Source of the DNA: Herbidospora cretacea
Lineage (GTDB): Bacteria > Actinomycetota > Actinomycetes > Streptosporangiales > Streptosporangiaceae
DNA length: 64,000 nt
NCBI RefSeq assembly: GCF_001570605.1
Contig: NZ_BBXG01000004.1
Span: 310,001-374,000, forward strand
Direction: 5' to 3'
Under the pieces are notes generated by a model that saw only the letters and a list, made by a program, of their open reading frames with translations, made no database searches and was not told the DNA's origin. Below, piece after piece: positions 1 through 64,000 of the stretch. The position numbers and the translations under genes are program-made. Positions within the stretch are counted from its first letter, which is position 1. The number at the start of each line of letters is the position of its first letter.

Positions 1-234
1 CACGTCGTACATGTGGACCATCTGGATCTGGATGCTGATCAGGTCGCGGCGGTCCACGCCGTTGTATCCGGGGTCGGCGACGAGCTCGCCGGGCGCGTGC
101 GTGCGGAAGATCTGAAACTTGTCGGTCGGGTCCATGCCGAGACCGTCGACCAGTGCCTGATGAACACCTTCGCTGATCTGCGGGCCCAGCCGTTCGGCGA
201 GGGAACGGTCGAGGTCGATCTGCACGAGAGGCAC
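1..234 (-). CDS. tautomerase family protein (3' end beyond window)
   Basis: This is a small cytoplasmic enzyme of the 4-oxalocrotonate tautomerase superfamily, of the Tautomerase_2 kind. The GTG start at 232-234 follows a good Shine-Dalgarno AAAGGAG, and the protein begins (M)PLVQIDLDRSL, so the processed N-terminus is the catalytic Pro1 that defines the family. It continues through FQIFRTHAPGELVADPGY, a stretch typical of these proteins. The 78 codons present run off the left edge, so the C-terminus is not seen. It lies 81 bp downstream of the LacI-family gene on the same strand, with an operator-like inverted repeat in between. Substrate unknown; the family call is confident. Confidence 0.8.
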   Translation of the reverse strand, partial: MPLVQIDLDRSLAERLGPQISEGVHQALVDGLGMDPTDKFQIFRTHAPGELVADPGYNGVDRRDLISIQIQMVHMYDV

Positions 235-251
235 TGGGACTCCTTTAAGAA

Positions 252-274
252 AGTTTCGGGAATTCTCCGAAACT
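252..274. promoter_or_regulatory. inverted repeat, possible LacI-family operator before the tautomerase gene
   Basis: AGTTTCGG (252-259) and CCGAAACT (267-274) form 8-bp arms around a 7-nt spacer, immediately upstream of the tautomerase ribosome-binding site. The GTTTCG/CGAAAC half-sites are the same as those in the LacI/sugar-operon intergenic region, so the same repressor may act here. This is inference from motif sharing. Confidence 0.5.
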
Positions 275-315
275 CCAATCGTTCGGTGACAACGTAGAGC
301 CGTCTTTCCGGGACG

Positions 316-1362
316 TCAAGGCTGTTTCGGGGAAGTTTCGGGCGGTGCCGCCGTGCTGTCCCTGATCACCAGGCTGGTCGAGAGCTCCAGCCGCAGCGGC
401 TCCTCGGCCGGGTGCTCCCCCTCCAGCACGTCGCGCACGGCCAGGACCGCCATCTGCGCCAGGGGCTGGCGGATGGTGGTGAGTTTCGGGGCCGTCCACT
501 CGCAGACCTCGGTGTCGTCGAAGCCCACGACGCTGAGGTCGTGGGGGATCCGCAGGCCGCGGACCCGCGCCTCCTCGTACACCCCGGCCGCCTGCTGGTC
601 GGAGGCGGCGAACACCGCGGTGGGAGGTTCGGGCAGGCCGAGCAGCTCGGCGGCGCCCAGCCGGCCGCTCTCGGGGTAGAAGTCGCCGGGCCTGATCAGG
701 CCCTCGTCGACCGGCAGGCCGGCCCGGCGCAGCGCGGCGCGGTAGCCGTCGAGGCGCTCCAGGCTGCAGGGGATGCCGTCGGGTCCGGTGATCATGCCGA
801 TCCGCCGGTGGCCCAACCCGATCAGGTGCTCGGTGGCGGTGAAGCCGCCGGCCCAGTTGGTGGCGCCGATCGTCGGGATGTCCTTGTCGTAGCCGCCCAT
901 CTGGTCGATGACCACGAAGGGCGCGTCGATCGTGCGCAGCCGGGCGGCCGACAGATGCTGGGTGCCCGACCCGACCAGGACCACGCCGTCGGTGGGACGG
1001 GAGGCGAGGGCCGGCAGCCATTCGCGCGGGTTCGCCTGCCGGTCGTGGGTGACCGTCAGCACCAGCCGGGCGCCCAGCCGGTAGGCCTCCTGCTCGGCTC
1101 CGCGCAGCAACTCGCTCGCCCAGGCGGTGTCGAGCTCGGTGATCACGAAGTCGACCAGACCCACTTTGCGTGGCTCTGACCTGGCCCTTCGCTGGTAGCC
1201 TGTGGCCTCCAGCGCAGCTTGCACGCGTCTGCGGGTGTCCGGGCCCACGGCGTCACGGCCGTTGAGCACCTTGCTCACGGTTGGCACGGATACCCCCGCC
1301 TCCCGTGCGACCACCGCGATGGTCACCCGGTCGGCGCGGCTGGCTGTGGCCCGCTTCGGCAC
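316..1362 (-). CDS. LacI-family transcriptional repressor of the sugar operon
   Basis: The 348-residue protein has the LacI layout. An N-terminal helix-turn-helix at about residues 13-34 (TIAVVAREAGVSVPTVSKVL) is followed by the hinge helix and a periplasmic-binding-protein-like effector domain (VGLVDFVITEL through to the C-terminus). The GTG start at 1360-1362 gives the usual short N-terminal arm; GAGG lies 4 nt upstream. The gene is divergent from the sugar-binding protein, permease and GH5 genes, so it most likely represses them and is relieved by an oligosaccharide. The 355-bp intergenic region carries several GAAAC/GTTTC palindromes that suit its operator. The inducer cannot be read from sequence. 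Confidence 0.92.
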   Translation of the reverse strand: MPKRATASRADRVTIAVVAREAGVSVPTVSKVLNGRDAVGPDTRRRVQAALEATGYQRRARSEPRKVGLVDFVITELDTAWASELLRGAEQEAYRLGARLVLTVTHDRQANPREWLPALASRPTDGVVLVGSGTQHLSAARLRTIDAPFVVIDQMGGYDKDIPTIGATNWAGGFTATEHLIGLGHRRIGMITGPDGIPCSLERLDGYRAALRRAGLPVDEGLIRPGDFYPESGRLGAAELLGLPEPPTAVFAASDQQAAGVYEEARVRGLRIPHDLSVVGFDDTEVCEWTAPKLTTIRQPLAQMAVLAVRDVLEGEHPAEEPLRLELSTSLVIRDSTAAPPETSPKQP

Positions 1363-1383
1363 GACACCTCATCATGCGTAGAT

Positions 1384-1628
1384 TCGATCTGTCGAAACTT
1401 TCTCACACCGTAGCACCGGCCGGGCCGGTGCCGTCCAGAGCGCTTTTGAACTGCGGAAACATGGACACGTTCGCAAAGAGGCAGCTCGGGGGAGCGGTGG
1501 CGACAGGTCATGCGAGATCTAGAGTTTCGAAACTCAACGGAAACAATTTAGCCGAAATTCTTGACACTGCCGAGAGCTCGGTGTTTCTCTCTTTCGAGAC
1601 CGCTTTCGAAACTTTCGGAAGTTTTCGG
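1384..1628. promoter_or_regulatory. operator cluster between LacI gene and sugar operon
   Basis: The 355-bp divergent spacer (1363-1717) holds a perfect 14-bp palindrome GAGTTTCGAAACTC (1522-1535), a second TTTCGAAA core (1604-1611) inside CTTTCGAAACTTTCGG, and a GTCGAAACTTTC half-site near the lacI-type gene (about 1391-1402). A TTGACA hexamer at 1561-1566 could be the -35 of the sugar operon, though I cannot assign a good -10. The elements resemble the CGAA-N-TTCG sites that I recall for xylan-type regulators in Streptomyces. The sites bracket the likely promoter, as expected for repression. Confidence 0.65.
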
Positions 1629-1717
1629 AAGCCTTGCCTGATCCGGCTCTCGTCGAACGGGGCGCGGAACGGCGTCAGTACCACGGTGCGTGCCTATCAC
1701 GCGCAAGGAGAGATCAC

Positions 1718-3109
1718 ATGCTGGGATCTTCGCGGATCTGGAAGCGTCGTCCCCTCGGCTTCGCCGCGGCGCTCATGAGCGGCGCGCTGGTGCTCGCCGG
1801 ATGCGCCGGCGGCGGCACACCCGCACAGAACGGCGCCCAGGGCGCCGACCAGGGGCCTGCCGACTCGGGCGAGATCACCTGGTGGGGGTGGACGCCCGAC
1901 GCGGCGCCCGCCAACGCCTATATCAAGGCCTTCAACAAGGTCTACCCGAACATCAAGGTCACCTTCAAGAAGCTCACGATCGACGGCTACGACGCGGCCA
2001 TCCGCCCGGCGCTCGCCTCGTCGGTCGGCCCGGACGTCTTCGACGTCGCCCCGGGAGCGGCCAACGGCTCCGTCGACATCTACGGCGTCAACGCCCTCGA
2101 CCTGAAGCCGGCCGTGGAGAAGGCGCTGGGCGCCGACTGGGAGTCGAAACTGGCTCCGATCGGCGTGTCGAGCCTGAAGAACGGTGACAAGCTGGCCGCC
2201 CTGTCGGTCGGCTCGGTCTTCTCCGGCACGGTCTGGGTCAACAAGGACCTGTTCGACAAGTACAAGCTCCAGCCGCCGACCAACTACGACGAGTGGAAGA
2301 AGGTCTGCGCGACCTTCAAGGCCAACAACGTCGGATGTTTCGTGCAGGGCGCCGCCCAGACCGCGTTCAACGAGGACACCCTCCAGGCGATCTCCAACAA
2401 CGTCCAGCCGGGCGTCTGGGAGAAGGCCCTCAAGAAGGAGGTGCCCTGGACCGACCCGACGATCGTCAAGGCGCTGACCCTGTGGAAGGGCCTGTTCGAC
2501 GACGGGATCATGCAGGAGGGCGCCCTCGGCACCCAGCAGTACCCCGACGCCAACAACGGCTTCATGTCCGGCAAGTACGCCATGGTCATGATGGGCAGCT
2601 GGTACATGCAGTACTCCACCGTGGAGGGCATGACGGCCGCCATCTCCGGCGCCGGCGTCGCCGACCCCAAGCCGTTCACCCAGCTCCCCATCGCCTTCCC
2701 CGACATCGCCGGCACCGGCAACGTGGGCTCCCTCTACGGTGACGCCGACTTCGGCCTGGCCGTGAACCAGAAGTCGAAGAACATCGCCGCCGCGACGACC
2801 TTCGCGACCTGGCTCGGCACCTCCGCCGAGGGCCAGCAGGCGGTGGCCGACATCCTCAACGACATCCCCGCCCTGGTCAGCGCCCAGCCCAACTGGGACG
2901 CCGTCAAGCTGGTCAACCCCGAGGCGCAGAAGCCCGCGCTGGAGAAGCTGATCTCCGACGCCGGCAAGTCGGACGAGCCGCGCCTGGCCACCGTGGTCGC
3001 CGACCTGCAGACCGCGATCGGCGTCGCGTCCACCACGGTGGCGGCCGGCGAGGCCACCCCCGAGGAGGCCGCGGCCACGCTGCAGGACACCGCTTCGAAG
3101 ATCAAGTAA
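1718..3109 (+). CDS. sugar ABC transporter substrate-binding lipoprotein
   Basis: This is the extracytoplasmic binding protein of a CUT1-type carbohydrate importer (solute-binding family 1), 463 residues. The ATG at 1718 follows AAGGAG and gives a lipoprotein signal: the basic stretch SSRIWKRR, a hydrophobic core, then the lipobox LVLAGC with the lipidated Cys at about residue 25. The mature protein begins with a Gly/Asn-rich linker and then ITWWGWTPD, the usual first strand of sugar-binding proteins. Two permeases and a GH5 hydrolase follow in the same operon. The ligand is probably a beta-glucan or other beta-linked oligosaccharide, inferred from the GH5 enzyme. Confidence 0.92.
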   Translation: MLGSSRIWKRRPLGFAAALMSGALVLAGCAGGGTPAQNGAQGADQGPADSGEITWWGWTPDAAPANAYIKAFNKVYPNIKVTFKKLTIDGYDAAIRPALASSVGPDVFDVAPGAANGSVDIYGVNALDLKPAVEKALGADWESKLAPIGVSSLKNGDKLAALSVGSVFSGTVWVNKDLFDKYKLQPPTNYDEWKKVCATFKANNVGCFVQGAAQTAFNEDTLQAISNNVQPGVWEKALKKEVPWTDPTIVKALTLWKGLFDDGIMQEGALGTQQYPDANNGFMSGKYAMVMMGSWYMQYSTVEGMTAAISGAGVADPKPFTQLPIAFPDIAGTGNVGSLYGDADFGLAVNQKSKNIAAATTFATWLGTSAEGQQAVADILNDIPALVSAQPNWDAVKLVNPEAQKPALEKLISDAGKSDEPRLATVVADLQTAIGVASTTVAAGEATPEEAAATLQDTASKIK

Positions 3110-3127
3110 CCCCCGAGGACGGAACCC

Positions 3128-4081
3128 TTGACCTCCACGACCACATCGAAGACCGGGGCACGCCGTCCTTCCGGGTCCTCCGCTCCGGGACAGCGTTCCC
3201 GGAGCGGGGCGATCCGCCCCTCCGGCCTTCCCTGGATCCTGCCCGCGTTCGTCTTCGTGGTCGGCATCCTCTACTACTGCATCGGCGAGACCGGTTATCT
3301 GTCGACCCTCGACTGGGACGGCACCAGCCCCACCCCGACCTCGGTGGGCCTGCAGAACTACCAGGACATCCTGGTCGACCCGATCTTCTGGCAGGCCATC
3401 TGGCACACGATCATCTTCTTCGTCGTCACCTTCACCGCGCAGACCGCGCTCGGCTTCGTGTTCGCGGCGCTGCTGCACTCGAAGGTGAAGCTCGCCACCC
3501 TCTACAAAGTGATCGTCTTCACCCCGGTGGTGATCGCCCCGGCGACGATGGCGCCGGTGTTCCGGCAGATGTTCGCCGCCGACGGCCAGCTCAACTGGTT
3601 CCTCGACCACATCGGCCTGGGCTTCCTCTCTCAGCCCTGGCTGGCCCAGTCGAGCACCGCGATGCCGGTGATCATGTTCATCACCGTCTGGAACTTCACC
3701 GGCCTGACCTTCGTGCTCTACTACGCCGCGATGGGCCAGATCGACCCCGAGGTGCTGGAGGCCGCCCGCACCGACGGCGCCAGCAACCTGCGCACCCTGG
3801 TCAGCATCGTCTGGCCCGGCGTCCGCAGCACCACGGTCGCGCTCGCCATGCTCAGCGTGATCGGGGCGCTGAAGACCTTCGACATCCCCTATCTGGTGAC
3901 GATCGGCGGCCCCAACTACGCCACCGAGTTCCTCGGCACCTACATCTACCGGATCAGCATCCCCAGCGCCCACGTCGGATACGGCGCCGCCCTGTCGATC
4001 ATGCTCCTCGTGCTGGCCCTGCTCGGCGCCATCGCCGTCGCCGCCCGCTCCAACCGGAAGGACGGTGAGAGCGGTGTTTGA
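3128..4081 (+). CDS. sugar ABC transporter permease, MalF type
   Basis: First integral-membrane subunit of the CUT1 importer, 317 residues. A Ser/Thr/Arg-rich cytoplasmic N-terminus precedes about six membrane helices, the first at PWILPAFVFVVGILYYC. The EAA loop (VLEAARTDGASNLRTLVSIVWPG) that docks the ATPase is well preserved. The start is a TTG at 3128, 18 bp after the binding-protein stop, preceded by GAGGACGG. No ATPase gene is present in the operon. Actinomycete CUT1 importers commonly share one MsiK-type ATPase encoded elsewhere, and I infer the same here. Confidence 0.9.
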   Translation: MTSTTTSKTGARRPSGSSAPGQRSRSGAIRPSGLPWILPAFVFVVGILYYCIGETGYLSTLDWDGTSPTPTSVGLQNYQDILVDPIFWQAIWHTIIFFVVTFTAQTALGFVFAALLHSKVKLATLYKVIVFTPVVIAPATMAPVFRQMFAADGQLNWFLDHIGLGFLSQPWLAQSSTAMPVIMFITVWNFTGLTFVLYYAAMGQIDPEVLEAARTDGASNLRTLVSIVWPGVRSTTVALAMLSVIGALKTFDIPYLVTIGGPNYATEFLGTYIYRISIPSAHVGYGAALSIMLLVLALLGAIAVAARSNRKDGESGV

Positions 4082-4862
4082 GGCCCGCCGCCCGTCGGCC
4101 AGGCTGCTGCTCCAGATCCTGGCCACCGCGATGGTCATCCCCTACCTGTTCCCGCTGGTCGTCATGGTCCAGGGGTCGCTGGCGGGGGAGGGCTGGGGCA
4201 ACTACCGCGCCGTCTTCGAGGTCGGCACGATCGGCACGTTCTTCAAGAGCAGCGTCATCATCTCCGCCTCGACGATCGTCATCGTGTACGTCCTGACGAT
4301 GCTCGCCGCCTTCGGCTTCTCCAAGCTGCGCGTGCGCCGCAAGGAGGTCTACTTCTGGATGATCCTGGCCGCGCTGACGCTGCCCGAGGTCGTCCTGCTC
4401 ACCCCGCTGTTCGCCACGACGCTGGCCCTCGGCGTGTACGACACCTACTGGGCCGTCGTGCTCCCGCTGGCCGCGCTGCAGATCCCGTTCACGGTGCTGA
4501 TCGCCCGCCGGTTCGTCGACGGTGTCCCGGACGCCCTGTTCGACGCCGCCCGGATCGACGGCGCGAGCACGTTCACCTCCTTCCGCTACATCATCATCCC
4601 GATGACGCGGCCGATCGCCGCGGCGATCGTGGTGCTGACGCTGATCGGCTCGTGGAACGCCTACCTGCTGCCGCTGGTCCTCATCCAGGACCCCGCTCAG
4701 CAGACCGTGACGCTGCTGCCGCAGTTCTTCGTCAGCCAGTTCAGCAACGACCAGACCAAGGTGCTGGCCAGCGCGGTCATCACCGCGATCCCCGAGATCG
4801 TCGCCTATCTCTGCCTGCAGGGCCTGTTCGAACGCGGCCTGGCCGCAGGCGCCGTCAAGTAA
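4065..4862 (+). CDS. sugar ABC transporter permease, MalG type
   Basis: Second membrane subunit of the CUT1 importer, 265 residues with about six helices and the EAA loop LFDAARIDGASTFTSFRYIIIP. The GTG at 4065 overlaps the end of the MalF-type gene by 17 nt; a second in-frame GTG at 4074 has a better-spaced GGAAGGA Shine-Dalgarno, so the true start may be nine bases later. The overlap implies translational coupling and equal subunit amounts. With the partner permease it forms the channel through which the oligosaccharide enters. Confidence 0.9.
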   Translation: MRAVFEARRPSARLLLQILATAMVIPYLFPLVVMVQGSLAGEGWGNYRAVFEVGTIGTFFKSSVIISASTIVIVYVLTMLAAFGFSKLRVRRKEVYFWMILAALTLPEVVLLTPLFATTLALGVYDTYWAVVLPLAALQIPFTVLIARRFVDGVPDALFDAARIDGASTFTSFRYIIIPMTRPIAAAIVVLTLIGSWNAYLLPLVLIQDPAQQTVTLLPQFFVSQFSNDQTKVLASAVITAIPEIVAYLCLQGLFERGLAAGAVK

Positions 4863-4877
4863 AGGATTACCTCCCCC

Positions 4878-6248
4878 ATGACCTTCCTCAGGGTCGACGG
4901 ACGCCGGTTCGTCGACGAGTCGGGCACGTCCATCCGCCTGCGCGGCGTCGCGGTCGGCGGCTGGCTGAACATGGAGAACTTCATCACCGGCTACGCGGCC
5001 AACGAGTCGCTGATGCGCAGCACGGTGCGCGAGGTCCTCGGCGAAGAGAAGTACGAGCTGTTCTTCGACCGCCTCCTGACCGCGTTCTTCAACGAGGACG
5101 ACGCGAAGCTGCTGGCCGAGATGGGCATGAACTGCGTCCGCCTCCCGGTCAACTACCGCCACTTCGAGGACGACGAGCGGCCCTTCGAGTTCAAGACCGA
5201 GGGCTTCCGGCACCTCGACCGGGCCGTGGAGGCGTGCGCCAAGCACGGCATCTACACCGTGATCGACCTGCACGCCCTGCCCGGCTCGCAGAACCACCAC
5301 TGGCACTCCGACAACATCACCCACCGCCCCCTGTTCTGGGACCACCCCCACTTCCAGGACCGCGTGGTCAAGATCTGGGAGCACATCGCCGAGCACTACA
5401 AGGACAACCCCTGGGTGGCCGGCTACAACCCGATCAACGAGCCCGCCGACGAGTCGCGCAAGGTGGTCGGCCCGTTCTACACCCGCCTGGTCCACGCGAT
5501 CCGCGCGATCGACGACCGGCACATCCTGTTCCTGGACGGCAACACCTACTCCACCGAGTTCGACGTCTTCGACGAGCCGTGGGACAACACCGTGTACGCC
5601 GCCCACGACTACGCCGCCCCCGGCCTGGGCGGCGGCGGCCCCTATCCGGGCGAGACCGCCGGGAAATACTGGGACAAGTCCACCCTGGAGGAGAAGTACG
5701 CCGAGCGCACCGAGTACTCCCGCCGCACCGGCACCCCCGTCTGGGTCGGCGAGTTCGGCCCCATCTACACCGGCGACGAGCCCCGCGACGCCGAGCTCCG
5801 GCAGCTCCTGGCCGACCAGCTCGACATCTTCAAGCGCGACGACGCCGGCTGGTCGATCTGGATGTACAAGGACCTGGGCCGCCAGGGACTGGTGACGGTG
5901 CGTCCCGACTCCCCGTACATGAAGCGGTTCGGGGACTTCGTGGCCAAGAAGGTGCGCCTGGGCGCCGACCAGTGGGGGAGCGACGGCACGGGCGTCGCCG
6001 AGGTGACCGGCCCCTACTACAAGATGATCGCCGACGAGTTCCCCGGCTTCGACCCCTACCCGTGGGGCCAGTACGACTGGGTCCGGACCCTGCTGCTGAA
6101 CCTGACGGTGGCCCAGCCGCTCGCCTACGAGTACGCCGAGCTGTTCCGCGACGTCTCCGACGAGGAGCTGATCGCGCTGGCCGACTCGTTCGCCCTGGCC
6201 AACTGCGACGTGCGCACCACCCTGCGCGACCAGATGATCGAGGGCTAG
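4878..6248 (+). CDS. glycoside hydrolase family 5, cytoplasmic
   Basis: A 456-residue (beta/alpha)8 retaining glycosidase of GH5 (clan GH-A). The acid/base Glu is seen in GYNPINEPA (E188), the nucleophile Glu in WVGEFGPIY (E292), and a conserved His/Tyr segment in AAHDYAAPG. There is no signal peptide, so it should cleave sugars after import by the transporter encoded just upstream (15-bp gap, AAAGGA Shine-Dalgarno). An intracellular GH5 with its own CUT1 importer suggests hydrolysis of short beta-linked oligosaccharides such as beta-1,3-, beta-1,4- or steryl/aryl glucosides; the exact linkage is not evident. Confidence 0.88.
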   Translation: MTFLRVDGRRFVDESGTSIRLRGVAVGGWLNMENFITGYAANESLMRSTVREVLGEEKYELFFDRLLTAFFNEDDAKLLAEMGMNCVRLPVNYRHFEDDERPFEFKTEGFRHLDRAVEACAKHGIYTVIDLHALPGSQNHHWHSDNITHRPLFWDHPHFQDRVVKIWEHIAEHYKDNPWVAGYNPINEPADESRKVVGPFYTRLVHAIRAIDDRHILFLDGNTYSTEFDVFDEPWDNTVYAAHDYAAPGLGGGGPYPGETAGKYWDKSTLEEKYAERTEYSRRTGTPVWVGEFGPIYTGDEPRDAELRQLLADQLDIFKRDDAGWSIWMYKDLGRQGLVTVRPDSPYMKRFGDFVAKKVRLGADQWGSDGTGVAEVTGPYYKMIADEFPGFDPYPWGQYDWVRTLLLNLTVAQPLAYEYAELFRDVSDEELIALADSFALANCDVRTTLRDQMIEG

Positions 6249-6259
6249 GGACCAGGTCG

Positions 6260-7159
6260 TCAGAGGTACGCGCGCGTCCACTCCTCGAAGGTGGTCAGGG
6301 GGATGCCGAAGGCGCGCGCGTACTCCGGCCGGGCGGGCTGGCCGACGACGCCGGTGCGCTCGTGCGAGACCGCCGCCCACGCGGGCATCCCCTTGGCGAT
6401 GGCCTCCTCCTCGGTCAGGTCGGGCGCGGCCACCTCGGTCCTCAGCGCGGCCGAGAGGGCCTTGGCGATCTCCGTCATGGAGCGGCGGTCGCTCGCCAGC
6501 TCCAGCTCGATCCCGTGGAACCGCTCGGGATCGGCGACGGCCGCGGCGGCGGCCCGCCCGATGTCGTCGACCGCGACCAGGGACAACTTGGTGTGCGGCT
6601 TGATCACGGTGGCCAGACCGCCCTCGACCCCGCGGGGAAACAGATAGGCCAGCTCGGGCAGGAAGTTCTCCATGAAGAAGCCCGGCTTGATCAGCGTCCA
6701 GTAGGTGAACCCCGCCTCCCGGACGCGGTCCTGGACGGCGCCCTTGGTAGCGTAGTAGGGGTCCATCCCGGCCCACCGTTCGACGGTCACCCGCTGCCCC
6801 GCGCCGGAGACCGACGTGTGCACGAACTGCGGCACCCCGGCGCTCCGCGCGGCCTCGATCAGGTTGACGGCCTGGGCCAGCTCGCCGTCGAAGTCGATGA
6901 CGGTCCCCGAAGGCCCCTCGGTCATCGGCGGCATCTGCACCGAGAACACCGCCCGCGCCCCGCGCGCGGCCTCGGCCAGGGACGCGGGGTCGGTGAGGTC
7001 GCCGGTCACCAGCTCGGCGCCCAGCTGCTCCACCGCCTTGGCCCGCGCCGTCGAGGGATCGCGGACCAGCGCCCGGACGGGCACCCCCGCCGCGATCAGG
7101 GCACGGGCGGTGGCCCCGCCCTGCCGGCCGGTCGCACCGGTGACCAGGACATACGACAT
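6260..7159 (-). CDS. NmrA-family NAD(P)-binding protein
   Basis: A 299-residue atypical short-chain dehydrogenase/NmrA-like protein. The N-terminus VLVTGATGRQGGATARAL is the dinucleotide-binding Rossmann motif, followed by VRALVRDP, in which the Arg after strand 2 suggests NADP(H). The rest matches NAD(P)H-binding NmrA proteins, with TSVSGAGQR in the central strand. Such proteins act as redox sensors or as reductases on small isoprenoid- or quinone-like molecules; the substrate is unknown. It is divergent from a TetR gene, with a strong operator in the 95-bp gap, so it is probably that regulator's target. Confidence 0.82.
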   Translation of the reverse strand: MSYVLVTGATGRQGGATARALIAAGVPVRALVRDPSTARAKAVEQLGAELVTGDLTDPASLAEAARGARAVFSVQMPPMTEGPSGTVIDFDGELAQAVNLIEAARSAGVPQFVHTSVSGAGQRVTVERWAGMDPYYATKGAVQDRVREAGFTYWTLIKPGFFMENFLPELAYLFPRGVEGGLATVIKPHTKLSLVAVDDIGRAAAAAVADPERFHGIELELASDRRSMTEIAKALSAALRTEVAAPDLTEEEAIAKGMPAWAAVSHERTGVVGQPARPEYARAFGIPLTTFEEWTRAYL

Positions 7160-7177
7160 GAGAACTCCCCAGAGGTT

Positions 7178-7200
7178 TAACCGGCGGACCCCGCCGGTTA
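7178..7200. promoter_or_regulatory. TetR-type operator between NmrA and TetR genes
   Basis: TAACCGGCGG (7178-7187) and CCGCCGGTTA (7191-7200) form perfect 10-bp arms around a 3-nt spacer. A third half-site-like CCGCCGTTTA lies about 20 bp further right (around 7226-7235). The site sits just upstream of both divergent start codons, the arrangement expected of an autoregulated TetR repressor. Confidence 0.75.
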
Positions 7201-7254
7201 TGTTCCGGTACGATACGGAGGGCCCCGCCGTTTAGCAATCCCCGAGGTGAGCCC

Positions 7255-7806
7255 ATGCGCGCCGACGCCCAGCGCAACTACGCGCGCCTGCTCTCGGTGG
7301 CAGCGGAGGAGATCGCCCTCAACGGCGCCGACGCCTCCCTGGAACAGATCGCCCGCCTCGCCGGCGTGGGGTCGGGCACGGTACGCCGCCACTTCCCCAA
7401 CCGGCACGCGCTCCTGGCCGCCGTCTTCCGCGAACGGGTGGAGTCGCTCCATGCCCACGCCGCCGACCTGACCGGCCGCCCCGACGCCCGGGCCGCGCTG
7501 CTGGAGTGGCTGACCGCCGTCACCACCTCGGCGGCCACCATCCGGGGCCTGGCCGTGGCCCTGAACCGCGACTGCGGCTTGGAGCCGGGGCCGGCCCACG
7601 AACACTGCGCGACCTCCCGTCTTCTGGAGGCCGGCGAACCCCTGGTCCGTCAGGCCGCCGGAGCCCTCGCGCCGGGCGTCACCGTCGCCGACCTCATCGC
7701 CCTGATCACCGGCATCGCCCTGGCCACCGAGAACCACCCCGACCCCGCCGAGGAGGCGAACCGCCTCCTCGGCCTGGCCTTCTCGGGCATCAGCCCGTCG
7801 GCCTGA
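7255..7806 (+). CDS. TetR-family transcriptional regulator
   Basis: 183 residues. The N-terminal TetR helix-turn-helix is clear (about residues 10-50: NYARLLSVAAEEIALNGAD, then LAGVGSGTVRRHFPNRHALL). The C-terminal ligand domain is of the SBP/TetR_C kind often seen with NmrA or oxidoreductase partners. The ATG at 7255 follows GAGGTGA. It probably represses itself and the divergent NmrA gene through the 23-bp palindrome in the spacer. The ligand is unknown. Confidence 0.88.
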   Translation: MRADAQRNYARLLSVAAEEIALNGADASLEQIARLAGVGSGTVRRHFPNRHALLAAVFRERVESLHAHAADLTGRPDARAALLEWLTAVTTSAATIRGLAVALNRDCGLEPGPAHEHCATSRLLEAGEPLVRQAAGALAPGVTVADLIALITGIALATENHPDPAEEANRLLGLAFSGISPSA

Positions 7807-9018
7807 TCAGGGCTGGAAGGTGCGGAGGGCGGCCAGCAGGCGGTCGACATGCTCCTCGGTGCTGCCGATGCCGATCGAGGCCCGGACCGCGCCGCCGATC
7901 TCGTCGCAGCCGCCCTGCCCGACGCCGAGCAGGTGCCGGACGAACGGGTGGGCGCAGAACTTGCCGTCCCGGACGCCGATGCCGTGGTCGGCGGAGAGCC
8001 GCTCGGCGACCTCGCGGGCGGTGTGGCCGTCCACGACGAAGGAGACGATGCCCACGCGGGGGTGGTCGGCCGGCCACAGCGCCAGTTCGTGCACGTTGCC
8101 GAGGGCGGCCAGCCCGGTGCGGAGCCGGGTGAGCAGGCGTTCCTCCTCCTCGACCAGGCCGTCCCAGCCGGTCAGGGTCAGGTGGTCGCAGGCGGCGGCC
8201 AGCGCGATGGCGCCGAGCACGTTGGGCGTGCCCGCCTCGTGCCGCGCCTCGACGTCGCTCTGCCACTCGGTCCGCTCGCCCACCGCGACCCCCACAGTGA
8301 CGACCGCGCCGCCGCCCTTCAGGTAGGGCTCCGCGTTCGCCAGCCAGTCACGCCGCCCGACGAGCACCCCCGCGCCGAAGGGGGCGTACAGCTTGTGCCC
8401 GGAGAAGGCGACGTAGTCGAGGTCGAGAGCGGCGATGTTCACCGGCCGGTGCGGCACGAGCTGGGCGGCGTCGACCGCGATCCGCGCGCCGTGCCGGTGG
8501 GCGATGTGCGCCAGCCCGGCGATGGGCCACAGCTCGCCGGTGACGTTGGAGGCGGCGGTCACCACCAGCAGCGCGGGCCCCTCGATCGCGGCCAGCGCCT
8601 CGTCGGCCGCCCGGAGCGCCTCGCCGGGAAAGGCGGGCGGCGCGAGCCGCACCGGCGCGGCCCAGGGGAGCAGCGTGGCGTGGTGCTCGGTGTCGAAGAC
8701 CACCACCGTGGTCCCCTCGGGCAGGCTCCTGGCCAGCAGGTTCATCGCGTCGGTGGTGTTGCGGACGAACACGAGCGCGTCGTCGGTCCTGGCCCGGACG
8801 AACGCCTTGATCGTGTGCCGCGCCCGCTCGTAGCGGGCGGTGGTCAGCTGGGAGGCGTACCCGGCGCCCCGGTGCACGCTGGAGTAGGCGGGCAGCGCCT
8901 CGGCGACGGCGACGCTGACCGCCTCCAGACACGGCGCGCTGGCGGCGTAGTCGAGATTGGCGTAGGGAACCAGCTCGCCGTCGCGAACGGGGACGTCGAG
9001 GGACAACACGGCGGACAC
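7807..9018 (-). CDS. class V aminotransferase (cysteine desulfurase-like)
   Basis: A PLP enzyme of the NifS/CsdA/SufS class, 403 residues from the GTG at 9016-9018, which has GGAGG 5 nt upstream; a longer in-frame start at 9141 lacks support. YANLDYAASAP is the family N-terminus. The PLP lysine is in AFSGHKLYAPFGAG, with HxVDAAQ-like IAVDAAQLVPH before it. GKFCAHPFVRHLLG holds a Cys in the place of the SufS catalytic Cys (GxxCA). No isc/suf genes are adjacent, so it could be a stand-alone desulfurase or selenocysteine lyase, or an enzyme of specialised metabolism. Confidence 0.82.
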   Translation of the reverse strand: MSAVLSLDVPVRDGELVPYANLDYAASAPCLEAVSVAVAEALPAYSSVHRGAGYASQLTTARYERARHTIKAFVRARTDDALVFVRNTTDAMNLLARSLPEGTTVVVFDTEHHATLLPWAAPVRLAPPAFPGEALRAADEALAAIEGPALLVVTAASNVTGELWPIAGLAHIAHRHGARIAVDAAQLVPHRPVNIAALDLDYVAFSGHKLYAPFGAGVLVGRRDWLANAEPYLKGGGAVVTVGVAVGERTEWQSDVEARHEAGTPNVLGAIALAAACDHLTLTGWDGLVEEEERLLTRLRTGLAALGNVHELALWPADHPRVGIVSFVVDGHTAREVAERLSADHGIGVRDGKFCAHPFVRHLLGVGQGGCDEIGGAVRASIGIGSTEEHVDRLLAALRTFQP

Positions 9019-9158
9019 AAGTGCCTCCAGAGGGCCACGCGCTTGCCCGCCGCACCCCGCGACGGACCAGGTCCTCACCCGGGGCACCCCGCCGCGGACG
9101 CGAGGGTTGCCGGCCAGCAAGCCGGGGCTGTGCGCTGGCACTCATGACCTACGCCGGA

Positions 9159-9189
9159 ACTATAACCCGACGGTCCGGGGCGAAGTAAA
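9159..9189 (-). promoter_or_regulatory. possible promoter for the class V aminotransferase
   Basis: Reading leftwards, TTTACT (9184-9189) and TATAGT (9159-9164) are separated by 19 bp inside a locally AT-rich patch. The -10 is close to consensus and the -35 is weak. Transcription would give a leader of about 130 nt before the GTG at 9018. The remainder of the 306-bp gap (9019-9324) holds one strong hairpin and nothing else that I recognise. Confidence 0.4.
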
Positions 9190-9217
9190 GCCCCAGCCGG
9201 AGATCTACTTTGTAAAG

Positions 9218-9252
9218 GCGCCGGGCGGTCAGACGTCATCACCGCCCGGCGC
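9218..9252. terminator. strong hairpin, likely terminator of the nitroreductase-hemerythrin gene
   Basis: GCGCCGGGCGGT (9218-9229) and ACCGCCCGGCGC (9241-9252) are perfect 12-bp arms with an 11-nt loop. There is no U-tract, as is common for actinomycete terminators. It lies after the stop of the leftward gene ending at 9325 and before the promoter of the next leftward gene. Confidence 0.6.
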
Positions 9253-9324
9253 ACAAACTGCCGCGACCTGCTGTAACACGCGTTCACCTGAAGCCGGGCG
9301 CTGTCCAGCTCGTTGTGGACGCGA

Positions 9325-10236
9325 TCAGCTTTTCTGTGTGTTCGGCGGCCAGGGCACCTCCTTCAGGATCGGACGGAGGGACTCCTCCTCGTGGTCCAGG
9401 TGGGCGTTCAGCGCGGTCGACATCCGGGTCAGTTCGGCGCGGAAGCGCTCGGGGTCGGCGGCGCCGATGCCGGCCAGGAGGGTGACCAGTTCGGCCTGGA
9501 TGCCCGCGACCGCGCGGTGCTCGTCGGCGAGACGGGCGAAGGTGTCCGCCAGGTGGGGATGGTGGGCGGCGATCCCGGGGAACAGGTGGCCGTCCTCGCT
9601 GGTGTGGTGGAACTCCAGGGACTGGCAGAACGCCAGGCAGCGCTGGCGGATCTGCAGGCCGAGGCCCGGGGGCGGCGGTTCACCGAGGCCGTCGTGGGCC
9701 GCTCGCGCGGCGAGGTGCGCGTCGACCTCCGCGCCGACGTGGCGCAGCTGGCTCCGCAACCAGGTGTGGATCTCCAGCAGCTTGTCGGCGAGGGTGGCGA
9801 CCTCGCGGGGGGCTTCCCAGCCGTCGGGCTCGGCGCGCTCCAGCACCACGACCGGCAGCACCCGGCTGGTCCGCGCCTGGTAGTCGCCGTATCCGGGGGA
9901 CACCCCCACGACGTGGGCGAACAGTTCCTCGCGCCGCGCTCCCTCGGCGGGGACCGCGAGGGCCTCGAAGCTCTCGGCGCCGATCTCCACCCGCACGACG
10001 GGATGGGCGAGCAGGTTGTGGTACCAGGCGGGATGGCGCGGGCCGCCGAGGTTCGACCCGACGACCAGCAGCGAGTCGCCGTGGCGGACGTAACCCAGGG
10101 GAGCGGTGGTCTCCTTTCCCGACCTGGCGCCGGTGGTCGTCAGCAGGAGCAGATCCCCGCCTTCGAACGGGCCGCCGACCTTTCCCCCGTTGGCGCGGAA
10201 TTCCTCGATGACCGATTGATTGAACGACGTGGGCAT
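9325..10236 (-). CDS. F420-type nitroreductase fused to hemerythrin domain
   Basis: A two-domain protein of 303 residues. Residues about 1-140 match the deazaflavin (F420)-dependent nitroreductase/DDN family: FNQSVIEEFRANGGKVGGPF, LLLLTTTGARSGKETTAPL, HPAWYHNLLAHPVVRVEIG. Residues about 150-300 are a helical hemerythrin-like bundle with iron-ligand-type motifs LEIHTWLRSQLRH, FHHTSEDGHLFP, DEHRAVAG and LNAHLDHEEESL. The ATG at 10236 is chosen because the family begins just there; 29 codons upstream are open but unsupported. The domain pair would join F420H2 chemistry to a di-iron O2/NO-binding site, which suggests a redox-stress role. Confidence 0.85.
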   Translation of the reverse strand: MPTSFNQSVIEEFRANGGKVGGPFEGGDLLLLTTTGARSGKETTAPLGYVRHGDSLLVVGSNLGGPRHPAWYHNLLAHPVVRVEIGAESFEALAVPAEGARREELFAHVVGVSPGYGDYQARTSRVLPVVVLERAEPDGWEAPREVATLADKLLEIHTWLRSQLRHVGAEVDAHLAARAAHDGLGEPPPPGLGLQIRQRCLAFCQSLEFHHTSEDGHLFPGIAAHHPHLADTFARLADEHRAVAGIQAELVTLLAGIGAADPERFRAELTRMSTALNAHLDHEEESLRPILKEVPWPPNTQKS

Positions 10237-10598
10237 GCGGATGTACGTCTCCAAGACTCTGCGAACGCAGCGATGACTGCGGAACGACCGATGGTGATGA
10301 ACGCAGGTTGCGGCCCTCGGCACCCGGCAGCGGGTGCGCAGGGCGGAGCGACCGCCGGCTGCGGTGTGAAAGGGGATGCGCTGAGGCGTCTACAGGGCGC
10401 GGAGCATGGAACTCACGGCGGTCTCCCTGGTTCGGGGTGTTCGCCCGATCACCGGCCGGCCCACTGCTCTTTGGCCGGAGTCACGCGACACCGCGTCCAT
10501 TACACCCACCCCCGCCGCCGCCCGTCAACGTGTCGTTTTCCTGCGCAGATCCCGTGCACTCGCTTGTCCGCCCGGTCAGGACGGCCGACGATGGCCGG
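10237..10598. other. 362-bp divergent spacer without a recognisable gene
   Basis: This gap separates the leftward nitroreductase-hemerythrin gene from the rightward cis-prenyltransferase gene. Reading frames extend into it from both genes but lack family similarity and ribosome-binding sites. I see no strong inverted repeat. GACGAT 6 nt before the prenyltransferase ATG could be a weak -10 for a leaderless transcript. Confidence 0.5.
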
Positions 10599-11366
10599 AT
10601 GCTGAGGAGAGTGCTGGACCTGATCTATGTCAGGCGGCTGGCCGGGCGGCTCCCCCCGGAGCTGATGCCGCGCCACATCGGGATCATGGTCGACGGCAAC
10701 CGCCGCTGGGCGAGGTCGGCCGGTCTCCGCGACCCGGCCGACGGCCACCGCGCGGGTGGCGCGAAGATCCCGGCGTTCCTCCGCTGGTGCGACGCCTACG
10801 GCATCGAGCAGGTCACCGTCTACCTGCTCTCCGACGACAACCTGAACCGGTCCGAGTCCGAGCTCACCGCCCTGCTGGGCATCATCGAGGACGTGATCGA
10901 GGAGCTCGCGGCCCCCGGCAATCCGTGGCAGGTCACCCCCATCGGCACCCTCGACCTCCTTCCCGTCGCCACCGCGCGCGCCATCAAGGAGGCCGCCGAC
11001 CGGACCGCCGGGCGCGTGGGCGGAGCGAGGGTCAACGTCGCGATCGGTTACGGCGGTCAGAGGGAGATCGCCGACGCGGTCCGGTCGGCGATCGCGGAGC
11101 AGCTCGCCGAGGGCAGGGCGCTGGACGACATCCTGGAGGGCTTCGACGCGGAGCTGATCTCCCGGCACGTCTACACCGCAGAGCAGGCGCCGCTCGACAT
11201 GATCGTCCGGACCAGTGGGGAGCAGCGTCTCTCCGGGTTCATGCTGTGGCAGTCGGCCTACGCCGAGATGCACTTCTGCGAGTGCCACTGGCCCGACTTC
11301 CGCGAGATCGACTTCCTGCGAGCGCTGCGCGCCTACGCGGGACGCGACCGCCGCTTCGGGCGCTGA
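10599..11366 (+). CDS. cis-prenyltransferase (isoprenyl diphosphate synthase, UppS family)
   Basis: A 255-residue enzyme that condenses isopentenyl diphosphate in the Z configuration onto an allylic primer. The catalytic Asp is in GIMVDGNRRWAR (D32) and the His-containing loop in DPADGHRAGG; the IPP-binding Arg/Ser segment is RTSGEQRLSGFMLWQ, followed by YAEMHF. The sequence RRLAGRLPPELMPRHIGIMVDGNRRWAR is closer to the short-chain (Z-FPP-type) actinobacterial synthases than to housekeeping UppS, so the product could be a short prenyl diphosphate rather than undecaprenyl diphosphate; this is inference. The ATG at 10599 fits the family start. Confidence 0.87.
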   Translation: MLRRVLDLIYVRRLAGRLPPELMPRHIGIMVDGNRRWARSAGLRDPADGHRAGGAKIPAFLRWCDAYGIEQVTVYLLSDDNLNRSESELTALLGIIEDVIEELAAPGNPWQVTPIGTLDLLPVATARAIKEAADRTAGRVGGARVNVAIGYGGQREIADAVRSAIAEQLAEGRALDDILEGFDAELISRHVYTAEQAPLDMIVRTSGEQRLSGFMLWQSAYAEMHFCECHWPDFREIDFLRALRAYAGRDRRFGR

Positions 11367-11369
11367 TGA

Positions 11370-12221
11370 TCAGAGCTGGGTGGCGGTGCGGACCAGGGCG
11401 GCCAGGGCGCGGGAGCGGCTGTGGGCGGGCCAGGCGATGTGAGTGACGACAGGCGGCGCGTCGGTCAGGGGGACGGCGGTGTGGTCGGCCCACAACCAGG
11501 CGCGGGCGGAGTCGGGGACGACGGCCAGGGTGCGGCCGAGGGCGATGAGCTGGGCCAGCTGGGTCAGGTCGCGGGCCTCCGGGCCCGGTCCCGGCGGGTA
11601 GACGCCGTCGCGGGGCCAGCGGGCGATGGGAAGGCCGGGGACGTCGGCGACCTCGGCGAGGGTGAGGGCCGGGCGCGTGGCGAGGGGGTGCCCGGTGGGC
11701 ACGACGGCGATCTGACCTTCGGACATGAGTGCCTCGCTGTCGAATCCGGCGAGGTTGTTGAAGGGGGCGTGCATGAGGGCGGCGTCGGCGCGGCCGTCGC
11801 GGAGGAGTTCCTCCTGTTCGCAGATGCCGCACGGCAGCACCTCCAGTTCGGCCGCGTCCGGCTGGGCGGCGTGGGCGTCGAGGAGTCTCTGGACCAGTTC
11901 GTGGGAGCCGGCCGCCTTCACCGCCAGGACCAGGCGGTCGGGGTGGTCCACGCCGCCGGCGCGGCGGGTGCGGCGGGCGGCGGCGCTGGTGGCGTCGAGG
12001 GCGGCGCGGCCTTCGTACAGGAGGACTTCTCCCGCGCCGGTGAGGGAGACGCCGCGGCGGTCGCGGTCGAGGAGGGTGACGCCGAGGCGGCGTTCGAGCT
12101 GCTGGATGGCGCGCGAGAGCGGCGGCTGGGCCATGCCGAGGCGTTCGGCGGCGCGGCCGAAGTGCAGTTCCTCGGCGACGGCGACGAAATAGCGCAGTTC
12201 GCGGGTCTCCAGGGTGTCCAC
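11370..12221 (-). CDS. LysR-family transcriptional regulator
   Basis: 283 residues. The N-terminal winged helix-turn-helix (LRYFVAVAEELHFGRAAERLGMAQPPLSRAIQQLE) is classical LysR, followed by the LysR substrate-binding domain. The GTG at 12219-12221 gives the typical start DTLETRELRYF; the open frame further upstream has no support. It is convergent with the prenyltransferase and divergent from the SDR gene, with a perfect T-N11-A box between them, so it very likely activates or represses that SDR gene and itself. Confidence 0.9.
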   Translation of the reverse strand: MDTLETRELRYFVAVAEELHFGRAAERLGMAQPPLSRAIQQLERRLGVTLLDRDRRGVSLTGAGEVLLYEGRAALDATSAAARRTRRAGGVDHPDRLVLAVKAAGSHELVQRLLDAHAAQPDAAELEVLPCGICEQEELLRDGRADAALMHAPFNNLAGFDSEALMSEGQIAVVPTGHPLATRPALTLAEVADVPGLPIARWPRDGVYPPGPGPEARDLTQLAQLIALGRTLAVVPDSARAWLWADHTAVPLTDAPPVVTHIAWPAHSRSRALAALVRTATQL

Positions 12222-12242
12222 GCGCCTCACCCTACTCGGGTG

Positions 12243-12257
12243 ATACCGCCAGGGTAT
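12243..12257. promoter_or_regulatory. LysR box (T-N11-A)
   Basis: ATACC (12243-12247) and GGTAT (12253-12257) form a 5-bp inverted repeat with 5-nt spacer, in which T12244 and A12256 satisfy the T-N11-A rule of LysR binding sites. It lies 21 bp from the LysR start and 58 bp from the SDR start. Confidence 0.7.
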
Positions 12258-12315
12258 GACAGGGCACCGGATCGGTGTTGGCCGCGCCGCTCGCCCGCGC
12301 GCCAGCATCGACCGC

Positions 12316-13023
12316 ATGAGCGAGACGAGAACCGCGCTGGTCACCGGCGCGAACAAGGGGATCGGCTACGAGATCGCGGCCGGACTGGGCGCCCTCGGTT
12401 TCCGGGTGGGGGTGGGGGCGCGCGACGAGACCCGCCGGGAGACCGCCGTCGGGAGGTTGCGCGCCGCCGGGGTCGACGCCTTCGGGGTGCCGCTGGACGT
12501 GACCAGCGACGCGAGCGCGACCTCCGCCGCGGAACTCATCGAGGAACTGGACGTCCTGGTCAACAACGCCGGCATCTCCGGACCGACGGGCCCCGGATGG
12601 GAGCAGGACCCGACCGCGCTCGACCTCGACGTGGTGCGGGCGGTGGTGGAGACCAACGTGCTGGGGGTCATCAGGGTGACCAACGCGATGCTGCCGCTGC
12701 TGCGGCGTTCGGCGTCGCCGCGCATCGTCAACCTCTCCAGCAGCGTCGCCTCGCTGACCCGGCAGGCGGGCCCGGTGATGGCGGCGTACGCGCCGTCCAA
12801 GACGTTCCTCAACGCCGTCACGGTGCAGTACGCCCGCCAGTTGGCCGATACGAACATCCTGGTCAACCTCGCCTGCCCCGGCCTGGTCGCGACCGATTTC
12901 ACCGGTTTCCTCGGCCCCCGCACCCCCGAGCAGGGCGCGGCCACCGCGATCCGGCTGGCCACCCTCCCCGACGACGGCCCGACCGGCGGCTTCTTCGAGG
13001 ACGACGGCGTCATCCCCTGGTGA
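12316..13023 (+). CDS. short-chain dehydrogenase/reductase
   Basis: A classical SDR of 235 residues. The cofactor motif TGANKGIGYEIA is at residues 9-20, NNAG is in VLVNNAGISGP, the catalytic Ser is in NLSSSVASL and the catalytic Tyr/Lys in AYAPSKTFLN. The variant TGANKGIG and the overall pattern match the carbonyl-reductase-like branch that uses NADPH. The ATG at 12316 is supported by CAGCAT seven bases upstream, a possible leaderless -10. Substrate unknown; the divergent LysR gene is the likely regulator. Confidence 0.88.
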   Translation: MSETRTALVTGANKGIGYEIAAGLGALGFRVGVGARDETRRETAVGRLRAAGVDAFGVPLDVTSDASATSAAELIEELDVLVNNAGISGPTGPGWEQDPTALDLDVVRAVVETNVLGVIRVTNAMLPLLRRSASPRIVNLSSSVASLTRQAGPVMAAYAPSKTFLNAVTVQYARQLADTNILVNLACPGLVATDFTGFLGPRTPEQGAATAIRLATLPDDGPTGGFFEDDGVIPW

Positions 13024-13032
13024 GCCGTGACG

Positions 13033-14202
13033 TCATCCGGCCTTCTCCCGCAGATAGCGCTGTTCGGGGAGGCTCGTGGTGAGGCGGGCGGCCAGCAGGT
13101 AGTTCTCGCGGGCGGCCTCGTGGTCGCCCGCGAGGTCCTGGAGGTGGGCGCGGACGGCGTGGAGGCGGTGGTGGCGGGCGATCCTGGGGTCGTCGTCGAG
13201 GTCTTCGAGCAGGTCGAGCCCGGCCTGCGGGCCCCGCGTCATCGCGACGGCGACGGCGTGGTTGAGGGTGACCATCGGGTTGGGGGCCAGGCGCTGGAGG
13301 ACGACGTACAGGATGCGGATCTGTTCCCAGTCGGTGGGTGACTGGACGTGCAGGGCGGCGATGGCGGCCTGGAGCTGGTAGGGGCCCAGGGGTGAGCGGG
13401 ACATGGCGTCGGTGACCAGGGCGGTGCCCTCGTCGATCAGCGCCCGGTCCCACCGGTCCCGGTCCTGGTCGTCGAGGGGGATCAGGGCGCCGTCCGGGGC
13501 GGTGCGGGCGGCGCGGCGGGCGTCGGTGAGGAGCATGAGGGCCAGCAGGCCGGCGACCTCTCCGTCGTCGGGGCGTGAGCGGTGGACCGCGCGGGTGAGG
13601 CGGATCGCCTCGTCGGTGAGCTCGGCGCGGTGCAGGTCGGGGCCGCTGCTGGCGGTGTAGCCCTCGTTGAAGATCAGGTAGAGGACGTGCAGGACGGCGT
13701 CCAAGCCGCCGTGCCCGAAGCTCCCGGCGGTTTTGATCTTCTGTTTGGCGCGGCTGATCCGGACGGCCATCGTGGCCTCGGGGACCAGGAAGGCCCTGGC
13801 CACCTCGGCGGTGGTGAGGCCGCCGACGGCCCGCAGGGTGAGGGCGACCTGGGAGGCCGGGGACAGCGCCGGGTGGCAGCACAGGAACAGCAGATTCAGG
13901 GTGTCGTCGTGGCCGGACGGCTCGGCGCCCTCCGGTTCCATCGCCGCGACGGTGAGCTCCCTGCGGCGGCGGGCCTGCTCACTGCGCACGTGGTCGACGA
14001 GACGGCGCGAGGCCACGGTGACCAGCCAGGACCTCGGGCTGTCGGGCAGGCCCTCGACCGGCCACTGGGTCGCGGCGGCGAGCAGCGCCTCCTGGACGGC
14101 GTCCTCGCACTCCTCGAACCCGCCGTGGCGGCGCAGCAGCACGCCGAGGACCTGCGGCGCGAGGTCGCGCAGCAGGTCCTCCACGCGTGGGGGCGCGCTC
14201 AC
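13033..14202 (-). CDS. ECF42-type RNA polymerase sigma factor
   Basis: 389 residues. The sigma2 region is at residues about 5-75 (FEECEDAVQEALLAAATQWP, PRSWLVTVASRRLVDHVRSE), the sigma4 region at about 110-165 (SPASQVALTLRAVGGLTTAEVARAF), then a long C-terminal TPR-like helical extension of about 200 residues. This architecture, plus linkage to YCII/DGPF proteins, defines ECF42. There is no anti-sigma gene. The GTG start overlaps the stop of the YCII gene upstream by 4 nt, so translation is coupled. A second, paralogous module is at 40656-42211. Confidence 0.9.
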   Translation of the reverse strand: MSAPPRVEDLLRDLAPQVLGVLLRRHGGFEECEDAVQEALLAAATQWPVEGLPDSPRSWLVTVASRRLVDHVRSEQARRRRELTVAAMEPEGAEPSGHDDTLNLLFLCCHPALSPASQVALTLRAVGGLTTAEVARAFLVPEATMAVRISRAKQKIKTAGSFGHGGLDAVLHVLYLIFNEGYTASSGPDLHRAELTDEAIRLTRAVHRSRPDDGEVAGLLALMLLTDARRAARTAPDGALIPLDDQDRDRWDRALIDEGTALVTDAMSRSPLGPYQLQAAIAALHVQSPTDWEQIRILYVVLQRLAPNPMVTLNHAVAVAMTRGPQAGLDLLEDLDDDPRIARHHRLHAVRAHLQDLAGDHEAARENYLLAARLTTSLPEQRYLREKAG

Positions 14203-14498
14203 ATCTCCATCCCGGCCGAGTCCATCAGCGGCCGCACCTCGACGCCGCCGTCGCGGCCGGCCAGGATCAGCGCCGCCACCTCCAGCGCGCGTTCCCGGCT
14301 GTCGCAGTCGATCAGGTAGCAGCCGGTCGGCTGGTCGGAACCGGGGGTGTACGGCCCCTCGGTCACCGCCGCCACCCCGTCGTGCGACCGGACGGCGGCG
14401 GTGATGGACGGGTCGGCGAACACCTGGCCGCAGAGGAGCTCCCCGGCCAGGGCCGCCTCCTCCGTCGGCTCGACGTAGAGGTTCAGCAGGAACTTCAC
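14199..14498 (-). CDS. YCII/DGPF-domain protein
   Basis: A 99-residue cytoplasmic protein of the YCII-related (DGPF) family: MKFLLNLYVEP at the start, VTEGPY in place of the DGPF motif, and CDSRERALEVAALI near the end. These proteins are obligate genomic companions of ECF42 sigma factors and are thought to modulate them; the mechanism is poorly known. The GTG overlaps the previous gene by 4 nt, and its own stop overlaps the sigma-factor start by 4 nt, so the three genes are translated together. The DGPF motif is altered here (EGPY), unlike in its neighbour. Confidence 0.85.
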   Translation of the reverse strand: MKFLLNLYVEPTEEAALAGELLCGQVFADPSITAAVRSHDGVAAVTEGPYTPGSDQPTGCYLIDCDSRERALEVAALILAGRDGGVEVRPLMDSAGMEM

Positions 14499-14851
14499 TG
14501 GGTGAAGACCACCGGTCTGACCTCGACGCCCAGGCCGGGGATGGCGGCGTCGGGGATGAGCGCGGCCAGCTCCAGCGCGCGCTCGCGGGACTCGACGTCG
14601 ACCATGTAGAAGCCGCCGAGGTACTCCTTGGCCTCCAGGAACGGGCCGTCGGTGACGGCCGGGACGCCGTCGCGGACCCGGACCACGGCGCTCTGCGTCT
14701 GGTTGGCCAGCGCGGCGGTGCTGACCATCTCGCCGGACGCGGTGATCGCCTCCATGAACGGGCCGTGGCCGCTCATGACCTCCTGGCGCTCCTCCTCGGT
14801 GAGGGCGTCCCAGATCTGCTCGTTGATGTGCATGATCAACAGAAACTTCAT
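14495..14851 (-). CDS. YCII/DGPF-domain protein, first gene of ECF42 operon
   Basis: 118 residues, with a canonical TDGPFLEAKEYLGGFYMVDV motif and VESRERALELAALIPDA. It begins at an ATG (14849-14851) with AAAGGGAG upstream and heads the three-gene ECF42 operon. The protein is a paralogue of the shorter YCII protein that follows. It is probably a dimeric ferredoxin-like alpha/beta fold; a regulatory role toward the sigma factor is inferred from the conserved linkage. Confidence 0.87.
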   Translation of the reverse strand: MKFLLIMHINEQIWDALTEEERQEVMSGHGPFMEAITASGEMVSTAALANQTQSAVVRVRDGVPAVTDGPFLEAKEYLGGFYMVDVESRERALELAALIPDAAIPGLGVEVRPVVFTQ

Positions 14852-14931
14852 GTCATCTCCCTTTGCCGGTCGTTCGGAGGTGAGTCGTCACCGGCACGGC
14901 GTTCTTGACATCGGTCCTCAAGAAAATACGG

Positions 14932-15789
14932 TCAGCGGGCCAGCAGTTCGCGCAGCCGCTGGACGATCTCGGCCGGGGCCTCCTCGGCCATGAAGTGGCC
15001 GGCCCGGGTGGTGTGGTGGCGGAGATCGGGGGCCCAGGCCCGCCAGAGCGCGGCGGCGTCGTAGCCGAGGGCGGCGCCCCAGTCCTGCTGGACGACCGTC
15101 ACCGGCATGGCCAGCGTCGTTCCCGCCGCCCGGTCGGCGGTGTCGTGGTCGATGTCGATCCCGGCCGAGGCGCGGTAGTCGGCCACGATCGACGGGATCG
15201 CCTCCCGGGAGGCGGCCAGGTAGGCGGCGCGGGCGGTGGCGTCGATGGCGGCGGGGTCGTTCACCCACTGGTCCAGGAAGTGCGCGAAGAAGGCGTCCGG
15301 GTCGGCGGCGATCATCCTCTCGGGCAGGCCCGGGGGCTGGGCCATCAGGAACAGGTGCCAGCCGACGGCGGCGGAGGCGCCGCGCAGGACGTCCCACATG
15401 TCGAGGGTCGGCAGGACGTCCAGGCAGGCCAGGTGGGTGACCGCCGCCGGGTGGTCGAGCCCGGCGCGGAAGGCGACCAGCGCGCCCCGGTCGTGGCCGG
15501 CCAGGGCGAACCGTTCGTGGCCGAGCGCTGCGGCCAGCGCGACGACGTCGGCGGCCATCCGCCGTTTGGAGTAGCCGTCGGCGGGTTTGTCGCTGGCGCC
15601 GTAGCCCCGCAGGTCGGGGCAGATGACGGTGTGGTCGGCGGCGAGGTCGGCGGCCACGTGCCGCCACATGAGGTGGGTCTGCGGGAAGCCGTGCAGCAGG
15701 ACGACGGCGGGGCCGGAGCCGCCCACGGCGGTGGACAGGGACACCCCGTCGGCGACGGGGACACGGTGGTAGGTGAAGTTCTCGATCAC
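14932..15789 (-). CDS. alpha/beta hydrolase (haloacetate dehalogenase/epoxide hydrolase-like)
   Basis: 285 residues from a GTG at 15787-15789, which gives MIENFTYHRVPVADGVSLS, the standard beginning for this group; an ATG at 15819 is an alternative. The oxyanion segment is LLHGFPQTHLMWRHV and the nucleophile Asp is in ALAGHDRGALVAF (GHDRG elbow). The catalytic His is in TRAGHFMAEEAP near the C-terminus. An Asp nucleophile with HDRGA and the CPDLRGYGASDKP loop is typical of fluoroacetate/haloacetate dehalogenases and related epoxide hydrolases; which reaction it performs cannot be decided. Confidence 0.85.
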   Translation of the reverse strand: MIENFTYHRVPVADGVSLSTAVGGSGPAVVLLHGFPQTHLMWRHVAADLAADHTVICPDLRGYGASDKPADGYSKRRMAADVVALAAALGHERFALAGHDRGALVAFRAGLDHPAAVTHLACLDVLPTLDMWDVLRGASAAVGWHLFLMAQPPGLPERMIAADPDAFFAHFLDQWVNDPAAIDATARAAYLAASREAIPSIVADYRASAGIDIDHDTADRAAGTTLAMPVTVVQQDWGAALGYDAAALWRAWAPDLRHHTTRAGHFMAEEAPAEIVQRLRELLAR

Positions 15790-15830
15790 GGGTCCAGGCT
15801 GGCGTGCGCCGATGAGCATCCGGTCAGCGC

Positions 15831-15836
15831 TAGCGT
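15831..15836 (+). promoter_or_regulatory. -10 box for leaderless SARP gene
   Basis: TAGCGT lies exactly 6 nt before the GTG start at 15843 and no Shine-Dalgarno precedes the start, so the transcript probably begins at or next to the start codon. Confidence 0.5.
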
Positions 15837-15842
15837 GGCGGG

Positions 15843-17738
15843 GTGTCCGTTTCCGTGGGGGTGCTCGGACCGGTGCAGGCGTGGGACGCCGCGGGGGCGG
15901 CGATCCCGTTGAAGGGGCCGAGGCACCGGGAGGTGCTGGCGCGGCTGGTCGTCGCGCGGGGCCGGGTGGTGCCGGTCGCGGTGCTCGCCGCCGACCTGTG
16001 GGAGGACCCGCCGGAGGGCGCGGCCGGCGCGATCCGCACCTTCGTCGCGGCGCTGCGCCGGGCGCTGGAGCCCGACCGGCCGCCCCGGACGCCCGCCGCC
16101 CTGATCGTCACCGCCGGGCCCGGTTACGCCCTGCGGACCGCCGACGTCGACGCCCGGCACTTCGAGCGGGCCGCCGGAGCCGCCGAGCCGCCCGCGCGGC
16201 TGCTGGCCGCGCTCGACGCGGGGCTCGCCCTGTGGCGCGGCCCGGCCTACGCCGACTTCGCCGAGGCCCCCTGGGCGCGGCCGGAGCGCGACCGGCTGGC
16301 GGAGCTGCGGCTGCGCGCCGTCGAACGGCGGGCCGGGGCGCTGCTGGACCTCGGCCGCGCCGCCGAGGCGGTGCCCGACCTCGTCGCGCACACCAGGGCC
16401 CACCCCTGGCGGGAGGAGCCGTGGCGGCTGCTGGCACTGGCCCTCTACCGGACCGGCCGCCAGGCCGACGCGCTGTCCGTGCTGCGCGAGGCCCGCGCCG
16501 AGCTGGCCGGGCGGCTCGGCCTGGACCCCGGGCCCGCGCTGCGCGACCTGGAGACCGCCGTCCTGCGCCAGGACGCCGGGCTGGCCGCTCCGGGCGACGC
16601 GGCGGCCCGGGTGTGGGCGGGCGCCACCGCCGCGCACGACCGTGCCGCGCCGGGGGCGGGGCCGAGGCTGGAGGCGGCCGTCGGGCTGATGCGGGGCCTC
16701 GCGGTGACCGGCGGAGACGGCCTGCCGGCCGCCCGGGAACACCGCGCCGCCGCCGTCGAGGCGGCCGAGGAGCTGGGCGATCCAGAACTCACCGCGCGGG
16801 TGATCGGCGCCTACGACGTGCCGGCGATCTGGACCCGCTCCGACGACCCCGCCCAGTCCGCGCGGGTCGTCGCGGCGGCCCTGCGGACCCTCGACCGGCT
16901 CCCGCCCGGCACGCCGCCGGGCACCCGGGCGCGGCTGCTGGCGACCGTCGCTGTGGAGTCGCGCGGCGACGGCTCGCCCCGTGCGCGCGCGGCGGCCGAG
17001 GAGGCGGAGCGGATCGCGCGCGAGCTGGAGGACCCGGCCCTGCTGGTGTTCGCGCTGAACGGCGTCTACATGCAGTGCTTCGGGCACACCGGGCTGTCGG
17101 GCCGGCGCGCGCTCGTCGGCGCGGAGATCCTCGATCTGTCCGTACGCCACGGCCTGGCCAGTCACGAGATCCTGGGACACCTCATCGGGTTGCAGTCCGC
17201 GTGCGCCGTCGCCGACTTCGGCGTGGCCGACGGGCACGCCGCGCGCCTCGACGACCTGGCCGCCCGCCACGACCGCCCGCTGACGACCGTGTTCACCACC
17301 TGGTACCGGGCGCTGCGCCTGGCCGAGGACCCGGCCGCCTCCTTCACCGCGCAGCGGGCCGCCTACCTCGACGCGGCGCGCCTGCTCGGCACGGCCGGGA
17401 TGCCGGGCCTGAGCCGTGGCCTGCCGGAACTGGCCTCGCTGTGCCTGCGCCTGCGCCACGGCCGCCCGCCCGAACCGGACGACCCGGCCCTCTACGGCCC
17501 CTACGAACCGTGGGTCCGCCCGCTGCTGCAAGCGGACGCCGACCTCGGCGCGGTCCCCGACCCGCCCTGCGACCTGCTCGCCGAGGCCATGTGGGCGCTG
17601 CTGGCGCTGGCCGCCCGGCGGCGGGGAGACGCGGCCGCGCTGCGCCGGGCCCGGGCGGCGCTGGCTCCCGCGTCGGGTGAGCTGGCCGGGGCGGCGAGCG
17701 GGCTGGTCAGCCTCGGCCCGGTGGCGGACGTGGGTTAG
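15843..17738 (+). CDS. SARP/BTAD-domain transcriptional regulator
   Basis: 631 residues. The N-terminal OmpR-like winged helix (about 1-95: VGVLGPVQAWDAAGAAIPLKG, then AVLAADLWEDPPEGAAGAIRTFVAALRRAL) is followed by the bacterial transcriptional activator domain (about 100-240), ending in LGLDPGPALRDLETAVLRQD. The remaining 390 residues are helical TPR-like repeats, with no NB-ARC or P-loop visible. It is an AfsR/DnrI-type activator with a long C-terminal sensor or scaffold region. No biosynthetic cluster is adjacent. The start GTG is supported by the leaderless-type -10 at 15831. Confidence 0.88.
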   Translation: MSVSVGVLGPVQAWDAAGAAIPLKGPRHREVLARLVVARGRVVPVAVLAADLWEDPPEGAAGAIRTFVAALRRALEPDRPPRTPAALIVTAGPGYALRTADVDARHFERAAGAAEPPARLLAALDAGLALWRGPAYADFAEAPWARPERDRLAELRLRAVERRAGALLDLGRAAEAVPDLVAHTRAHPWREEPWRLLALALYRTGRQADALSVLREARAELAGRLGLDPGPALRDLETAVLRQDAGLAAPGDAAARVWAGATAAHDRAAPGAGPRLEAAVGLMRGLAVTGGDGLPAAREHRAAAVEAAEELGDPELTARVIGAYDVPAIWTRSDDPAQSARVVAAALRTLDRLPPGTPPGTRARLLATVAVESRGDGSPRARAAAEEAERIARELEDPALLVFALNGVYMQCFGHTGLSGRRALVGAEILDLSVRHGLASHEILGHLIGLQSACAVADFGVADGHAARLDDLAARHDRPLTTVFTTWYRALRLAEDPAASFTAQRAAYLDAARLLGTAGMPGLSRGLPELASLCLRLRHGRPPEPDDPALYGPYEPWVRPLLQADADLGAVPDPPCDLLAEAMWALLALAARRRGDAAALRRARAALAPASGELAGAASGLVSLGPVADVG

Positions 17739-17752
17739 GTTTGATCACGACA

Positions 17753-17842
17753 TCGCGGGAGCCCGGCGCACCGGGCTGAGAGTGCGGCTGAGGCGGCCGC
17801 AGACCGCCGGAACCTGACCGGGTCATGCCGGCGTAGGGAGAA
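17753..17842 (+). ncRNA. TPP riboswitch (THI element)
   Basis: The conserved thi-box features are present in order: the GCCCGGCGCACCGGGCTGAGA segment (P2/J and CTGAGA core, about 17761-17782), a variable GC stem, then ACCTGACCGGGTCATGCCGGCGTAGGGA (about 17812-17839). The terminal GGGAGAAGG also serves as the Shine-Dalgarno of the tenA start at 17848, so thiamine diphosphate binding should block translation initiation. It sits only 15 nt after the SARP gene stop. Confidence 0.93.
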
Positions 17843-17847
17843 GGTCT

Positions 17848-18507
17848 GTGTACAGCGATCAGTTGTGGGACTCCGCCGCCCCCACCTACCGGGCGATCCT
17901 CGGCCACCCGTTCCTCACCGGGCTGGCCGACGGGACGCTGCCGCGCGAGGCGTTCCGTCATTTCGTCGTCCAGGACTCGCACTACCTGCGCGACTACGCC
18001 CGCGCCCTGGCGGTGTGCGCCGCCAGGGCGCCCGACGACGAGACCACCCAGGCGTTCGCCGGGGACGCCGCCGGGGCCATCGCGGCCGAGCGGGAGATGC
18101 ACGCCGGTTTCATGGCCGACCTCGGCGGGTCGGCCGAGGAGGCGGCGGAGCAGCCGGTGGGGCCGACGACGCGGGCGTACACCAGCTACGTGCTGGCCAC
18201 CGTCTACGGCGGGTCGTTCCTCGACGGGCTGGCGGCGGTGCTGCCCTGCTACTGGATCTACGCCAGGGTCGGGGAGGACCTGCTCGCCCGGTCCTCACCT
18301 GATCCGCTCTACCGGCGCTGGATCGAGGCGTACGCGAACGAGGCCTTCCAGGACACGGTCCGCCGCGTGGTGAAGCTGGCCGACAGAGCCGGCGCGGAGG
18401 CCACCGAGGCGCAGCGGGCGAGGGCCGGGGAACACTTCGTCACCACGGCCCGCTACGAGTGGATGTTCTGGGACGCCGCCTGGCGGCGTGAACGCTGGCC
18501 GATCTGA
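17848..18507 (+). CDS. tenA: aminopyrimidine aminohydrolase/thiaminase II (TenA)
   Basis: 219 residues, the normal TenA length. The protein salvages thiamine breakdown products by hydrolysing the amino-pyrimidine (HMP precursor). Family residues are visible: the Asp in FVVQDSHYLRDY (D43), the nucleophile Cys in VLPCYWIYARVG (C134), and the C-terminal acid in ARYEWMFWDAAW. The GTG start is placed by the riboswitch's own GGAGAAGG ribosome-binding site. It is controlled by the TPP riboswitch immediately upstream. The 3' end overlaps the convergent DUF6010 gene by 55 nt. Confidence 0.93.
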   Translation: MYSDQLWDSAAPTYRAILGHPFLTGLADGTLPREAFRHFVVQDSHYLRDYARALAVCAARAPDDETTQAFAGDAAGAIAAEREMHAGFMADLGGSAEEAAEQPVGPTTRAYTSYVLATVYGGSFLDGLAAVLPCYWIYARVGEDLLARSSPDPLYRRWIEAYANEAFQDTVRRVVKLADRAGAEATEAQRARAGEHFVTTARYEWMFWDAAWRRERWPI

Positions 18508-18872
18508 CGGATCGACAGGCCGCCCGTCAGGCACCACACGGCGATGACCGGATCGCAGAGCGCGCAGCCGAAGGACGAGTCGGGGAAGAAGGGCAGGATC
18601 GGGCTGCCCTGCACGTGGTGGACGACGTCCCAGGCGGTGTGGATCAGCCAGCCGACCCCGATCCACGTCCAGCTCGACAGCCCCCGGTAGGCGACGTAGG
18701 TCATGACGACGGGCAGCAGCAGCTCCCAGGGACCGAGGCCGCCGCCGCTCAGATACGCGGCCCCCGCGCCGCCGACCAGCACGGCGTTGACGTGGCGGCG
18801 GCGCGGCTCCGGGATGAGCGACATGACGGCGACGAAGACCAGCCCGATGACGACCGGCACGATGATGTCCAT
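18453..18872 (-). CDS. DUF6010 family integral membrane protein
   Basis: 139 residues with about four hydrophobic segments (IIVPVVIGLVFVAVMSLI; VNAVLVGGAGAAYLSGG; LLLPVVMTYVAYRGL; a C-terminal one around VIAVWCLTGG). The conserved signature includes NAVLVGGAGAAYLSGGG, HTAWDVVHH and a cysteine pair in SSFGCALCDPVIA. The function of the family is unknown; the paired His/Cys residues could bind a metal. The 3' end overlaps tenA on the opposite strand by 55 nt, so transcription of the two genes may interfere. TACCCT eight bases before the ATG is a weak -10 candidate. Confidence 0.8.
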   Translation of the reverse strand: MDIIVPVVIGLVFVAVMSLIPEPRRRHVNAVLVGGAGAAYLSGGGLGPWELLLPVVMTYVAYRGLSSWTWIGVGWLIHTAWDVVHHVQGSPILPFFPDSSFGCALCDPVIAVWCLTGGLSIRQIGQRSRRQAASQNIHS

Positions 18873-18944
18873 GGGTGGCGAGGGTAGATCGGCCCTCGGG
18901 GCCGCCCCAGGGGATGGATCGCCAATGTTCGCCGGGTTCTCGCC

Positions 18945-18950
18945 TAACGT
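18945..18950 (+). promoter_or_regulatory. -10 box for leaderless GlxA-type regulator
   Basis: TAACGT ends 6 nt before the ATG at 18957 and no Shine-Dalgarno is present, which fits a leaderless transcript. Confidence 0.5.
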
Positions 18951-18956
18951 GGCGGC

Positions 18957-19907
18957 ATGCACACGGTGGCGGTCCTGGCTCTGGACCATGTGGTGGCGGC
19001 CGACCTGGCGACCCCGGTCGAGGTCTTCGGCCGGGCGCGGCTGGCCGACGGGAGCCGGCCCTACCGGGTGATGGTCTGCGCCCCGGCGCCGAGGGTCGAG
19101 GGCGAGGCCTTCACCCTCATCGCCCCCCACGGCCTGGCGGCGCTGGGCGAGGCCGGCACGATCGTCGTGCCGGGCTGCTCGGAGGAGGCCCCACCCCCCG
19201 CCCCCGAGGTCCTCGACGCCCTGCGCGCGGCGGCGGGCGCCGGGACGCGGATCGCCTCCATCTGCGCGGGCGCGTTCACCCTGGCCGCCGCCGGGTTGCT
19301 CGACGGCCTGCGCGCCACCACCCACTGGGCCGCCGCCGACGAGCTCGCCCGCCGGTTCCCGCAGGTGGACGTCCGGCCCGACGTCCTGTATGTCGACAAC
19401 GGCCAGATCCTCACCTCGGCCGGGGCCGCCGCCGGGCTGGACCTGTGCCTGCACCTGGTCCGGCGTGACTTCGGCTCGGCGGTCGCCGCCATGTCGGCCC
19501 GGCTGTCGGTCGTGCCGCTGGAACGGGAGGGCGGGCAGGCGCAGTTCGTCCCGCACGCCCCTCCGGGCGTCCCGAGGGGGTCGCAGCTCGACCCGGTGCT
19601 GTCGTGGATCGAGGACAACCTCGCGCGCGACGTCACGCTGGCCGACATGGCCCGGCGCGGCGGGATGAGCGGGCGGACGTTCAGCAGGCGGTTCCGCGAG
19701 CAGACCGGCACCACGCCGGTGCAGTGGCTGCTGCGGGCCCGGGTGCGGCGCGCCCAGTTCCTGCTGGAGACCACCGACGAGGGGGTCGAACGCGTCGCGG
19801 CGCGGGCCGGTTTCGGCTCGGCCTCCGCCTTCCGCGAGAGGTTCAAACGGGTCGTCGGCGTCACCCCTCGGTCCTACCGTTCCTCGTTCCGGACGGCCGC
19901 TCCGTGA
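18957..19907 (+). CDS. GlxA-family (DJ-1/PfpI plus AraC) transcriptional regulator
   Basis: 316 residues. Residues 1-~185 are a DJ-1/PfpI class I amidotransferase-like sensor domain, with the elbow [20 protein letters not shown] followed by [16 protein letters not shown], both hallmarks of GlxA regulators. Residues ~205-310 are an AraC-type double helix-turn-helix ([26 protein letters not shown] and [29 protein letters not shown]). The effector is unknown. The ligA gene follows 37 bp downstream on the same strand but is unlikely to be its target. Confidence 0.9.
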
Positions 19908-19944
19908 GGCGGGAAATGTCAGTGCCGTTCGAGAGGATGGGATC

Positions 19945-22002
19945 ATGAGCGAAACGCCCCCGATGACGATGATCCCAGATGAGACCGCTTATGCCGAGGC
20001 CGTTCAGCTGGCCGTCGACGCCTCCGCCGCCTATTACAGCGACGGCACCTCCACGCTTGACGACGACTCCTACGACCGGCTGGTGCGGGGCATCGAGGCC
20101 TACGAGGCGGACCATCCCGAGCAGGTCCTGCCGACCTCGCCGACCGGGAAGGTCGCCGGGGGCGCGGTGGTCGGCGACGTGCCCCACACGGTGCCGATGC
20201 TCAGCCTCGACAACGTCTTCGGCGCCGAGCAGCTGGTCTCGTGGGCGGCCTCGCTGGAGCGGCGGCTGGGCCGTCCGGTGGAGGCGTGGAGCGTGGAGGC
20301 CAAGCTCGACGGGCTGGCGGTCTCGGCGCGCTACCGGCGCGGGCGGCTGGTCCAGCTGGTCACCCGGGGCGACGGTGTCGCGGGTGAGGACGTCTCCCAC
20401 AACATCGGCACCATCGTGGGGCTGCCCGACCGGCTGGCCGAACCCGTCACCGTGGAACTGCGCGGCGAGGTCATGATGACCGCGGCCCAGTTCGCCGACG
20501 CGTGCGACAAACGTCAGGCCCACGACGGCACGACCTTCGCCAACCCGCGTTCGGCGGCGGCGGGGACGCTGCGGACCAAGGACCGGCCCTACGTCTGCGA
20601 GCTGACCTTCTTCGGTTACGGCGCGCTCCCGATGGACGAGTCGGAGCTGGCCGCCCGCCTGCGCGACCTGCCGCACAGCCAGATCATGGAGTGGGTGTCG
20701 GGCCAGGGCGTCCAGACCACGGCCGTCACGCCGGTCGCCGGGGTGCTGGTGTCCACCCTGGAAGAGGTGCAGGCGCGGGTCGAGGAGATCGCCGCCGCGC
20801 GGGCCGAGCTGGAGTTCGGCATCGACGGCATCGTGATCAAGTGTGACCTGGCCGCCGACCAGGCGCTGGCCGGGTTCAGCTCGCGGGCCCCCCGCTGGGC
20901 GGTCGCCTACAAGCTGCCCGCCACCGAGAAGATCACCAAGCTGCTGGCGGTCGAGTGGAACACCGGCCGCACCGGCATCATCGCGCCCCGCGCCGTGCTG
21001 GAGCCGGTCGAGCTCGACGGGTCGGTCGTCACCTACGCCACCCTCCACAACGCCGCCGACATCGCCCGGCGCGGCCTGATGCTCGGCGACTCGGTCACCG
21101 TCTACAAGGCGGGCGACGTGATCCCCCGGGTGGAGGCGCCGGTCGTCCACCTGCGCACCGGCGACGAGCGGCCGATCCCGATCCCCGAGGTCTGCCCGTC
21201 GTGCGGCGACGCCATCGACAGCAGCCAGGAGCGCTGGCGCTGCGTGCGCGGCCGGGCCTGCCGGGCCATCGCCTCGATCGAATACGCGGCGGGCCGCGAC
21301 CAGCTCGACATCGAGGGCCTGGCCGTCAACCGCATCAAGCAGCTGCTCGACGTGGGGTTCATCACCGACTTCGCCGACCTGTTCTTCCTCACCCGCGACC
21401 AGCTGCTGAGCTTGGAGCGCATGGGCGAGACCAGCACCGACAACCTCCTGGCCGCCTTCGAACGGGCCAAGGGCCAGCCGCTCAGCCGGGTGTTCTGCGC
21501 GCTGGGCGTGCGCGGCACCGGCCGCAGCATGTCCCGCCGGATCGCCCGCCACTTCGGGACGATGGACGCCATCCGCGCCGCCACCGCCGAGGCGATCCAG
21601 GAGGTCGAGGGGATCGGCCCGGAGAAGGCCCCGGTCGTGGTCGCCGAACTGATCGAGGTCGCCCCGCTCATCGACAAGCTGATCGCGGCCGGGGTCAACA
21701 TGACCGAGCCGGGCGTCGAGGCCCGCGACGTCACGGCCGACGAGGTCTCGGATCTCCCGCTGGCGGGCATGTCGGTGGTGGTCACCGGGGCGATGAGCGG
21801 ATCGCTGGAGGCGCTGTCGCGCAACGAGATGAACGAGCTGATCGAACGGGCGGGCGGCAAGGCGTCGTCGAGCGTGTCGGCCAAGACGGCGCTGGTGGTC
21901 GCGGGGGAGAAGGCCGGTTCCAAGCGGACCAAGGCCGAGAGCCTGGGCGTGCGGATCGCCACGCCGGAGGAGTTCGCCGAGCTGGTCGCCTCGTTCCTCT
22001 GA
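19945..22002 (+). CDS. ligA: NAD+-dependent DNA ligase LigA
   Basis: 685 residues, with domain order Ia, adenylation, OB, zinc finger, HhH, BRCT. The adenylated Lys is in [11 protein letters not shown] (K120). [23 protein letters not shown] and [10 protein letters not shown] are conserved NTase motifs. The Zn finger is CPSCG...[12 protein letters not shown], the HhH region [19 protein letters not shown] to GIGPEKA, and the BRCT domain runs from about 605 to the end ([16 protein letters not shown]). It seals nicks during replication and repair. The usual actinobacterial ligA neighbours (mnmA, gatCAB) are absent, so this could be an additional copy rather than the housekeeping ligase. Confidence 0.93.
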
Positions 22003-22021
22003 GCATCGGCCAGGCCGATGC
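22003..22021. terminator. short hairpin after ligA, between convergent genes
   Basis: GCATCGGC (22003-22010) and GCCGATGC (22014-22021) pair perfectly around a 3-nt loop directly after the ligA stop codon. There is no U-tract; it could act for both converging genes. Confidence 0.55.
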
Positions 22022-22047
22022 GGTGACCCCCGGCCCTGACCTCGTCT

Positions 22048-22293
22048 CTACTGGCCGCTGTGGTTGAGGACGTTGCCGTTGACGCAGTGGTTCGTCTGGT
22101 TGCCGGTCCAGGGTGCGCCGACCGGGACCACTGCCAGTTCCTGGAAGCAGACAGAGGCGGCGGAGAAGTTCCAGTTGCCGGCCGCGTTCACCCCCGGGCC
22201 GAAGTTGGAGTCCGGGTCGTCGGCGGCGTGGGCGGGGGCGGCGATCCCGGCCGCGCCCAGGATGAGCAGGGCCGTCACGAAGGTCTTGGTCAT
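22048..22293 (-). CDS. small secreted protein, two conserved-looking cysteines
   Basis: 81 residues. The N-terminus (MTKTFVTALLILGAAGIAAPAHA) is a clear Sec signal peptide with an AHA cleavage site, leaving a mature peptide of about 58 residues. The mature part is rich in Asn, Gly, Val and aromatics and has just two Cys (SVCFQEL and NHCVNG), probably one disulfide. GGAGAG precedes the ATG. It resembles the small exported chaplin/rodlin-like surface peptides of filamentous actinomycetes in size and composition, but I do not recognise the chaplin motif. Function unknown. Confidence 0.75.
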   Translation of the reverse strand: MTKTFVTALLILGAAGIAAPAHAADDPDSNFGPGVNAAGNWNFSAASVCFQELAVVPVGAPWTGNQTNHCVNGNVLNHSGQ

Positions 22294-22323
22294 GGCGTCA
22301 CTCTCCGTCGTTGAAAACAGACT

Positions 22324-22923
22324 TCAGGCACGGAGAGTAGTCGTGAAGGCTCCGGCGGTCGCGGCGAGGGTGGCCGTCCTGGCCGTGTCGGCGGGCAGGC
22401 GCGGGTCGGGGGGCGTGCGGAGCAGCACGAGCTGGTGGTAGACCGGCGCGGTGGCGGCGACGAGCAGCCGCCGGGCATCGGTGCCTGGCGGGAGTTCCCC
22501 ACGCTCGACGGCCCGGTCGACCATGACCTCGCACTGGGCGTACCGGTCGTCCCAGAGCCGCCGCTGCGCCTCGGCGGCCTTCTCGGAGCGGAACGAGGCG
22601 GCGATCAGCGCCGCCATGATCGACGGCCGCACCGTCAGCGCCCACTGGATCTCCTCGTTCAGCGCCGTGAGGTCGCCTTCGAGGGAGCCGGTGTCGGGGG
22701 GCTGCCAGTCGTCGTCGCCCGCCGCGTCGAGCACGTCGGCGAGCAGCCCCCCGACGTCGCCCCAGCGCCGGTAGACCGTCGCGCGGTGCACGCCGGCGCG
22801 CGCGGCGACGGACTCCAGGGTCAGCCCGTCGAAGCCGTGTTCGCCCAGCTCCGCGCGGACGGCGTCGAGGACCTGCGCGCGGACCCGGGCGGTCCGGCCG
22901 CCGGGCCGGGCGGTGGGAGTCAT
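22324..22923 (-). CDS. TetR-family transcriptional regulator
   Basis: 199 residues. TetR helix-turn-helix at about 12-58 (RAQVLDAVRAELGEHGFDGLTLESVAARAGVHRATVYRRWGDVGGLLADVL), with a C-terminal ligand domain of the TetR_C_16/AcrR sort. The ATG at 22921-22923 is chosen because it directly precedes the DNA-binding domain. It is divergent from the acetyltransferase gene, with an inverted repeat in the 78-bp gap, so it likely represses both. Confidence 0.9.
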   Translation of the reverse strand: MTPTARPGGRTARVRAQVLDAVRAELGEHGFDGLTLESVAARAGVHRATVYRRWGDVGGLLADVLDAAGDDDWQPPDTGSLEGDLTALNEEIQWALTVRPSIMAALIAASFRSEKAAEAQRRLWDDRYAQCEVMVDRAVERGELPPGTDARRLLVAATAPVYHQLVLLRTPPDPRLPADTARTATLAATAGAFTTTLRA

Positions 22924-22967
22924 GGACGGTGGTCCGGTTGCTCGGGGGGCGGCGTCATGGCAGCATG

Positions 22968-22991
22968 CTAATGCATCATCTGTCGCATTAG
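22968..22991. promoter_or_regulatory. TetR operator between TetR and acetyltransferase genes
   Basis: CTAATGC (22968-22974) and GCATTAG (22985-22991) are perfect 7-bp arms with a 10-nt spacer, lying 11 bp before the GTG of the acetyltransferase gene. Total size and position suit a TetR dimer blocking the promoter. Confidence 0.7.
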
Positions 22992-23001
22992 TGGAGTCCC
23001 C

Positions 23002-23646
23002 GTGCCGACCGTGCCCGCCGACCCGACCGTCCTGCACCCGATCCCCGGCCAGCCGAGAGTGGTGCTGCTCAAGCCGCTGATCACCTCGCCGCTGATCGAG
23101 GTCGGCGAGTTCTCCTACTACGACGACCCCGACGACCCGACCGCGTTCGAGACCCGCAACGTGCTCTACCACTACGGCCCCGACCGGCTGGTCATCGGCA
23201 GGTTCTGCGCGCTGGGCGAGGGTGTGCGGTTCATCATGAACGGCGCCAACCACCGCATGGACGGCCCTTCGACCTTCCCCTTCCCGATCATGGGCGGCTC
23301 CTGGTCCGACCACTTCGACCTCATCGCCGGCCTCCCCGGCCGGGGCGACACCGTGGTGGGCCACGACGTCTGGCTGGGCTACCGGACGACGGTCATGCCC
23401 GGCGTCCGCATCGGCCACGGCGCGATCGTCGCCTCCGGCGCGGTCGTCGTGGACGACGTCCCCGACTACGGCGTCGTGGGCGGCAACCCCGCCCGCCTCA
23501 TCCGCCGCCGCCACGACGACGCGGACGTCGAGCGCCTGCTGGCCCTGGCCTGGTGGGACTGGCCGCTCGACCACATCACCGAGCACCTCCGCACGATCAT
23601 GTCCGGCACCGTCGACGAACTGGTTGAACGGGCGCCGCGCGGGTAG
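23002..23646 (+). CDS. CatB/Vat-type O-acetyltransferase (left-handed beta-helix)
   Basis: 214 residues of the xenobiotic acetyltransferase family (CatB/Vat). Hexapeptide repeats form a left-handed beta-helix: VIGRFCALGEGVRFIMNGANHRMDG contains the catalytic-type His, then VVGHDVWLGYRTTVMPGVRIGHGAIVASGAVVVDDV and the family end VVGGNPARLIRRR. Members acetylate chloramphenicol or streptogramin A, but many are uncharacterised. GGAG is 5 nt before the GTG. Divergent TetR control suggests induction by a small molecule, possibly an antibiotic. Confidence 0.88.
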   Translation: MPTVPADPTVLHPIPGQPRVVLLKPLITSPLIEVGEFSYYDDPDDPTAFETRNVLYHYGPDRLVIGRFCALGEGVRFIMNGANHRMDGPSTFPFPIMGGSWSDHFDLIAGLPGRGDTVVGHDVWLGYRTTVMPGVRIGHGAIVASGAVVVDDVPDYGVVGGNPARLIRRRHDDADVERLLALAWWDWPLDHITEHLRTIMSGTVDELVERAPRG

Positions 23647-23708
23647 ACATCGCCGTATTCGTACCGTTATGGGCGAATTCCGGACGGGGTGGAGGGAGCA
23701 GGTCCGCC

Positions 23709-25553
23709 ATGCTCGATCTCGATCCGCCGTTCCGGCCTTTCCACCGCCACGACGGCTACCCGAGGCTGGAGGACCTGGGCCTCATCGGCGACGGCACGAC
23801 GGCGGCGCTGGTGGGCGCGGACGGGTCGATCCCCTGGCTGTGCCTGCCCCGTTTCGACAGCGAACCCCTCCTGTGCGGTCTGCTGGACCACGCCCGGGGC
23901 GGCCACTTCACGGTCACCGTCGACGACCTGCGTGAGGTCCGGCAGTACTACGAGCCGGACACGGCCGTGCTGGTGACCGAGCTGCGCGGCCCGGCCGGCC
24001 TGGTCCGGATCACCGACGCGCTGGCCCTGCGGGCGGGAGCCGACCTCAGCGACGACGCGGGCGGCGGGCGCTGCGAGCTGGTGCGCTCGGTGGCCGTGGT
24101 GGCCGGGACGGTGCGCCTGCGGGTGGAACTGGAGCCGCGTGGGGGCGGGCAGACCAGGGCGATGGCGAGCGGGCTGGAGGTGCGCTCCCTCCAGCGGCCG
24201 GAACTGCGGCTGCACCTGCGCTCCAGCCGTCCGCTGAACGGTTTGCGCACGGCGCACGACCTTAGGCAGGGCGACCGGCTCGACCTCGTGCTGTCCTGGG
24301 GCCACATCCACCGCCACCACCGGTTCGAACCCGAGGAGATGCTGCGGCAGACGGCCGAGGCGTGGCGGCGCTGGATGGCCCAGTGCGACTACCGGGGGCC
24401 GCAGGAGGCGCTGGTCCGGCGGTCGGTGATCACCCTGAAGCTGTGCGACGACTGGGGCGAGGGCTCGCTCGTCGCCGCGCCGACCTCCTCGCTGCCCGCG
24501 CCGATCGGCGGCGTCCGCAACTGGGACTACCGCTACACCTGGATCAGGGACGCCGCCTTCGCCGTGTTCGCGCTGCGCCGCGTCGGTTTCGAGGAGGAGG
24601 CCGACGCCTTCCTCGGATGGGTCCTCGACGCCTTCGAACAGAGCCGTCATCCGCTGATCATGTACACGCCGGGCGGTCGTCCCGTACCGGAGGAGATCCA
24701 GGACCCCGGCCTGGAGGGCTACCGGCGCTCCGCCCCCGTGCGGTGGGGCAACGGCGCCGCCGACCAGCGCCAGCACGACGTGTACGGCGAGGTGCTCGAC
24801 TGCGCCGACCAGTGGCTGACGCCCGGCCGCGACCTCCAGCCCGCCCTGTGGTCCCGGCTGACGGAGCTGGCCGAATCGGCCGCGCACCGCTGGCGGCAGC
24901 CGGACCAGGGCATCTGGGAGGTGCGCAGCGAGGGCCGGACCTTCACCTATTCGGCCGCGATGTGCCAGGTGGCCCTCGACCGGGCCGCGGCCATCGGCGG
25001 GCGGCTGGGCCTGTCCGGGCCGATCGCCGCCTGGCGCGCCACCGCCGGGAGACTGCGGGAGCACATCCTCGAACACTCCTGGGACGAGAGGGCCCGATGC
25101 CTGAGCGAGCACCTCGACGGCGGCGGCAGCCTGGACGCCAGCCTGCTCGCGCTGCCGCTGCGGAAGGTCGTGCCGGCCCGCCATCCGCGCATGGTGGCCA
25201 CCACCGAGGCGATCGCCGGGCGCCTGTCGGCCGGTGACGGCCTGCTCTACCGGTATCTGCACGACCACTCGCCCGACGGACTGCCCGGCGACGAGGGCGC
25301 GTTCCTGCTCTGCAGCTTCTGGCTGGTGGACAACCTGATCCTGCAGGGCCGCCTCGACCAGGCCGAGGACCTCTACGCGTCGTTGTGCGCCCGCGCCAGC
25401 CCGGTCGGCCTGCTGCCGGAGCAGATCGATCCTTCGACGGGCACGTTCATGGGCAACTTCCCGCAGGCCTTCAGCCACATCGGCGTCATCGCCAGCGGCG
25501 TCAACCTCGCGCGGGCGGCTCGTCCCAGTCGGCCAGGCGGGGCTCGACCGTGA
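23709..25553 (+). CDS. glycoside hydrolase family 15 (glucoamylase/trehalase-like)
   Basis: 614 residues. The N-terminal beta-sandwich (about 10-250: YPRLEDLGLIGDGTTAALVGADGSIPWLCLPRFDS) is followed by the (alpha/alpha)6 barrel. The substrate-binding motif RNWDYRYTWIRDAAF and the catalytic Glu motifs (around EEEADAFLGW and QHDVYGEVLD) are typical of bacterial GH15 enzymes. This family includes glucoamylases and acid trehalases; the sequence does not separate them. There is no signal peptide, so the enzyme is intracellular. The ATG follows GGAGGGAG. It overlaps the convergent GST gene by 53 nt. Confidence 0.88.
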   Translation: MLDLDPPFRPFHRHDGYPRLEDLGLIGDGTTAALVGADGSIPWLCLPRFDSEPLLCGLLDHARGGHFTVTVDDLREVRQYYEPDTAVLVTELRGPAGLVRITDALALRAGADLSDDAGGGRCELVRSVAVVAGTVRLRVELEPRGGGQTRAMASGLEVRSLQRPELRLHLRSSRPLNGLRTAHDLRQGDRLDLVLSWGHIHRHHRFEPEEMLRQTAEAWRRWMAQCDYRGPQEALVRRSVITLKLCDDWGEGSLVAAPTSSLPAPIGGVRNWDYRYTWIRDAAFAVFALRRVGFEEEADAFLGWVLDAFEQSRHPLIMYTPGGRPVPEEIQDPGLEGYRRSAPVRWGNGAADQRQHDVYGEVLDCADQWLTPGRDLQPALWSRLTELAESAAHRWRQPDQGIWEVRSEGRTFTYSAAMCQVALDRAAAIGGRLGLSGPIAAWRATAGRLREHILEHSWDERARCLSEHLDGGGSLDASLLALPLRKVVPARHPRMVATTEAIAGRLSAGDGLLYRYLHDHSPDGLPGDEGAFLLCSFWLVDNLILQGRLDQAEDLYASLCARASPVGLLPEQIDPSTGTFMGNFPQAFSHIGVIASGVNLARAARPSRPGGARP

Positions 25554-26466
25554 CGCGCGCCGGGCCGTCGCCGACGTAGGCGGGGCGGGTGGTCAGGCGG
25601 AAGGCGGCGAAGTCGGTGGTCTCGCGGAACGCCGGGATCCGGTACAGGTCGCGGGCGTAGGCCCACAGGTGCGGGTAGTCGGTCAGGCGCTCCTCGCCGA
25701 TCCCGGCCAGAGGGTTGGTGAGCAGGTCGTATCGGACCAGGGCGACGAAGAGCTGCACGTCCGACTCGGTGAGCCGGTCGCCGAACAGGTGGCGGGAGCC
25801 GGCGAGGCGGGCGTCGAGGCGGTCGAGCGCCTCGGTCACGCGGGCGCGGCGTTCCTCGTACTCCTCCTGGGTGGCGGCCCTGGCCACCTGGTGGCCGGCG
25901 GCGCTGACGTCGCGGGCGATCTCCTCGTCCAGGGCCTGGATCGCGGCGCGCAGGTCCTCCGGGTAGAGGTCGGCTCCGGCGGTGGCGAAGGCCGCGAACT
26001 GGGTGGCGAGGTCGAACGGGATCACCGGGAAGTCGTTGCTGACGACGCGGCCGGTGTGGCGGTCCCAGAGGGCCGGCACGGAGATGTGGCCGGGGTAGCC
26101 GGGCTCGGTGGCCTCGTAGGCCTCGGCGAGGAAGGTGAAGCCGTTGACCGGGTCGGGCCCCCAGTTCTCCCGGAACGCCCAGCCGCGCGAGTCGCGGGCG
26201 TCGTCGACGTAGGAGAGCGACACGACGTCCTGGAGCCCGGCCAGGTCGCGGATGATCGCCACCCGCTGCGCCCACGGGCAGACGTGGGCGAGGTACAGGT
26301 GGTAGCGGCCCGGCTCGGCCGGGTATCCGCTGGAGCCGTCGGCGGTGATCCGGTCCTGGAACGGGTAGACGGGGCGGTCGGTCCGCCGGTCGAGGCGGCC
26401 CGGTCCGTAGGGGCCGAAGGCGTCGACGTCGGCGGGGCTCGCGAAGGCGGGGGCGTGGGTGGTCAC
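25501..26466 (-). CDS. Xi-class glutathione transferase family (glutathionyl-hydroquinone reductase-like)
   Basis: 321 residues. HVCPWAQRVAII holds the CPWA/H catalytic Cys (C63), WAFRENWGPDPVNGFTFLAEAYEA and SVPALWDRHTGRVVSNDFPVI are conserved in the YqjG/ECM4 (Xi) class, and the C-terminal helical domain ends with the family's second signature DYPHLWAYARDLYRIPAF. These enzymes reduce glutathionyl- (in actinomycetes possibly mycothiyl-) hydroquinones. The thiol used here is unknown, since actinomycetes make mycothiol rather than glutathione. GTG start with GGAGGAG upstream. Confidence 0.87.
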   Translation of the reverse strand: MTTHAPAFASPADVDAFGPYGPGRLDRRTDRPVYPFQDRITADGSSGYPAEPGRYHLYLAHVCPWAQRVAIIRDLAGLQDVVSLSYVDDARDSRGWAFRENWGPDPVNGFTFLAEAYEATEPGYPGHISVPALWDRHTGRVVSNDFPVIPFDLATQFAAFATAGADLYPEDLRAAIQALDEEIARDVSAAGHQVARAATQEEYEERRARVTEALDRLDARLAGSRHLFGDRLTESDVQLFVALVRYDLLTNPLAGIGEERLTDYPHLWAYARDLYRIPAFRETTDFAAFRLTTRPAYVGDGPARVTVEPRLADWDEPPARG

Positions 26467-26480
26467 GGCATCTCCTCCAA

Positions 26481-26502
26481 TTCCTAAGTAAAAAGGTAGG
26501 AA
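26481..26502. promoter_or_regulatory. AT-rich inverted repeat at the GST/phosphoesterase divergent promoter
   Basis: TTCCTA (26481-26486) and TAGGAA (26497-26502) flank a 10-nt AT-rich spacer that includes AGTAAAAAGG. In this GC-rich genome such a patch stands out and probably contains the promoter and an operator for the GST gene. No regulator gene is adjacent. Confidence 0.5.
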
Positions 26503-26553
26503 ATATAGGGATAGATGTCAACGATCAGCCCGCGTCGAGCCCATCATGGGACG

Positions 26554-27036
26554 ATGAGGATCGTCGTCCTGTCCGACACGCACGCCCCGCGCTTCTGGAA
26601 GGCGTGCCCGCCCCGGGTGGCCGAGCACCTGCGCGGAGCCGACGCGATCCTGCACGCCGGTGACGTCTGCGCCGGCTGGGTGATCGACGAGCTGGCCGCC
26701 TTCGCGCCCGTCCACGTCGTCAAGGGCAACAACGACGGCCCCGACGTCGAGGCCCCCGAGACGCTGGAGCTGACGCTCGGCGGTCTGCGGGTGGCCATGA
26801 TCCACGACAGCGGCCCGGCCAAAGGGCGGATCGCCCGGATGAAGGCCCGGTTCCCGGACGCCGATCTGGTCGTGTACGGCCACTCGCACATCCCCCTCGA
26901 CGACAGCGGAGACGGGCTGCGCATCTTCAATCCGGGCTCGCCCACCGACAAGCGCCGCCAGCCCCACGGCACGCTGGGGGTCCTGCGCGTCGAGGACGGC
27001 GTGCTCGTGGCGGCGGAGATCGTCCCCGTCACGTGA
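26554..27036 (+). CDS. YfcE/MJ0936-type metallophosphoesterase
   Basis: 160 residues, all five metal-site motifs visible: SDTH (D8, H10), HAGD, KGNND, MIHDSG and YGHSH. This is a small calcineurin-like phosphodiesterase of the YfcE/MJ0936 group, which typically uses two divalent metals to cleave phosphodiesters; the physiological substrate is unknown. The ATG at 26554 begins the first beta strand (MRIVVLSDTH); CATCAT six bases upstream may be a leaderless -10. Confidence 0.9.
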   Translation: MRIVVLSDTHAPRFWKACPPRVAEHLRGADAILHAGDVCAGWVIDELAAFAPVHVVKGNNDGPDVEAPETLELTLGGLRVAMIHDSGPAKGRIARMKARFPDADLVVYGHSHIPLDDSGDGLRIFNPGSPTDKRRQPHGTLGVLRVEDGVLVAAEIVPVT

Positions 27037-27060
27037 GCCCACGAGCACGCCGCGCCGGTC

Positions 27061-27735
27061 CTATCGGCGGGCCGGGGTGCGGCTCCCCGAAGCGGCGGGC
27101 AGGCAGGCGCGCACGCCTCCCTCGGCGCCACGGGTGAAGAAGGCGACCCGCTGTTCGGCGGACCCGTGGTCGCTGACGTCGGTCCACGGGGTGCGGTCGC
27201 CCATGCGGCGCAGGGCGGCGCGGAGCTCGGCCACGTCTCCCTCCTCGAAGGTGAGCGTCTTCTGGGCCGCCGCGCCGAACAGGGCCGCGCCGGCCAGGCA
27301 GTCGGCCTGCAACTCCTGGTGGCGGGGCACCAGGGCGCGGTTGATCCTGGCCTGGACGGCGTGCCCCCACTCGTGGGCGATGACGAGGTAGACCCAGGCG
27401 TCACCGGAGCGGTACCCGGCGGCCATGAGGTCGAAGTCCCAGGCGATGAAGTCGCCGGGCACGCAGTAGAAGGCGTTGCCGAAACCGGTACGGCTGCCGC
27501 CGCAGGCGGGCGGCTGCCGCACGCCCCGCCGGAAGGAGCCGAAGACCTGGGGCGGCCGGTAGGCGCCGGTGAAGAAGGTGTTCCAGTTACGGGCCCAGAA
27601 GGAATTCGTCACGTTGGTCGCGGTGGACAGGTCGGTGTTGATGTCGTCCGGTCTGCTCGGCGCCGCCTCCGCCGGAGCGGCGCCGAGCAGGACCGACGCG
27701 AGGACTGCGGCGAGTGCCGCCGATCGCATGCGCAT
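27061..27735 (-). CDS. secreted neutral zinc metallopeptidase (YpfJ family)
   Basis: 224 residues. A signal peptide (MRMRSAALAAVLASVLLGAAPAEA) directs export. The zincin site is HEWGH (H121, E122, H125) in YLVIAHEWGHAVQARIN, with the downstream HQELQADCLAGA segment providing the third-ligand helix, as in the YpfJ/putative neutral zinc metallopeptidase family. GNAFYCVPGDFIAWD is another family block. The start is placed at 27735 because it opens the signal peptide; an ATG two codons later is equally possible. Biological substrate unknown. Confidence 0.88.
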   Translation of the reverse strand: MRMRSAALAAVLASVLLGAAPAEAAPSRPDDINTDLSTATNVTNSFWARNWNTFFTGAYRPPQVFGSFRRGVRQPPACGGSRTGFGNAFYCVPGDFIAWDFDLMAAGYRSGDAWVYLVIAHEWGHAVQARINRALVPRHQELQADCLAGAALFGAAAQKTLTFEEGDVAELRAALRRMGDRTPWTDVSDHGSAEQRVAFFTRGAEGGVRACLPAASGSRTPARR

Positions 27736-27889
27736 GGGGATCCCGGAATTCGTGAGGGGATGGGCCTCCATTGAAACGATCACAGAAATGGCCGAGTGAG
27801 ACATATTTCACTCATTGCGCTAATAATGATTAATTCGCATGAATGGTTTCGCGCGCCAGTCGTTGAGCGCTGCCGAGCGCGCCGGGCCC

Positions 27890-27895
27890 TAGCAT
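27890..27895 (+). promoter_or_regulatory. -10 box for leaderless lexA-like gene
   Basis: TAGCAT ends 7 nt before the GTG at 27903. No Shine-Dalgarno is present. The -35 region is not near consensus. No GAAC-N4-GTTC SOS box is visible between 27736 and 27902. Confidence 0.5.
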
Positions 27896-27902
27896 GTGGC
27901 GG

Positions 27903-28562
27903 GTGACCGCCTACGACGACGCCGACCTGTTCGACCACCTCGATGCCGCGGCGCTGTCGCCGCGTCAACAGCGGATCCTGGTCACGATCCGCGACTGGGT
28001 GGTCAGGCACGGCTACGCGCCCAGCACCCGCGAGATCGGCGACGCGGTCGGGCTGCGGTCGTCCTCGTCGGTGTCCAGGCACCTGAAGGCCCTGGAGGAG
28101 CAGGGCTTCCTGCGCCGGGGCGGCGCGATGACCCGGCCGATCGACGTGCGGCTGTTCCTGCGCGGGGCCGAGCCGCGACCGGCCGCCGAGCTGGTGAGCG
28201 TGCCCATGGTGGGCGACATCGCGGCGGGCGTCCCGATCCCGGCCGAGCAGCACGTCGACGACATGCTGACCCTGCCGCGCGACCTCACCGGCCGGGGGAC
28301 CGTGTTCGGCCTGCGGGTGCGGGGCGACTCGATGGTCGACGCGGCGATCTGCGACGGCGACATCGTCGTGGTCCGCCAGCAGCCCGAGGCCCACTCTGGG
28401 CAGATCGTCGCCGCGATGATCGACGGCGAGGCGACCGTGAAGGTGTTCCGCCGCCGCGACGGCCACGTCCTCCTCGAACCCCGCAACCCGGCGTTCGAGG
28501 TCATCGACGGCGACGAGGCCGTGGTCCTGGGCATCGTGGTGTCGGTCCTGCGCAACCTGTGA
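27903..28562 (+). CDS. lexA: LexA-type repressor/self-cleaving peptidase (possibly a paralogue)
   Basis: 219 residues from the GTG at 27903 (an ATG three codons upstream overlaps the likely -10). The LexA winged helix is at about 19-72 (SPRQQRILVTIRDWVVRHGYAPSTREIGDAVGL). The autocleavage site is Ala108-Gly109 (GDIAAGVPI), with catalytic Ser143 (RGDSMVDAAICDGD) and Lys180 (GEATVKVF), so self-cleavage on RecA* should be possible. The DNA-recognition segment RSSSSVSRHLKALEEQG differs from the TSSSVHHQL type I recall for housekeeping actinobacterial LexA, and no SOS box precedes the gene. It may therefore be a second LexA with its own targets. Confidence 0.85.
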   Translation: MTAYDDADLFDHLDAAALSPRQQRILVTIRDWVVRHGYAPSTREIGDAVGLRSSSSVSRHLKALEEQGFLRRGGAMTRPIDVRLFLRGAEPRPAAELVSVPMVGDIAAGVPIPAEQHVDDMLTLPRDLTGRGTVFGLRVRGDSMVDAAICDGDIVVVRQQPEAHSGQIVAAMIDGEATVKVFRRRDGHVLLEPRNPAFEVIDGDEAVVLGIVVSVLRNL

Positions 28563-28578
28563 GTTCACATATGTGAAC
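28563..28578. promoter_or_regulatory. 16-bp perfect palindrome, probable IclR operator
   Basis: GTTCACATATGTGAAC is fully self-complementary and begins on the base after the lexA-type stop codon. It abuts the -35 of the IclR-gene promoter, so IclR autoregulation is the simplest reading. Confidence 0.7.
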
Positions 28579-28581
28579 ACA

Positions 28582-28611
28582 TTGACAACATATGGAACCG
28601 GCTCGGACAAT
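28582..28611 (+). promoter_or_regulatory. promoter of IclR-FAH operon (leaderless)
   Basis: TTGACA (28582-28587) and GACAAT (28606-28611) are separated by 18 bp. The -10 ends 7 nt before the GTG at 28619, so the transcript should start at that GTG. This argues against the upstream ATGs at 28592 and 28610, which lie inside the promoter. Confidence 0.65.
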
Positions 28612-28618
28612 GGGGCGC

Positions 28619-29398
28619 GTGTCTCCCCAGGCCGAACCCGCCCTCGTCAAGTCGGCCGACCGCACCCTCGCCATCCTCGACCTGCTGACCGACCACCGCG
28701 ACGGCCTGACCCTGACGGAGATCCAGCGCCGCCTGGAGATCCCCAAGAGCAGCACCTACACGCTGCTCGTGACGATGGCCGCCCGGGGGTTCCTGGAACA
28801 GGACGCCGAGACGCGCCGGTTCCGCGTCGGCATCCGGCTGTGGCAGGCCGGGCAGAGCTACGTCGCCGTCGCCGACCTGGAGAAGGTCGCCCTCCCCTAC
28901 ATGGAGGCGCTGCGCGACGCCCTCAACGAGACCGTGCAGCTGGCCACCCTCGACGGCGTCGACAACGTCTACATCGCCAAGGTCGACGCCGACCACCAGC
29001 TCCGGCTGGCCTCGCGGGTGGGCGCCCGGCTCCCGGCGTACGCGACCGGGGTGGGGAAGGCGCTGCTCAGCCAGCTGTCCGACGAGGAGATCACCGAACG
29101 GTTCGCCGGGGTGGAGTTCACCGCCTTCACGCCCCACACGATCACCTCGCTGCCCGCGCTGCTGACCGCCGTCCGGGAGGTCCGGGCGAACGGCTACGCC
29201 GTCGACAGCTCCGAATACACCCCCGGAGTGTTCTGCATCGCCGCGCCCTTCAGCGGTCACCGCGGGGGAGGCCGGGCCGCCGTCGGCGTCGCGGTCCCCG
29301 AGGTGCGCGGGACACCCGAGGTCCTCTCCAGCATCATCGACAGCGTCCGGTCGACCGTCCACCAGCTCGCGCTGCGGATGGGCCGGCAGGACGCGTAA
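28619..29398 (+). CDS. IclR-family transcriptional regulator
   Basis: 259 residues. N-terminal winged helix-turn-helix (SADRTLAILDLLTDHRDGLTLTEIQRRLEIPKSSTYTLLVTMAARGFL) and a C-terminal IclR effector domain (LEKVALPYMEALRDALNETVQLATLDG, then ASRVGARLPAYATGVGKALLS). The start is set to GTG 28619 by the promoter geometry; ATG 28592 is the alternative. The fumarylacetoacetase-family gene follows after 12 bp, so the regulator and enzyme form one operon, probably induced by an aromatic or sugar-acid breakdown product. It is read through from the lexA-type gene with no terminator. Confidence 0.9.
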   Translation: MSPQAEPALVKSADRTLAILDLLTDHRDGLTLTEIQRRLEIPKSSTYTLLVTMAARGFLEQDAETRRFRVGIRLWQAGQSYVAVADLEKVALPYMEALRDALNETVQLATLDGVDNVYIAKVDADHQLRLASRVGARLPAYATGVGKALLSQLSDEEITERFAGVEFTAFTPHTITSLPALLTAVREVRANGYAVDSSEYTPGVFCIAAPFSGHRGGGRAAVGVAVPEVRGTPEVLSSIIDSVRSTVHQLALRMGRQDA

Positions 29399-29410
29399 GG
29401 GAAAAGGAAC

Positions 29411-30256
29411 ATGGAACTCTTCCGCCACGGCCCCGCCGGGTCCGAGCGCCCCGCCGTCCGCCACGAGGGCCGCGACTACGACCTGACGCCGCTCACCGCC
29501 GACCTCGACGGCGACTTCTTCGCGGCCGAGGGCATCGAGCGCGTCGCCGCCGCGCTGGAGGCCGGGGAACTGCCCGAGATCGACACGGCCGGGCGGCGCA
29601 TCGGCTCGCCCGTCGCCCGGCCCCCGGCGGTGGTGTGCATCGGCATGAACTACGCCGCCCACGCGGCCGAGTCGGGCGCGGCCCCGCCGCCCTACCCGAT
29701 CGTGTTCCTCAAGCACCCCGGCTGCGTGATCGGCCCCGACGACGACGTGATCCTGCCGCCGAACTCGGTGAAGACCGACTGGGAGGTCGAGCTCGCGGTC
29801 GTCATGAAGCGCACCCCCCGCTACCTGAACGACCCCTCCGAGGCGCTCGACTACGTCGCCGGATACGCCCTGTCGAACGACCTGTCCGAGCGCGCCTTCC
29901 AGCTGGAGGAGTCGGGCGGCCAGTGGTCGAAGGGCAAGTGCGCCGAGACGTTCAACCCGCTCGGGCCGGTGCTGCGGCCCGCCTCGGAGATCGACCCGAC
30001 CAAGCTCCAGCTCCGGTCGTGGGTCAACGGCGAGGCGCGGCAGGACTCCAGCACCGCCGACATGGTCTTCTCCGTCGCGGAGATCATCCACCACCTGAGC
30101 CACTACATGCTCCTCATGCCGGGCGACGTGATCAGCACCGGCACCCCCGAGGGCGTGGCGCTGTCGGGCCGCTTCCCCTACCTGAAGGTCGGCGACGTCG
30201 TGACGATGGAGATCGAGGGTCTCGGCCGCCAGGAGCAGGTGATCGTGGCCTACTGA
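29411..30256 (+). CDS. fumarylacetoacetate hydrolase family protein
   Basis: 281 residues. The FAH fold core is complete: CIGMNYAAHAAESG, PIVFLKHPGCVIGPDDDVILP, TDWEVELAVVM with metal-ligand Glu residues, GYALSNDLSERAFQ, and LLMPGDVISTGTPEGVALSG. Members hydrolyse acylpyruvates, open 2-keto-3-deoxy sugar acids or act as ureidoglycolate lyase/2,4-diketo-sugar-acid hydrolases. GMNYAAHAAE and TGTPEGV favour the sugar-acid/acylpyruvate branch; the substrate cannot be fixed. GGGAAAAGGA precedes the ATG. Coupled to the IclR gene upstream. The stop overlaps the convergent hydrolase gene by 7 nt. Confidence 0.87.
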   Translation: MELFRHGPAGSERPAVRHEGRDYDLTPLTADLDGDFFAAEGIERVAAALEAGELPEIDTAGRRIGSPVARPPAVVCIGMNYAAHAAESGAAPPPYPIVFLKHPGCVIGPDDDVILPPNSVKTDWEVELAVVMKRTPRYLNDPSEALDYVAGYALSNDLSERAFQLEESGGQWSKGKCAETFNPLGPVLRPASEIDPTKLQLRSWVNGEARQDSSTADMVFSVAEIIHHLSHYMLLMPGDVISTGTPEGVALSGRFPYLKVGDVVTMEIEGLGRQEQVIVAY

Positions 30257-31395
30257 GGCCCGAAGGTCACCTCCGGGTGGCGCGGCGACGGCCCGTCCAG
30301 GAGGGGCTGTCGCCGCCCTCTCAGGTGCAGGTCGAAGAAGGCGGCCACGTAGGCGCGGGTCAGCTCCGCGCCACGGGCCGCCGGCAGCATGCCGGGCAGG
30401 GGGTCCAGGCCGATGGCGTCCGCCAGCAGCGGGATGTCGGTGAACGTCTGGTGTTCGGCCCCGGCGACCACGAGCCAGCGTCTCCAGCCGGTCAGCGCCT
30501 TCCAGTCGCGGTCCCACGAGTGGTCGGGGCCGCCCGGAACGTGCTCCGGCGTGCCGAGGAACAGGAAGGGCCGGGACAGGCCGCGCGCGGGGACGCGGGC
30601 GTGGGTGGTGCCGTCCAGGTCGATCCCGGCGCGGACGCGCGGGTCGGCGACCATGGCAGCGACGGCGGCGGCCCCGCCGATCGACTGGCCCGCCATCCCG
30701 GTCCGGCCGAGGTCGATCAGCCCGGGGTACGTCGCGGCCAGCCGGTCGAGGACGAAGGAGACGTCGGCCGCCCGGCCCTGGACCAGCCCGGCGCGGAACC
30801 CCGGGTCGTCGGAGAAGTCGCAGGCCAGGCACCCGGCGACCCGCCCGTCGGCCAGCGTCGTGGCGTGGCTCTCGTGGGTGTGGTCGATCGCGGCGACGGC
30901 GTAGCCCCGGCTGGCCAGGTCCTCGGCCAGGGACGTGAGGGTGCTCGCCGGTTTGGTGAAGCCGGGGGAGAGCACCACGAGCGGCAGCCCGCGCCCGGCG
31001 GGGCCGGCGTCCCTGACGGAATGGGTCCGCGTCCCGCTCAGCGTCTCCGCCCGGGTGACCGCCAGCCCCGATCCGGCCAGGAGCAGCTCGGCCTCCTCGG
31101 GCGACATGTAGGGCGCGGGCGGGCCGCCCCGCTTCTCGGCCGGATACCAGAGGGTGACCCTGAGCTCCCTGGCGCGCATGCTCTCGTCCCAGGGGTCGGG
31201 ACGGGAGGCGTCGGTCAGGTGCAGGACCGTGCTGCCGACCGGACGGCCGCCGGTCGGGGCCGGGAGGGTGACCGGACCGGCGGGCGCGGCCGAGGAGGCG
31301 GCGGCCCTGGGCGGTTCGGGCGCGGAGCAGGCGGTCAGGCCCGTGGTGACCAGGGTTGTGGCGGCCAGGATCGCGGCGGCCAGCAGTCGTCTCAT
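30250..31395 (-). CDS. lipoprotein alpha/beta hydrolase (PAF-acetylhydrolase/cutinase-like)
   Basis: 381 residues. A lipoprotein signal (MRRLLAAAILAATTLVTTGLTAC) anchors the enzyme outside the membrane, with a Pro/Ala/Ser linker after it. The hydrolase core has the oxyanion strand LPLVVLSPGFTKPA, nucleophile Ser in GMAGQSIGGAAAVA, acid in GIDLDGTTH and His in GAEHQTFTD. This pattern resembles the platelet-activating-factor acetylhydrolase and chlorophyllase/lipase families. It lies downstream of the S41-like gene (11-bp gap) and so may be the last gene of the ABC-exporter operon. Confidence 0.82.
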   Translation of the reverse strand: MRRLLAAAILAATTLVTTGLTACSAPEPPRAAASSAAPAGPVTLPAPTGGRPVGSTVLHLTDASRPDPWDESMRARELRVTLWYPAEKRGGPPAPYMSPEEAELLLAGSGLAVTRAETLSGTRTHSVRDAGPAGRGLPLVVLSPGFTKPASTLTSLAEDLASRGYAVAAIDHTHESHATTLADGRVAGCLACDFSDDPGFRAGLVQGRAADVSFVLDRLAATYPGLIDLGRTGMAGQSIGGAAAVAAMVADPRVRAGIDLDGTTHARVPARGLSRPFLFLGTPEHVPGGPDHSWDRDWKALTGWRRWLVVAGAEHQTFTDIPLLADAIGLDPLPGMLPAARGAELTRAYVAAFFDLHLRGRRQPLLDGPSPRHPEVTFGPQ

Positions 31396-31406
31396 CGGGG
31401 GTCCGT

Positions 31407-32744
31407 TCACTGGTGCAGCAGGGTCAGGGCCCGGTCGAGGGCGAGGTCGCGCCCGGCGGCGGCGTCGCGCGCGGTCGGCGGCACGTGATGGTCGGGCGGC
31501 ACGCCGATCCCGTCGACCACCTCGCGGCCGGGGCCCAGGTGGTGCCGGGTCGGCAGGCTCAGCACGGTGTTGTCCCGCAGCAGGACCTGCCGGGACGCGC
31601 CGGGAACCGCCCCGGCCGTCCTGGTGCCGACGAGCGGGCCCGCGCGTAGGTCCCTGACCGCCGAGGCGACGTGCTCGCAGGCCGCCGCGCAGCCGTGGTC
31701 GACGAGCACGACCAGGGGCAGGCCGAGCAGGGCGACGGTGTCGTCGGTCCAGTCGCTCTCGCACGCGCCGTCCGGGGCGCACAGGTAGGCGGTGACCGCG
31801 CCGTGGACGAACGCGCTCAGCAGCCGGGTCGCCTCCGCGGAGCTGCCGCCGCCGTTGCCGCGCAGGTCCAGCACCACACCGGCTGCCGTCCGTCCGGCGC
31901 GCAGCCGGGCGACCGCCCTCAGCGCCCGGTCGGCCGCGCCGGGCGGGAACCCGGTCATCCTCACGTGGACGACGTCGCCGAGCAGCTCCGCCCGCACCAC
32001 CCGCAGACCGGCCGGGTCCCTCGGGTAGACGCCGGGCGTGAGCGTCACGCTCCAGCGGCGGCCGGTGTCCGGGCGCAGCAGCCGCAGCCGCACCGGCCGG
32101 GCGTCCGGATACACGGCGTCGATCTCACCGTCGGCGCTCTCGACGACGTCGCCGGGGCGCAGCCCGGCCGCCCGCGCCGGGCCGCCGTCCACGGCGGTGA
32201 CGAACAGCGGGGGGAGGGCCGGGTCGCTGGTCCGCAGGCCCAGGCCGTAGCCGTCGCCGTCGTGGTGGTCGGGCGGGACCCGAGGCCGGCGCTCCCAGCG
32301 GGCGTGGCCGCCGAGGGCCGCCACCATCCCCTCCAGGACGGCGGCGGCCAGTTCCTCGCGCCGGGCGGGGAGCCGGTCGCCGATCGCCCGGAACCTGGTC
32401 TCGAAGGCGGCCCAGTCGGCCGCGCGGTCGCCGGTCAGCGCGGGCATGGCGGCCTCGGGCAGGTCGCGGCCGTCCCGGTTGAGTCTCCGCACGAGAGCGG
32501 CGAACCCGGCGGTGAGCAGCTCGGGCGTGCCGGGGACGCAGAAGTAGGCCTGCTCGACGACGTCGATCGTGGTGGGCGTCTCCGGCTCCGGCGGACCCTG
32601 GGGCGGCGCGCAGGCCGTGCCGGCCGGGGTTCCGGCTTCGCCGCGCGGGGGAGCGGGCGCGGTGCAGGCCGCCGCCAGCAGCAGGACCAGACCGGCCCCG
32701 CCGATCCTCACAGCGATCCTCACAGCGATCTTCACGGCGTTCAT
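31407..32744 (-). CDS. S41-family protease homologue lacking the catalytic Ser
   Basis: 445 residues. A lipoprotein-like signal (AGLVLLLAAACTAP) is followed by a helical N-terminal domain, a PDZ domain (LFVTAVDGGPARAAGLRPGDVVES) and the S41 tail-specific-protease core (GVVLDLRGNGGGSSAEATRLLSAF). In this family the nucleophile Ser lies three residues before a Glu, in GxASAxE. Here the segment reads DHGCAAACEH, so Ala occupies that place, and no Lys follows in the GTRTAGA strand. The protein is probably inactive as a protease and may bind peptides or have another role. It overlaps the ABC permease gene by 4 nt. Confidence 0.8.
   Translation of the reverse strand: MNAVKIAVRIAVRIGGAGLVLLLAAACTAPAPPRGEAGTPAGTACAPPQGPPEPETPTTIDVVEQAYFCVPGTPELLTAGFAALVRRLNRDGRDLPEAAMPALTGDRAADWAAFETRFRAIGDRLPARREELAAAVLEGMVAALGGHARWERRPRVPPDHHDGDGYGLGLRTSDPALPPLFVTAVDGGPARAAGLRPGDVVESADGEIDAVYPDARPVRLRLLRPDTGRRWSVTLTPGVYPRDPAGLRVVRAELLGDVVHVRMTGFPPGAADRALRAVARLRAGRTAAGVVLDLRGNGGGSSAEATRLLSAFVHGAVTAYLCAPDGACESDWTDDTVALLGLPLVVLVDHGCAAACEHVASAVRDLRAGPLVGTRTAGAVPGASRQVLLRDNTVLSLPTRHHLGPGREVVDGIGVPPDHHVPPTARDAAAGRDLALDRALTLLHQ
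32703..32738. repeat. three tandem 12-bp units inside the S41-like signal peptide
   Basis: GATCCTCACAGC occurs twice in tandem (32703-32726), followed by a degenerate GATCTTCACGGC (32727-32738). It encodes the repeated IAVR units of the signal-peptide region (KIAVRIAVRIGG), so copy number changes would keep the frame while lengthening the n-region. Confidence 0.75.
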
Positions 32745-33823
32745 GACAGGCGGCTCCGGATCCACCGCAGGCAGAACCCCGCCAGCCCGAGCGTGAGCAG
32801 GGCGTAGAGACCCGTCTCGATCCACTGGAAGGGCCAGAAGCGGCCGAGGGGCTGGTAGGAGGCCTGCTGCCGGTAACCGAGCCGGTTGATCGCGTCCAGG
32901 CACGGGTGGGCTCCCGGGGTCGCCGCCCCCATCGAGGGCCCGCACGGGCCCGAGGTCGTGGAGATCGGGATCGACCGGGCGACCGTCGACGACGGGCCCG
33001 CCAGCCCCTCGGCGGTTCCGGCGCCCAGCCGCCCGGACGGGTCGGCGAGGTCGCTCGACAGGACCCAGGCGCCCGGATGGCCGGGGACGGCCGACGTCCG
33101 CAGGAAGACGTGGAGCGAGCCGCCCCGCTCCGCGGCGATCCCGTCGACGTTCTCCCGGCCGAGCTCGAAGGTCCCGGTGACGGGCGGCATCAGATGGGGC
33201 CGGACCAGCAGCGGCACGGCTGCCTGGACGGCCACGAAGACGGCCAGCGTGAGCGCCATCGCGGGCAGCGTCCGGCGGACCAGCATGCCCACGGTCACCC
33301 CGAGGACGAACGCGAACGCGGCGTACCCCATCGGCGCGATGCCGCGCGCCCCGAACACCACGGGGGCCATCTGCGCCATCTCCGGCACGGCCGACCGGTC
33401 GAGCGGCCCCGACCACCAGGTCACCGCCAGGCCGCACACCCCGGCCGCCGCCACGGCCGCCAGGCCGACGATCCCGAGCTTGACCGCCAGCCAGCGGCGG
33501 CGGGTGACGCTCTGGTTCCACACCAGCAGATGCGTGCCCGCCTCCAGCTCCCGGGTGACCAGCGGCGCGCCCCAGAACAGCCCGATCAGCGCCGGGACCA
33601 GCAGCACGACGAGGGTGAGGCCCAGGAAGAGCAGGTCGTACGCGCCGAAGAACCGGTCGAAGAAGTCGGGACAGGTCTCGGCCGGGACGCAGGCGGCGAT
33701 CCCGGCGGCGTACTCGCCGGCCAGATCCGGGCCGGTCAGGCCCAGCGCGGTGACGAGGACGACCAGGACGGCGGCCGTCAGCGCGGCCGAGCCGCGGAAC
33801 TGACGCCAGGTCAGCCAGATCAT
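32741..33823 (-). CDS. ABC-2 type exporter permease
   Basis: 360 residues with about six hydrophobic helices (AALTAAVLVVLVTALGL; LLFLGLTLVVLLVPALIGLF; LGIVGLAAVAAAGVCGLAV; GYAAFAFVLGVTVGML; ALTLAVFVAVQAAVPL; a last one near GLYALLTLGLAGFCL) and a large extracytoplasmic loop before the last helix. The short element VTRELEAGTHLLVWNQSVTRRRWLAVK after helix 2 is typical of actinomycete ABC-2 permeases. It overlaps the ATPase gene (4 nt) and the S41-like gene (4 nt). The substrate could be a peptide or lipid. Confidence 0.85.
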   Translation of the reverse strand: MIWLTWRQFRGSAALTAAVLVVLVTALGLTGPDLAGEYAAGIAACVPAETCPDFFDRFFGAYDLLFLGLTLVVLLVPALIGLFWGAPLVTRELEAGTHLLVWNQSVTRRRWLAVKLGIVGLAAVAAAGVCGLAVTWWSGPLDRSAVPEMAQMAPVVFGARGIAPMGYAAFAFVLGVTVGMLVRRTLPAMALTLAVFVAVQAAVPLLVRPHLMPPVTGTFELGRENVDGIAAERGGSLHVFLRTSAVPGHPGAWVLSSDLADPSGRLGAGTAEGLAGPSSTVARSIPISTTSGPCGPSMGAATPGAHPCLDAINRLGYRQQASYQPLGRFWPFQWIETGLYALLTLGLAGFCLRWIRSRLS

Positions 33824-34542
33824 CGCCCCGCCCCCTCGTGCATCGCGGCCAGGACGACGTCCTCCAGGCCCAGCCCGGGACGGGAGGCCAGCAGCCCGGC
33901 CACGTCCCCGGCCAGCCGGACGCGGGAGCCGACGAGCACGATCATGTGGTCGCAGATCCGCTCCAGGTCGGCGACCAGGTGGGAGGAGAGCAGCACGCTC
34001 AGCCCGTGGGCGGCGGCGGCCTCGCCCAGCCCCTCCAGGAAGTCGCGGCGGGCCAGCGGGTCGAGGGCGGCGACCGGCTCGTCCAGGATCAGCAGCTCAG
34101 GACGCTTGGCCAGGCCCAGGGTCAGGGCGAGCTGGGCCCGCTGGCCGCCCGACAGCCGCCCGGCCCGACGGCCGGGCGCGAGGCCGAGCCGGGCGACGCG
34201 CTCCCGGGCCAGGGAGGCGTCCCAGCGCGGGTTGAGCCGGGCCCCCAGCCGCAGGTGCTCGGCGACGGTCAGGCCCGGGTAGACCGGGGTGTCCTGGGCG
34301 ACGAACCCGACCCTGGCCAGCTGGGCGGGGGTGTTCCCGGGCCGGCCGCCGAGCACGGCGAGGTCGCCCGTGGTCGGCCCGAGCTGGCCGGAGGCCAGCT
34401 TCAGCAGCGTGGTCTTGCCGGCTCCGTTGGGTCCCACCAGGCCGACGACGCGGCCCGCCGGGACGGCGACGGTGCACTCGCGCAGCGCCCAGCGCCGGCC
34501 GTACTTCCTGCCCAGCGCGTGGGCTTCCAGGACAGCGGTCAC
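33820..34542 (-). CDS. ABC exporter ATP-binding protein
   Basis: 240 residues with Walker A (GPNGAGKTTLLKL), Q-loop (GFVAQDTPVYPG), signature (LSGGQRAQLALTLGLA) and Walker B (LLILDEPVAALD), and a switch His in LLSSHLVADLERICDH. It energises the ABC-2 permease that overlaps it. GTG start with AGGAGG 7 nt upstream. It is divergent from the two-component system at 34730, which may regulate the exporter operon. Confidence 0.92.
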   Translation of the reverse strand: MTAVLEAHALGRKYGRRWALRECTVAVPAGRVVGLVGPNGAGKTTLLKLASGQLGPTTGDLAVLGGRPGNTPAQLARVGFVAQDTPVYPGLTVAEHLRLGARLNPRWDASLARERVARLGLAPGRRAGRLSGGQRAQLALTLGLAKRPELLILDEPVAALDPLARRDFLEGLGEAAAAHGLSVLLSSHLVADLERICDHMIVLVGSRVRLAGDVAGLLASRPGLGLEDVVLAAMHEGAGR

Positions 34543-34729
34543 GCCATGTCCTCCTGAGACGGTGATCCGATGAGGCAGGGCACCGAACCTAGGCGCCGCC
34601 CCCTCGGGCGCGCGTCGGCCTGGACACCGACATCGGGTACCTCCCCGGACCGAGGGGCGGCCGGGTCATCCCTGCGATGTAGGTCCGGACGCCGATGCGG
34701 GACGGCCGGGCCCGCGTGATGATGTCCCG

Positions 34730-35995
34730 GTGGAAACCGGTGAACGACCGTCCTGGTGGCGGCTCCTGCTCGGCCCAGACCGGGAGAGGGCCCGGCCGTC
34801 CCGCTGGGCGGTGGCCGCCGACGTGGCGGTCGCGCTGGTCCTGACGTTCGTCGTGATGGCCGTGGCGAAGGATCTGAGCGGCTCGGCCGAGTACCTGTCG
34901 CTCCAGCCCGAACCCGACCCCCTCCCTCCGCCGCTTCCCGTGCTCCCGGAGATCCCGGAGATCCCGGAGCTCCCGGACGGGACCGGGCCCGGCAGCCCGC
35001 CCCTGTTCCTCGTGGCGCTGACCGCGCTGCCGCTGGCGGCGCGTCGCCGGTATCCGCTCCTGACCTTCTGGGTGGTGCTGGCCGCCGCGCTGGCCACCCA
35101 GGCGGCGGTCACCTGGATCACGGTGCTGACCTGTGCCGTCGCCACCTATGGCGCGATCGTGCACGGCCGCAACCGGTTCCTGGCGGTGGGCGGGCTCGTG
35201 CTCGCGGTGGTGTTCGCGGGGGTCGCGTTCCGGGACGTCGCGCCCCTGCCGAGCTGGCTGGGGCCGTTCGTGGTGCTGCTGGGCGTCGGCGTGGCCGCGA
35301 GTTTCGTCGGCCGGCTGGGCGAACTGCGGCGGGCGCACGAGGAGGCCACCCGCAGAGCCGTCGCGGAGGAGCGCGCCCGGATCGCCGCCGAGCTCCACGA
35401 CGTGGTGACCCACAATGTCAGCGTGATGGTGATCCAGGCCGGCGCGGCCCGCAAGGTCGTCGACGTGGAGCCGGAGCTGTCGAAACAGGCGCTGCTGGCG
35501 ATCGAGTCGGGCGGCCGGGCCGCCATGGCCGAACTCCGCCACGTCATGGGCCTGCTCGCCGGGCCCGGCGGCGAACGTCTCGACGGGCCCGCCGACGGGC
35601 TCGAACCCCAGCCCGGTCTCGACCGGCTCGACGCCCTGGTGGAGCGGGTGCGCGCCGCCGGGGTGCCGGTCCGCGCCGAGGTGTCCCCGCCCGGCCCGCT
35701 GCCGCCGGGCGTCGACCTGGCCGCCTACCGCGTCGTGCAGGAGGCCCTCACCAACACGATCAAGCACGTCCCCGGGGCCGCCGCCTCCGTGCGGATCGGC
35801 GGTGACGACGAGTGGCTGGAGATCGAGGTGACCGACACGGGCGGGGCGCGGAGCGCCGGGCTGCGCGCCCCCGGCGGCCGGGGGCTGATGGGGCTGCGCG
35901 AGCGGCTCGCCGTCTACGGCGGCACGCTGGAGACCGGGCGGACCGCCGACGGCGGGTTCCGGCTCGCGGCCCGCCTCCCGTGGGGCATGCCATGA
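34730..35995 (+). CDS. NarL-type sensor histidine kinase
   Basis: 421 residues. A first helix (VAVALVLTFVVMAVA) is followed by an extracytoplasmic segment with a Pro-rich run (PPLPVLPEIPEIPELPDG), then about four more membrane helices to residue ~200. The HisKA_3 dimerisation domain has the phospho-acceptor in AAELHDVVTHNVSVM (H223), and the HATPase_c domain shows NTIKHVPG, VTDTGG and GRGLMGLRERL. The stimulus is unknown; the small external loop suggests membrane-stress sensing. The GTG at 34730 has GATGAT six bases upstream. Overlaps its response regulator by 4 nt. Confidence 0.9.
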   Translation: METGERPSWWRLLLGPDRERARPSRWAVAADVAVALVLTFVVMAVAKDLSGSAEYLSLQPEPDPLPPPLPVLPEIPEIPELPDGTGPGSPPLFLVALTALPLAARRRYPLLTFWVVLAAALATQAAVTWITVLTCAVATYGAIVHGRNRFLAVGGLVLAVVFAGVAFRDVAPLPSWLGPFVVLLGVGVAASFVGRLGELRRAHEEATRRAVAEERARIAAELHDVVTHNVSVMVIQAGAARKVVDVEPELSKQALLAIESGGRAAMAELRHVMGLLAGPGGERLDGPADGLEPQPGLDRLDALVERVRAAGVPVRAEVSPPGPLPPGVDLAAYRVVQEALTNTIKHVPGAAASVRIGGDDEWLEIEVTDTGGARSAGLRAPGGRGLMGLRERLAVYGGTLETGRTADGGFRLAARLPWGMP

Positions 35996-36666
35996 CCGAG
36001 CGGCTGCGCGCCGTCATCGCCGACGACCAGGCCCTCGTCCGCACCGGCTTCCGCATGATCCTCGCCGCCGACGGCATCGAGGTGGCGGCCGAGGCCGCCG
36101 ACGGGGACGAGGCCGTCGCCGCGGTCCGCCGCACCCGGCCCGACGTCGTGCTCATGGACATCCGCATGCCGCGCGTGGACGGCCTGGAGGCCACCCGGCG
36201 CATCATGGCGGGCGGCGCGGGGGACACCCGCGTGCTGATCCTCACCACCTACGACCTCGACCACTATGTCTACGCCGCCCTCGCCGCCGGGGCGAGCGGC
36301 TTCCTGCTCAAGGACGTCACCCCCGAGCACCTGGTGGCCGCGATCCGCCTGGTCCGCTCCGGCGACGCCCTCCTCGCGCCCGCCATCACCCGCCGCCTGG
36401 TCGAGCGGTTCGCCCGCCGCGACCACGCCCACCCCGCCCTCCACCGCGACCTGGCCCGGCTCACCCCCAGGGAGCTCGACGTGCTGCGCCTGCTGGCCGC
36501 CGGCCTGAGCAACGCCGAACTCGCCGACCGGCTGACCCTCAGCGTCGCCACGGTGAAGACCCACGTCGCGCGCATCCTGTCGAAGCTCGGCCTGCGCGAC
36601 CGGGCCCAGGCTGTGGTGGTCGCCTACGAGACCGGCCTGATCACCCCTGGCGGCGCGGGCCGGTGA
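35992..36666 (+). CDS. NarL/LuxR-family response regulator
   Basis: 224 residues. The receiver domain has acidic pocket DDQ near residue 12, the phospho-acceptor Asp in VVLMDIRMPRVDG (about D56), Thr in LILTTYD and Lys in FLLKDVTPEHL. The C-terminal LuxR helix-turn-helix is LTPRELDVLRLLAAGLSNAELADRLTLSVATVKTHVARILSKLG. It starts at an ATG overlapping the kinase stop. Its likely targets include the divergent ABC exporter/S41-like/hydrolase operon. Confidence 0.92.
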   Translation: MTERLRAVIADDQALVRTGFRMILAADGIEVAAEAADGDEAVAAVRRTRPDVVLMDIRMPRVDGLEATRRIMAGGAGDTRVLILTTYDLDHYVYAALAAGASGFLLKDVTPEHLVAAIRLVRSGDALLAPAITRRLVERFARRDHAHPALHRDLARLTPRELDVLRLLAAGLSNAELADRLTLSVATVKTHVARILSKLGLRDRAQAVVVAYETGLITPGGAGR

Positions 36667-37003
36667 CTGTTCGGGTGACTGTTCGGGTGCGCCGCTCTCA
36701 CGCGGCAGACGCCGTCGCGGTGACCGACGAATTCCGCAAGATCACTGATCAGGAGGAAGTGCCGGACACATCGACGCATGAGCTCTGCGAAGCAACTGAT
36801 CGCTCTGGCCGCTGGGCGTCGATCGGCGCGAACTCGCGGAGGTACGGTTCGACGTCCAGCACCGGCGTGCCATCCAGGGCGTCAAGATCGGCCACGTGGA
36901 TCGCGCGTCCAGGGCCCGGCAGTCCTATGACGTCGGCGCTGCCCCGGAGGCTCTGATGTGCTGATGTCCTACCCGGCGGGCAGGATGGGCGCGGGAGGTA
37001 CAG
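36667..37003. other. 337-bp gap with a gene remnant and a short tandem repeat
   Basis: The gap after the response regulator contains two tandem copies of the 12-mer GGTGACTGTTCG (36662-36685, overlapping the end of that gene), a leftward TrmO-like gene scrap (separate entry), and a promoter region for the MmcQ-like gene. An open frame of 97 codons at 36663-36956 (rightward) lacks codon bias and similarity. Confidence 0.5.
36797..36934 (-). pseudogene. remnant of a TrmO/TsaA-like (tRNA m6t6A methyltransferase) gene
   Basis: Reading leftwards, about 46 codons encode DVIGLPGPGRAIHVADLD then ALDGTPVLDVEPYLREFAP, which is the conserved C-terminal core of TrmO/YaeB proteins (VxGLDxxDGTPVLDIKPY). 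The SAM-binding N-terminal domain is missing: upstream codons lead straight into unrelated sequence near 36960, and the frame runs on to a stop at 36749. I see no start or ribosome-binding site. It is a decayed fragment, not a gene. Confidence 0.6.
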
Positions 37004-37402
37004 ATGAGCGACATCGCGGACGTTCCACCCGCTGTTGTGGGCCGGCTCCGGGTGATCTGCGGGGAGCTGCCCGAGGCGTACGAGGAGCCGGCGTGGATCG
37101 GCTTGCGGTGGCGGATCCGCCGGGGGACGTTCCTGCACGTCTACACCACCGACGAGAGGGGGTCGGCGTACATCGATGTGGACGATCCGGCCACCCTGAT
37201 GACCTTCCGGGCGCCGCCCGGGGAGTTGGCCGCGCTGGCGCATGCCGGCCCTCCGTTCTTCCGGGCCGACTGGGGGGTGAATGTCGTGGGAATGGTGCTG
37301 GACGACGAGACGGACTGGGTCGAGGTCGCCGAGCTGGTGACGGACAGCTATTGCGTGCAGGCGCCCCGCCGCCTCGCGTTCCGGCTGAAGGCAGGTGGAT
37401 GA
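37004..37402 (+). CDS. MmcQ/YjbR-family protein
   Basis: 132 residues of the MmcQ/YjbR double-wing fold. Typical blocks are LPEAYEEPAWIGLRWRIRRGTFLHVYT in the first half and PPFFRADWGVNVVGMVLDDETDWVEVAELVTDSYCVQAP in the second. The family probably binds DNA or a small ligand; the function is not established. It is a stand-alone gene between the TrmO remnant and the DinB gene, with GGGAGG about 8 nt before the ATG. Confidence 0.8.
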   Translation: MSDIADVPPAVVGRLRVICGELPEAYEEPAWIGLRWRIRRGTFLHVYTTDERGSAYIDVDDPATLMTFRAPPGELAALAHAGPPFFRADWGVNVVGMVLDDETDWVEVAELVTDSYCVQAPRRLAFRLKAGG

Positions 37403-37553
37403 ACCGCCGACCATCTCCCACATTGCCGCTGTACCTCGCCGGTCGGCACCGCGCCCCGGCTGGGCAGTGCGGGTGCGATGAGGGGCTCCGACAGCACGAT
37501 GGGCCGGTCAAGCGCAGGATCGCGAGATCGCCGTCCATTGCCGGGACGCGCCT
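37403..37553. other. 151-bp spacer, nothing recognised
   Basis: This gap lies between the 3' ends of the MmcQ-like and DinB-family genes. I see no strong hairpin or coding signal. Confidence 0.5.
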
Positions 37554-38318
37554 TCACTCGGTGCGGGCACCGGCCTCGAGCACGGTGAGGTCGCGGACCG
37601 CATACCGGTGATGCTCGGCCTCTTCCTTGCACACCACCGTGAGGCAGCGGCGCACGACGTACTCCTTGTCCGGGTAGGGGTCGGCCGGCTTGCGGCCACA
37701 TACCCGGTCGAGCTCGGCCTCGGTGAGCTCGTCGACGACCCGGCGCATCGTGGCCATGCGGGCGAGCCGCGGCGCGAGTACCTCCTCGAGCGTCGGGGTG
37801 GCATCGAGGGTGAACCCGAGCTTCGCCGATGCTTCGGCCGGCATCCCGCCGGCAGGAAGACCCAACGGGTGGTACGGCGCGTCCTCCTCGAGCACGGCGT
37901 TGCCGATCCAGGCATCGCTGGCCATCAGCAGATGCCGCTGCGTCTCGACGAACGACCACTCGCCGTCGACCTGCTCGTGCAGCTTCGCCTCGGGCAGGCG
38001 CCTGGCGCGGTCGAGCGTCTCCTCCCATTGCTTCTCGATGGCATCCCAAGCGGCCCGGTATTCGGCGGCGGACGTGGCCTCACGGGCCAGCACCCGGTGG
38101 GGATGCAGCCGGTCGAGCTCGGCCTCGACGTAGGCGGTCACGTCGACGTCGTTGACAACGACACGCTCGAAGCCGCCACTGAGGGAGACGTCGCCCCCAT
38201 AGCAGTCCACGATCTTCAGGCCGGTGATGTCGCAATCGCGAATCTCGAGGCCGGAGAGGTCGCTCAGGTGGATGCGGGCACCACGGAACTGGTCACTTTG
38301 GGTGCGCTCAGCAGGCAT
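37554..38318 (-). CDS. DinB-family protein with N-terminal pentapeptide-like segment
   Basis: 254 residues. Residues ~9-60 contain short periodic units (FRGARIHLSDLSGLEIRDCDITGLKIVDC) that look like a few pentapeptide repeats. The rest is a DinB/YfiT four-helix bundle (AAWDAIEKQWEETLDRARRLPEAKLHEQVDGEWSFVETQRHLLMASDAWIG, and a C-terminal AEHHRYAVRDL). His residues at FVETQRHLL and EEAEHHRYAV are the likely metal ligands of the DinB fold. Members are metal-dependent thiol-transfer or unknown enzymes; in mycothiol-producing bacteria many are thiol transferases. Function here unknown. Confidence 0.78.
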   Translation of the reverse strand: MPAERTQSDQFRGARIHLSDLSGLEIRDCDITGLKIVDCYGGDVSLSGGFERVVVNDVDVTAYVEAELDRLHPHRVLAREATSAAEYRAAWDAIEKQWEETLDRARRLPEAKLHEQVDGEWSFVETQRHLLMASDAWIGNAVLEEDAPYHPLGLPAGGMPAEASAKLGFTLDATPTLEEVLAPRLARMATMRRVVDELTEAELDRVCGRKPADPYPDKEYVVRRCLTVVCKEEAEHHRYAVRDLTVLEAGARTE

Positions 38319-38440
38319 TGGAACAGTTTCCCGTATCCGTCCCGCCCGTGCCAGGCAATGGCACAACGTGTGCGGGATCGAGCATCTCGACGACCGATCT
38401 TGCCCGCACGGTTGAGGGGGTCGGAGTGATCTATCCGGGA

Positions 38441-39223
38441 CTATTCGGGCTGGGGCTTGGTCTGGTGGCGCTTGTCGCGGGCGTACACGACCGCCGGTTT
38501 GCCCTCGCCCAGGGTGCGGCGGTCGAGTTCGAACAGGGTCGAGGCGGCGAGCAGGTCGCTGAGCTTGGTGTAGCCGTAGGTGCGGGCGTCGAAGTCGGGC
38601 TGCTGCTTGGTGATGATGTGGCCGATGGCGGCCAGGCCCGCCCAGCCGTCGTCGTCGGAGGCCGCCTTCACCGCGTGGCGCAGCAGGTTGACCAGCGCGG
38701 TGTCGCCGCGCAGCTTGGCGGTCGAGACGCGCGGGGTCTGCGCGACGGGGGCCTCGGCGAGCGGGGTGGAGGAGTAGCCCAGGTTCTCCAGGTAGACGAA
38801 CTTGTCGCACGCCGCGACGAACGGCTTGGGGGTCTTGCGCTCGCCGAAGCCGTAGACCGTCAGGCCCGACTCGCGGATGCGGGCGGCCAGGCGGGTGAAG
38901 TCGCTGTCGCTGGAGACGAGGCAGAACCCGTCGAAGCGGCCGGTGTAGAGCAGGTCCATCGCGTCGATCACCAGCGCCGCGTCGGTGGCGTTCTTGCCGG
39001 TGGTGTAGGCGAACTGCTGGATCGGCTGGATCGACTGGGTGAGCAACTGGGCCTTCCAGCCGCGCAGGCTCGTGCCGGTCCAGTCGCCGTAGGCGCGTTT
39101 GACGTGGGCGGTGCCGTAGGTGGCCACCTCGGCGAGGAGGGCCTCGACGATCGTGGGCGGCGCGTTGTCGGCGTCGATGAGCACCGCGAGCTTGGCGGCG
39201 TTCTCAGTGGCCATGCCGCTCAT
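38441..39223 (-). CDS. NYN-domain (LabA/PIN-like) RNase with C-terminal LOTUS-like domain
   Basis: 260 residues. The NYN/PIN-like nuclease domain spans ~10-155 with acidic active-site residues in LAVLIDADNAPP, GKNATDAALVIDAMDLL and FCLVSSDSDFTRLA. The C-terminal ~85 residues (LVNLLRHAVKAASDDDGWAGLAAIGHIITKQQPDFDARTYGYTKLSDLL) are a winged OST-HTH/LOTUS-type domain that binds RNA. It lies 12 bp downstream of the WYL regulator in the same direction, so the two may be co-transcribed. The start could be the ATG three codons later (39214), which has AGGA at better distance. Confidence 0.87.
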   Translation of the reverse strand: MSGMATENAAKLAVLIDADNAPPTIVEALLAEVATYGTAHVKRAYGDWTGTSLRGWKAQLLTQSIQPIQQFAYTTGKNATDAALVIDAMDLLYTGRFDGFCLVSSDSDFTRLAARIRESGLTVYGFGERKTPKPFVAACDKFVYLENLGYSSTPLAEAPVAQTPRVSTAKLRGDTALVNLLRHAVKAASDDDGWAGLAAIGHIITKQQPDFDARTYGYTKLSDLLAASTLFELDRRTLGEGKPAVVYARDKRHQTKPQPE

Positions 39224-39235
39224 CCTGACAGACGC

Positions 39236-40198
39236 TCAGTAGCGGGCGGCCATCGCGGCGGCGCGGTCGCGCAGGCGGTCGCGCAGCCATTGGGGGGTCA
39301 GCGCCTCGGCGTTCGTGGAGAGCTGCCACAGCGCCCATTCGGCGTGCCGGTGGTCCTGGAAGGTCACCTCCAGGCGCAGCCACCCGCCGGGCTCGGCCTC
39401 CTCGGCGACGACGGCCAGGGCCGTGCCGACCAGGTCCTCGCGCCGCACCGGGTCGACCCGGACCTCCACGGTGACCTGGTCGCCGCCCGCCCGGAACCGG
39501 GTGCCGCGCTCCTGCCAGGCCCGGTCGAGGTCGACCCGGTCGGCCCGCTGGGCGGGTTCGCCGAGCTCCTCGGCGGCCGAGATCCGCGACAGCCGGTAGG
39601 TGCGGTCGGCGCCCGACCGCGTGGCCAGCAGGTAGCCCTTCTCGCGTACCGTGACCAGGCCGATCGGGTCGACCGTGCGCCACTCGGGGGGCTGACCGGC
39701 CGCCGCGTAGCGGATGCGCAGCCTTCGCCCGGCGAACACCGCGCGCAGGACCCCGGCCACGACTTCGCCGGGGGCCTCCTCGTCGGTGAGGCGGCGGGAC
39801 AGGAGGTCGGTCTCCGGGTCGATGAGCAGCCGCTCGGCCGCCCCGGCGGCGGTGTCGCGGTAGCTCTCCGGCAGCGCGTCGACCACCTTGAGCATGGCCG
39901 AGGCCAGCGCCGAACCGAGGCCGAACGCCTGCGCGCCGCGCCGCGATCCGGCGACCAGCAGCGCGAGCGCCTCGTCGTGGCTCAGCCCGGTGAGCTCGGT
40001 CCGGAACCCCGGCAGCAGCGCGAACCCGCCGTGGCGGCCGCGCTCGGCGTAGACCGGGACACCGGCCGCCGACAGCGCCTCGATGTCGCGCAGCACGGTC
40101 CGGGTGGAGACCTCCAGCTCCCGCGCCAGGGCCGCCGCGGACAGGCGGCCGTAGCGCCGGAGCAGCAGGACGAGCGAGACCAGCCGGTCGGCGCGCAT
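39236..40198 (-). CDS. WYL-domain transcriptional regulator (YafY/DeoR-type HTH)
   Basis: 320 residues. The N-terminal HTH_11 domain (RADRLVSLVLLLRRYGRLSAAALARELEVSTRTVLRDIEALSAAGVPVYAERGRHGGFALLPGF) and the central WYL domain (VFAGRRLRIRYAAAGQPPEWRTVDPIGLVTVREKGYLLATRSGADRTYRLSRI) are complete, followed by the WCX C-terminal extension. It is divergent from the RidA gene across a 61-bp gap with a strong inverted repeat, so it should control that gene. The NYN nuclease gene lies downstream. Confidence 0.9.
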   Translation of the reverse strand: MRADRLVSLVLLLRRYGRLSAAALARELEVSTRTVLRDIEALSAAGVPVYAERGRHGGFALLPGFRTELTGLSHDEALALLVAGSRRGAQAFGLGSALASAMLKVVDALPESYRDTAAGAAERLLIDPETDLLSRRLTDEEAPGEVVAGVLRAVFAGRRLRIRYAAAGQPPEWRTVDPIGLVTVREKGYLLATRSGADRTYRLSRISAAEELGEPAQRADRVDLDRAWQERGTRFRAGGDQVTVEVRVDPVRREDLVGTALAVVAEEAEPGGWLRLEVTFQDHRHAEWALWQLSTNAEALTPQWLRDRLRDRAAAMAARY

Positions 40199-40218
40199 AC
40201 GGAGACTCTAGAGAAATA

Positions 40219-40237
40219 CACGACAGAGGATGTCGTG
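40219..40237. promoter_or_regulatory. operator of the WYL regulator
   Basis: CACGACA (40219-40225) and TGTCGTG (40231-40237) are perfect 7-bp arms with a 5-nt spacer, flanked by AAAT and ATTT. The site occupies the middle of the 61-bp divergent spacer. Confidence 0.75.
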
Positions 40238-40259
40238 ATTTCCCGGGAGGCTGATCGCC

Positions 40260-40661
40260 ATGACAACGAAGCGAACCGCGGTCAACCCCTGGGCCTGGTC
40301 GGCGGCACTGGGCTACCACCAGGGCGAGATCGTCTCCGGCCACACCCGGACCCTCTACCTCTCCGGGCAGGCCGCGATGGACGCTTGCGGCAGACCGTGT
40401 CACCCCGGCGACATGGCGGCGCAGCTCGCGCTGACCCTCGACAACCTCGAAGCCGTGCTCGGCGAGGCCGGCATGTCGCTGGCCGACCTGGTCCGGCTCA
40501 CCGTCTACACCACCGACGCCGACCTGCTCCTCGAGCACTACGGCGTGCTGGCCGCGCGGCTGGGCGCCGCCGGGGCCGCGCCGCCCACCACGATGCTGGG
40601 CGTGACCCGGCTGGCGATCCCCGGCCTCATGGTGGAGCTGGAGGGGACCGCCGTCTCATGA
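40260..40661 (+). CDS. RidA/YjgF-family protein
   Basis: 133 residues. The family pattern is clear: LYLSGQAAMDACG, QLALTLDNLEAVLGEAGMSLADLVRLTVYTTD and PTTMLGVTRLAIPGLMVELEGTA. RidA proteins deaminate reactive enamine/imine intermediates, but the canonical substrate-carboxylate Arg (usually in RxxV..R) is replaced in ...MLGVTRLAIPGLMVE, where R may still be present. GGGAGG is well placed before the ATG. Regulation by the divergent WYL protein is inferred. It overlaps the converging sigma-factor gene by 6 nt. Confidence 0.87.
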   Translation: MTTKRTAVNPWAWSAALGYHQGEIVSGHTRTLYLSGQAAMDACGRPCHPGDMAAQLALTLDNLEAVLGEAGMSLADLVRLTVYTTDADLLLEHYGVLAARLGAAGAAPPTTMLGVTRLAIPGLMVELEGTAVS

Positions 40662-41807
40662 GGAGGCGCGCAGCCGCGCGTTGAGCCGGGCGGCCTGGCG
40701 CGTCAGGTGGTCGCGTTCGGGCAGGCTGGCCGCCTGCCGGGCGGCCTCGGCGTAGAGGCGGGCCGCCGCGGCCGGGTCGCCGTCGCGTTCGCGCAGGTAG
40801 GCGGCGACAGCGGTGTACCGGGGGAGCGCGGGGTCGAGCTCGGCCAGGGCGGCCAGCCCGGCCCGCGCGCCGTCGGCCTCGCCGACCGCGACGGCCCGGT
40901 TGAGACGGGCCACCGGGCTGCCGGTGAGGCGCACCAGCTCGTCGTACCACTCGACGATCTGCACCCAGTCGGTCTCCTGCGCCGACCGGGCGTCGGCGTG
41001 CAGCGCGGCGACGGCGGCCTGGGCCTGGAACTCGCCGAGCCGGTCGCGGGCGAGGGCGGCCTGGAGCACGTCGACGCCCTCGGCGATCAGGCGGGTGTCC
41101 CACCGGCCCCGGTCCTGCTCGGCCAGCGGCACGAGGCTCCCGTCGGGGGCGGTCCTGGCCGCCCGCCGCGCGTGGTGGAGCAGCATCAGGGCGAGCAGGC
41201 CCGCCACCTCCTCGTGCCTGGTCATCGCGGCGAGCTGGCGGGTCAGCCGGATCGCCTCGTCGGCGAGGTCGACGTCACCGGAGTAGCCCTCGTTGAAGAC
41301 CAGGTAGAGCACCCGCAGCACGGTGGCGACGTCGCCCGCCTGGTCGAACCGCACCCCGGAGACCGACCGCTTGGCCCTGCTGATGCGCTGGGCCATGGTC
41401 GCCTCCGGCACGAGGTAGGCCCGCGCGATCTGCCGCGTGGTCAGGCCGCCGACCGCCCGCAGCGTGAGCGCGACGGCCGACGCCGGGGTCAGCGACGGGT
41501 GGGCGCACAGGAAGTAGAGCCGGAGCGTGTCGTCGGCCGCCTCACCCGGGCCGGGCGCGGGCTCGCTCTCGACGCGGATCTCGCGCAGCCGCCGCGAGGT
41601 CTCGGCGCGGGCGGCGTCGAGGAACTTGCGCCAGGCCACCGTGACCAGCCAGCCCTTGGGGTCGCGCGGCGACTCGCCCGCCCCGCCGCGCACGGCCTCG
41701 ACCAGGGCCTCCTGCACGGCGTCCTCGGCCGAGGCGAAGTCGGCCCCCCGGCGGACGAGGACCCCGATCACCACGGGCACCAGCTCCCGCAGCAGCGCCT
41801 CGTTCAC
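40656..41807 (-). CDS. ECF42-type RNA polymerase sigma factor (second module)
   Basis: 383 residues, paralogous to the sigma factor at 13033-14202. Sigma2 is at about 20-75 (ASAEDAVQEALVEAV, PKGWLVTVAWRKFLDAARAE), sigma4 at about 110-160 (TPASAVALTLRAVGGLTTRQIARAYLVPEATMAQRISRAK), then the long C-terminal TPR-like domain (GLLALMLLHHARRAARTAPDGSLVPLAEQDRGRWD). The GTG start overlaps the YCII gene stop by 4 nt. No anti-sigma gene is near. Confidence 0.9.
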   Translation of the reverse strand: MNEALLRELVPVVIGVLVRRGADFASAEDAVQEALVEAVRGGAGESPRDPKGWLVTVAWRKFLDAARAETSRRLREIRVESEPAPGPGEAADDTLRLYFLCAHPSLTPASAVALTLRAVGGLTTRQIARAYLVPEATMAQRISRAKRSVSGVRFDQAGDVATVLRVLYLVFNEGYSGDVDLADEAIRLTRQLAAMTRHEEVAGLLALMLLHHARRAARTAPDGSLVPLAEQDRGRWDTRLIAEGVDVLQAALARDRLGEFQAQAAVAALHADARSAQETDWVQIVEWYDELVRLTGSPVARLNRAVAVGEADGARAGLAALAELDPALPRYTAVAAYLRERDGDPAAAARLYAEAARQAASLPERDHLTRQAARLNARLRASS

Positions 41808-42211
41808 TCGATGACCGTGGGCAGGCAGGTCAGGAACGGCCGCACCTCAAGCCATTCGTTGATCGGCTCGCCGCCCGCGCCCGGGGCGGCGGACAGCTCG
41901 CCGGCCAGTTCGAGCGCCCGCTCGTAGCTGTCGACGTCGATCACCGTCCATCCGGCGATCAGGTCCTTGGTCTCGGCGAAGGGGCCGTCGGTGACCGGCG
42001 GGCGGCCCTCGCCGTCGCCCCGGACGAAGGTCCCCTCCGGCCGGAGCGCCTGGTGCTCGACGAGCTCGCCCGTCTCCTCCAGCCGGGCGGCGAAGTCGTT
42101 CATGTACCGCACGTGGGCGGCGAGCTCCTCCGGCGTCCACCGGTCCATCGGCACGTCGTTGACCGCCGCCGGCGCGCCCCGGTAGTGCTTGAGCAGCAGG
42201 TATTTGGCCAT
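41804..42211 (-). CDS. YCII/DGPF-domain protein of second ECF42 module
   Basis: 135 residues. MAKYLLLKHYRGAP, the TDGPFAETKDLIAGWTVIDVDSYERALELA block with the DGPF signature, and WLEVRPF at the end identify the YCII-related family. An ATG with GGAGGAG heads the two-gene operon. Compared with the first module this one has a single YCII protein instead of two. A role in modulating the sigma factor is inferred from linkage. Confidence 0.88.
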   Translation of the reverse strand: MAKYLLLKHYRGAPAAVNDVPMDRWTPEELAAHVRYMNDFAARLEETGELVEHQALRPEGTFVRGDGEGRPPVTDGPFAETKDLIAGWTVIDVDSYERALELAGELSAAPGAGGEPINEWLEVRPFLTCLPTVIE

Positions 42212-42251
42212 GTTCGTTCTCCTCCGTGGGACAGGCCCATTGTGGCCGGGT

Positions 42252-42761
42252 TCAGGGTGACGGCGGAACCGGGCGCTCGGCCCGCCGCCGGACCAGTTCC
42301 TCGACGGCGCTGGGCAGCGTCGTCTCGAAGTCGATCAGCTTGGCCCAGGTCGGGGTCACCACGATCCGGACCATGCCGTCGACGTAGAGGGAGCGCACCT
42401 CGGCCTCCCACTCGACCCGCTGCTCGGGCGTCATCTCGTAGGTGCTGGTGGTCTGGAGGTACTCGTCGGGGATGCCGTCGACGTAGTCGAGTTCGGCCCG
42501 GCCCCGGATGAGCAGGATCTTGGGCGGGTGTGACTCGGTGTCGATCGTCAGCGCGACCATCGGGTTCGCCCGCAGCGCCGCGAGCTTCGGCGCGTTCTTC
42601 GGGGTGCTCATGACGATCTCCGCGCCGTTCCAGGCGAAGATGATCGGAATCGTGCGCGGGGTGCCGTCCTGGGCGACGTAGGCCAGGCGGGTCAGGTCGC
42701 GGGCCAGCAGTTCCCGGCTGAGCGGCCGGTTCAGGATCTCGGTGATCTCGTACGCCTGCAC
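42252..42761 (-). CDS. PPOX-class flavin/F420-dependent oxidoreductase
   Basis: 169 residues of the pyridoxamine-5'-phosphate-oxidase-like split-barrel fold: LARDLTRLAYVAQDGTPRTIPIIFAWNGAEIVMSTPKNAPKLAALRANPMVALTIDT. The family binds FMN, F420 or heme, and in actinobacteria many use F420. The C-terminal region (MVRIVVTPTWAKLIDFETTLPSAVEELV) completes the fold. GTG start with GAGAGGGA. Its substrate and cofactor cannot be told from sequence. Confidence 0.82.
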   Translation of the reverse strand: MQAYEITEILNRPLSRELLARDLTRLAYVAQDGTPRTIPIIFAWNGAEIVMSTPKNAPKLAALRANPMVALTIDTESHPPKILLIRGRAELDYVDGIPDEYLQTTSTYEMTPEQRVEWEAEVRSLYVDGMVRIVVTPTWAKLIDFETTLPSAVEELVRRRAERPVPPSP

Positions 42762-42858
42762 GGTGGTCCCTCTCGTCGTGGTGTCGCGTTCCTCACCCAG
42801 GACGGAGCCGTCACCGCGTTCTCGACACGGCGGGCGACATCACTTCCGGAGACAGGAA

Positions 42859-42875
42859 GATCACTTAGAGTGATC
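42859..42875. promoter_or_regulatory. inverted repeat overlapping the -10 of the small secreted protein gene
   Basis: GATCACT (42859-42865) and AGTGATC (42869-42875) form 7-bp arms around TAG. The candidate -10 TAGAGT (42866-42871) falls in the centre, 7 nt before the ATG at 42879, so a bound repressor would occlude the promoter. No regulator gene is adjacent. Confidence 0.6.
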
Positions 42876-42878
42876 ATC

Positions 42879-43187
42879 ATGAAGAAGATCATTCTCACCT
42901 CCGCGCTCGCCGCCGCCTTCACCCTCGGCACCGCGGGCGCCGCTCTCGCCTCGCAGTACGTCGCCTACGAGTTCCCCGGCTTCGCCGGACGGAGCGTCGT
43001 CATCAGCGCGTGCGGCATGTCGAACATCCCGTTCCACGGCTCCTACAAGTGGTACGGCGACGGTCAGAGCGGGCGGATGTACAACCAGCCCAACGCGCAG
43101 GGCGTGGCCCACTTCACCCTGGACAGCGCCCGCAACGCCGAGCAGCGCACCCCTGTGGGATGGCAGAGCATCTTCATCGTGTGCTGA
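42879..43187 (+). CDS. small secreted protein with two cysteines, possibly beta/gamma-crystallin-like
   Basis: 102 residues. Signal peptide MKKIILTSALAAAFTLGTAGAALA, mature chain of about 78 residues with two Cys (ISACGMS and IFIVC at the very end), likely one disulfide. The pattern YEFPGFAGRSVVI resembles the first strand of beta/gamma-crystallin or peptidase-inhibitor I36 proteins (Y-x-x-x-x-F-x-G), but the whole domain is not clearly recognised. The ATG at 42879 rather than a GTG nine bases upstream is chosen because it follows TAGAGT-N7. Function unknown. Confidence 0.7.
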   Translation: MKKIILTSALAAAFTLGTAGAALASQYVAYEFPGFAGRSVVISACGMSNIPFHGSYKWYGDGQSGRMYNQPNAQGVAHFTLDSARNAEQRTPVGWQSIFIVC

Positions 43188-43191
43188 CTCG

Positions 43192-43197
43192 TACGAT
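43192..43197 (+). promoter_or_regulatory. -10 box for leaderless D-2-hydroxyacid dehydrogenase gene
   Basis: TACGAT ends 6 nt before the ATG at 43204. No Shine-Dalgarno is visible, consistent with a leaderless message. Confidence 0.45.
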
Positions 43198-43203
43198 GAC
43201 GGA

Positions 43204-44166
43204 ATGAAGATCGTCGTACTGGACGACTACCAGCGCGTGGCCCGTGACCTGGGCGGTTTCGACTCCTTGCCGGACGCCGAGGTCGAGGTGCTGCACGAGC
43301 ACATCGCCGGCCCCGGCGACCTGGCCGACGCGCTGCGCGGGGCGGAGGTCGTCGTCTCGATGCGGGAACGCACCCCGTTCCGGGCCGATACCTTCGCCCG
43401 CCTGCCGGACCTGCGCCTGCTGGTGACCACGGGCATGGTGAACGCCGCCATCGATCTGGCGGCGGCCGCCGCCCACGGCGTCACGGTCAGCGGCACGACC
43501 GCGACCGGATCGGCCAAGAGCTCCGCCACCGCCGAGCTGACCTGGGCGCTGATCCTGGCCTGCCGCCGCCACGTCGTCACCGAGGACCGGGCGCTGCGCG
43601 AGGGCCGCTGGCAGACCACCCTCGGCGCCGACCTGGCCGGGACCACCCTGGGCGTGCTCGGGCTCGGCCGGCTGGGCACGCAGGTGGCCAGGATCGGCCA
43701 GGCCTTCGACATGCGGGTGATCGCGTGGAGCGAGAACCTGACCCCCGAGCGGGCCGCCGGCGCCGGGGCGACCTGGGTGCCCAAGGACGAGCTGTTCGCC
43801 GCGAGCGACGTCCTGTCCGTCCACCTCAAGCTCGGCGACCGGACCACCGGTCTGGTCGGCAGGGCAGAACTGGCCGCCATGAAGGCCTCGGCGATCCTGG
43901 TCAACACCTCGCGCGGCCCGATCGTCGACGAGAACGCCCTGGTCACCGCGTTGAACGGCGGCTGGATCGCCGGGGCGGGGCTCGACGTCTACGGCATCGA
44001 GCCGCTGCCGCTGAGCGACCCGCTGAGATACACGCCCAACACCGTGCTCCTGCCGCACCTCGGATACGTCACCGAAGCGGGATACCGCGCGATGTACACC
44101 CAGGCGGTCGAGGACATCGCGGCCTGGCGCGCCGGGTCGCCCATTCGCGTTATGGCCGCCGAATGA
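43204..44166 (+). CDS. D-isomer-specific 2-hydroxyacid dehydrogenase
   Basis: 320 residues of the D-2-hydroxyacid dehydrogenase family. The NAD-binding motif is LGVLGLGRLGTQVARIGQAF (GxGxxG), the catalytic Arg is in LVNTSRGPIVDE and the catalytic His in LLPHLGYVTEAGYRAM; the intervening Glu is in GIEPLP. Such enzymes interconvert 2-keto acids and D-2-hydroxy acids, or act in glycerate/phosphoglycerate metabolism. Stand-alone gene. Confidence 0.9.
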   Translation: MKIVVLDDYQRVARDLGGFDSLPDAEVEVLHEHIAGPGDLADALRGAEVVVSMRERTPFRADTFARLPDLRLLVTTGMVNAAIDLAAAAAHGVTVSGTTATGSAKSSATAELTWALILACRRHVVTEDRALREGRWQTTLGADLAGTTLGVLGLGRLGTQVARIGQAFDMRVIAWSENLTPERAAGAGATWVPKDELFAASDVLSVHLKLGDRTTGLVGRAELAAMKASAILVNTSRGPIVDENALVTALNGGWIAGAGLDVYGIEPLPLSDPLRYTPNTVLLPHLGYVTEAGYRAMYTQAVEDIAAWRAGSPIRVMAAE

Positions 44167-44306
44167 AACCCCATTTTGATCGGGTTGACAGCGTTATTCA
44201 TGAACCTTTCAGAATAGGCGTCTCACCAGGCGGGACCCCTCTTTCTCGCACCTGTGTTTCTGATTTATGAACGGCGTGACAAGTTGTTCACACCGAAAGG
44301 AAACCC
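44167..44306. promoter_or_regulatory. AT-rich promoter region before the secreted repeat protein
   Basis: 140 bp of unusually AT-rich sequence. TTGACA (44185-44190) followed 19 bp later by CAGAAT (44210-44215) is a candidate promoter, and GAAAGGA before the ATG at 44307 is a strong ribosome-binding site. The leader would be roughly 85 nt. Confidence 0.4.
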
Positions 44307-45389
44307 ATGTCGCGATTATCGAGGGTCCTGCTGGGCGTGCTCGTCGCCCTGGGCCTCGTCCAGGTCGCCGCCGCCCCGGCGCAGGCCGCCGTGCCCAACC
44401 GGTGGGGGTACGCCTACGTCAACATCCCGTCGGGGGTCCCCAGCCTTGCCCACCAGGCTGGAAGCTGGCCGGCGGGGTTCAACGTCAGCGTCACCCCCGG
44501 CGTGCCGGGCGAGACGGTCGTCCGGTTCCCGCAGATCGCCGGGCCGGGCGGCGTCGTGCACGCCACCGCCGTGTACGACGGGCCGGTCATCTGCCAGGTC
44601 GCCAAGTGGATGCCGGTCGGCACCGACATCGTCGCCCTCGTGCGGTGTCACCAGTTCGGCACCGGCACCCCGCAGGCCGTGCCGTTCACCGTCACCTACT
44701 CCGAGAGCTCCGGGGCGATGGGCGGACCGGCCACGGCGGCCTTCGGCTACATCCACTACAACGCCGGGATCATCAGCCAGTACAACTCGGCGGGGGCGGC
44801 CAACATCGTCTCCGTCCTCGGCGTCGGCTGGTACAAGGTGACCCTGCCCGGACTCGGCTTCACCGCCCCCGCCGGGAACATCCAGGTCACCGCGGTCAAC
44901 GATCTCGTGCCGGCCAGGTGCAAGGTCGTGGCGTGGTCGCCGGGGACCGCCGCGCAGCAGGCCGAGGTGCGCTGCTTCAACGCGGCCAACGCCGCGCAGA
45001 ACTCCGGCTTCAGCTTCACCTACCAGCGGGAACGCAACATCAACGGCCGCTGGGTGCCGCCGAAGGCGTTCGCGTACACCTTCGACCACACCCCGGCCAA
45101 CCCCGGGCCGTACGCGCCCGCGCCGGTCGGCGTGAACTACAACTCCCAGGGCGCGGTCAACACGGTCCAGAGTTCCGGGCTCGGACTCCGGCTGGTCACC
45201 TTCCCGAAGGTCGGATATCCGATCGACCACGTGCAGGTGACGGCGTTCGGCAACACGCCGGCGTACTGCAACCTCCAGACGGTGTGGCTCACCAGCGGCG
45301 GCGTGGCGTACGTGCGCAACGTGGTCTGCTGGAACAGCACGACGAGGGCCAACAACGCCTCGTTCGTGTCGTACACCTCCACGCAGTGA
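44307..45389 (+). CDS. secreted protein with three tandem ~110-residue repeats
   Basis: 360 residues. A signal peptide (MSRLSRVLLGVLVALGLVQVAAAPAQA) precedes three copies of a repeat that starts with an FGYIHYN/WGYAYVN/FAYTFDH strand, then FPQ/LPG/FPK, then ATAVYDGPVICQVAKW, TAVNDLVPARCKVVAW or TAFGNTPAYCNLQTVW, and ends with a second Cys (VRCHQF, VRCFNA, VVCWNS) before FTVTYS or similar. Each repeat has two Cys, probably a disulfide. I do not recognise the domain by name; the fold is likely all-beta. It is exported, so it may be a surface or adhesion-type protein. The neighbouring gene encodes another secreted duplicated protein. Confidence 0.78.
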   Translation: MSRLSRVLLGVLVALGLVQVAAAPAQAAVPNRWGYAYVNIPSGVPSLAHQAGSWPAGFNVSVTPGVPGETVVRFPQIAGPGGVVHATAVYDGPVICQVAKWMPVGTDIVALVRCHQFGTGTPQAVPFTVTYSESSGAMGGPATAAFGYIHYNAGIISQYNSAGAANIVSVLGVGWYKVTLPGLGFTAPAGNIQVTAVNDLVPARCKVVAWSPGTAAQQAEVRCFNAANAAQNSGFSFTYQRERNINGRWVPPKAFAYTFDHTPANPGPYAPAPVGVNYNSQGAVNTVQSSGLGLRLVTFPKVGYPIDHVQVTAFGNTPAYCNLQTVWLTSGGVAYVRNVVCWNSTTRANNASFVSYTSTQ

Positions 45390-45399
45390 CGAACTAGCC

Positions 45400-45429
45400 G
45401 GCGGGGCGAGGTCCCGGACTCGTCCCGCC
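45400..45429 (+). terminator. hairpin after the secreted repeat protein
   Basis: GGCGGGGCGAG (45400-45410) and CTCGTCCCGCC (45419-45429) pair with one G-U/mismatch around an 8-nt loop, starting 10 nt after the stop. There is no U-tract. Confidence 0.55.
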
Positions 45430-45508
45430 CTACGGCACGCGGAGTAGCGCGGGAATACCGCTCAGCGCCGATGAGCGGGGTCCGGCTCCCTTCGTAGGGT
45501 CGGGCCCC

Positions 45509-46321
45509 ATGATCTCCTTCACCGCCCTGATCGCGACCGTGCTCGCGCTGGGGACGCCCACCGCGCACCCGCCCGTCCACCAGTACCTGGGGACGTGGAA
45601 CTACGACCAGCCCGACCGCGCGTCCATGCGGAACGTCGCGGTCATCGGGTCGGTCCCGCCGATCCACGTCCCGCAGATCGGTGACATCGTCTTCACCCGG
45701 TCGGCCACCGGCGTCACCGGCCGCACCGACCAGGGATGCACCTGGACGTTCGCGGTGCGCCGCGCCTCGCTGGAGCTCGACCCGCCGTCGCAGAACTGCT
45801 TCAACCGGGTCATCGGGTCCTCGTACACGATCACCCGGTGGTCGGTCACCGTGGCGGGGAACCGCGAGCGCGAGACCATCGAGGCCGTCAGCCACCAGCC
45901 CACCGGCGACTACGCCTTCCGGCTGGAGGAGGGCAGCCGGACCAGGGCCGCCAAGGGGCCCACGGTGCGGTTCGCGGGAAGCTGGCGGTACGACCCGGCC
46001 GACCCGGCGACTCGGGTGAACATCCTCACCACCCGCTATCCCGACCGGATGACGCAGACGCCGCGGCAGGGGGTCGTCACGTTCGCCAAGGGGCCGGGGA
46101 ACGTGCTGACCGCCCGTACCGAGGACGGCTGCGCGTGGCGGCTGACCGCGCGCGGGAACACCGCCAGGCTCGACCCGGCCGAGCAGACCTGCCAGGGCAC
46201 CAGGCTGACGTTCTGGACGGTCGCCGGAGACGGCGAGCGGCAGGCGTCGATCCTGGCCGGGACGGCCGCCGACGGCGGGAACTTCCTGCTCAGCGTGGGC
46301 AGCCTGACCCGTCAGCGGTAG
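45509..46321 (+). CDS. secreted protein with two tandem lipocalin-like repeats
   Basis: 270 residues. A short hydrophobic N-terminus (MISFTALIATVLALGTPTAH) acts as signal peptide. Two homologous halves follow: YLGTWNYDQPDRA, DIVFTRSATGVTGRTDQGCTW, LELDPPSQNCF, and FAGSWRYDPADPA, GVVTFAKGPGNVLTARTEDGCAW, ARLDPAEQTC. Each half has the DGCxW motif and one more Cys. The GTW/GSW start and strand pattern suggest a small beta-barrel such as a lipocalin-like domain; function unknown. TAGGGT eight bases before the ATG is a candidate -10. It overlaps the convergent epoxide hydrolase gene by 10 nt. Confidence 0.72.
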   Translation: MISFTALIATVLALGTPTAHPPVHQYLGTWNYDQPDRASMRNVAVIGSVPPIHVPQIGDIVFTRSATGVTGRTDQGCTWTFAVRRASLELDPPSQNCFNRVIGSSYTITRWSVTVAGNRERETIEAVSHQPTGDYAFRLEEGSRTRAAKGPTVRFAGSWRYDPADPATRVNILTTRYPDRMTQTPRQGVVTFAKGPGNVLTARTEDGCAWRLTARGNTARLDPAEQTCQGTRLTFWTVAGDGERQASILAGTAADGGNFLLSVGSLTRQR

Positions 46322-47448
46322 GGGCGGAAGAACGCGCGCAGCTCCTCGGCGTAGAGCTCGGGCTCCTCGAAGGCCGCGAAGTGGCCGCCGCGCGGGGGCT
46401 CGGTCGCCCGCACGGTGTTCGCCACCCGGTCGAGCCACGCCCGGGGCGGCCGGACGACGTCACCCGCGAAGATCGCGAAACCCGACGGCGTCTCGACCCT
46501 GCGGGCGTGCTGCGCGGGCGGGATCGCGGCGTTGGCGCGGTACATGCGCATCGACGAGCCGATCGTCCCGGTGAGCCAGTAGATGGTGAGGTTGGTGAGG
46601 ATCTCGTCCCTGGTGAGCCGCCGGTCGCTCCACGATTCGAGCTTCTCGACGATCCACGCGGCCAGCCCGGCCGGCGAGTCGTTGAGCCCGACGGCCGCCG
46701 TCTGCGGCTTGGTCCGGTGGACGGCGGCGTAGGCGCCCTCGTCGCGGCCCCACGCCGTGGCCTCCTCGATCCAGGCGCGCTCCTCGGGCGCGAGCTCGGC
46801 CGGGTCGCCGAGGAAGATCGGCAGCCCCGCGTCGGTGCGGTGGACCGCCACCACCCGATGGGAGTGGTCGAGCGCGAGGTAGCGGCTCACATGGCTGCCG
46901 ATGTCCCCGCCCGCCGCGCCGAACCGCGGGTAGCCCAGCGAGTACATGAGGTCGGCCCACAGCTCGGCGACGGCGACGGCGTCCAGGGCGGGACTCGGGA
47001 TGTCGGAGTAGCCGAAACCCGGCACGTCGGGCACCACGACGTCGAACGCGTCGGCGGGGTCGGCGCCGTGCGCGCCGGGGTCGGTCAGCAGCGGGATGAC
47101 CTTCGAGTAGCGCCAGAACGAGTCGGGCCAGCCGTGGGTGAGCACCAGCGGCAGCACCGGACCGGCGGGCGCGACCGCCTTGGCGTGCACGTAGTGGATC
47201 CGCAGGCCGCCGACCTCGACGCGGTAGCGGGGCAGCGCGTTGAGTGCCGCCTCCTGGGCCCGCCAGTCGAACCCGTCGGCCCAGTAGGCGACCAGCTCAC
47301 GGAGGTAGCCGAGGTCGGTCCCGATGGACCACCCGGCGTCCTCGGGGCTGTCGGGCCAGCGGGTGGCGCGCAGGCGGGTCCGGAGGTCCTCCAGGGCCTC
47401 GTCACTGGCCTGCGGGCTGAACGACTCAGGAGGGAACATGATCCGCAT
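46312..47448 (-). CDS. epoxide hydrolase family protein (EHN domain)
   Basis: 378 residues. An N-terminal EHN domain (residues ~1-110, with DAGWSIGTDLGYLRELVAYWADGFDWRAQEAALNALP) is followed by the alpha/beta hydrolase core. The oxyanion motif is HGWPDSFWRY, the nucleophile Asp is in AAGGDIGSHVSRYLA and the catalytic His in PRGGHFAAFEEPE. This is the juvenile-hormone/microsomal epoxide hydrolase architecture; these enzymes open epoxides to diols. The start is the ATG at 47448 or one three codons later. It is divergent from a ferredoxin-reductase/P450 pair (38-71 bp), so epoxides made by the P450 could be its substrate, though that is inference. Confidence 0.87.
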   Translation of the reverse strand: MRIMFPPESFSPQASDEALEDLRTRLRATRWPDSPEDAGWSIGTDLGYLRELVAYWADGFDWRAQEAALNALPRYRVEVGGLRIHYVHAKAVAPAGPVLPLVLTHGWPDSFWRYSKVIPLLTDPGAHGADPADAFDVVVPDVPGFGYSDIPSPALDAVAVAELWADLMYSLGYPRFGAAGGDIGSHVSRYLALDHSHRVVAVHRTDAGLPIFLGDPAELAPEERAWIEEATAWGRDEGAYAAVHRTKPQTAAVGLNDSPAGLAAWIVEKLESWSDRRLTRDEILTNLTIYWLTGTIGSSMRMYRANAAIPPAQHARRVETPSGFAIFAGDVVRPPRAWLDRVANTVRATEPPRGGHFAAFEEPELYAEELRAFFRPYR

Positions 47449-47519
47449 CGTACTAAAAAACCGGAAAAGAACGCTGTGACCTGGACATGTGGCGCTTCGC
47501 GGGCGGGCACGCGCACCTC

Positions 47520-49079
47520 GTGAGAGTGGTCGTCGATCTGACGCGGTGCCAGGGCTACGGCCAGTGCGTGTTCCTCGCGCCCGAGGTCTTCCGGATGCGC
47601 GAAGAAGTTCTCCTGTACGACCTGGAACCCGCCGCCGACCAGCGCGAACACCTGCTGCGGGCGGCGGCGGCCTGCCCCGTCCAGGCCATCCACCTCGACT
47701 CGGTGGCCCCCACGGAGCCGGGGGAGAGCACGTACACGGGGAAGATCGTCATCGTCGGCGGGTCGCTTGCCGGGGCGCGGGCGGCCGAGACGCTGCGCCG
47801 GGAGGGCTTCGCCGGGCCGCTGACGGTGGTCAGCGAGGAGGAGGGCGAGCCCTACGACCGGCCGCCCCTGTCCAAGCAGGTCCTCACCGGCCAGGTCCCG
47901 CCCGAGCACACCCGGCTGCCCCGGGTCCGCGAGCTCGACGCCGAGTGGCTGGCCGGGACCCCGGCCTCCGGGCTCGACGTGGCGGCGAAACGGGTGCTGC
48001 TGGCCGACGGCCGCGAGGTCGGGTTCGACCGGGTCCTGCTGGCCACCGGCACCCGCGCCCGTCCGTGGCAGAACGAGGCCGAGGCCGCGCTGAAGGGCGT
48101 CCACACGCTGCGCTCGGCCCACGACGCGGGCGCGCTGCGCGAGGCGCTGGCGGCCGGGCCGGAACGGGTGCTGATCCTGGGCGCGGGCTTCACCGGCAGC
48201 GAGATCGCCTCGGTCTGCCGCGAGCTCGGCCTGCCGGTGACGCTCGTGGAGCGCGGGCCCGCGCCGCTGTTCGGCGCCCTGGGCGGGGTGCTCGGCGACG
48301 TCGCCGCCCAGATGCAGCGCGACCACGGAGTCGACCTGCGCTGCGACACGACCGTCACCGCCCTGGAGGGCGACGCCGACGGCCGGCTGCGCGGGGCCCG
48401 CCTGTCCGACGGGACCACGATCGAGGCCGACGTCGCCGTCGTCGCGCTCGGCTCGGTCCGCAACGTCGAGTGGCTGCGCGGCTCGGGGCTGGCCGCCGGG
48501 GTGTGGGGCGTGACCTGCGACGCGGGCTGCCGCGCCATCGACGTCAACGGCCTGGTCCTGGACGACGTCTTCGTGGCGGGCGACATCGCGCGGTTCCCGC
48601 ACCCGGTGTACCAGTACCAGTTCATGACCCTGGAGCACTGGGGCAACGCGGTCGCCCAGGGCGAGATCGCGGCCCACAACATGATCAGCGACCAGGCCCA
48701 CCGCTGGCCCCACCTGGCCGTGCCGGTCTTCTGGTCGAGCCAGTTCGGGGTCAACGTCAAGTCGGTCGGCGTGCCGACGTTCGCCGACGAGATCGCGATC
48801 GTGCAGGGCTCGACGGCCGAGCGCCGGTTCGTGGCCGCCTACGGCTACCAGGGCCGTATCACCGCCGCCGTCACCTTCGACCAGGGCATGTGGCTGGAGC
48901 ACTACCAGCGGCTGATCGAGCAGGCCGCCCCGTTCCCGCCCGGCGACGCGAAGGCGGAACCCGCGCGGGTGCCCGAACGGCTGTCCGCCGGGGCCGCGGC
49001 GACCGTCGTCGTGACCGGCCACGACCCGGCCGAACGGCGGGTCTCCCTGATCCACACGCCCGGAGGCGTCACGTCATGA
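47520..49079 (+). CDS. [3Fe-4S]-type ferredoxin fused to FAD-dependent ferredoxin reductase
   Basis: 519 residues from the GTG at 47520, which begins as P450-type ferredoxins do (M)RVVVDLTRCQGYGQC; an ATG at 47487 is also in frame. Residues 1-~65 form the ferredoxin with cluster Cys in CQGYGQC and ACPVQAI. Residues ~75-480 are a pyridine-nucleotide-disulfide-type reductase: FAD motif KIVIVGGSLAGARAAETLR, NAD motif VLILGAGFTGSEIASV, ATGTRARP and DDVFVAGDIARFPHP. It therefore carries electrons from NAD(P)H through FAD to an Fe-S cluster on one chain, and overlaps the P450 gene by 4 nt, so it is that enzyme's redox partner. Confidence 0.9.
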   Translation: MRVVVDLTRCQGYGQCVFLAPEVFRMREEVLLYDLEPAADQREHLLRAAAACPVQAIHLDSVAPTEPGESTYTGKIVIVGGSLAGARAAETLRREGFAGPLTVVSEEEGEPYDRPPLSKQVLTGQVPPEHTRLPRVRELDAEWLAGTPASGLDVAAKRVLLADGREVGFDRVLLATGTRARPWQNEAEAALKGVHTLRSAHDAGALREALAAGPERVLILGAGFTGSEIASVCRELGLPVTLVERGPAPLFGALGGVLGDVAAQMQRDHGVDLRCDTTVTALEGDADGRLRGARLSDGTTIEADVAVVALGSVRNVEWLRGSGLAAGVWGVTCDAGCRAIDVNGLVLDDVFVAGDIARFPHPVYQYQFMTLEHWGNAVAQGEIAAHNMISDQAHRWPHLAVPVFWSSQFGVNVKSVGVPTFADEIAIVQGSTAERRFVAAYGYQGRITAAVTFDQGMWLEHYQRLIEQAAPFPPGDAKAEPARVPERLSAGAAATVVVTGHDPAERRVSLIHTPGGVTS

Positions 49080-50248
49080 CCTGCCCCTTCCAGCGGATTC
49101 TCGACCCGTCGCACCGCGCGAACCCGTATCCGCTGTTCGACGAGCTGCGCGCCACCCCGGTCGCGCGCCAGGACGACGGCACGTACGTCGTCAGCACCTA
49201 CCGCGAGATCGTCGCCCTCCTGCACGACCCGCGCGTCAGCTCCACCCGCCGCTCCCTGCGCGACCCGGCCTTCATCGGCCTCGACCCGCCCGAGCACGAC
49301 CGGCTGCGCCACCTCGCCATGCGCCACTTCGGCCCGCCGCACAACCCCGGCAAGATCGACGCGCTGCGGCCGGACATGCTGGCCATCACGACCGGACTCG
49401 TCGACGCCCTCGCGGGCAGGCAGCGGGCCGACCTGGTCGACGAGGTCGCCTACCCGCTGCCGGTGGCGATGATCTGCCGCCTGCTCGGCGTGCCCCGCGA
49501 GGACGAGTCGACGTTCCACGCCTGGGCCGACCGGCTGATCGAGCTGATCGGGCCGGGCGACGACGACGACGCCGAGCGGGAACGCGAACGCCAGGAGGTG
49601 GCCGACAAGCTCGACCGCTACCTGGAGGGGCTGGTCGAGGAGCGCCGCCGCGAACCCGCCGACGACATGCTGTCGGGCCTCATCGCCGACGGCGGGATGA
49701 GCCAGGGGCAGATCGTCAGGACCGGCGTCCTGCTGCTGATCGCCGGGCACGAGACCACGATCAACCTGATCGCCAACGGCATGCTCACGTTCCTGCGCAA
49801 CCCGGACGTGCTGGCCCGCGTCCACGACGACCCGGAGCTGATCATCCCGGCGGTGGAGGAGCTGCTCCGCTTCGAACCGCCGGTCCAGTTCATCTCCTCG
49901 CGGGTGGCCCTGGCGGACATCGCCGTCGGCGGCGTCACCATCCCGGCCGGCGCTCCGATCGTGCTGGCCCTGGCGGCGGGCAGCCGCGACCCCGGCCACG
50001 TGGCCGACCCGGACACCTTCTCGCTCGACCGGCCCCGCAACGAGCACCTGGGCTTCGGCGGCGGCGTCCACTACTGCTTCGGCGCGCCGCTGGCCCGGCT
50101 GGAGGCGCAGATCGCGCTGACCGAACTGGTCCGCCGCCTGCGCAACCCGAGGCTGGTCACCGACCCGCCGCCGTACCGCCCGAGCGCGCTGCTGCGCGGC
50201 CCGCGCCACCTCCTGGTCGAGTACGACGAGATCCTGCCCGCGCGCTGA
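49076..50248 (+). CDS. cytochrome P450
   Basis: 390 residues. I-helix LLIAGHETTINLIANG, ExxR in VEELLRFEPPVQF, and the heme-thiolate loop FGGGVHYCFGAPLAR (Cys334). The ATG overlaps the stop of the ferredoxin-reductase gene (ATGA), so the redox partner and P450 are made together in a fixed ratio. Soluble actinomycete class I P450. The substrate is unknown. The epoxide hydrolase gene is divergent upstream and a membrane-dipeptidase-like gene follows 17 bp downstream. Confidence 0.93.
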   Translation: MTCPFQRILDPSHRANPYPLFDELRATPVARQDDGTYVVSTYREIVALLHDPRVSSTRRSLRDPAFIGLDPPEHDRLRHLAMRHFGPPHNPGKIDALRPDMLAITTGLVDALAGRQRADLVDEVAYPLPVAMICRLLGVPREDESTFHAWADRLIELIGPGDDDDAERERERQEVADKLDRYLEGLVEERRREPADDMLSGLIADGGMSQGQIVRTGVLLLIAGHETTINLIANGMLTFLRNPDVLARVHDDPELIIPAVEELLRFEPPVQFISSRVALADIAVGGVTIPAGAPIVLALAAGSRDPGHVADPDTFSLDRPRNEHLGFGGGVHYCFGAPLARLEAQIALTELVRRLRNPRLVTDPPPYRPSALLRGPRHLLVEYDEILPAR

Positions 50249-50265
50249 GGACGCATGATGTGCGC

Positions 50266-51219
50266 ATGAACCGTGCCTTTTGGGAGCAGCACGCCTGCCT
50301 GCCCCTCACCCTCGACGCCGACGTCGCCGACCTCCTGCGCTACCGCCGTCCCGGCGGGGCGTACGTGTGCGTCAACGTCGGTTACGCGCCGCACTCCCGG
50401 GAGGACTCGCTCGCGTACATCGACCACTTCACCCGCGCGATCGAGGCCCACCCCGACCTGGCGCTCGCCACGACCGTCGGCGAGATCGACGCGGCGGTCC
50501 CCGGCGACCGGATCGTGGTGGCCTTCGACCTGGAGGACTCCGGCCCGCTGGGCGGCGACCTCGACATGGTCGGGACCTTCTACGACCTGGGCGTTAAGTC
50601 GCTGCTGCCGAGCTACAACAACGGCAACGCCGCCGGGGGCGGCTGTCTCGACGCCGTCGACTCGGGGCTGACCGCCTACGGCCGCGACCTGGTGCGGCGG
50701 ATGAACGAGGTCGGCATGCTGGTCGACGGGTCGCACTGCGGCACCCGTACCGGACTGGACCTGTCGGAGGCCTCCGGCAAGCCGATGATCTACTCCCACT
50801 CGGCGATGCGCGGCCTGTGGGACCACCCCCGCAACATCACCGACGAGCAGGCCCGCGAGTGCGCCGCGACCGGCGGCGTGATCGGGATCCCCGGGGTCGG
50901 CATCTTCCTCGGGGCCAACACCGCGACCCTCGACGCCTTCCTCGCCCACATCGACTACGCCGTCGAGCTGGTCGGGCCCGAGCACGTCGGGATCGGCAGC
51001 GACTACTCCTTCGACGCCGAGGACATCATGACGGAGCTGGCCGACAACCCCGAGCTGTTCCCCGAGGAGTACACCCGCTGGGGCGTGATCCGGTTCGTCG
51101 AGCCGGAGACGACCCTGCTGGTCGAGCGCGAGCTGGTGGCGCGCGGCTATCCGGAGGAGACGGTGCGCGGCATCCTCGGCGGCAACTTCCGCCGGGTGGC
51201 GGCCGAGGTCTGGACCTAG
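50266..51219 (+). CDS. membrane dipeptidase (peptidase M19) homologue
   Basis: 317 residues. The TIM-barrel pattern of the renal dipeptidase family is recognisable: IVVAFDLEDSGPL with a ligand-type Glu, DLGVKSLLPSYNNGNAAGGGC, MLVDGSHCGTRT with a ligand His, MIYSHSAMRGLWDHPRNI with the second ligand His, and EHVGIGSDYSFDAEDI. However, the N-terminal HxD metal-site motif of classical members is absent; the start reads CLPLTLDADVADLL. The family cleaves dipeptides with D-residues at the second position, matching the operon that follows. The start is ATG 50266 (GTG two codons earlier possible). It is only 17 bp after the P450 gene. Confidence 0.78.
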   Translation: MNRAFWEQHACLPLTLDADVADLLRYRRPGGAYVCVNVGYAPHSREDSLAYIDHFTRAIEAHPDLALATTVGEIDAAVPGDRIVVAFDLEDSGPLGGDLDMVGTFYDLGVKSLLPSYNNGNAAGGGCLDAVDSGLTAYGRDLVRRMNEVGMLVDGSHCGTRTGLDLSEASGKPMIYSHSAMRGLWDHPRNITDEQARECAATGGVIGIPGVGIFLGANTATLDAFLAHIDYAVELVGPEHVGIGSDYSFDAEDIMTELADNPELFPEEYTRWGVIRFVEPETTLLVERELVARGYPEETVRGILGGNFRRVAAEVWT

Positions 51220-51224
51220 GCCGC

Positions 51225-51266
51225 TTGTCCGATCGGACAACCCCGACCGGCTGGGGTTGTCCGATC
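51225..51266. promoter_or_regulatory. array of TTGTCCGATC half-sites before the D-peptide operon
   Basis: A perfect 16-bp palindrome TTGTCCGATCGGACAA (51225-51240) shares its right half with a 14-bp inverted repeat GATCGGACAACCCC / GGGGTTGTCCGATC (51231-51244 and 51253-51266, 8-nt loop). The half-site TTGTCCGATC therefore occurs three times in 42 bp (starting at 51225 and 51257 on the top strand and ending at 51231 on the bottom), with 32 bp between the two direct copies, about three helical turns. It lies just upstream of the -10 of the serine hydrolase gene. The 14-bp IR could alternatively terminate the M19 gene. Confidence 0.75.
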
Positions 51267-51294
51267 GGCCGAGTACTGCGGTCGGTCCGCGATC

Positions 51295-51300
51295 TAGCCT
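51295..51300 (+). promoter_or_regulatory. -10 box of the D-peptide operon (leaderless)
   Basis: TAGCCT ends 6 nt before the ATG at 51307; no Shine-Dalgarno precedes this ATG. The operator array ends about 30 bp upstream, where the -35 would be. Confidence 0.5.
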
Positions 51301-51306
51301 CAGCAC

Positions 51307-52665
51307 ATGATGTCGCCGGAGAGCGCGCAGGACTGGCTGGACGGGCACCTCGCCCGCGTCCTGGCCGAACGCGGGGTGCCGGGCGCCTCGGTCGCCGTGC
51401 TGGCCGAGGGCCGGGTGGTCACCGCCGCCGCCGGGGTGCTCAGCACCGCCACCGGCGTCGAGGCGACCCCCGACGCGGTCTTCCAGATCGGCTCGATCAC
51501 CAAGCTGTGGACCAGCGCCCTGGTCATGCAGCTCGTCGACGACGGCCTGGTCGACCTGGACGTGCCGATCCGCGGCTACCTGCCGGAGTTCACCGGCGGC
51601 GACCCGTCGATCACCACGCGGCAGCTGCTCTGCCACGTCGCGGGCTTCGAGGGCGACGTCTTCACCGACACCGGCCGGGGCGCCGACGCGGTCGAGCGCT
51701 ACGTCGCCACGCTCCACGACATCCCGCAGCTCTTCCCGCCGGGCGAGGTCTTCTCGTACAACAACACCGGGTTCGTGGTGCTCGGCCGCCTGGTCGAGGT
51801 GCTGCGCGGCAGGCCGTTCGACGAGGTGCTGGTCGAACGGCTGGTCCGGCCGCTCGGGCTCACCCACGTCTCGCCCAGCCCCTACGAGGCGATCGTGCAC
51901 CGGGTCGCGGTCGGCCACGTGCGGGGGCCGACCCCTACGTGGGCGCTGGCCAGGTCGAACGCGCCCGCCGGGTCGATGCTCGCGATGACCGCGCGCGACC
52001 TGCTCGGCTTCGTCGCGGCCCACCTCGCCGACGGCGGCGGCCTGCTCAGGCCCGGCACGGTGGCGGCCATGTGGCAACCGCAGGTGAAGGTGCCCGACCT
52101 CGGCACCATGCGTGAGGCCTGGGGGCTCGGCTGGGCGCTGGCCGAGCACGACGGCCACGCCGTCGTCGGGCACGACGGCGGGACCATCGGCCAGGCGGCC
52201 TTCCTGCGGGTCGTGCCGGACCTCGGGGTGGCGATCGCGCTGCTCACCAACGGCGGCGACGTCTTCGGGATCTTCGACGACGTGCTCGCCCACCTGCTGA
52301 GGGAGCTGACCGGCATCACCCTCCCGGGACGCCCGACGCCCCCGGCGGAGCCGGAGCCGATCGACCCCGCGCCCTACCTGGGGCAGTACTCCGACACGAT
52401 CTACGACATCACCGTGAGCCAGGACGCCGACGGCTCCATCCGGCTCGACCGGGTGCCCAAGGACGTCATCGCCGAGATCGGCGAGCAGCCCCTGAGCCTC
52501 CGGCTGGTGCACCTCGACGGCGACTCACTGATCTCCGCCGAGCCGATCCGCGGCGTCCACCCCGTCTTCGCCTTCATCGGGCGCGACGAGGCGGGCCTCG
52601 CGAAGTACGTCCACTACGGCCGTGTGGTCGCCCGTCTCAGAAAGGGAACCGAATGCGTCCCCTGA
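51307..52665 (+). CDS. serine hydrolase, beta-lactamase/D-aminopeptidase family (first paralogue)
   Basis: 452 residues. Penicillin-recognising serine hydrolase: SxxK in FQIGSITKLWTS (S63, K66), YxN in FSYNNTGF (Y151, N153), and HxG in VVGHDGGTIGQ. A C-terminal domain of about 120 residues (PAPYLGQYSDTIYDI...) forms the extra beta-barrel found in D-aminopeptidases and PBP4*-like enzymes. There is no signal peptide, so it works in the cytoplasm on imported peptides. It heads an operon with an oligopeptide ABC transporter; a second paralogue is at 57689. The stop overlaps the binding-protein gene by 13 nt. Confidence 0.87.
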   Translation: MMSPESAQDWLDGHLARVLAERGVPGASVAVLAEGRVVTAAAGVLSTATGVEATPDAVFQIGSITKLWTSALVMQLVDDGLVDLDVPIRGYLPEFTGGDPSITTRQLLCHVAGFEGDVFTDTGRGADAVERYVATLHDIPQLFPPGEVFSYNNTGFVVLGRLVEVLRGRPFDEVLVERLVRPLGLTHVSPSPYEAIVHRVAVGHVRGPTPTWALARSNAPAGSMLAMTARDLLGFVAAHLADGGGLLRPGTVAAMWQPQVKVPDLGTMREAWGLGWALAEHDGHAVVGHDGGTIGQAAFLRVVPDLGVAIALLTNGGDVFGIFDDVLAHLLRELTGITLPGRPTPPAEPEPIDPAPYLGQYSDTIYDITVSQDADGSIRLDRVPKDVIAEIGEQPLSLRLVHLDGDSLISAEPIRGVHPVFAFIGRDEAGLAKYVHYGRVVARLRKGTECVP

Positions 52666-54227
52666 TCGCGGTTCTTGCCCTGATCGGCCTGGCCGGCTGC
52701 GGCGCAGGTGGCGGTGGCGGTGAAGCCGGCGGCGGGTCCGCCGCCCCGGCCGCCGGGAAGACCTTCACCCTGGACATCGCCTCCGACCCGGGCGCCCTCG
52801 ACCCGCAGGGTTCGGCGGTCAGCGCCCTGTTCGGGATGACCCAGTACGCCTACGACAGCCTGGTCTCCGTCGCCGCCGACGGCACGATCCAGCCCCAGCT
52901 CGCGAGCGCCTGGACGGCCGAGGGCACCACCCTCACCTTCGACATCAAGAGCGGCGTCACCTGCGCCGACGGCGCGCCGTTCACCGCCCAGACGGTGGTC
53001 GACAACCTCACCTATGTGGGCGACCCGGAGAACAAGAGCCCGTTCCTGGGCGTCTACCTCCCGGCCGGCGCCACCGCCACCGCCTCGGGCTCGAAGGTCA
53101 CCGTCAAACTGGCCGCTCCCGCGCCGTTCGCCCTGAACGGCCTGTCCAACCTGGCGATGGTCTGCGACGCCGGGATGAAGAACCGGGCGAGCCTCAAGGC
53201 CGCCACCAACGGCACCGGCCCGTACGTCCTGACCGAGGCGGTCCCGTCCGACCACTACACCTACACCCTCCGCGAGGGCTACACCTGGGGTCCGGGCGGC
53301 GCGACCACGGCCGAGAAGGGCATGCCGGCCAAGGTCGTCGTCAGGATCGTCGCGAACGAGACCACCGCCGCCAACGAGCTGCTCTCGGGCACCGTCAACG
53401 CGGTCCAGGTCATCGGCCCCGACGCCGACCGCCTCACCGGCGCGGGCCTGAAGTCCGTCGGCACCCAGGCGCTGGTCGGCCTCCAGTGGTACAACCAGGG
53501 CAAGGGCCACCCCACCGCCGACCCGGCCGTGCGGATGGCGCTGACCCAGGCCCTCGACCTGAAGCAGCTCCAGGTCGCCATCACCTCCGGCAAGGGCGCG
53601 CCCGCGACCCAGTTCGCCACCCTCGCCCCGAGCGGCTGCGCGGGCGACGCCGTCACCGGCCACCTCCCGGCCTTCGACGCCGCCGCGGCCGGGACCGCCC
53701 TCGACACCGCCGGGTGGACGAAGGGCGCCGACGGCGTCCGGGCCAAGGACGGCAAGCCGCTCTCGGTCTCCCTCATCTACGACAGCGGGCTCGGCAGCGC
53801 GGGCAGCGGCGCGGCCGAACTGGCCGTGGCGGCCTGGAAGGCGGTCGGCGTCGAGGCCAAGGCCGTCGCGCAGAACCAGACCCAGCTCTCCGGCACGGTC
53901 TTCGGCACCGGCGACTGGGACGTCGCCTGGGTGCCGCTCAACGTCAGCACCCCCGACCAGGTCATGCCGTTCCTGTCCGGCCCGGCCGCGCCGAAGGGCA
54001 CCAACTTCGCCGCCATCGACAACGACGGCTACCTCGCCGCCGCCACCAAGGCGATGGGCGCCAACGGCGCCGAGGGCTGCCCCGACTGGTTCGCCGCCGA
54101 GCAGGCGCTCTACCAGGCCGCCGACGTGGTGCCGTTCGCCAACAGCGTGGTCCCGACCTTCCTCAAGGGCGTGGAGCTCGACGTCGTCGGCAGCATCGTC
54201 CCGACCAGCATCCGGATGCTCGGCTGA
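52653..54227 (+). CDS. oligopeptide ABC transporter substrate-binding lipoprotein (family 5)
   Basis: 524 residues. The signal peptide ends in a lipobox (LALIGLAGCGAG). The SBP_bac_5 fold begins at TFTLDIASDPGALDPQG and continues through FDIKSGVTCADGAPFTAQTVVDNL. Peptide-binding family. It overlaps the serine hydrolase gene by 13 nt, with AGAAAGGGA as ribosome-binding site, so the two are coupled. The exact ligand is unknown; the context suggests peptides containing D-amino acids. Confidence 0.92.
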   Translation: MRPLIAVLALIGLAGCGAGGGGGEAGGGSAAPAAGKTFTLDIASDPGALDPQGSAVSALFGMTQYAYDSLVSVAADGTIQPQLASAWTAEGTTLTFDIKSGVTCADGAPFTAQTVVDNLTYVGDPENKSPFLGVYLPAGATATASGSKVTVKLAAPAPFALNGLSNLAMVCDAGMKNRASLKAATNGTGPYVLTEAVPSDHYTYTLREGYTWGPGGATTAEKGMPAKVVVRIVANETTAANELLSGTVNAVQVIGPDADRLTGAGLKSVGTQALVGLQWYNQGKGHPTADPAVRMALTQALDLKQLQVAITSGKGAPATQFATLAPSGCAGDAVTGHLPAFDAAAAGTALDTAGWTKGADGVRAKDGKPLSVSLIYDSGLGSAGSGAAELAVAAWKAVGVEAKAVAQNQTQLSGTVFGTGDWDVAWVPLNVSTPDQVMPFLSGPAAPKGTNFAAIDNDGYLAAATKAMGANGAEGCPDWFAAEQALYQAADVVPFANSVVPTFLKGVELDVVGSIVPTSIRMLG

Positions 54228-54229
54228 CC

Positions 54230-55192
54230 ATGAAGACCCCCGTGACCAGCAGGTGGCCGCGCTTCGCGCTCCGGCGCGCGGGGCGGCTGCTGGTGTCGCT
54301 CTGGGTGCTGGTGACCGCGTCGTTCCTGATGATCCACCTGGTCCCGGGCGACCCTGTCCGCGCCGCGCTCGGCCCGACCGCCCCCGCCGACCTGGTGCTG
54401 GCCCACAAGGAGGAGCTCGGCCTGCTCGACCCGCTGTGGCAGCAGTACGCCGCGTTCCTGGGCCGCCTGTTCAGCGGCGAGCTGGGCGCCTCGATCTCCA
54501 CCCGGCTCCCGGTCGGCGAGACGATCGCCCAGCGGCTGCCCGCCACGGCCGAGCTCGCGGTGGCCGCGTTCCTGCTCTCGGTGGCGGTCGCGGTGCCCGT
54601 CGGCGTGGTGATGGCGGTGATCACCCGGCGGGGCAGAGGGCGGCGCGCGGAGCTGGCCTTCACCGGCACGAACGTCGTCATCGGCGCGATCCCCGACTTC
54701 CTGCTCGGCGTCGGGCTCGTCTACCTGCTGGCCGTGCAGACCCACGTCTTCCCCGTCGCGGGCCGCGAGGGGCCCTCCTCCTACGTGCTGCCGGTGCTCG
54801 CGCTGGCGATCGGCCCGGCCGCGGTGCTGTCGCGCATCGTCCGCGTGGAGATGCTCGCGGTGATGGAGGCCGACTACATCCGCACCGCGCGGGCCAAACG
54901 GCTCACGAACCTGCGCGTGTACGCCGTCCACGCCCTCCCCAACGCGGTGACCGCGACCCTGACGATCGGCGGCCTGCTGCTGAGCTCGCTGGTGGCCGGG
55001 ACGGTCCTGGTGGAGAACGTGTTCGCCTGGCCGGGCCTCGGCTCCTCGATCGTCACCTCGATCGTCGCGAAGGACTACCCACTGGTCCAGGGCACCGTGC
55101 TCGTGTACGGCGTCGGCGTCCTGCTCATCAACACCCTGGTCGACGTGGTGCTCGCGCTGCTCGACCCGCGTTCGGCGATCGGAGAGAGCTGA
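54230..55192 (+). CDS. peptide ABC transporter permease (DppB type)
   Basis: 320 residues with the N-terminal segment RRAGRLLVSLWVLVTASFLMIHLVPGDPVRAALGP typical of DppB/OppB, six membrane helices, and the EAA-like loop MEADYIRTARAKRLTNLRVYAVHALPN. Gap of 2 nt to the binding protein; its stop (TGA) shares its last base with the next ATG. Together with the following fused subunit it forms the peptide channel. Confidence 0.92.
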   Translation: MKTPVTSRWPRFALRRAGRLLVSLWVLVTASFLMIHLVPGDPVRAALGPTAPADLVLAHKEELGLLDPLWQQYAAFLGRLFSGELGASISTRLPVGETIAQRLPATAELAVAAFLLSVAVAVPVGVVMAVITRRGRGRRAELAFTGTNVVIGAIPDFLLGVGLVYLLAVQTHVFPVAGREGPSSYVLPVLALAIGPAAVLSRIVRVEMLAVMEADYIRTARAKRLTNLRVYAVHALPNAVTATLTIGGLLLSSLVAGTVLVENVFAWPGLGSSIVTSIVAKDYPLVQGTVLVYGVGVLLINTLVDVVLALLDPRSAIGES

Positions 55193-56957
55193 TGAGGCCC
55201 GTCGGCGTGGCCGGGCTCGGGCTGCTCGGCGCCGTGGTGTTCGTCGCCGCGTTCGGCCCCGTGCTCTGGGGCGACCAGGCCACCGTCGTCGACACCGGGA
55301 ACCTGCTGGCCGGGCCGTCGGCGCAGCACTGGATCGGCACCGACAACCTCGGCCGCGACCTGTTCGCCCGGGTGCTCGTGGCCGCCCGGCTCTCGATCCT
55401 GCTGGCCCTGGCCGCCACGGCGATCAGCCTGGTGCTGGGGATCGTCCTGGGGGCCGCGCCGGTGCTGGTCGGGCGGCGGACGGGCCGCTTCATCACCTCG
55501 GCCGTCAACGTGCTGGTGGCCTTCCCCGGCCTGCTGCTCGTGCTGTTCTTCGCCGTCGTCTTCGGCGTCGGCGCGCGGGGGGCCGCGCTCGCGGTCGGCC
55601 TGGCGGGCGCGCCCGCCTTCGCCCGGCTCTGCCACACGCTGGTGGCGGCCGTGTCCGAGCGCGACTACATCGCGGCGGCGCGCATCGCCGGGGTGAGCCG
55701 GATCCGGATCCTGCTGCGGCACGTGCTGCCGAACATCGCCGAACCCCTCGTCGTCAACGCGACGATGGCGGCCGGCGGCGTGCTCCTCACCTTCGCCGGG
55801 CTGTCCTTCCTGGGGCTGGGCGTGCAGGCCCCGGACTACGACTGGGGCAAGCTCATGCAGGACGGGCTGAACGGCATCTACGTCCACCCGCTCGCCGCGC
55901 TCGGCCCCGGCATCGCCGTGGTGCTCGCCGGGCTGGCCTTCAACCTGACGGGCGAGGCGTTCGCGGCGGCCCCCGGCAGGGTCCGCCCCCTCGGCCCGGC
56001 CCGCGGGCCCTCGGTGCGCACCGCTCCCGTCCCCGGGGCGGTCCTGTCCGTCGACGACCTGCGGGTGACCATGCCCGGCCCGGTCCACGCCGTGCGCGGG
56101 GTCACCTTCACCGTCGGCGAGGGCGAGGCCGTCGGACTGGTCGGCGAGTCGGGCTCCGGCAAGTCGGTGACCGCGCTGGCGGTGGCCGGGCTGCTCGAAC
56201 CGCCGGTCCGCGTCGAGGCGAATCACCTGGTCGTGGCGGGCGAGGAGGACCACCGGCGGCTGGGCACCTCGCTGGCGGTCGTCTTCCAGGACCCGATGAC
56301 GTCGTTCAACCCGGCCCACCGGGTCGGCCCCCAGCTGGCCGAGGTGAGCCGGTTCCACCAGGGCATGAGCCGCCGGACGGCCTTCGCGCGGGCGGTCGAC
56401 CGGCTGCGCGCGGTGCGGATCCGCGAACCTGAGCGGCGGGCCCGGCAGTACCCCTTCGAGTTCTCCGGCGGCATGCGGCAGCGGGCCATGATCGGCATGG
56501 GCCTCATGGGGAACCCCCGGCTCATCGTCGCCGACGAGCCGACCACCGCCCTCGACGTCACCGTGCAGCGGCAGGTGCTCGAACTGCTCGCCGAGGTCCG
56601 CCGGGAGACCGGGGCCGCGCTGCTGCTCATCAGCCACGACGTCTCGGTCGTCACCGACGTGTGCGACCGGGTGCTGGTCATGTACGCGGGCCGCGTCGTC
56701 GAGGAGCTGCCCGCCGGGGACCTGCGCGCGCGGGCGCGCCATCCGTACACGCGGGCGCTGGTCGCGGCCGTGCCGGACCTGGAGACCGACCTCGACCGGC
56801 CGCTCGCCGTCATCCCCGGGCTGCCCGTCGACCCCATGTCGGCCCCGGCCGGATGCGCCTTCGCGCCGCGCTGCCCGCTCGCCGACGACCACTGCCGCGC
56901 CGTCGCGCCTCCGCTCCTGGCCGGGGTGGCCTGCCACAAGACCGCGGAGGTGCGGGT

Positions 56958-56961
<4 letters not shown>
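55192..56961 (+). CDS. fused peptide ABC permease (DppC) and ATPase (DppD)
   Basis: 589 residues in one chain. Residues 1-~265 are the DppC-type permease (WIGTDNLGRDLFARVLVAARLSILLALAATAISLVLG; EAA loop ERDYIAAARIAGVSRIRILLRHVLPNIAEPL). Residues ~285-589 are a DppD-type ATPase: Walker A GESGSGKS (318-325), Q-loop VFQDPMTSFNP, signature FSGGMRQRAMIG, Walker B RLIVADEPTTALD, and the oligopeptide C-terminal Cys motif (CAFAPRCPLADDHCRA) that binds an Fe-S cluster or metal. The fusion seen here removes the normal separate DppC and DppD genes and fixes their ratio. It overlaps the next gene by 4 nt. Confidence 0.92.
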
Positions 56962-57688
<727 letters not shown>

Positions 57689-57692
<4 letters not shown>

Positions 57693-59068
57693 CCACGACC
57701 ACCGGCATCGACCAGGCCCACTGGCAGAACCGCCTCGACGAACTCGCCGCCAAGCACGGCGTCCCCGGCGCCCAGCTCGGCATCCTGCGCGACGACGAGC
57801 TCGTCACCCTGGCCACCGGCGTGCTGCACGCCGGCACCGGCCAGCCCGCCGCCACCGACTCGGTCTGGCAGATCGGCTCGATCTCCAAGGTGTGGACGGC
57901 CACCGTCGTCATGCAGCTCGTCGACGAGGGCGCCCTCACCCTCGCCACGCCAGTCGCCGAGATCCTGCCGGAGTTCAAGCTGCGCGACCCGGAGACCACC
58001 GCCGCCGTCACCGTCTGGCACCTGCTCACCCACACCAGCGGCATCGACGGCGACCTGTTCACCGACACCGGCCGGGGCGACGACGCGCTGGAGAAGTACG
58101 TCGCCCTGCTGGCCGACTCGGCGCAGAACCACCCGATCGGCGCCACCTGGTCCTACTGCAACGCGGGCTACTCCGTGCTCGGCCGGATCATCGAGGCCGT
58201 CACCGGCAAGGTCTGGGACCAGGCGATGCGGGAGAAGCTGTTCACCCCGCTCGGCCTGACCCACACCACCACCCTGCCCGAGGAGGCGATGGTCTTCGGC
58301 CACGCCATGGGCCACGTCAAGGGCGGCGACGAACCGGTGGTCGCGCCGGTGTGGGGGCTGCCCCGCGCGGTCGGCCCGGCCGGGCTGATCACCGCGACCG
58401 TCGCCGACGTGCTCGCCTTCGCCCGGATGCACCTTCTCGGCGGGGTCGCCGCCGACGGCACCCGCGTGCTGTCGGCCGAGAGCGCCGCGGCGATGTCGGC
58501 CTACCAGACCGACTGCCCCGAGAAGCGCCTGCTCGGCGACTCATGGGGGCTCGGCTGGTTCCGCTGCGACTGGCACGGCCACCGCGCCTACGGCCACGAC
58601 GGCAACACCATCGGCCAGGCCGCGTTCCTGCGCGTGCTCCCGGAGGCCGGGGTCGCCGTCGCGCTCATGACCAACGGCGGCAACACCCACGACCTCTACG
58701 TCGACCTCTACGACGAGATCTTCGCCGCCCTGACCGGCGTGCGGCTGCCCGAGCCGTTCGAGCCCCCGGCCGAGCCCGTCACCACCGACCTGACCCCGCA
58801 CCTCGGCGTCTACGAGCGCGAGTCGGTCCGCGTGGAGGTGCTCGAGGAGGACGGCAAGCCGATCCTGCGCACCACGCTGACCGGCCCGCTGGCCGAGCTG
58901 GAGGGCGACCCCGTCACCACCTACGAGATGACCCCGGTCGAACCCGCCGTCTACGCGGTCCGCCCCGAGGGCATGGAGTCGTGGCTGCCGGTGACCTTCT
59001 ACTCGCTGCCCACCGGCGAGGAGTACGTCCACTACGGCGCCCGCGCGACCCCGAAGAGGCTCGGCTGA
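57689..59068 (+). CDS. serine hydrolase, beta-lactamase/D-aminopeptidase family (second paralogue)
   Basis: 459 residues, a paralogue of the enzyme at 51307. SxxK in WQIGSISKVWTA (S65, K68), YxN in WSYCNAGYSVLG (Y156, N158, with Cys between), HxG in YGHDGNTIGQAAF. The C-terminal beta domain is present (LTPHLGVYERESVRVEV). No signal peptide. Position after the ATPases rather than at the operon head suggests a different substrate range from the first copy. Its GTG overlaps the ATPase stop by 4 nt. Confidence 0.87.
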
Positions 59069-59070
59069 CC

Positions 59071-60177
59071 GTGCTCACCGGCATCGGAACGTTCCTCGCC
59101 GACCTCCGGGCGCTCGTCGAGTGCGAGTCCCCCTCCTCCGACCAGGCCGCCGTGGCCCGGTCGGCCGACCTGGTGGCGGCCATCGGCACGGCGCGGCTCG
59201 GCGTGCCGCCCGAGCGCCTCACCGTCGACGGCTGCTCCCACCTGCGCTGGCGCTTCGGCGACGGCGACCGCCAGGTACTGCTGCTGGCCCACCACGACAC
59301 GGTCTGGCCGGTCGGGACGCTGGCGGTCCGGCCGTACACGGTGGAGGAGGGGGTCGTGCGCGGCCCCGGCTGCTTCGACATGCTCACGGGCCTGGTGATG
59401 GCCGTCCACGCCGTCGCCGGCCTGCCCGACCCGACCGGCGTCACGCTGCTCGTGACGGGCGACGAGGAGATCGGCTCGCCGAGCTCGGTCGCCCTGATCG
59501 AGGAGGAGGCCCGCCGGTCCAGGGCCGCGCTGGTCCTGGAGGGCTCGGCCGGCGGCGGCGCGCTGAAGACCGCGCGCAAGGGCACCTCCATGTACGAGGT
59601 GCACGTCACCGGCCGCGCCGCCCACGCCGGCCTGGAGCCGGAGAAGGGCGTCAACGCCACCCTCGAACTGGCCCGGCTCGCCCTCGCGACGGCCGAGCTG
59701 GCCCGGCCGGCGGCCGGGACGACCGTCACCCCGACGGTCGTCACCGCCGGGACCACGGTGAACACGGTGCCCGCCCGCGGCTTCTTCGCCGTGGACGTCC
59801 GCGCGTGGAGCCACGACGAGCAGCTCCGGGTCGACCGCGAGCTGCGCGAGCTGACCCCGCTCGACCCCGGCGCGGTGGTCGAGATCAGGGGCGGGATCAA
59901 CCGGCCCCCGCTCGAAGAGCGGGCCAGCCGGGCGCTGTTCGACCGGGCCGCCTCCCTCGCGGCCCGGCTCGGACTGCCGCCCGTCACCGGCACGGCGGTC
60001 GGCGGCGCGTCCGACGGCAACTACACCGCCGGGGCCGGCACCCCCACCCTCGACGGCCTGGGCGCGGTGGGCGGCGGCGCGCACGCCGACCACGAGCACG
60101 TCCTGGTGGGCCGGCTGGCCGACCGCACCCTGCTGCTGCGGGAACTGGTGGCCGAACTGCTGCGGGAGGCGCCGTGA
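59071..60177 (+). CDS. M20-family amidohydrolase (probable N-acyl/N-succinyl-amino-acid deacylase)
   Basis: 368 residues with the two-domain M20/carboxypeptidase G2-like plan. Metal-site motifs: LLLAHHDTVWPVG (H74, D76), RGPGCFDMLTGLV, VTGDEEIGSPSS (catalytic Glu pair) and a C-terminal GGAHADHEHVLV (His ligand); the dimerisation domain is inserted in the middle (HVTGRAAHAGLEPEKGVNAT). In the Geobacillus-type D-to-L amino acid pathway this family removes the succinyl group. The GTG start at 59071 lies 2 nt after the previous stop. Confidence 0.85.
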   Translation: MLTGIGTFLADLRALVECESPSSDQAAVARSADLVAAIGTARLGVPPERLTVDGCSHLRWRFGDGDRQVLLLAHHDTVWPVGTLAVRPYTVEEGVVRGPGCFDMLTGLVMAVHAVAGLPDPTGVTLLVTGDEEIGSPSSVALIEEEARRSRAALVLEGSAGGGALKTARKGTSMYEVHVTGRAAHAGLEPEKGVNATLELARLALATAELARPAAGTTVTPTVVTAGTTVNTVPARGFFAVDVRAWSHDEQLRVDRELRELTPLDPGAVVEIRGGINRPPLEERASRALFDRAASLAARLGLPPVTGTAVGGASDGNYTAGAGTPTLDGLGAVGGGAHADHEHVLVGRLADRTLLLRELVAELLREAP

Positions 60178-60944
60178 GCCTGCTCGACCTGGCGGCCCGG
60201 GACGCGGGCGACCGCGCCCAGAAGGCGGGCGTGGAGATCCGCGAACTCCGGGACCTGCCCCAGGCCCACGCCATGATCGACCTGCTCCAGGAGATCTGGG
60301 GCCGCCCGCTGATCACGGTGGAGTTCCTCCGCGCGCTGGCCAGGGCGGGCAACTACGCCGCCGGGGCCTACGACGGCGACCGGCTCGTCGGCGTCTGCAT
60401 CGGCTTCCACGAGGAACCGGCGGCCCGCACCCTGCACAGCCACGTCGCCGGGGTCGCGCCGGGCCTGGCGGGCCGCGGCGTCGGCCGGGCGCTCAAGCTC
60501 CACCAGCGCGCCTGGGCGCTGGCCCGCGACATCCCCACGATCGAGTGGACCTTCGACCCGCTGGTCGGCCGCAACGCCTACTTCAACATCGTCAAGCTGG
60601 GGGCGCTCCCGGTGGAGTACCTCACCAACTTCTACGGCGCGATGCACGACGCGATCAACGGCGCCGACGACACCGACCGGCTGCTCGTCCGCTGGGACCT
60701 GCTCTCGCCGAGGGTCGTCGCCGCCTGTTCGGGCACACCCTTCGAGCGCCCGGCCGGCGGCCCGTCGAGCCGCCGGGTCGCGGCCCCGGCCGACATCGAG
60801 TCCCTGCGCCTCGACGACCCGGCCGCCGCCGTGGCCTGGCGACGGCGGGTCCGCGACGAGCTGGAGCCGCTGATGGCCGCCGGGGGCCGCGTCGTCGACT
60901 TCGACCCCGGCCGTGGCTACCTCGTCGAACTGGAGACCTCATGA
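60174..60944 (+). CDS. GNAT-family acyltransferase (probable D-amino-acid N-succinyltransferase)
   Basis: 256 residues. N-terminal GNAT fold: VEIRELRDLPQAHAMIDLLQEIWGRPLITVEFLRAL, motif A region LHSHVAGVAPGLAGRGVGRALKLHQRAWAL (R/Q-x-x-G-x-G/A acyl-CoA loop), then a C-terminal domain of about 100 residues not found in ordinary GNATs. The same gene order, GNAT-racemase with an M20 hydrolase, is known for the N-succinylamino acid racemase pathway. GTG start overlaps the M20 stop by 4 nt. Confidence 0.82.
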   Translation: MSLLDLAARDAGDRAQKAGVEIRELRDLPQAHAMIDLLQEIWGRPLITVEFLRALARAGNYAAGAYDGDRLVGVCIGFHEEPAARTLHSHVAGVAPGLAGRGVGRALKLHQRAWALARDIPTIEWTFDPLVGRNAYFNIVKLGALPVEYLTNFYGAMHDAINGADDTDRLLVRWDLLSPRVVAACSGTPFERPAGGPSSRRVAAPADIESLRLDDPAAAVAWRRRVRDELEPLMAAGGRVVDFDPGRGYLVELETS

Positions 60945-62065
60945 AGCTGCGCGGAATCGAACTGCGCCGTGTCTCGATGCCGCTGGTGTCGCCGTTCCGC
61001 ACCTCCTTCGGCACCCAGACCGAGCGCGACATCCTGCTGCTCAAGGCGGTGACCGACGACGCCGAGGGCTGGGGGGAGTGCGTCGCGCTGAGCGACCCGC
61101 TCTACTCGGCCGAGTACGTCGAGTCGCAGCAGGACGTGCTGCGCCGGTTCCTGCTGCCGAGACTCGCCTCGCCGGAGGGCACGGCCGCGATCGGACGGTC
61201 CGGCGCGGCGGCGGTGGCGGGGCTGCTGCATCCGTACAAGGGACACCGGATGGCCAAGGCCGCGGTGGAGATGGCGATCCTCGACGCGGAGCTGCGCGCG
61301 CTCGGCCGCTCGTTCGGCCGCGAACTCGGCGCGGTCGCCGACCGGGTGCCGAGCGGGGTGTCGGTCGGCATCCACGACTCGATCCCCGAACTGCTGGCCG
61401 CCGTCGGCGGCTACCTGGACGAGGGCTACGCCCGCATCAAGCTGAAGATCGAACCGGGCTGGGACGTGGCCCCGGTGGCCGCCGTGCGCGAGCGGTTCGG
61501 GGGAGACGTGCTCCTCCAGGTCGACGCCAACACCGCCTACACCCTCCGCGACGCGCGCCACCTGGCCAGGCTCGACGCATTCGACCTGCTGCTGATCGAG
61601 CAGCCGCTGGAGGAGGAGGACGTCCTCGGCCACGCCGAGCTCGCCCGGCACCTGGCCACCCCGATCTGCCTCGACGAGTCGGTCGTGTCCGCCCAGACCG
61701 CCGCCGCCGCGATCACGCTGGGGGCGTGCCGGATCATCAACATCAAGCCCGGCCGGGTCGGCGGATACCTGGAGGCCAGGAAGATCCACGACCTGGCCGC
61801 CGCCCACGGGATCGCCGTCTGGTGCGGCGGCATGGTCGAGACCGGCCTCGGCCGCGCCGCCAACATCGCCCTGGCCGCCCTGCCCGGCTTCACCCTGCCC
61901 GGCGACGTGTCGGCCTCCGACCGCTTCTACCGCACCGACATCACCGAGCCGATCGTCCTGGCCGACGGCCACGTCGCGGTGCCCACCGGCCCCGGCCTGG
62001 GCGTCGCCCCCATCCCCGAGCTGCTGGAGAGCGTGACCACGTCGGTGGAGTGGATCAGCTTCTGA
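60941..62065 (+). CDS. N-acylamino-acid racemase / o-succinylbenzoate synthase family (MenC-like)
   Basis: 374 residues of the enolase superfamily, MLE/NSAR-OSBS group. Catalytic KxK lysines are in ARIKLKIEPGWD (K167, K169), metal ligands in LLQVDANTAY, IEQPLEEED and ICLDESVVS, and the opposing general-base Lys in IINIKPGRVGGY (K269). The capping domain is N-terminal (RRVSMPLVSPFRTSFGTQTERDILLL). Chemistry: 1,1-proton transfer on N-acyl (succinyl) amino acids, or OSB dehydration in menaquinone synthesis. The neighbours (peptidases, GNAT, M20) and the absence of men genes favour the racemase role. The ATG overlaps the GNAT stop by 4 nt. Confidence 0.9.
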   Translation: MKLRGIELRRVSMPLVSPFRTSFGTQTERDILLLKAVTDDAEGWGECVALSDPLYSAEYVESQQDVLRRFLLPRLASPEGTAAIGRSGAAAVAGLLHPYKGHRMAKAAVEMAILDAELRALGRSFGRELGAVADRVPSGVSVGIHDSIPELLAAVGGYLDEGYARIKLKIEPGWDVAPVAAVRERFGGDVLLQVDANTAYTLRDARHLARLDAFDLLLIEQPLEEEDVLGHAELARHLATPICLDESVVSAQTAAAAITLGACRIINIKPGRVGGYLEARKIHDLAAAHGIAVWCGGMVETGLGRAANIALAALPGFTLPGDVSASDRFYRTDITEPIVLADGHVAVPTGPGLGVAPIPELLESVTTSVEWISF

Positions 62066-62075
62066 GGTGCTCGCC

Positions 62076-62081
62076 TATACT
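62076..62081 (+). promoter_or_regulatory. -10 box for leaderless PucR-type regulator
   Basis: TATACT, one of the best -10 hexamers in the window, ends 6 nt before the GTG at 62088. The -35 region is weak. It shows that the regulator has its own promoter besides read-through from the operon. Confidence 0.6.
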
Positions 62082-62087
62082 CCGGGC

Positions 62088-63704
62088 GTGAGTCAGCGAC
62101 CGCGCGCCAGCCTCGGCAGGGTCCTCGACGACCTGGGCTCCACCCTCCTGGAACTGGTCGCCGGCGACGTCGGGCAGCCCGAGGCCATCAGCGCCCTGGC
62201 GATCTTCGACCCGCTCGACGAGCCCGTCCTCGCCCCCCGCTCGCTGGTCCTGGGCGTCGGCGTCGACCCGGCCGCCGGCACCCTCGCCCCGCTGCTGCGC
62301 TCGCTCGGCGGCCACGCCACGGTGGGCCTGGTCGTCCGGGCCCCGGTCGCGCTCACCCCGGAGGTGCGGGCGGCGGTCGAGGAGAGCGGCGTCGCGCTGA
62401 TCGGCCTGCGCCGGGGCGCGACCTGGGCCCAGCTGACCGCGCTCATCCGCACCATGCTCTCCGAGGGCGACATCGGGGTCATCGGCCACGAGTCGCTCGG
62501 CGGCCTGCCGTCCGGCGACCTGTTCGCGGTCGCCAACGCCGTGGCCGCCCTCCTCGACGCCCCCATCACCATCGAGGACCGCAGCTCCCGCGTCCTGGCC
62601 TTCTCCGGCCGCCAGGACGAGGCCGACCCCTCCCGCGTGGAGACCGTCATCGGCCGCCAGGTCCCCGAGCGCTACGCCAACCGCCTGACCGAACTCGGCG
62701 TCTTCCGCGACCTCTACCGCTACCAGACCCCCGTGGTCGTCAGGCCGCAGGACCTCGGCTACGACGAGACCACCGTGCAGCGCGTCGCCATCGCGGTCCG
62801 CGCGGGCGACGAGGTCCTCGGCTCGATCTGGGCCGCCATGGACGGCGAGGTCGACGGCGAACGCACCCAAGCCCTCCTCGACGCCTCGAAACTGGTCGCG
62901 CTCCACCTGCTGCGCCTGCGGGCCGGCGCCGACGTCCAGCGCAGGCTCCGCACCGACCTCATCGGCACCGTCCTGGAAGGCGGCGCCGGCGCCCGCGACG
63001 CCCTGGCCCGCCTCGGCCTGTCGGCCCGCCGCCTCGTCATCGTCAGCGCCGCCCTGCTCACCGGCGACGACCACGCCCACTCCGACCTCGAACGCCTGGC
63101 CGACGCCCTGTCGGTCCACCTGTCGGCGACGGTCCCGTCGTCGGCGGTGGCCGCCGTGGGCGGCACCGTCTACGGCCTGCTCCCGGTCGTCGTCACGGCG
63201 GGCAGCCCCGAACAGCGGGCCGCCCGGCTGGCCGCCGACTTCGTCGACCGCGTCGACGGCAACCTCCACGCCATCGTCGCGGTCGCCCCGGCGGGCTCCG
63301 ACATCAGCGCCATCGTCCACGGCAAGGCCCAGGCCGACCGGGTGCTGCGGGTGATGCGCGAGGGCCACACCAGCCTGCGGGTGGCCCGGCTCGACGACGT
63401 CCAGACCCTCGCCCTGGTCCTGGAGCTCCGCGACCTCGCCGCCGCCCGGGGCGAGCGCCCCGGCGGCGCGATCGCCCGGCTGATGGAGTACGACGAACGC
63501 AACAACGCGGGCCTGGTCGAGACGCTGGAGGCCTGGCTCGACGCCCTGGGCGACGTGACCAAGGCCGCGAGCGACCTGTTCATCCACCCCAACACCCTGC
63601 GCTACCGCCTCAGGCGCGTCACCGAGGTCGGCGAGATCGACCTCACCGACCCGGAACAGCGCTTCGCCGCCATGCTCCACCTCCGCATCCTGGCCCCCCG
63701 CTGA
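62088..63704 (+). CDS. PucR/CdaR-family transcriptional regulator
   Basis: 538 residues. N-terminal PucR-type effector domain (residues ~10-140), a GGDEF-like central region around 200-420 and the C-terminal PucR helix-turn-helix (residues ~475-535: TLEAWLDALGDVTKAASDLFIHPNTLRYRLRRVTEVGEIDL). It starts with the GTG at 62088 from the TATACT-N6 geometry. PucR-type proteins usually activate catabolic operons of purines, amino acids or sugar acids. It lies 22 bp after the racemase gene and is the best candidate for the factor that reads the TTGTCCGATC array at 51225. Confidence 0.88.
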   Translation: MSQRPRASLGRVLDDLGSTLLELVAGDVGQPEAISALAIFDPLDEPVLAPRSLVLGVGVDPAAGTLAPLLRSLGGHATVGLVVRAPVALTPEVRAAVEESGVALIGLRRGATWAQLTALIRTMLSEGDIGVIGHESLGGLPSGDLFAVANAVAALLDAPITIEDRSSRVLAFSGRQDEADPSRVETVIGRQVPERYANRLTELGVFRDLYRYQTPVVVRPQDLGYDETTVQRVAIAVRAGDEVLGSIWAAMDGEVDGERTQALLDASKLVALHLLRLRAGADVQRRLRTDLIGTVLEGGAGARDALARLGLSARRLVIVSAALLTGDDHAHSDLERLADALSVHLSATVPSSAVAAVGGTVYGLLPVVVTAGSPEQRAARLAADFVDRVDGNLHAIVAVAPAGSDISAIVHGKAQADRVLRVMREGHTSLRVARLDDVQTLALVLELRDLAAARGERPGGAIARLMEYDERNNAGLVETLEAWLDALGDVTKAASDLFIHPNTLRYRLRRVTEVGEIDLTDPEQRFAAMLHLRILAPR

Positions 63705-63708
63705 GAGC

Positions 63709-64000
63709 TCAGACGGGCAGCCCGATCAGCTCCTCCTGGACGGAGCTCAGCGCCAGATCCACGCCCCCCGCGAGCACCGGGTTGCCCTCGAGCGCCGACA
63801 GCCGCACCCGGGGGCGGGAGTGGGTGAGCGCGTGCAGTTCGCGTTCGACCAGGTCACGCAGGTACTCCCCACCCGCCGAGGGCAGCCCGCCAGCCAGCAC
63901 GACGAGCCCGGGGTCGACGACCGACGCGACGGCCGCCAGGCCCACCGCCAGCCGGGACGCCACCAGCCGCAGCCCCGCCGCGGCCTCCTGCGCCGCCCGG
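63709..64000 (-). CDS. ROK-family protein (C-terminal part; 5' end beyond window)
   Basis: About 97 codons of a ROK (repressor/ORF/kinase) protein reading leftwards, converging on the PucR gene. The conserved C-terminal block SVVDPGLVVLAGGLPSAGGEYLRDLVERELHALT is present, and LALSSVQEELIG is the usual end. Whether it is a sugar kinase or a NagC/XylR-type repressor cannot be told, since the N-terminal half, which would show a helix-turn-helix or not, is outside the window. Confidence 0.85.
   Translation of the reverse strand, partial: RAAQEAAAGLRLVASRLAVGLAAVASVVDPGLVVLAGGLPSAGGEYLRDLVERELHALTHSRPRVRLSALEGNPVLAGGVDLALSSVQEELIGLPV

What the first reader, a model, noticed from the sequence alone, without database searches (positions are those of the whole stretch)
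51307..62065. Dedicated operon for import, cleavage and stereo-inversion of D-amino-acid peptides
Eight genes overlap or nearly touch: serine D-aminopeptidase-like hydrolase, peptide-binding lipoprotein, DppB permease, fused DppC-DppD, DppF, a second serine hydrolase, M20 deacylase, GNAT acyltransferase and an N-acylamino-acid racemase. The last three match the known N-succinylation/racemisation/desuccinylation route (described in Geobacillus kaustophilus) that turns D- into L-amino acids irreversibly. Here it is joined to its own peptide importer and two cytoplasmic hydrolases without signal peptides. The combination suggests a complete scavenging system for D-containing peptides, for example from peptidoglycan or non-ribosomal peptides.
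Basis: partly seen in the sequence, partly recalled or inferred. Interest (0 to 1): 0.85.

Follow-up and report, generated by a model that had tools for sequence, protein, structure and literature searches.

The report
D-amino-acid peptide salvage operon
A soil actinobacterium carries one gene cluster that appears to import small peptides, cut them, and turn the mirror-image (D) amino acids inside them into the usual L form, which would give a long-studied industrial racemase a natural job.

Summary
An M19 dipeptidase-family gene upstream and a PucR-type regulator downstream belong with them. The host looks like a Herbidospora. The racemase is 73% identical to the crystallised Amycolatopsis N-acylamino acid racemase, catalytic residues and R266 kept. 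This genome has its own MenC beside MenD, so menaquinone does not need it. GNAT and racemase co-occur (81 of 86 racemase genomes, 296 sampled) and are often adjacent. Importer, S12 hydrolase, M20, GNAT and racemase share the locus in 55 of the 80 closest named loci, but in 1 of 20 chosen across families. A palindromic site pair, unique in the genome, lies upstream. Against a fixed system: all six congeners lack the operon M20. No activity, D-specificity or substrate is shown. Best reading: import and hydrolysis of D-residue peptides, then N-succinylation, racemisation and L-desuccinylation; a new combination of known parts.

The parts
50266..51219 (+). M19 (membrane/renal dipeptidase family) protein, 317 aa; the HxD metal motif reads HxC here. 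Lies upstream of the site pair, so probably its own transcript.
   Evidence: Pfam PF01244 239.9 bits; closest solved 2i5g, then 3id7; H9, C11, E90, H157, H178, R189, D246 identical in 9 of 9 close sequences, window included
51225..51240 (.). Operator-like perfect palindrome TTGTCCGATCGGACAA (site 1)
   Evidence: With site 2 the only matches within 2 mismatches in the 8.28 Mb genome, reversed control 0; found upstream of the operon head in relatives
51257..51272 (.). Operator-like site 2, TTGTCCGATCGGCCGA, starting 32 bp after site 1
51295..51300 (+). Possible -10 element TAGCCT, 6 nt before the ATG of SH1 (leaderless transcript inferred)
   Evidence: position; a CTAGC motif is seen by eye upstream of SH1 in many relatives printed; inference
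51307..52665 (+). SH1: S12 (beta-lactamase fold) serine hydrolase, no signal peptide seen
   Evidence: Pfam PF00144 223.4 bits; S63, K66, Y151, N153 in 24 of 25 sequences (one gap), H289 and G291 in 25 of 25, window included; closest solved 7spn 'IS11', then 6ksu
52653..54227 (+). Peptide-binding lipoprotein (SBP_bac_5)
   Evidence: Pfam 154.2 bits; lipobox-like LAGC
54230..55192 (+). DppB-type permease
   Evidence: Pfam BPD_transp_1 111.2 bits
55192..56961 (+). Fused DppC permease + DppD ATPase, 589 aa
   Evidence: Pfam BPD_transp_1, ABC_tran and oligo_HPY in one frame; 59 of 60 homologous hits longer than 1500 nt in the named loci are open throughout
56964..57692 (+). DppF ATPase
   Evidence: Pfam ABC_tran 114.2 bits
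57689..59068 (+). SH2: second S12 serine hydrolase, 43% identical to SH1
   Evidence: Pfam 233.2 bits; S64, K67, Y156, N158 in 67 of 68 sequences (one gap), H303 and G305 in 68 of 68, window included; SH1-SH2 BLASTP
59071..60177 (+). M20 metallohydrolase, proposed N-succinyl-L-amino acid desuccinylase
   Evidence: Pfam 75.7 and 56.5 bits; closest solved carboxypeptidase G2; D103, E132, E133 in 73 of 74 sequences (one gap), E157 and H338 in 74 of 74, window included
60174..60944 (+). GNAT acyltransferase, proposed succinyl-CoA:D-amino acid N-succinyltransferase
   Evidence: Pfam Acetyltransf_1 23.3 bits, cut-off 20.7; no PDB sequence relative at E <= 0.001; 21 invariant columns over 32 sequences including Deinococcus and Sulfitobacter
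60941..62065 (+). N-succinyl/N-acylamino acid racemase (NSAR), enolase superfamily
   Evidence: 72.6% identity to 1SJA over 372 columns, with K169, D195, E220, D245, K269, R272 aligned to K163, D189, E214, D239, K263, R266; invariant in 89 of 89 sequences, window included
62088..63704 (+). PucR-type regulator (HTH_30), proposed pathway regulator
   Evidence: Pfam PF13556 74.1 bits; a homologue lies within 600 bp downstream of NSAR in 64 of 80 named loci

Best explanation
A dedicated scavenging operon for peptides that contain D-amino acids. The lipoprotein and the DppB/DppCD/DppF ABC importer bring in short peptides. Two S12 serine hydrolases without signal peptides, helped by the M19 protein next door, release amino acids, including D-residues. 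GNAT puts a succinyl group on the D-amino acid, the racemase inverts it as the N-succinyl compound, and the M20 enzyme removes the succinyl group from the L form only, which pulls the route from D to L. The PucR-type regulator encoded at the end probably acts at the palindromic site pair before the first gene. Shown: gene content, gene order, conserved catalytic residues, association across genomes, a separate MenC, the site pair. Inferred: every substrate, stereospecificity, succinyl as the acyl group, and the regulator-site match.
For: Overlapping genes. Racemase 73% identical to 1SJA with bases, metal ligands and R266 intact. Separate MenC beside MenD here; 70 of 86 racemase genomes have a separate MenC. 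GNAT-racemase co-occurrence 81 of 86 and 81 of 83; same-strand adjacency within 1 kb for 75 of 103 GNAT hits. Importer, S12, M20, GNAT and racemase together in 55 of the 80 closest named loci. Rearranged clusters on two Deinococcus plasmids: racemase, GNAT, ABC permeases, SBP, S12 and a D-aminoacylase-like gene in both, M19 in D. ficus; the D. ficus amidohydrolase is closest to solved D-aminoacylase, 246.9 bits. Arthrobacter: S12, dipeptidase, PucR, M20, GNAT and racemase. Sulfitobacter joins the pair to an amino-acid importer. Site pair unique in the genome and kept in relatives.
Against: The operon M20 is absent in 6 of 6 congeners and in Nonomuraea cypriaca, and no M20 is found in 11 of 80 named loci; the congeners' best match is a 59-60% paralogue elsewhere. 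The H. yilanensis locus also lacks the importer genes and M19. Importer plus S12 was seen in 1 of 20 loci across families. D. radiodurans pMP1 has racemase, one SBP and GNAT but no peptide importer or S12 gene in view. SBP, DppB, S12 and M20 proteins are below the cut-off of every NCBIfam model shown (best 25 rows each) and GNAT matches none. The one model passed by the racemase is OSBS (TIGR01928, 292.6 bits, cut-off 200.65). M19 has HxC in place of HxD. No substrate was tested.
Confidence: 0.68

Rival explanations
1. The racemase is really the o-succinylbenzoate synthase (OSBS) of menaquinone synthesis, and the neighbouring genes are a general peptide-use operon.
For: The NCBIfam OSBS model TIGR01928 is passed; homologues on the six annotated plasmids opened are named menC; [quoted passage not shown] Planotetraspora kaengkrachanensis (G336) and 6 of 86 sampled racemase genomes have MenD but neither this MenC type nor the futalosine family PF02621, so there the racemase may make OSB. 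In G127 a racemase lies about 6 kb from MenD, and in G180 a GNAT about 3.6 kb from MenD.
Against: In this genome MenC (427.9 bits, cut-off 288) lies next to MenD. All six Amycolatopsis genomes tried, including the one whose racemase is 98.6% identical to 1SJA, have a separate MenC over the cut-off. GNAT tracks the racemase (81 of 83 GNAT genomes), while 141 genomes have MenC without the racemase.
Confidence: 0.1
2. A general peptide and N-acyl-amino acid scavenging operon with no special link to D-residues: the importer and S12 enzymes feed on peptides, while GNAT, racemase and M20 handle N-acylated amino acids.
For: NSAR enzymes accept many N-acyl groups (PMC7431475, passages); the M20 enzyme is nearest carboxypeptidase G2; S12 D-specificity is not shown.
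Against: A racemase is only useful when D-forms occur; a GNAT that acylates would work against a pure deacylation route; D-aminoacylase-like and M19-family genes recur in related clusters.
Confidence: 0.15
3. Stereo-inversion runs the other way, making D-amino acids from L for cell wall or secondary metabolites.
For: Racemases are reversible; the two Deinococcus clusters carry a D-aminoacylase-like enzyme and no M20 in the stretch shown.
Against: Here the cluster holds an M20 enzyme, an importer and hydrolases; no D-aminoacylase-like domain is among the ten proteins scanned.
Confidence: 0.05

Closest known systems
Geobacillus kaustophilus NSAR pathway (Sakai et al. 2006; title seen in a reference list; gene details recalled)
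   Same: Racemase, GNAT and desuccinylase encoded together; proposed irreversible D to L conversion.
   Different: Here joined to a peptide importer, two S12 hydrolases, an M19 gene, a PucR regulator and a site pair. The sequence relation of the GNAT and M20 proteins to the Geobacillus ones was not tested.
Bacillus subtilis dpp-ykf murein-peptide genes (PMC2954226 and PMC5808125, passages)
   Same: Dipeptide ABC importer next to peptidases and an enolase-superfamily enzyme that inverts a D centre.
   Different: There the epimerase works on the dipeptide L-Ala-D-Glu with YkfA and YkfC; here an N-acylamino acid racemase goes with a GNAT and an M20, and no LD-carboxypeptidase or NlpC/P60 domain was found in the ten proteins scanned.
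Amycolatopsis sp. TS-1-60 N-acylamino acid racemase (1SJA)
   Same: 72.6% identical, same catalytic residues; its 98.6% relative in A. rubida lies in a D-aminoacylase-like/M20/GNAT/NSAR/PucR cluster followed by S12 and the importer (L128).
   Different: Other gene order, an amidohydrolase gene, and one S12 hit in the stretch seen.
S12 enzymes: IS11 (7spn), 6ksu, ClbP, D-amino acid amidase
   Same: SxxK, YxN and HxG motifs; homologous over most of the length for the first two.
   Different: Below the D-aminopeptidase cut-off (49.5 and 50.3 of 443 bits); no signal peptide seen; specificity unknown.

Membership tests
NSAR/NAAAR (enolase superfamily, MLE subgroup) | Two catalytic lysines, three acidic metal ligands and R266 (1SJA numbering; roles recalled) | tested here: met
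   (89 of 89 sequences, window included)
NSAR/NAAAR (enolase superfamily, MLE subgroup) | Racemises N-succinyl- or N-acyl-amino acids | not testable with these tools
   Only by relation to the Amycolatopsis TS-1-60 enzyme, measured on N-acetyl-methionine (PMC8142540, passage)
OSBS (MenC, TIGR01928) | Score above the curated cut-off | tested here: met
   292.6 bits, cut-off 200.65; I judge that the model does not separate NSAR from OSBS
OSBS (MenC) | Sole OSBS candidate of a genome with MenD, or lies with men genes | tested here: not met
   Separate MenC next to MenD on contig C1
G. kaustophilus-type D to L pathway | NSAR, GNAT and M20 genes in one operon | tested here: met
G. kaustophilus-type D to L pathway | GNAT uses succinyl-CoA and D-amino acids; M20 is specific for N-succinyl-L-amino acids | not testable with these tools
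G. kaustophilus-type D to L pathway | GNAT and M20 are sequence relatives of the Geobacillus enzymes | not tested
   No Geobacillus sequence was fetched
dpp-ykf murein-peptide operon | Dipeptide ABC importer next to an enolase-superfamily enzyme | tested here: met
dpp-ykf murein-peptide operon | LD-carboxypeptidase YkfA and NlpC/P60 peptidase YkfC | tested here: not met
   Neither domain among the ten proteins scanned
D-aminopeptidase (NF009622) | Score above the curated cut-off | tested here: not met
   49.5 (SH1) and 50.3 (SH2) against 443 bits
S12 serine hydrolases | SxxK, YxN and HxG motifs (recalled) | tested here: met
M19 dipeptidases | HxD, E, H, H, D metal ligands (recalled) | tested here: inconclusive
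   HxC replaces HxD; the other ligand positions are present

The most novel reading that the evidence does not exclude
This operon type is the natural home of the classical N-acylamino acid racemase, whose biological role a review gives as OSBS: a regulated module of peptide import plus stereo-inversion, found in at least 19 actinobacterial genera by record title. In relatives without MenC (Planotetraspora, with a 90% identical racemase) the same enzyme also covers menaquinone synthesis, so the well-known NSAR/OSBS promiscuity is used in nature in both roles.
Probability: 0.4. Interest if true: 0.72.

Novelty: new variant of a known kind. Interest (0 to 1): 0.6.

Why it matters
The Amycolatopsis racemase is used in biocatalysis (PMC7431475, passages) and is a standard example of enzyme promiscuity; a 2014 review gives its biological role as OSBS (PMC4215206, passage). 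A 98.6% relative sits in a gene cluster of this type, in a genome with its own MenC. That gives a testable physiological role in recycling D-amino acids from cell walls or nonribosomal peptides, names candidate partners (GNAT, M20, S12, S9-S12 fusions) and a candidate operator, and marks automatic 'menC' labels on such genes as probably misleading.

Tried and rejected
Menaquinone reading: tested with MenC and MenD models and set aside for this genome, but not for every relative. MenC absence was judged with one model only (PRK02901; E <= 1e-70, the curated cut-off), so another MenC type could be missed. Chance clustering: rejected. NikA, DapE, ArgE, AmpC and D-aminopeptidase labels: below cut-off in the rows shown. 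The genes before M19 (47487-50248): a P450 hit occurs in 3 of 80 named loci and there lies downstream of PucR, so they were left out. Lone racemase genes in genus g53: neighbours were listed and by eye none is a men gene (no family search was run on them). Structure prediction of GNAT was not possible, so no fold search was run. Literature: in the listings of searches (several capped, e.g. 20 of 409 and 25 of 161 shown) no title or abstract start joins this racemase to a peptide-import operon; the library lacks most subscription papers, so this is weak evidence of novelty. Searches served the M19 and dpp-ykf comparisons.

The 20 loci were picked by me from the 86 racemase genomes, one to five per family. 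Of 45 plasmid records with a GNAT match I opened 7. Counts over genomes are not corrected for relatedness; thresholds were E <= 1e-15 (GNAT) and 1e-60 (racemase). Gene models in relatives come from my own ORF filter, which sometimes called the wrong strand; presence and absence therefore rest on tblastn and, for M20, on the distance between genes.

Full report
Observation. The window lies on contig C4 of an 8.28 Mb genome. Nine + strand genes run from 51307 to 62065 with gaps of -13 to +2 bp. Upstream is an M19 dipeptidase-family gene (50266-51219), and 22 bp downstream a PucR-type regulator (62088-63704).

Racemase. It is 72.6% identical to the Amycolatopsis racemase 1SJA over 372 columns; both catalytic lysines, the three acidic ligands and R266 align and do not vary in 89 sequences, window included. 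The residue roles are recalled. NCBIfam's OSBS model is passed (292.6 bits, cut-off 200.65), and the six annotated plasmid records I opened name the homologue menC. But this genome has an actinobacterial MenC (427.9 bits, cut-off 288) next to MenD (435.8 bits). Of 86 racemase-bearing genomes among 296 sampled from the class, 70 have a separate MenC at E <= 1e-70. Of the 16 without, 9 carry the futalosine-pathway family PF02621. Of the remaining 7, six have MenD; there, and in Planotetraspora kaengkrachanensis (MenD but no MenC and no PF02621), the racemase may serve as OSBS. Actinomadura geliboluensis (G337) showed none of the three.

Association. Over the 296 genomes, GNAT is found in 83 and the racemase in 86; both in 81, neither in 208. 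75 of 103 GNAT hits lie within 1 kb of a racemase on the same strand, 84 within 20 kb. In the 80 closest named loci the GNAT gene is adjacent in 79, an M20 is present in 69, an importer (two or more of its four genes) in 65, an S12 hydrolase in 69, and all five together in 55; by the record titles the 55 cover 19 genera. In 20 loci chosen across families, GNAT is in 18 regions (in one of them about 12 kb away), M20 in 9, and importer plus S12 in 1; four others show only weak ABC-type hits of 28-39% identity. So the GNAT-racemase core is widespread, and the peptide module is joined to it in a subset.

Variants. In 40 of 42 named loci with an S9 peptidase directly before the S12 domain, the two are one open frame; the two proteins scanned have 1098 and 1076 aa. 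Some Amycolatopsis and Streptomyces loci carry an amidohydrolase before M20 (9 of 80 named loci have a hit), whose closest solved relatives are N-acyl-D-glutamate deacylase and D-aminoacylase (90.9 and 79.1 bits). Two Deinococcus plasmids hold the same kinds of genes in another order, the D. ficus amidohydrolase being closest to solved D-aminoacylase (246.9 bits); D. radiodurans pMP1 shows only racemase, one binding protein and GNAT. Sulfitobacter joins racemase and GNAT to an amino-acid importer. The A. rubida racemase is 98.6% identical to 1SJA and sits in such a cluster; that genome has its own MenC. [quoted passage not shown] Strain TS-1-60 itself was not examined.

Evidence against a fixed complete system. 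In all six congeners the stop of SH2 lies only 768-784 bp before the racemase, room for GNAT alone, and in Nonomuraea cypriaca 829 bp; in two relatives that keep M20 it is 1872 and 1910 bp. The junctions differ, and in a tree of four concatenated proteins five congeners form one clade, with this strain and H. mongoliensis outside it (that last pairing weakly supported, 0.236). Repeated loss is likely. Each congener's best M20 match is a paralogue of 59-60% identity elsewhere; in this genome and in G003 that paralogue lies beside a second GNAT, with an M19 gene next to it in this genome. The H. yilanensis locus also lacks importer and M19 hits.

Regulation. Between M19 and SH1 lie TTGTCCGATCGGACAA (51225-51240) and TTGTCCGATCGGCCGA (51257-51272). 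They are the only matches within two mismatches in the genome, and the reversed pattern gives none. Site 1 recurs within two mismatches before the operon head in all six congeners, three Planotetraspora (there before SBP, no SH1 hit being found) and three Nonomuraea. Within three mismatches the scan of 87 loci gave 26 hits against 1 for the control; 20 of the 26 lie before the operon head, five of these being second entries of the same strain, and 6 lie elsewhere. That PucR binds there is inferred, as are the -10 element and a leaderless start at 51307.

Mechanism. I judge import, hydrolysis, N-succinylation, racemisation and L-desuccinylation most likely (0.68). No catalytic step was tested. 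Peptidoglycan or nonribosomal peptides as source is open.

Novelty. The parts are known: the Geobacillus-type pathway (recalled; title) and the dpp-ykf layout (passages). I saw no description of the combination in the listings I could search, in a library without most subscription journals.

Noticed in passing
L155 8223-11040 (G000 C3, about 222222-225039): A second M19-M20-GNAT cluster in the same genome with no racemase hit beside it; an M20 of this kind is the best match in all six congeners.
   Followed up: partly
L133 4675-7971 and 39 other named loci: S9 prolyl-oligopeptidase-type domain fused in frame to the S12 hydrolase, about 1080-1100 aa in the two read.
   Followed up: partly
L195 8658-9809, L196 9180-10280, L198 8905-10005, L200 9030-10172: In one genus of the same family (g53, 4 genomes) a racemase homologue has no adjacent GNAT (GNAT genes lie elsewhere), while the MenC model finds nothing and MenD is present; possible OSBS replacement.
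   Followed up: partly
G000 C1:608377-609612 and C20:51525-52751: Two MenD genes above the cut-off in this genome.
   Followed up: no
window 47487-50248: Two genes that I take by eye for a ferredoxin-reductase fusion and a cytochrome P450 (no family search run); the second ends 17 bp before M19. In congeners with a hit to the second it lies downstream of PucR.
   Followed up: no
L175-L178: Four genomes of one family (f27, 1.2-2.2 Mb) show only the GNAT-racemase pair of this set in the stretch fetched; in L175 it is followed by what looks by eye like transporter genes.
   Followed up: no
L128, L129 and L145 at 11134: Palindrome TGGTCGGATCGGACCA about 63 bp before the PucR hit in Amycolatopsis, similar to the Herbidospora site.
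   Followed up: no
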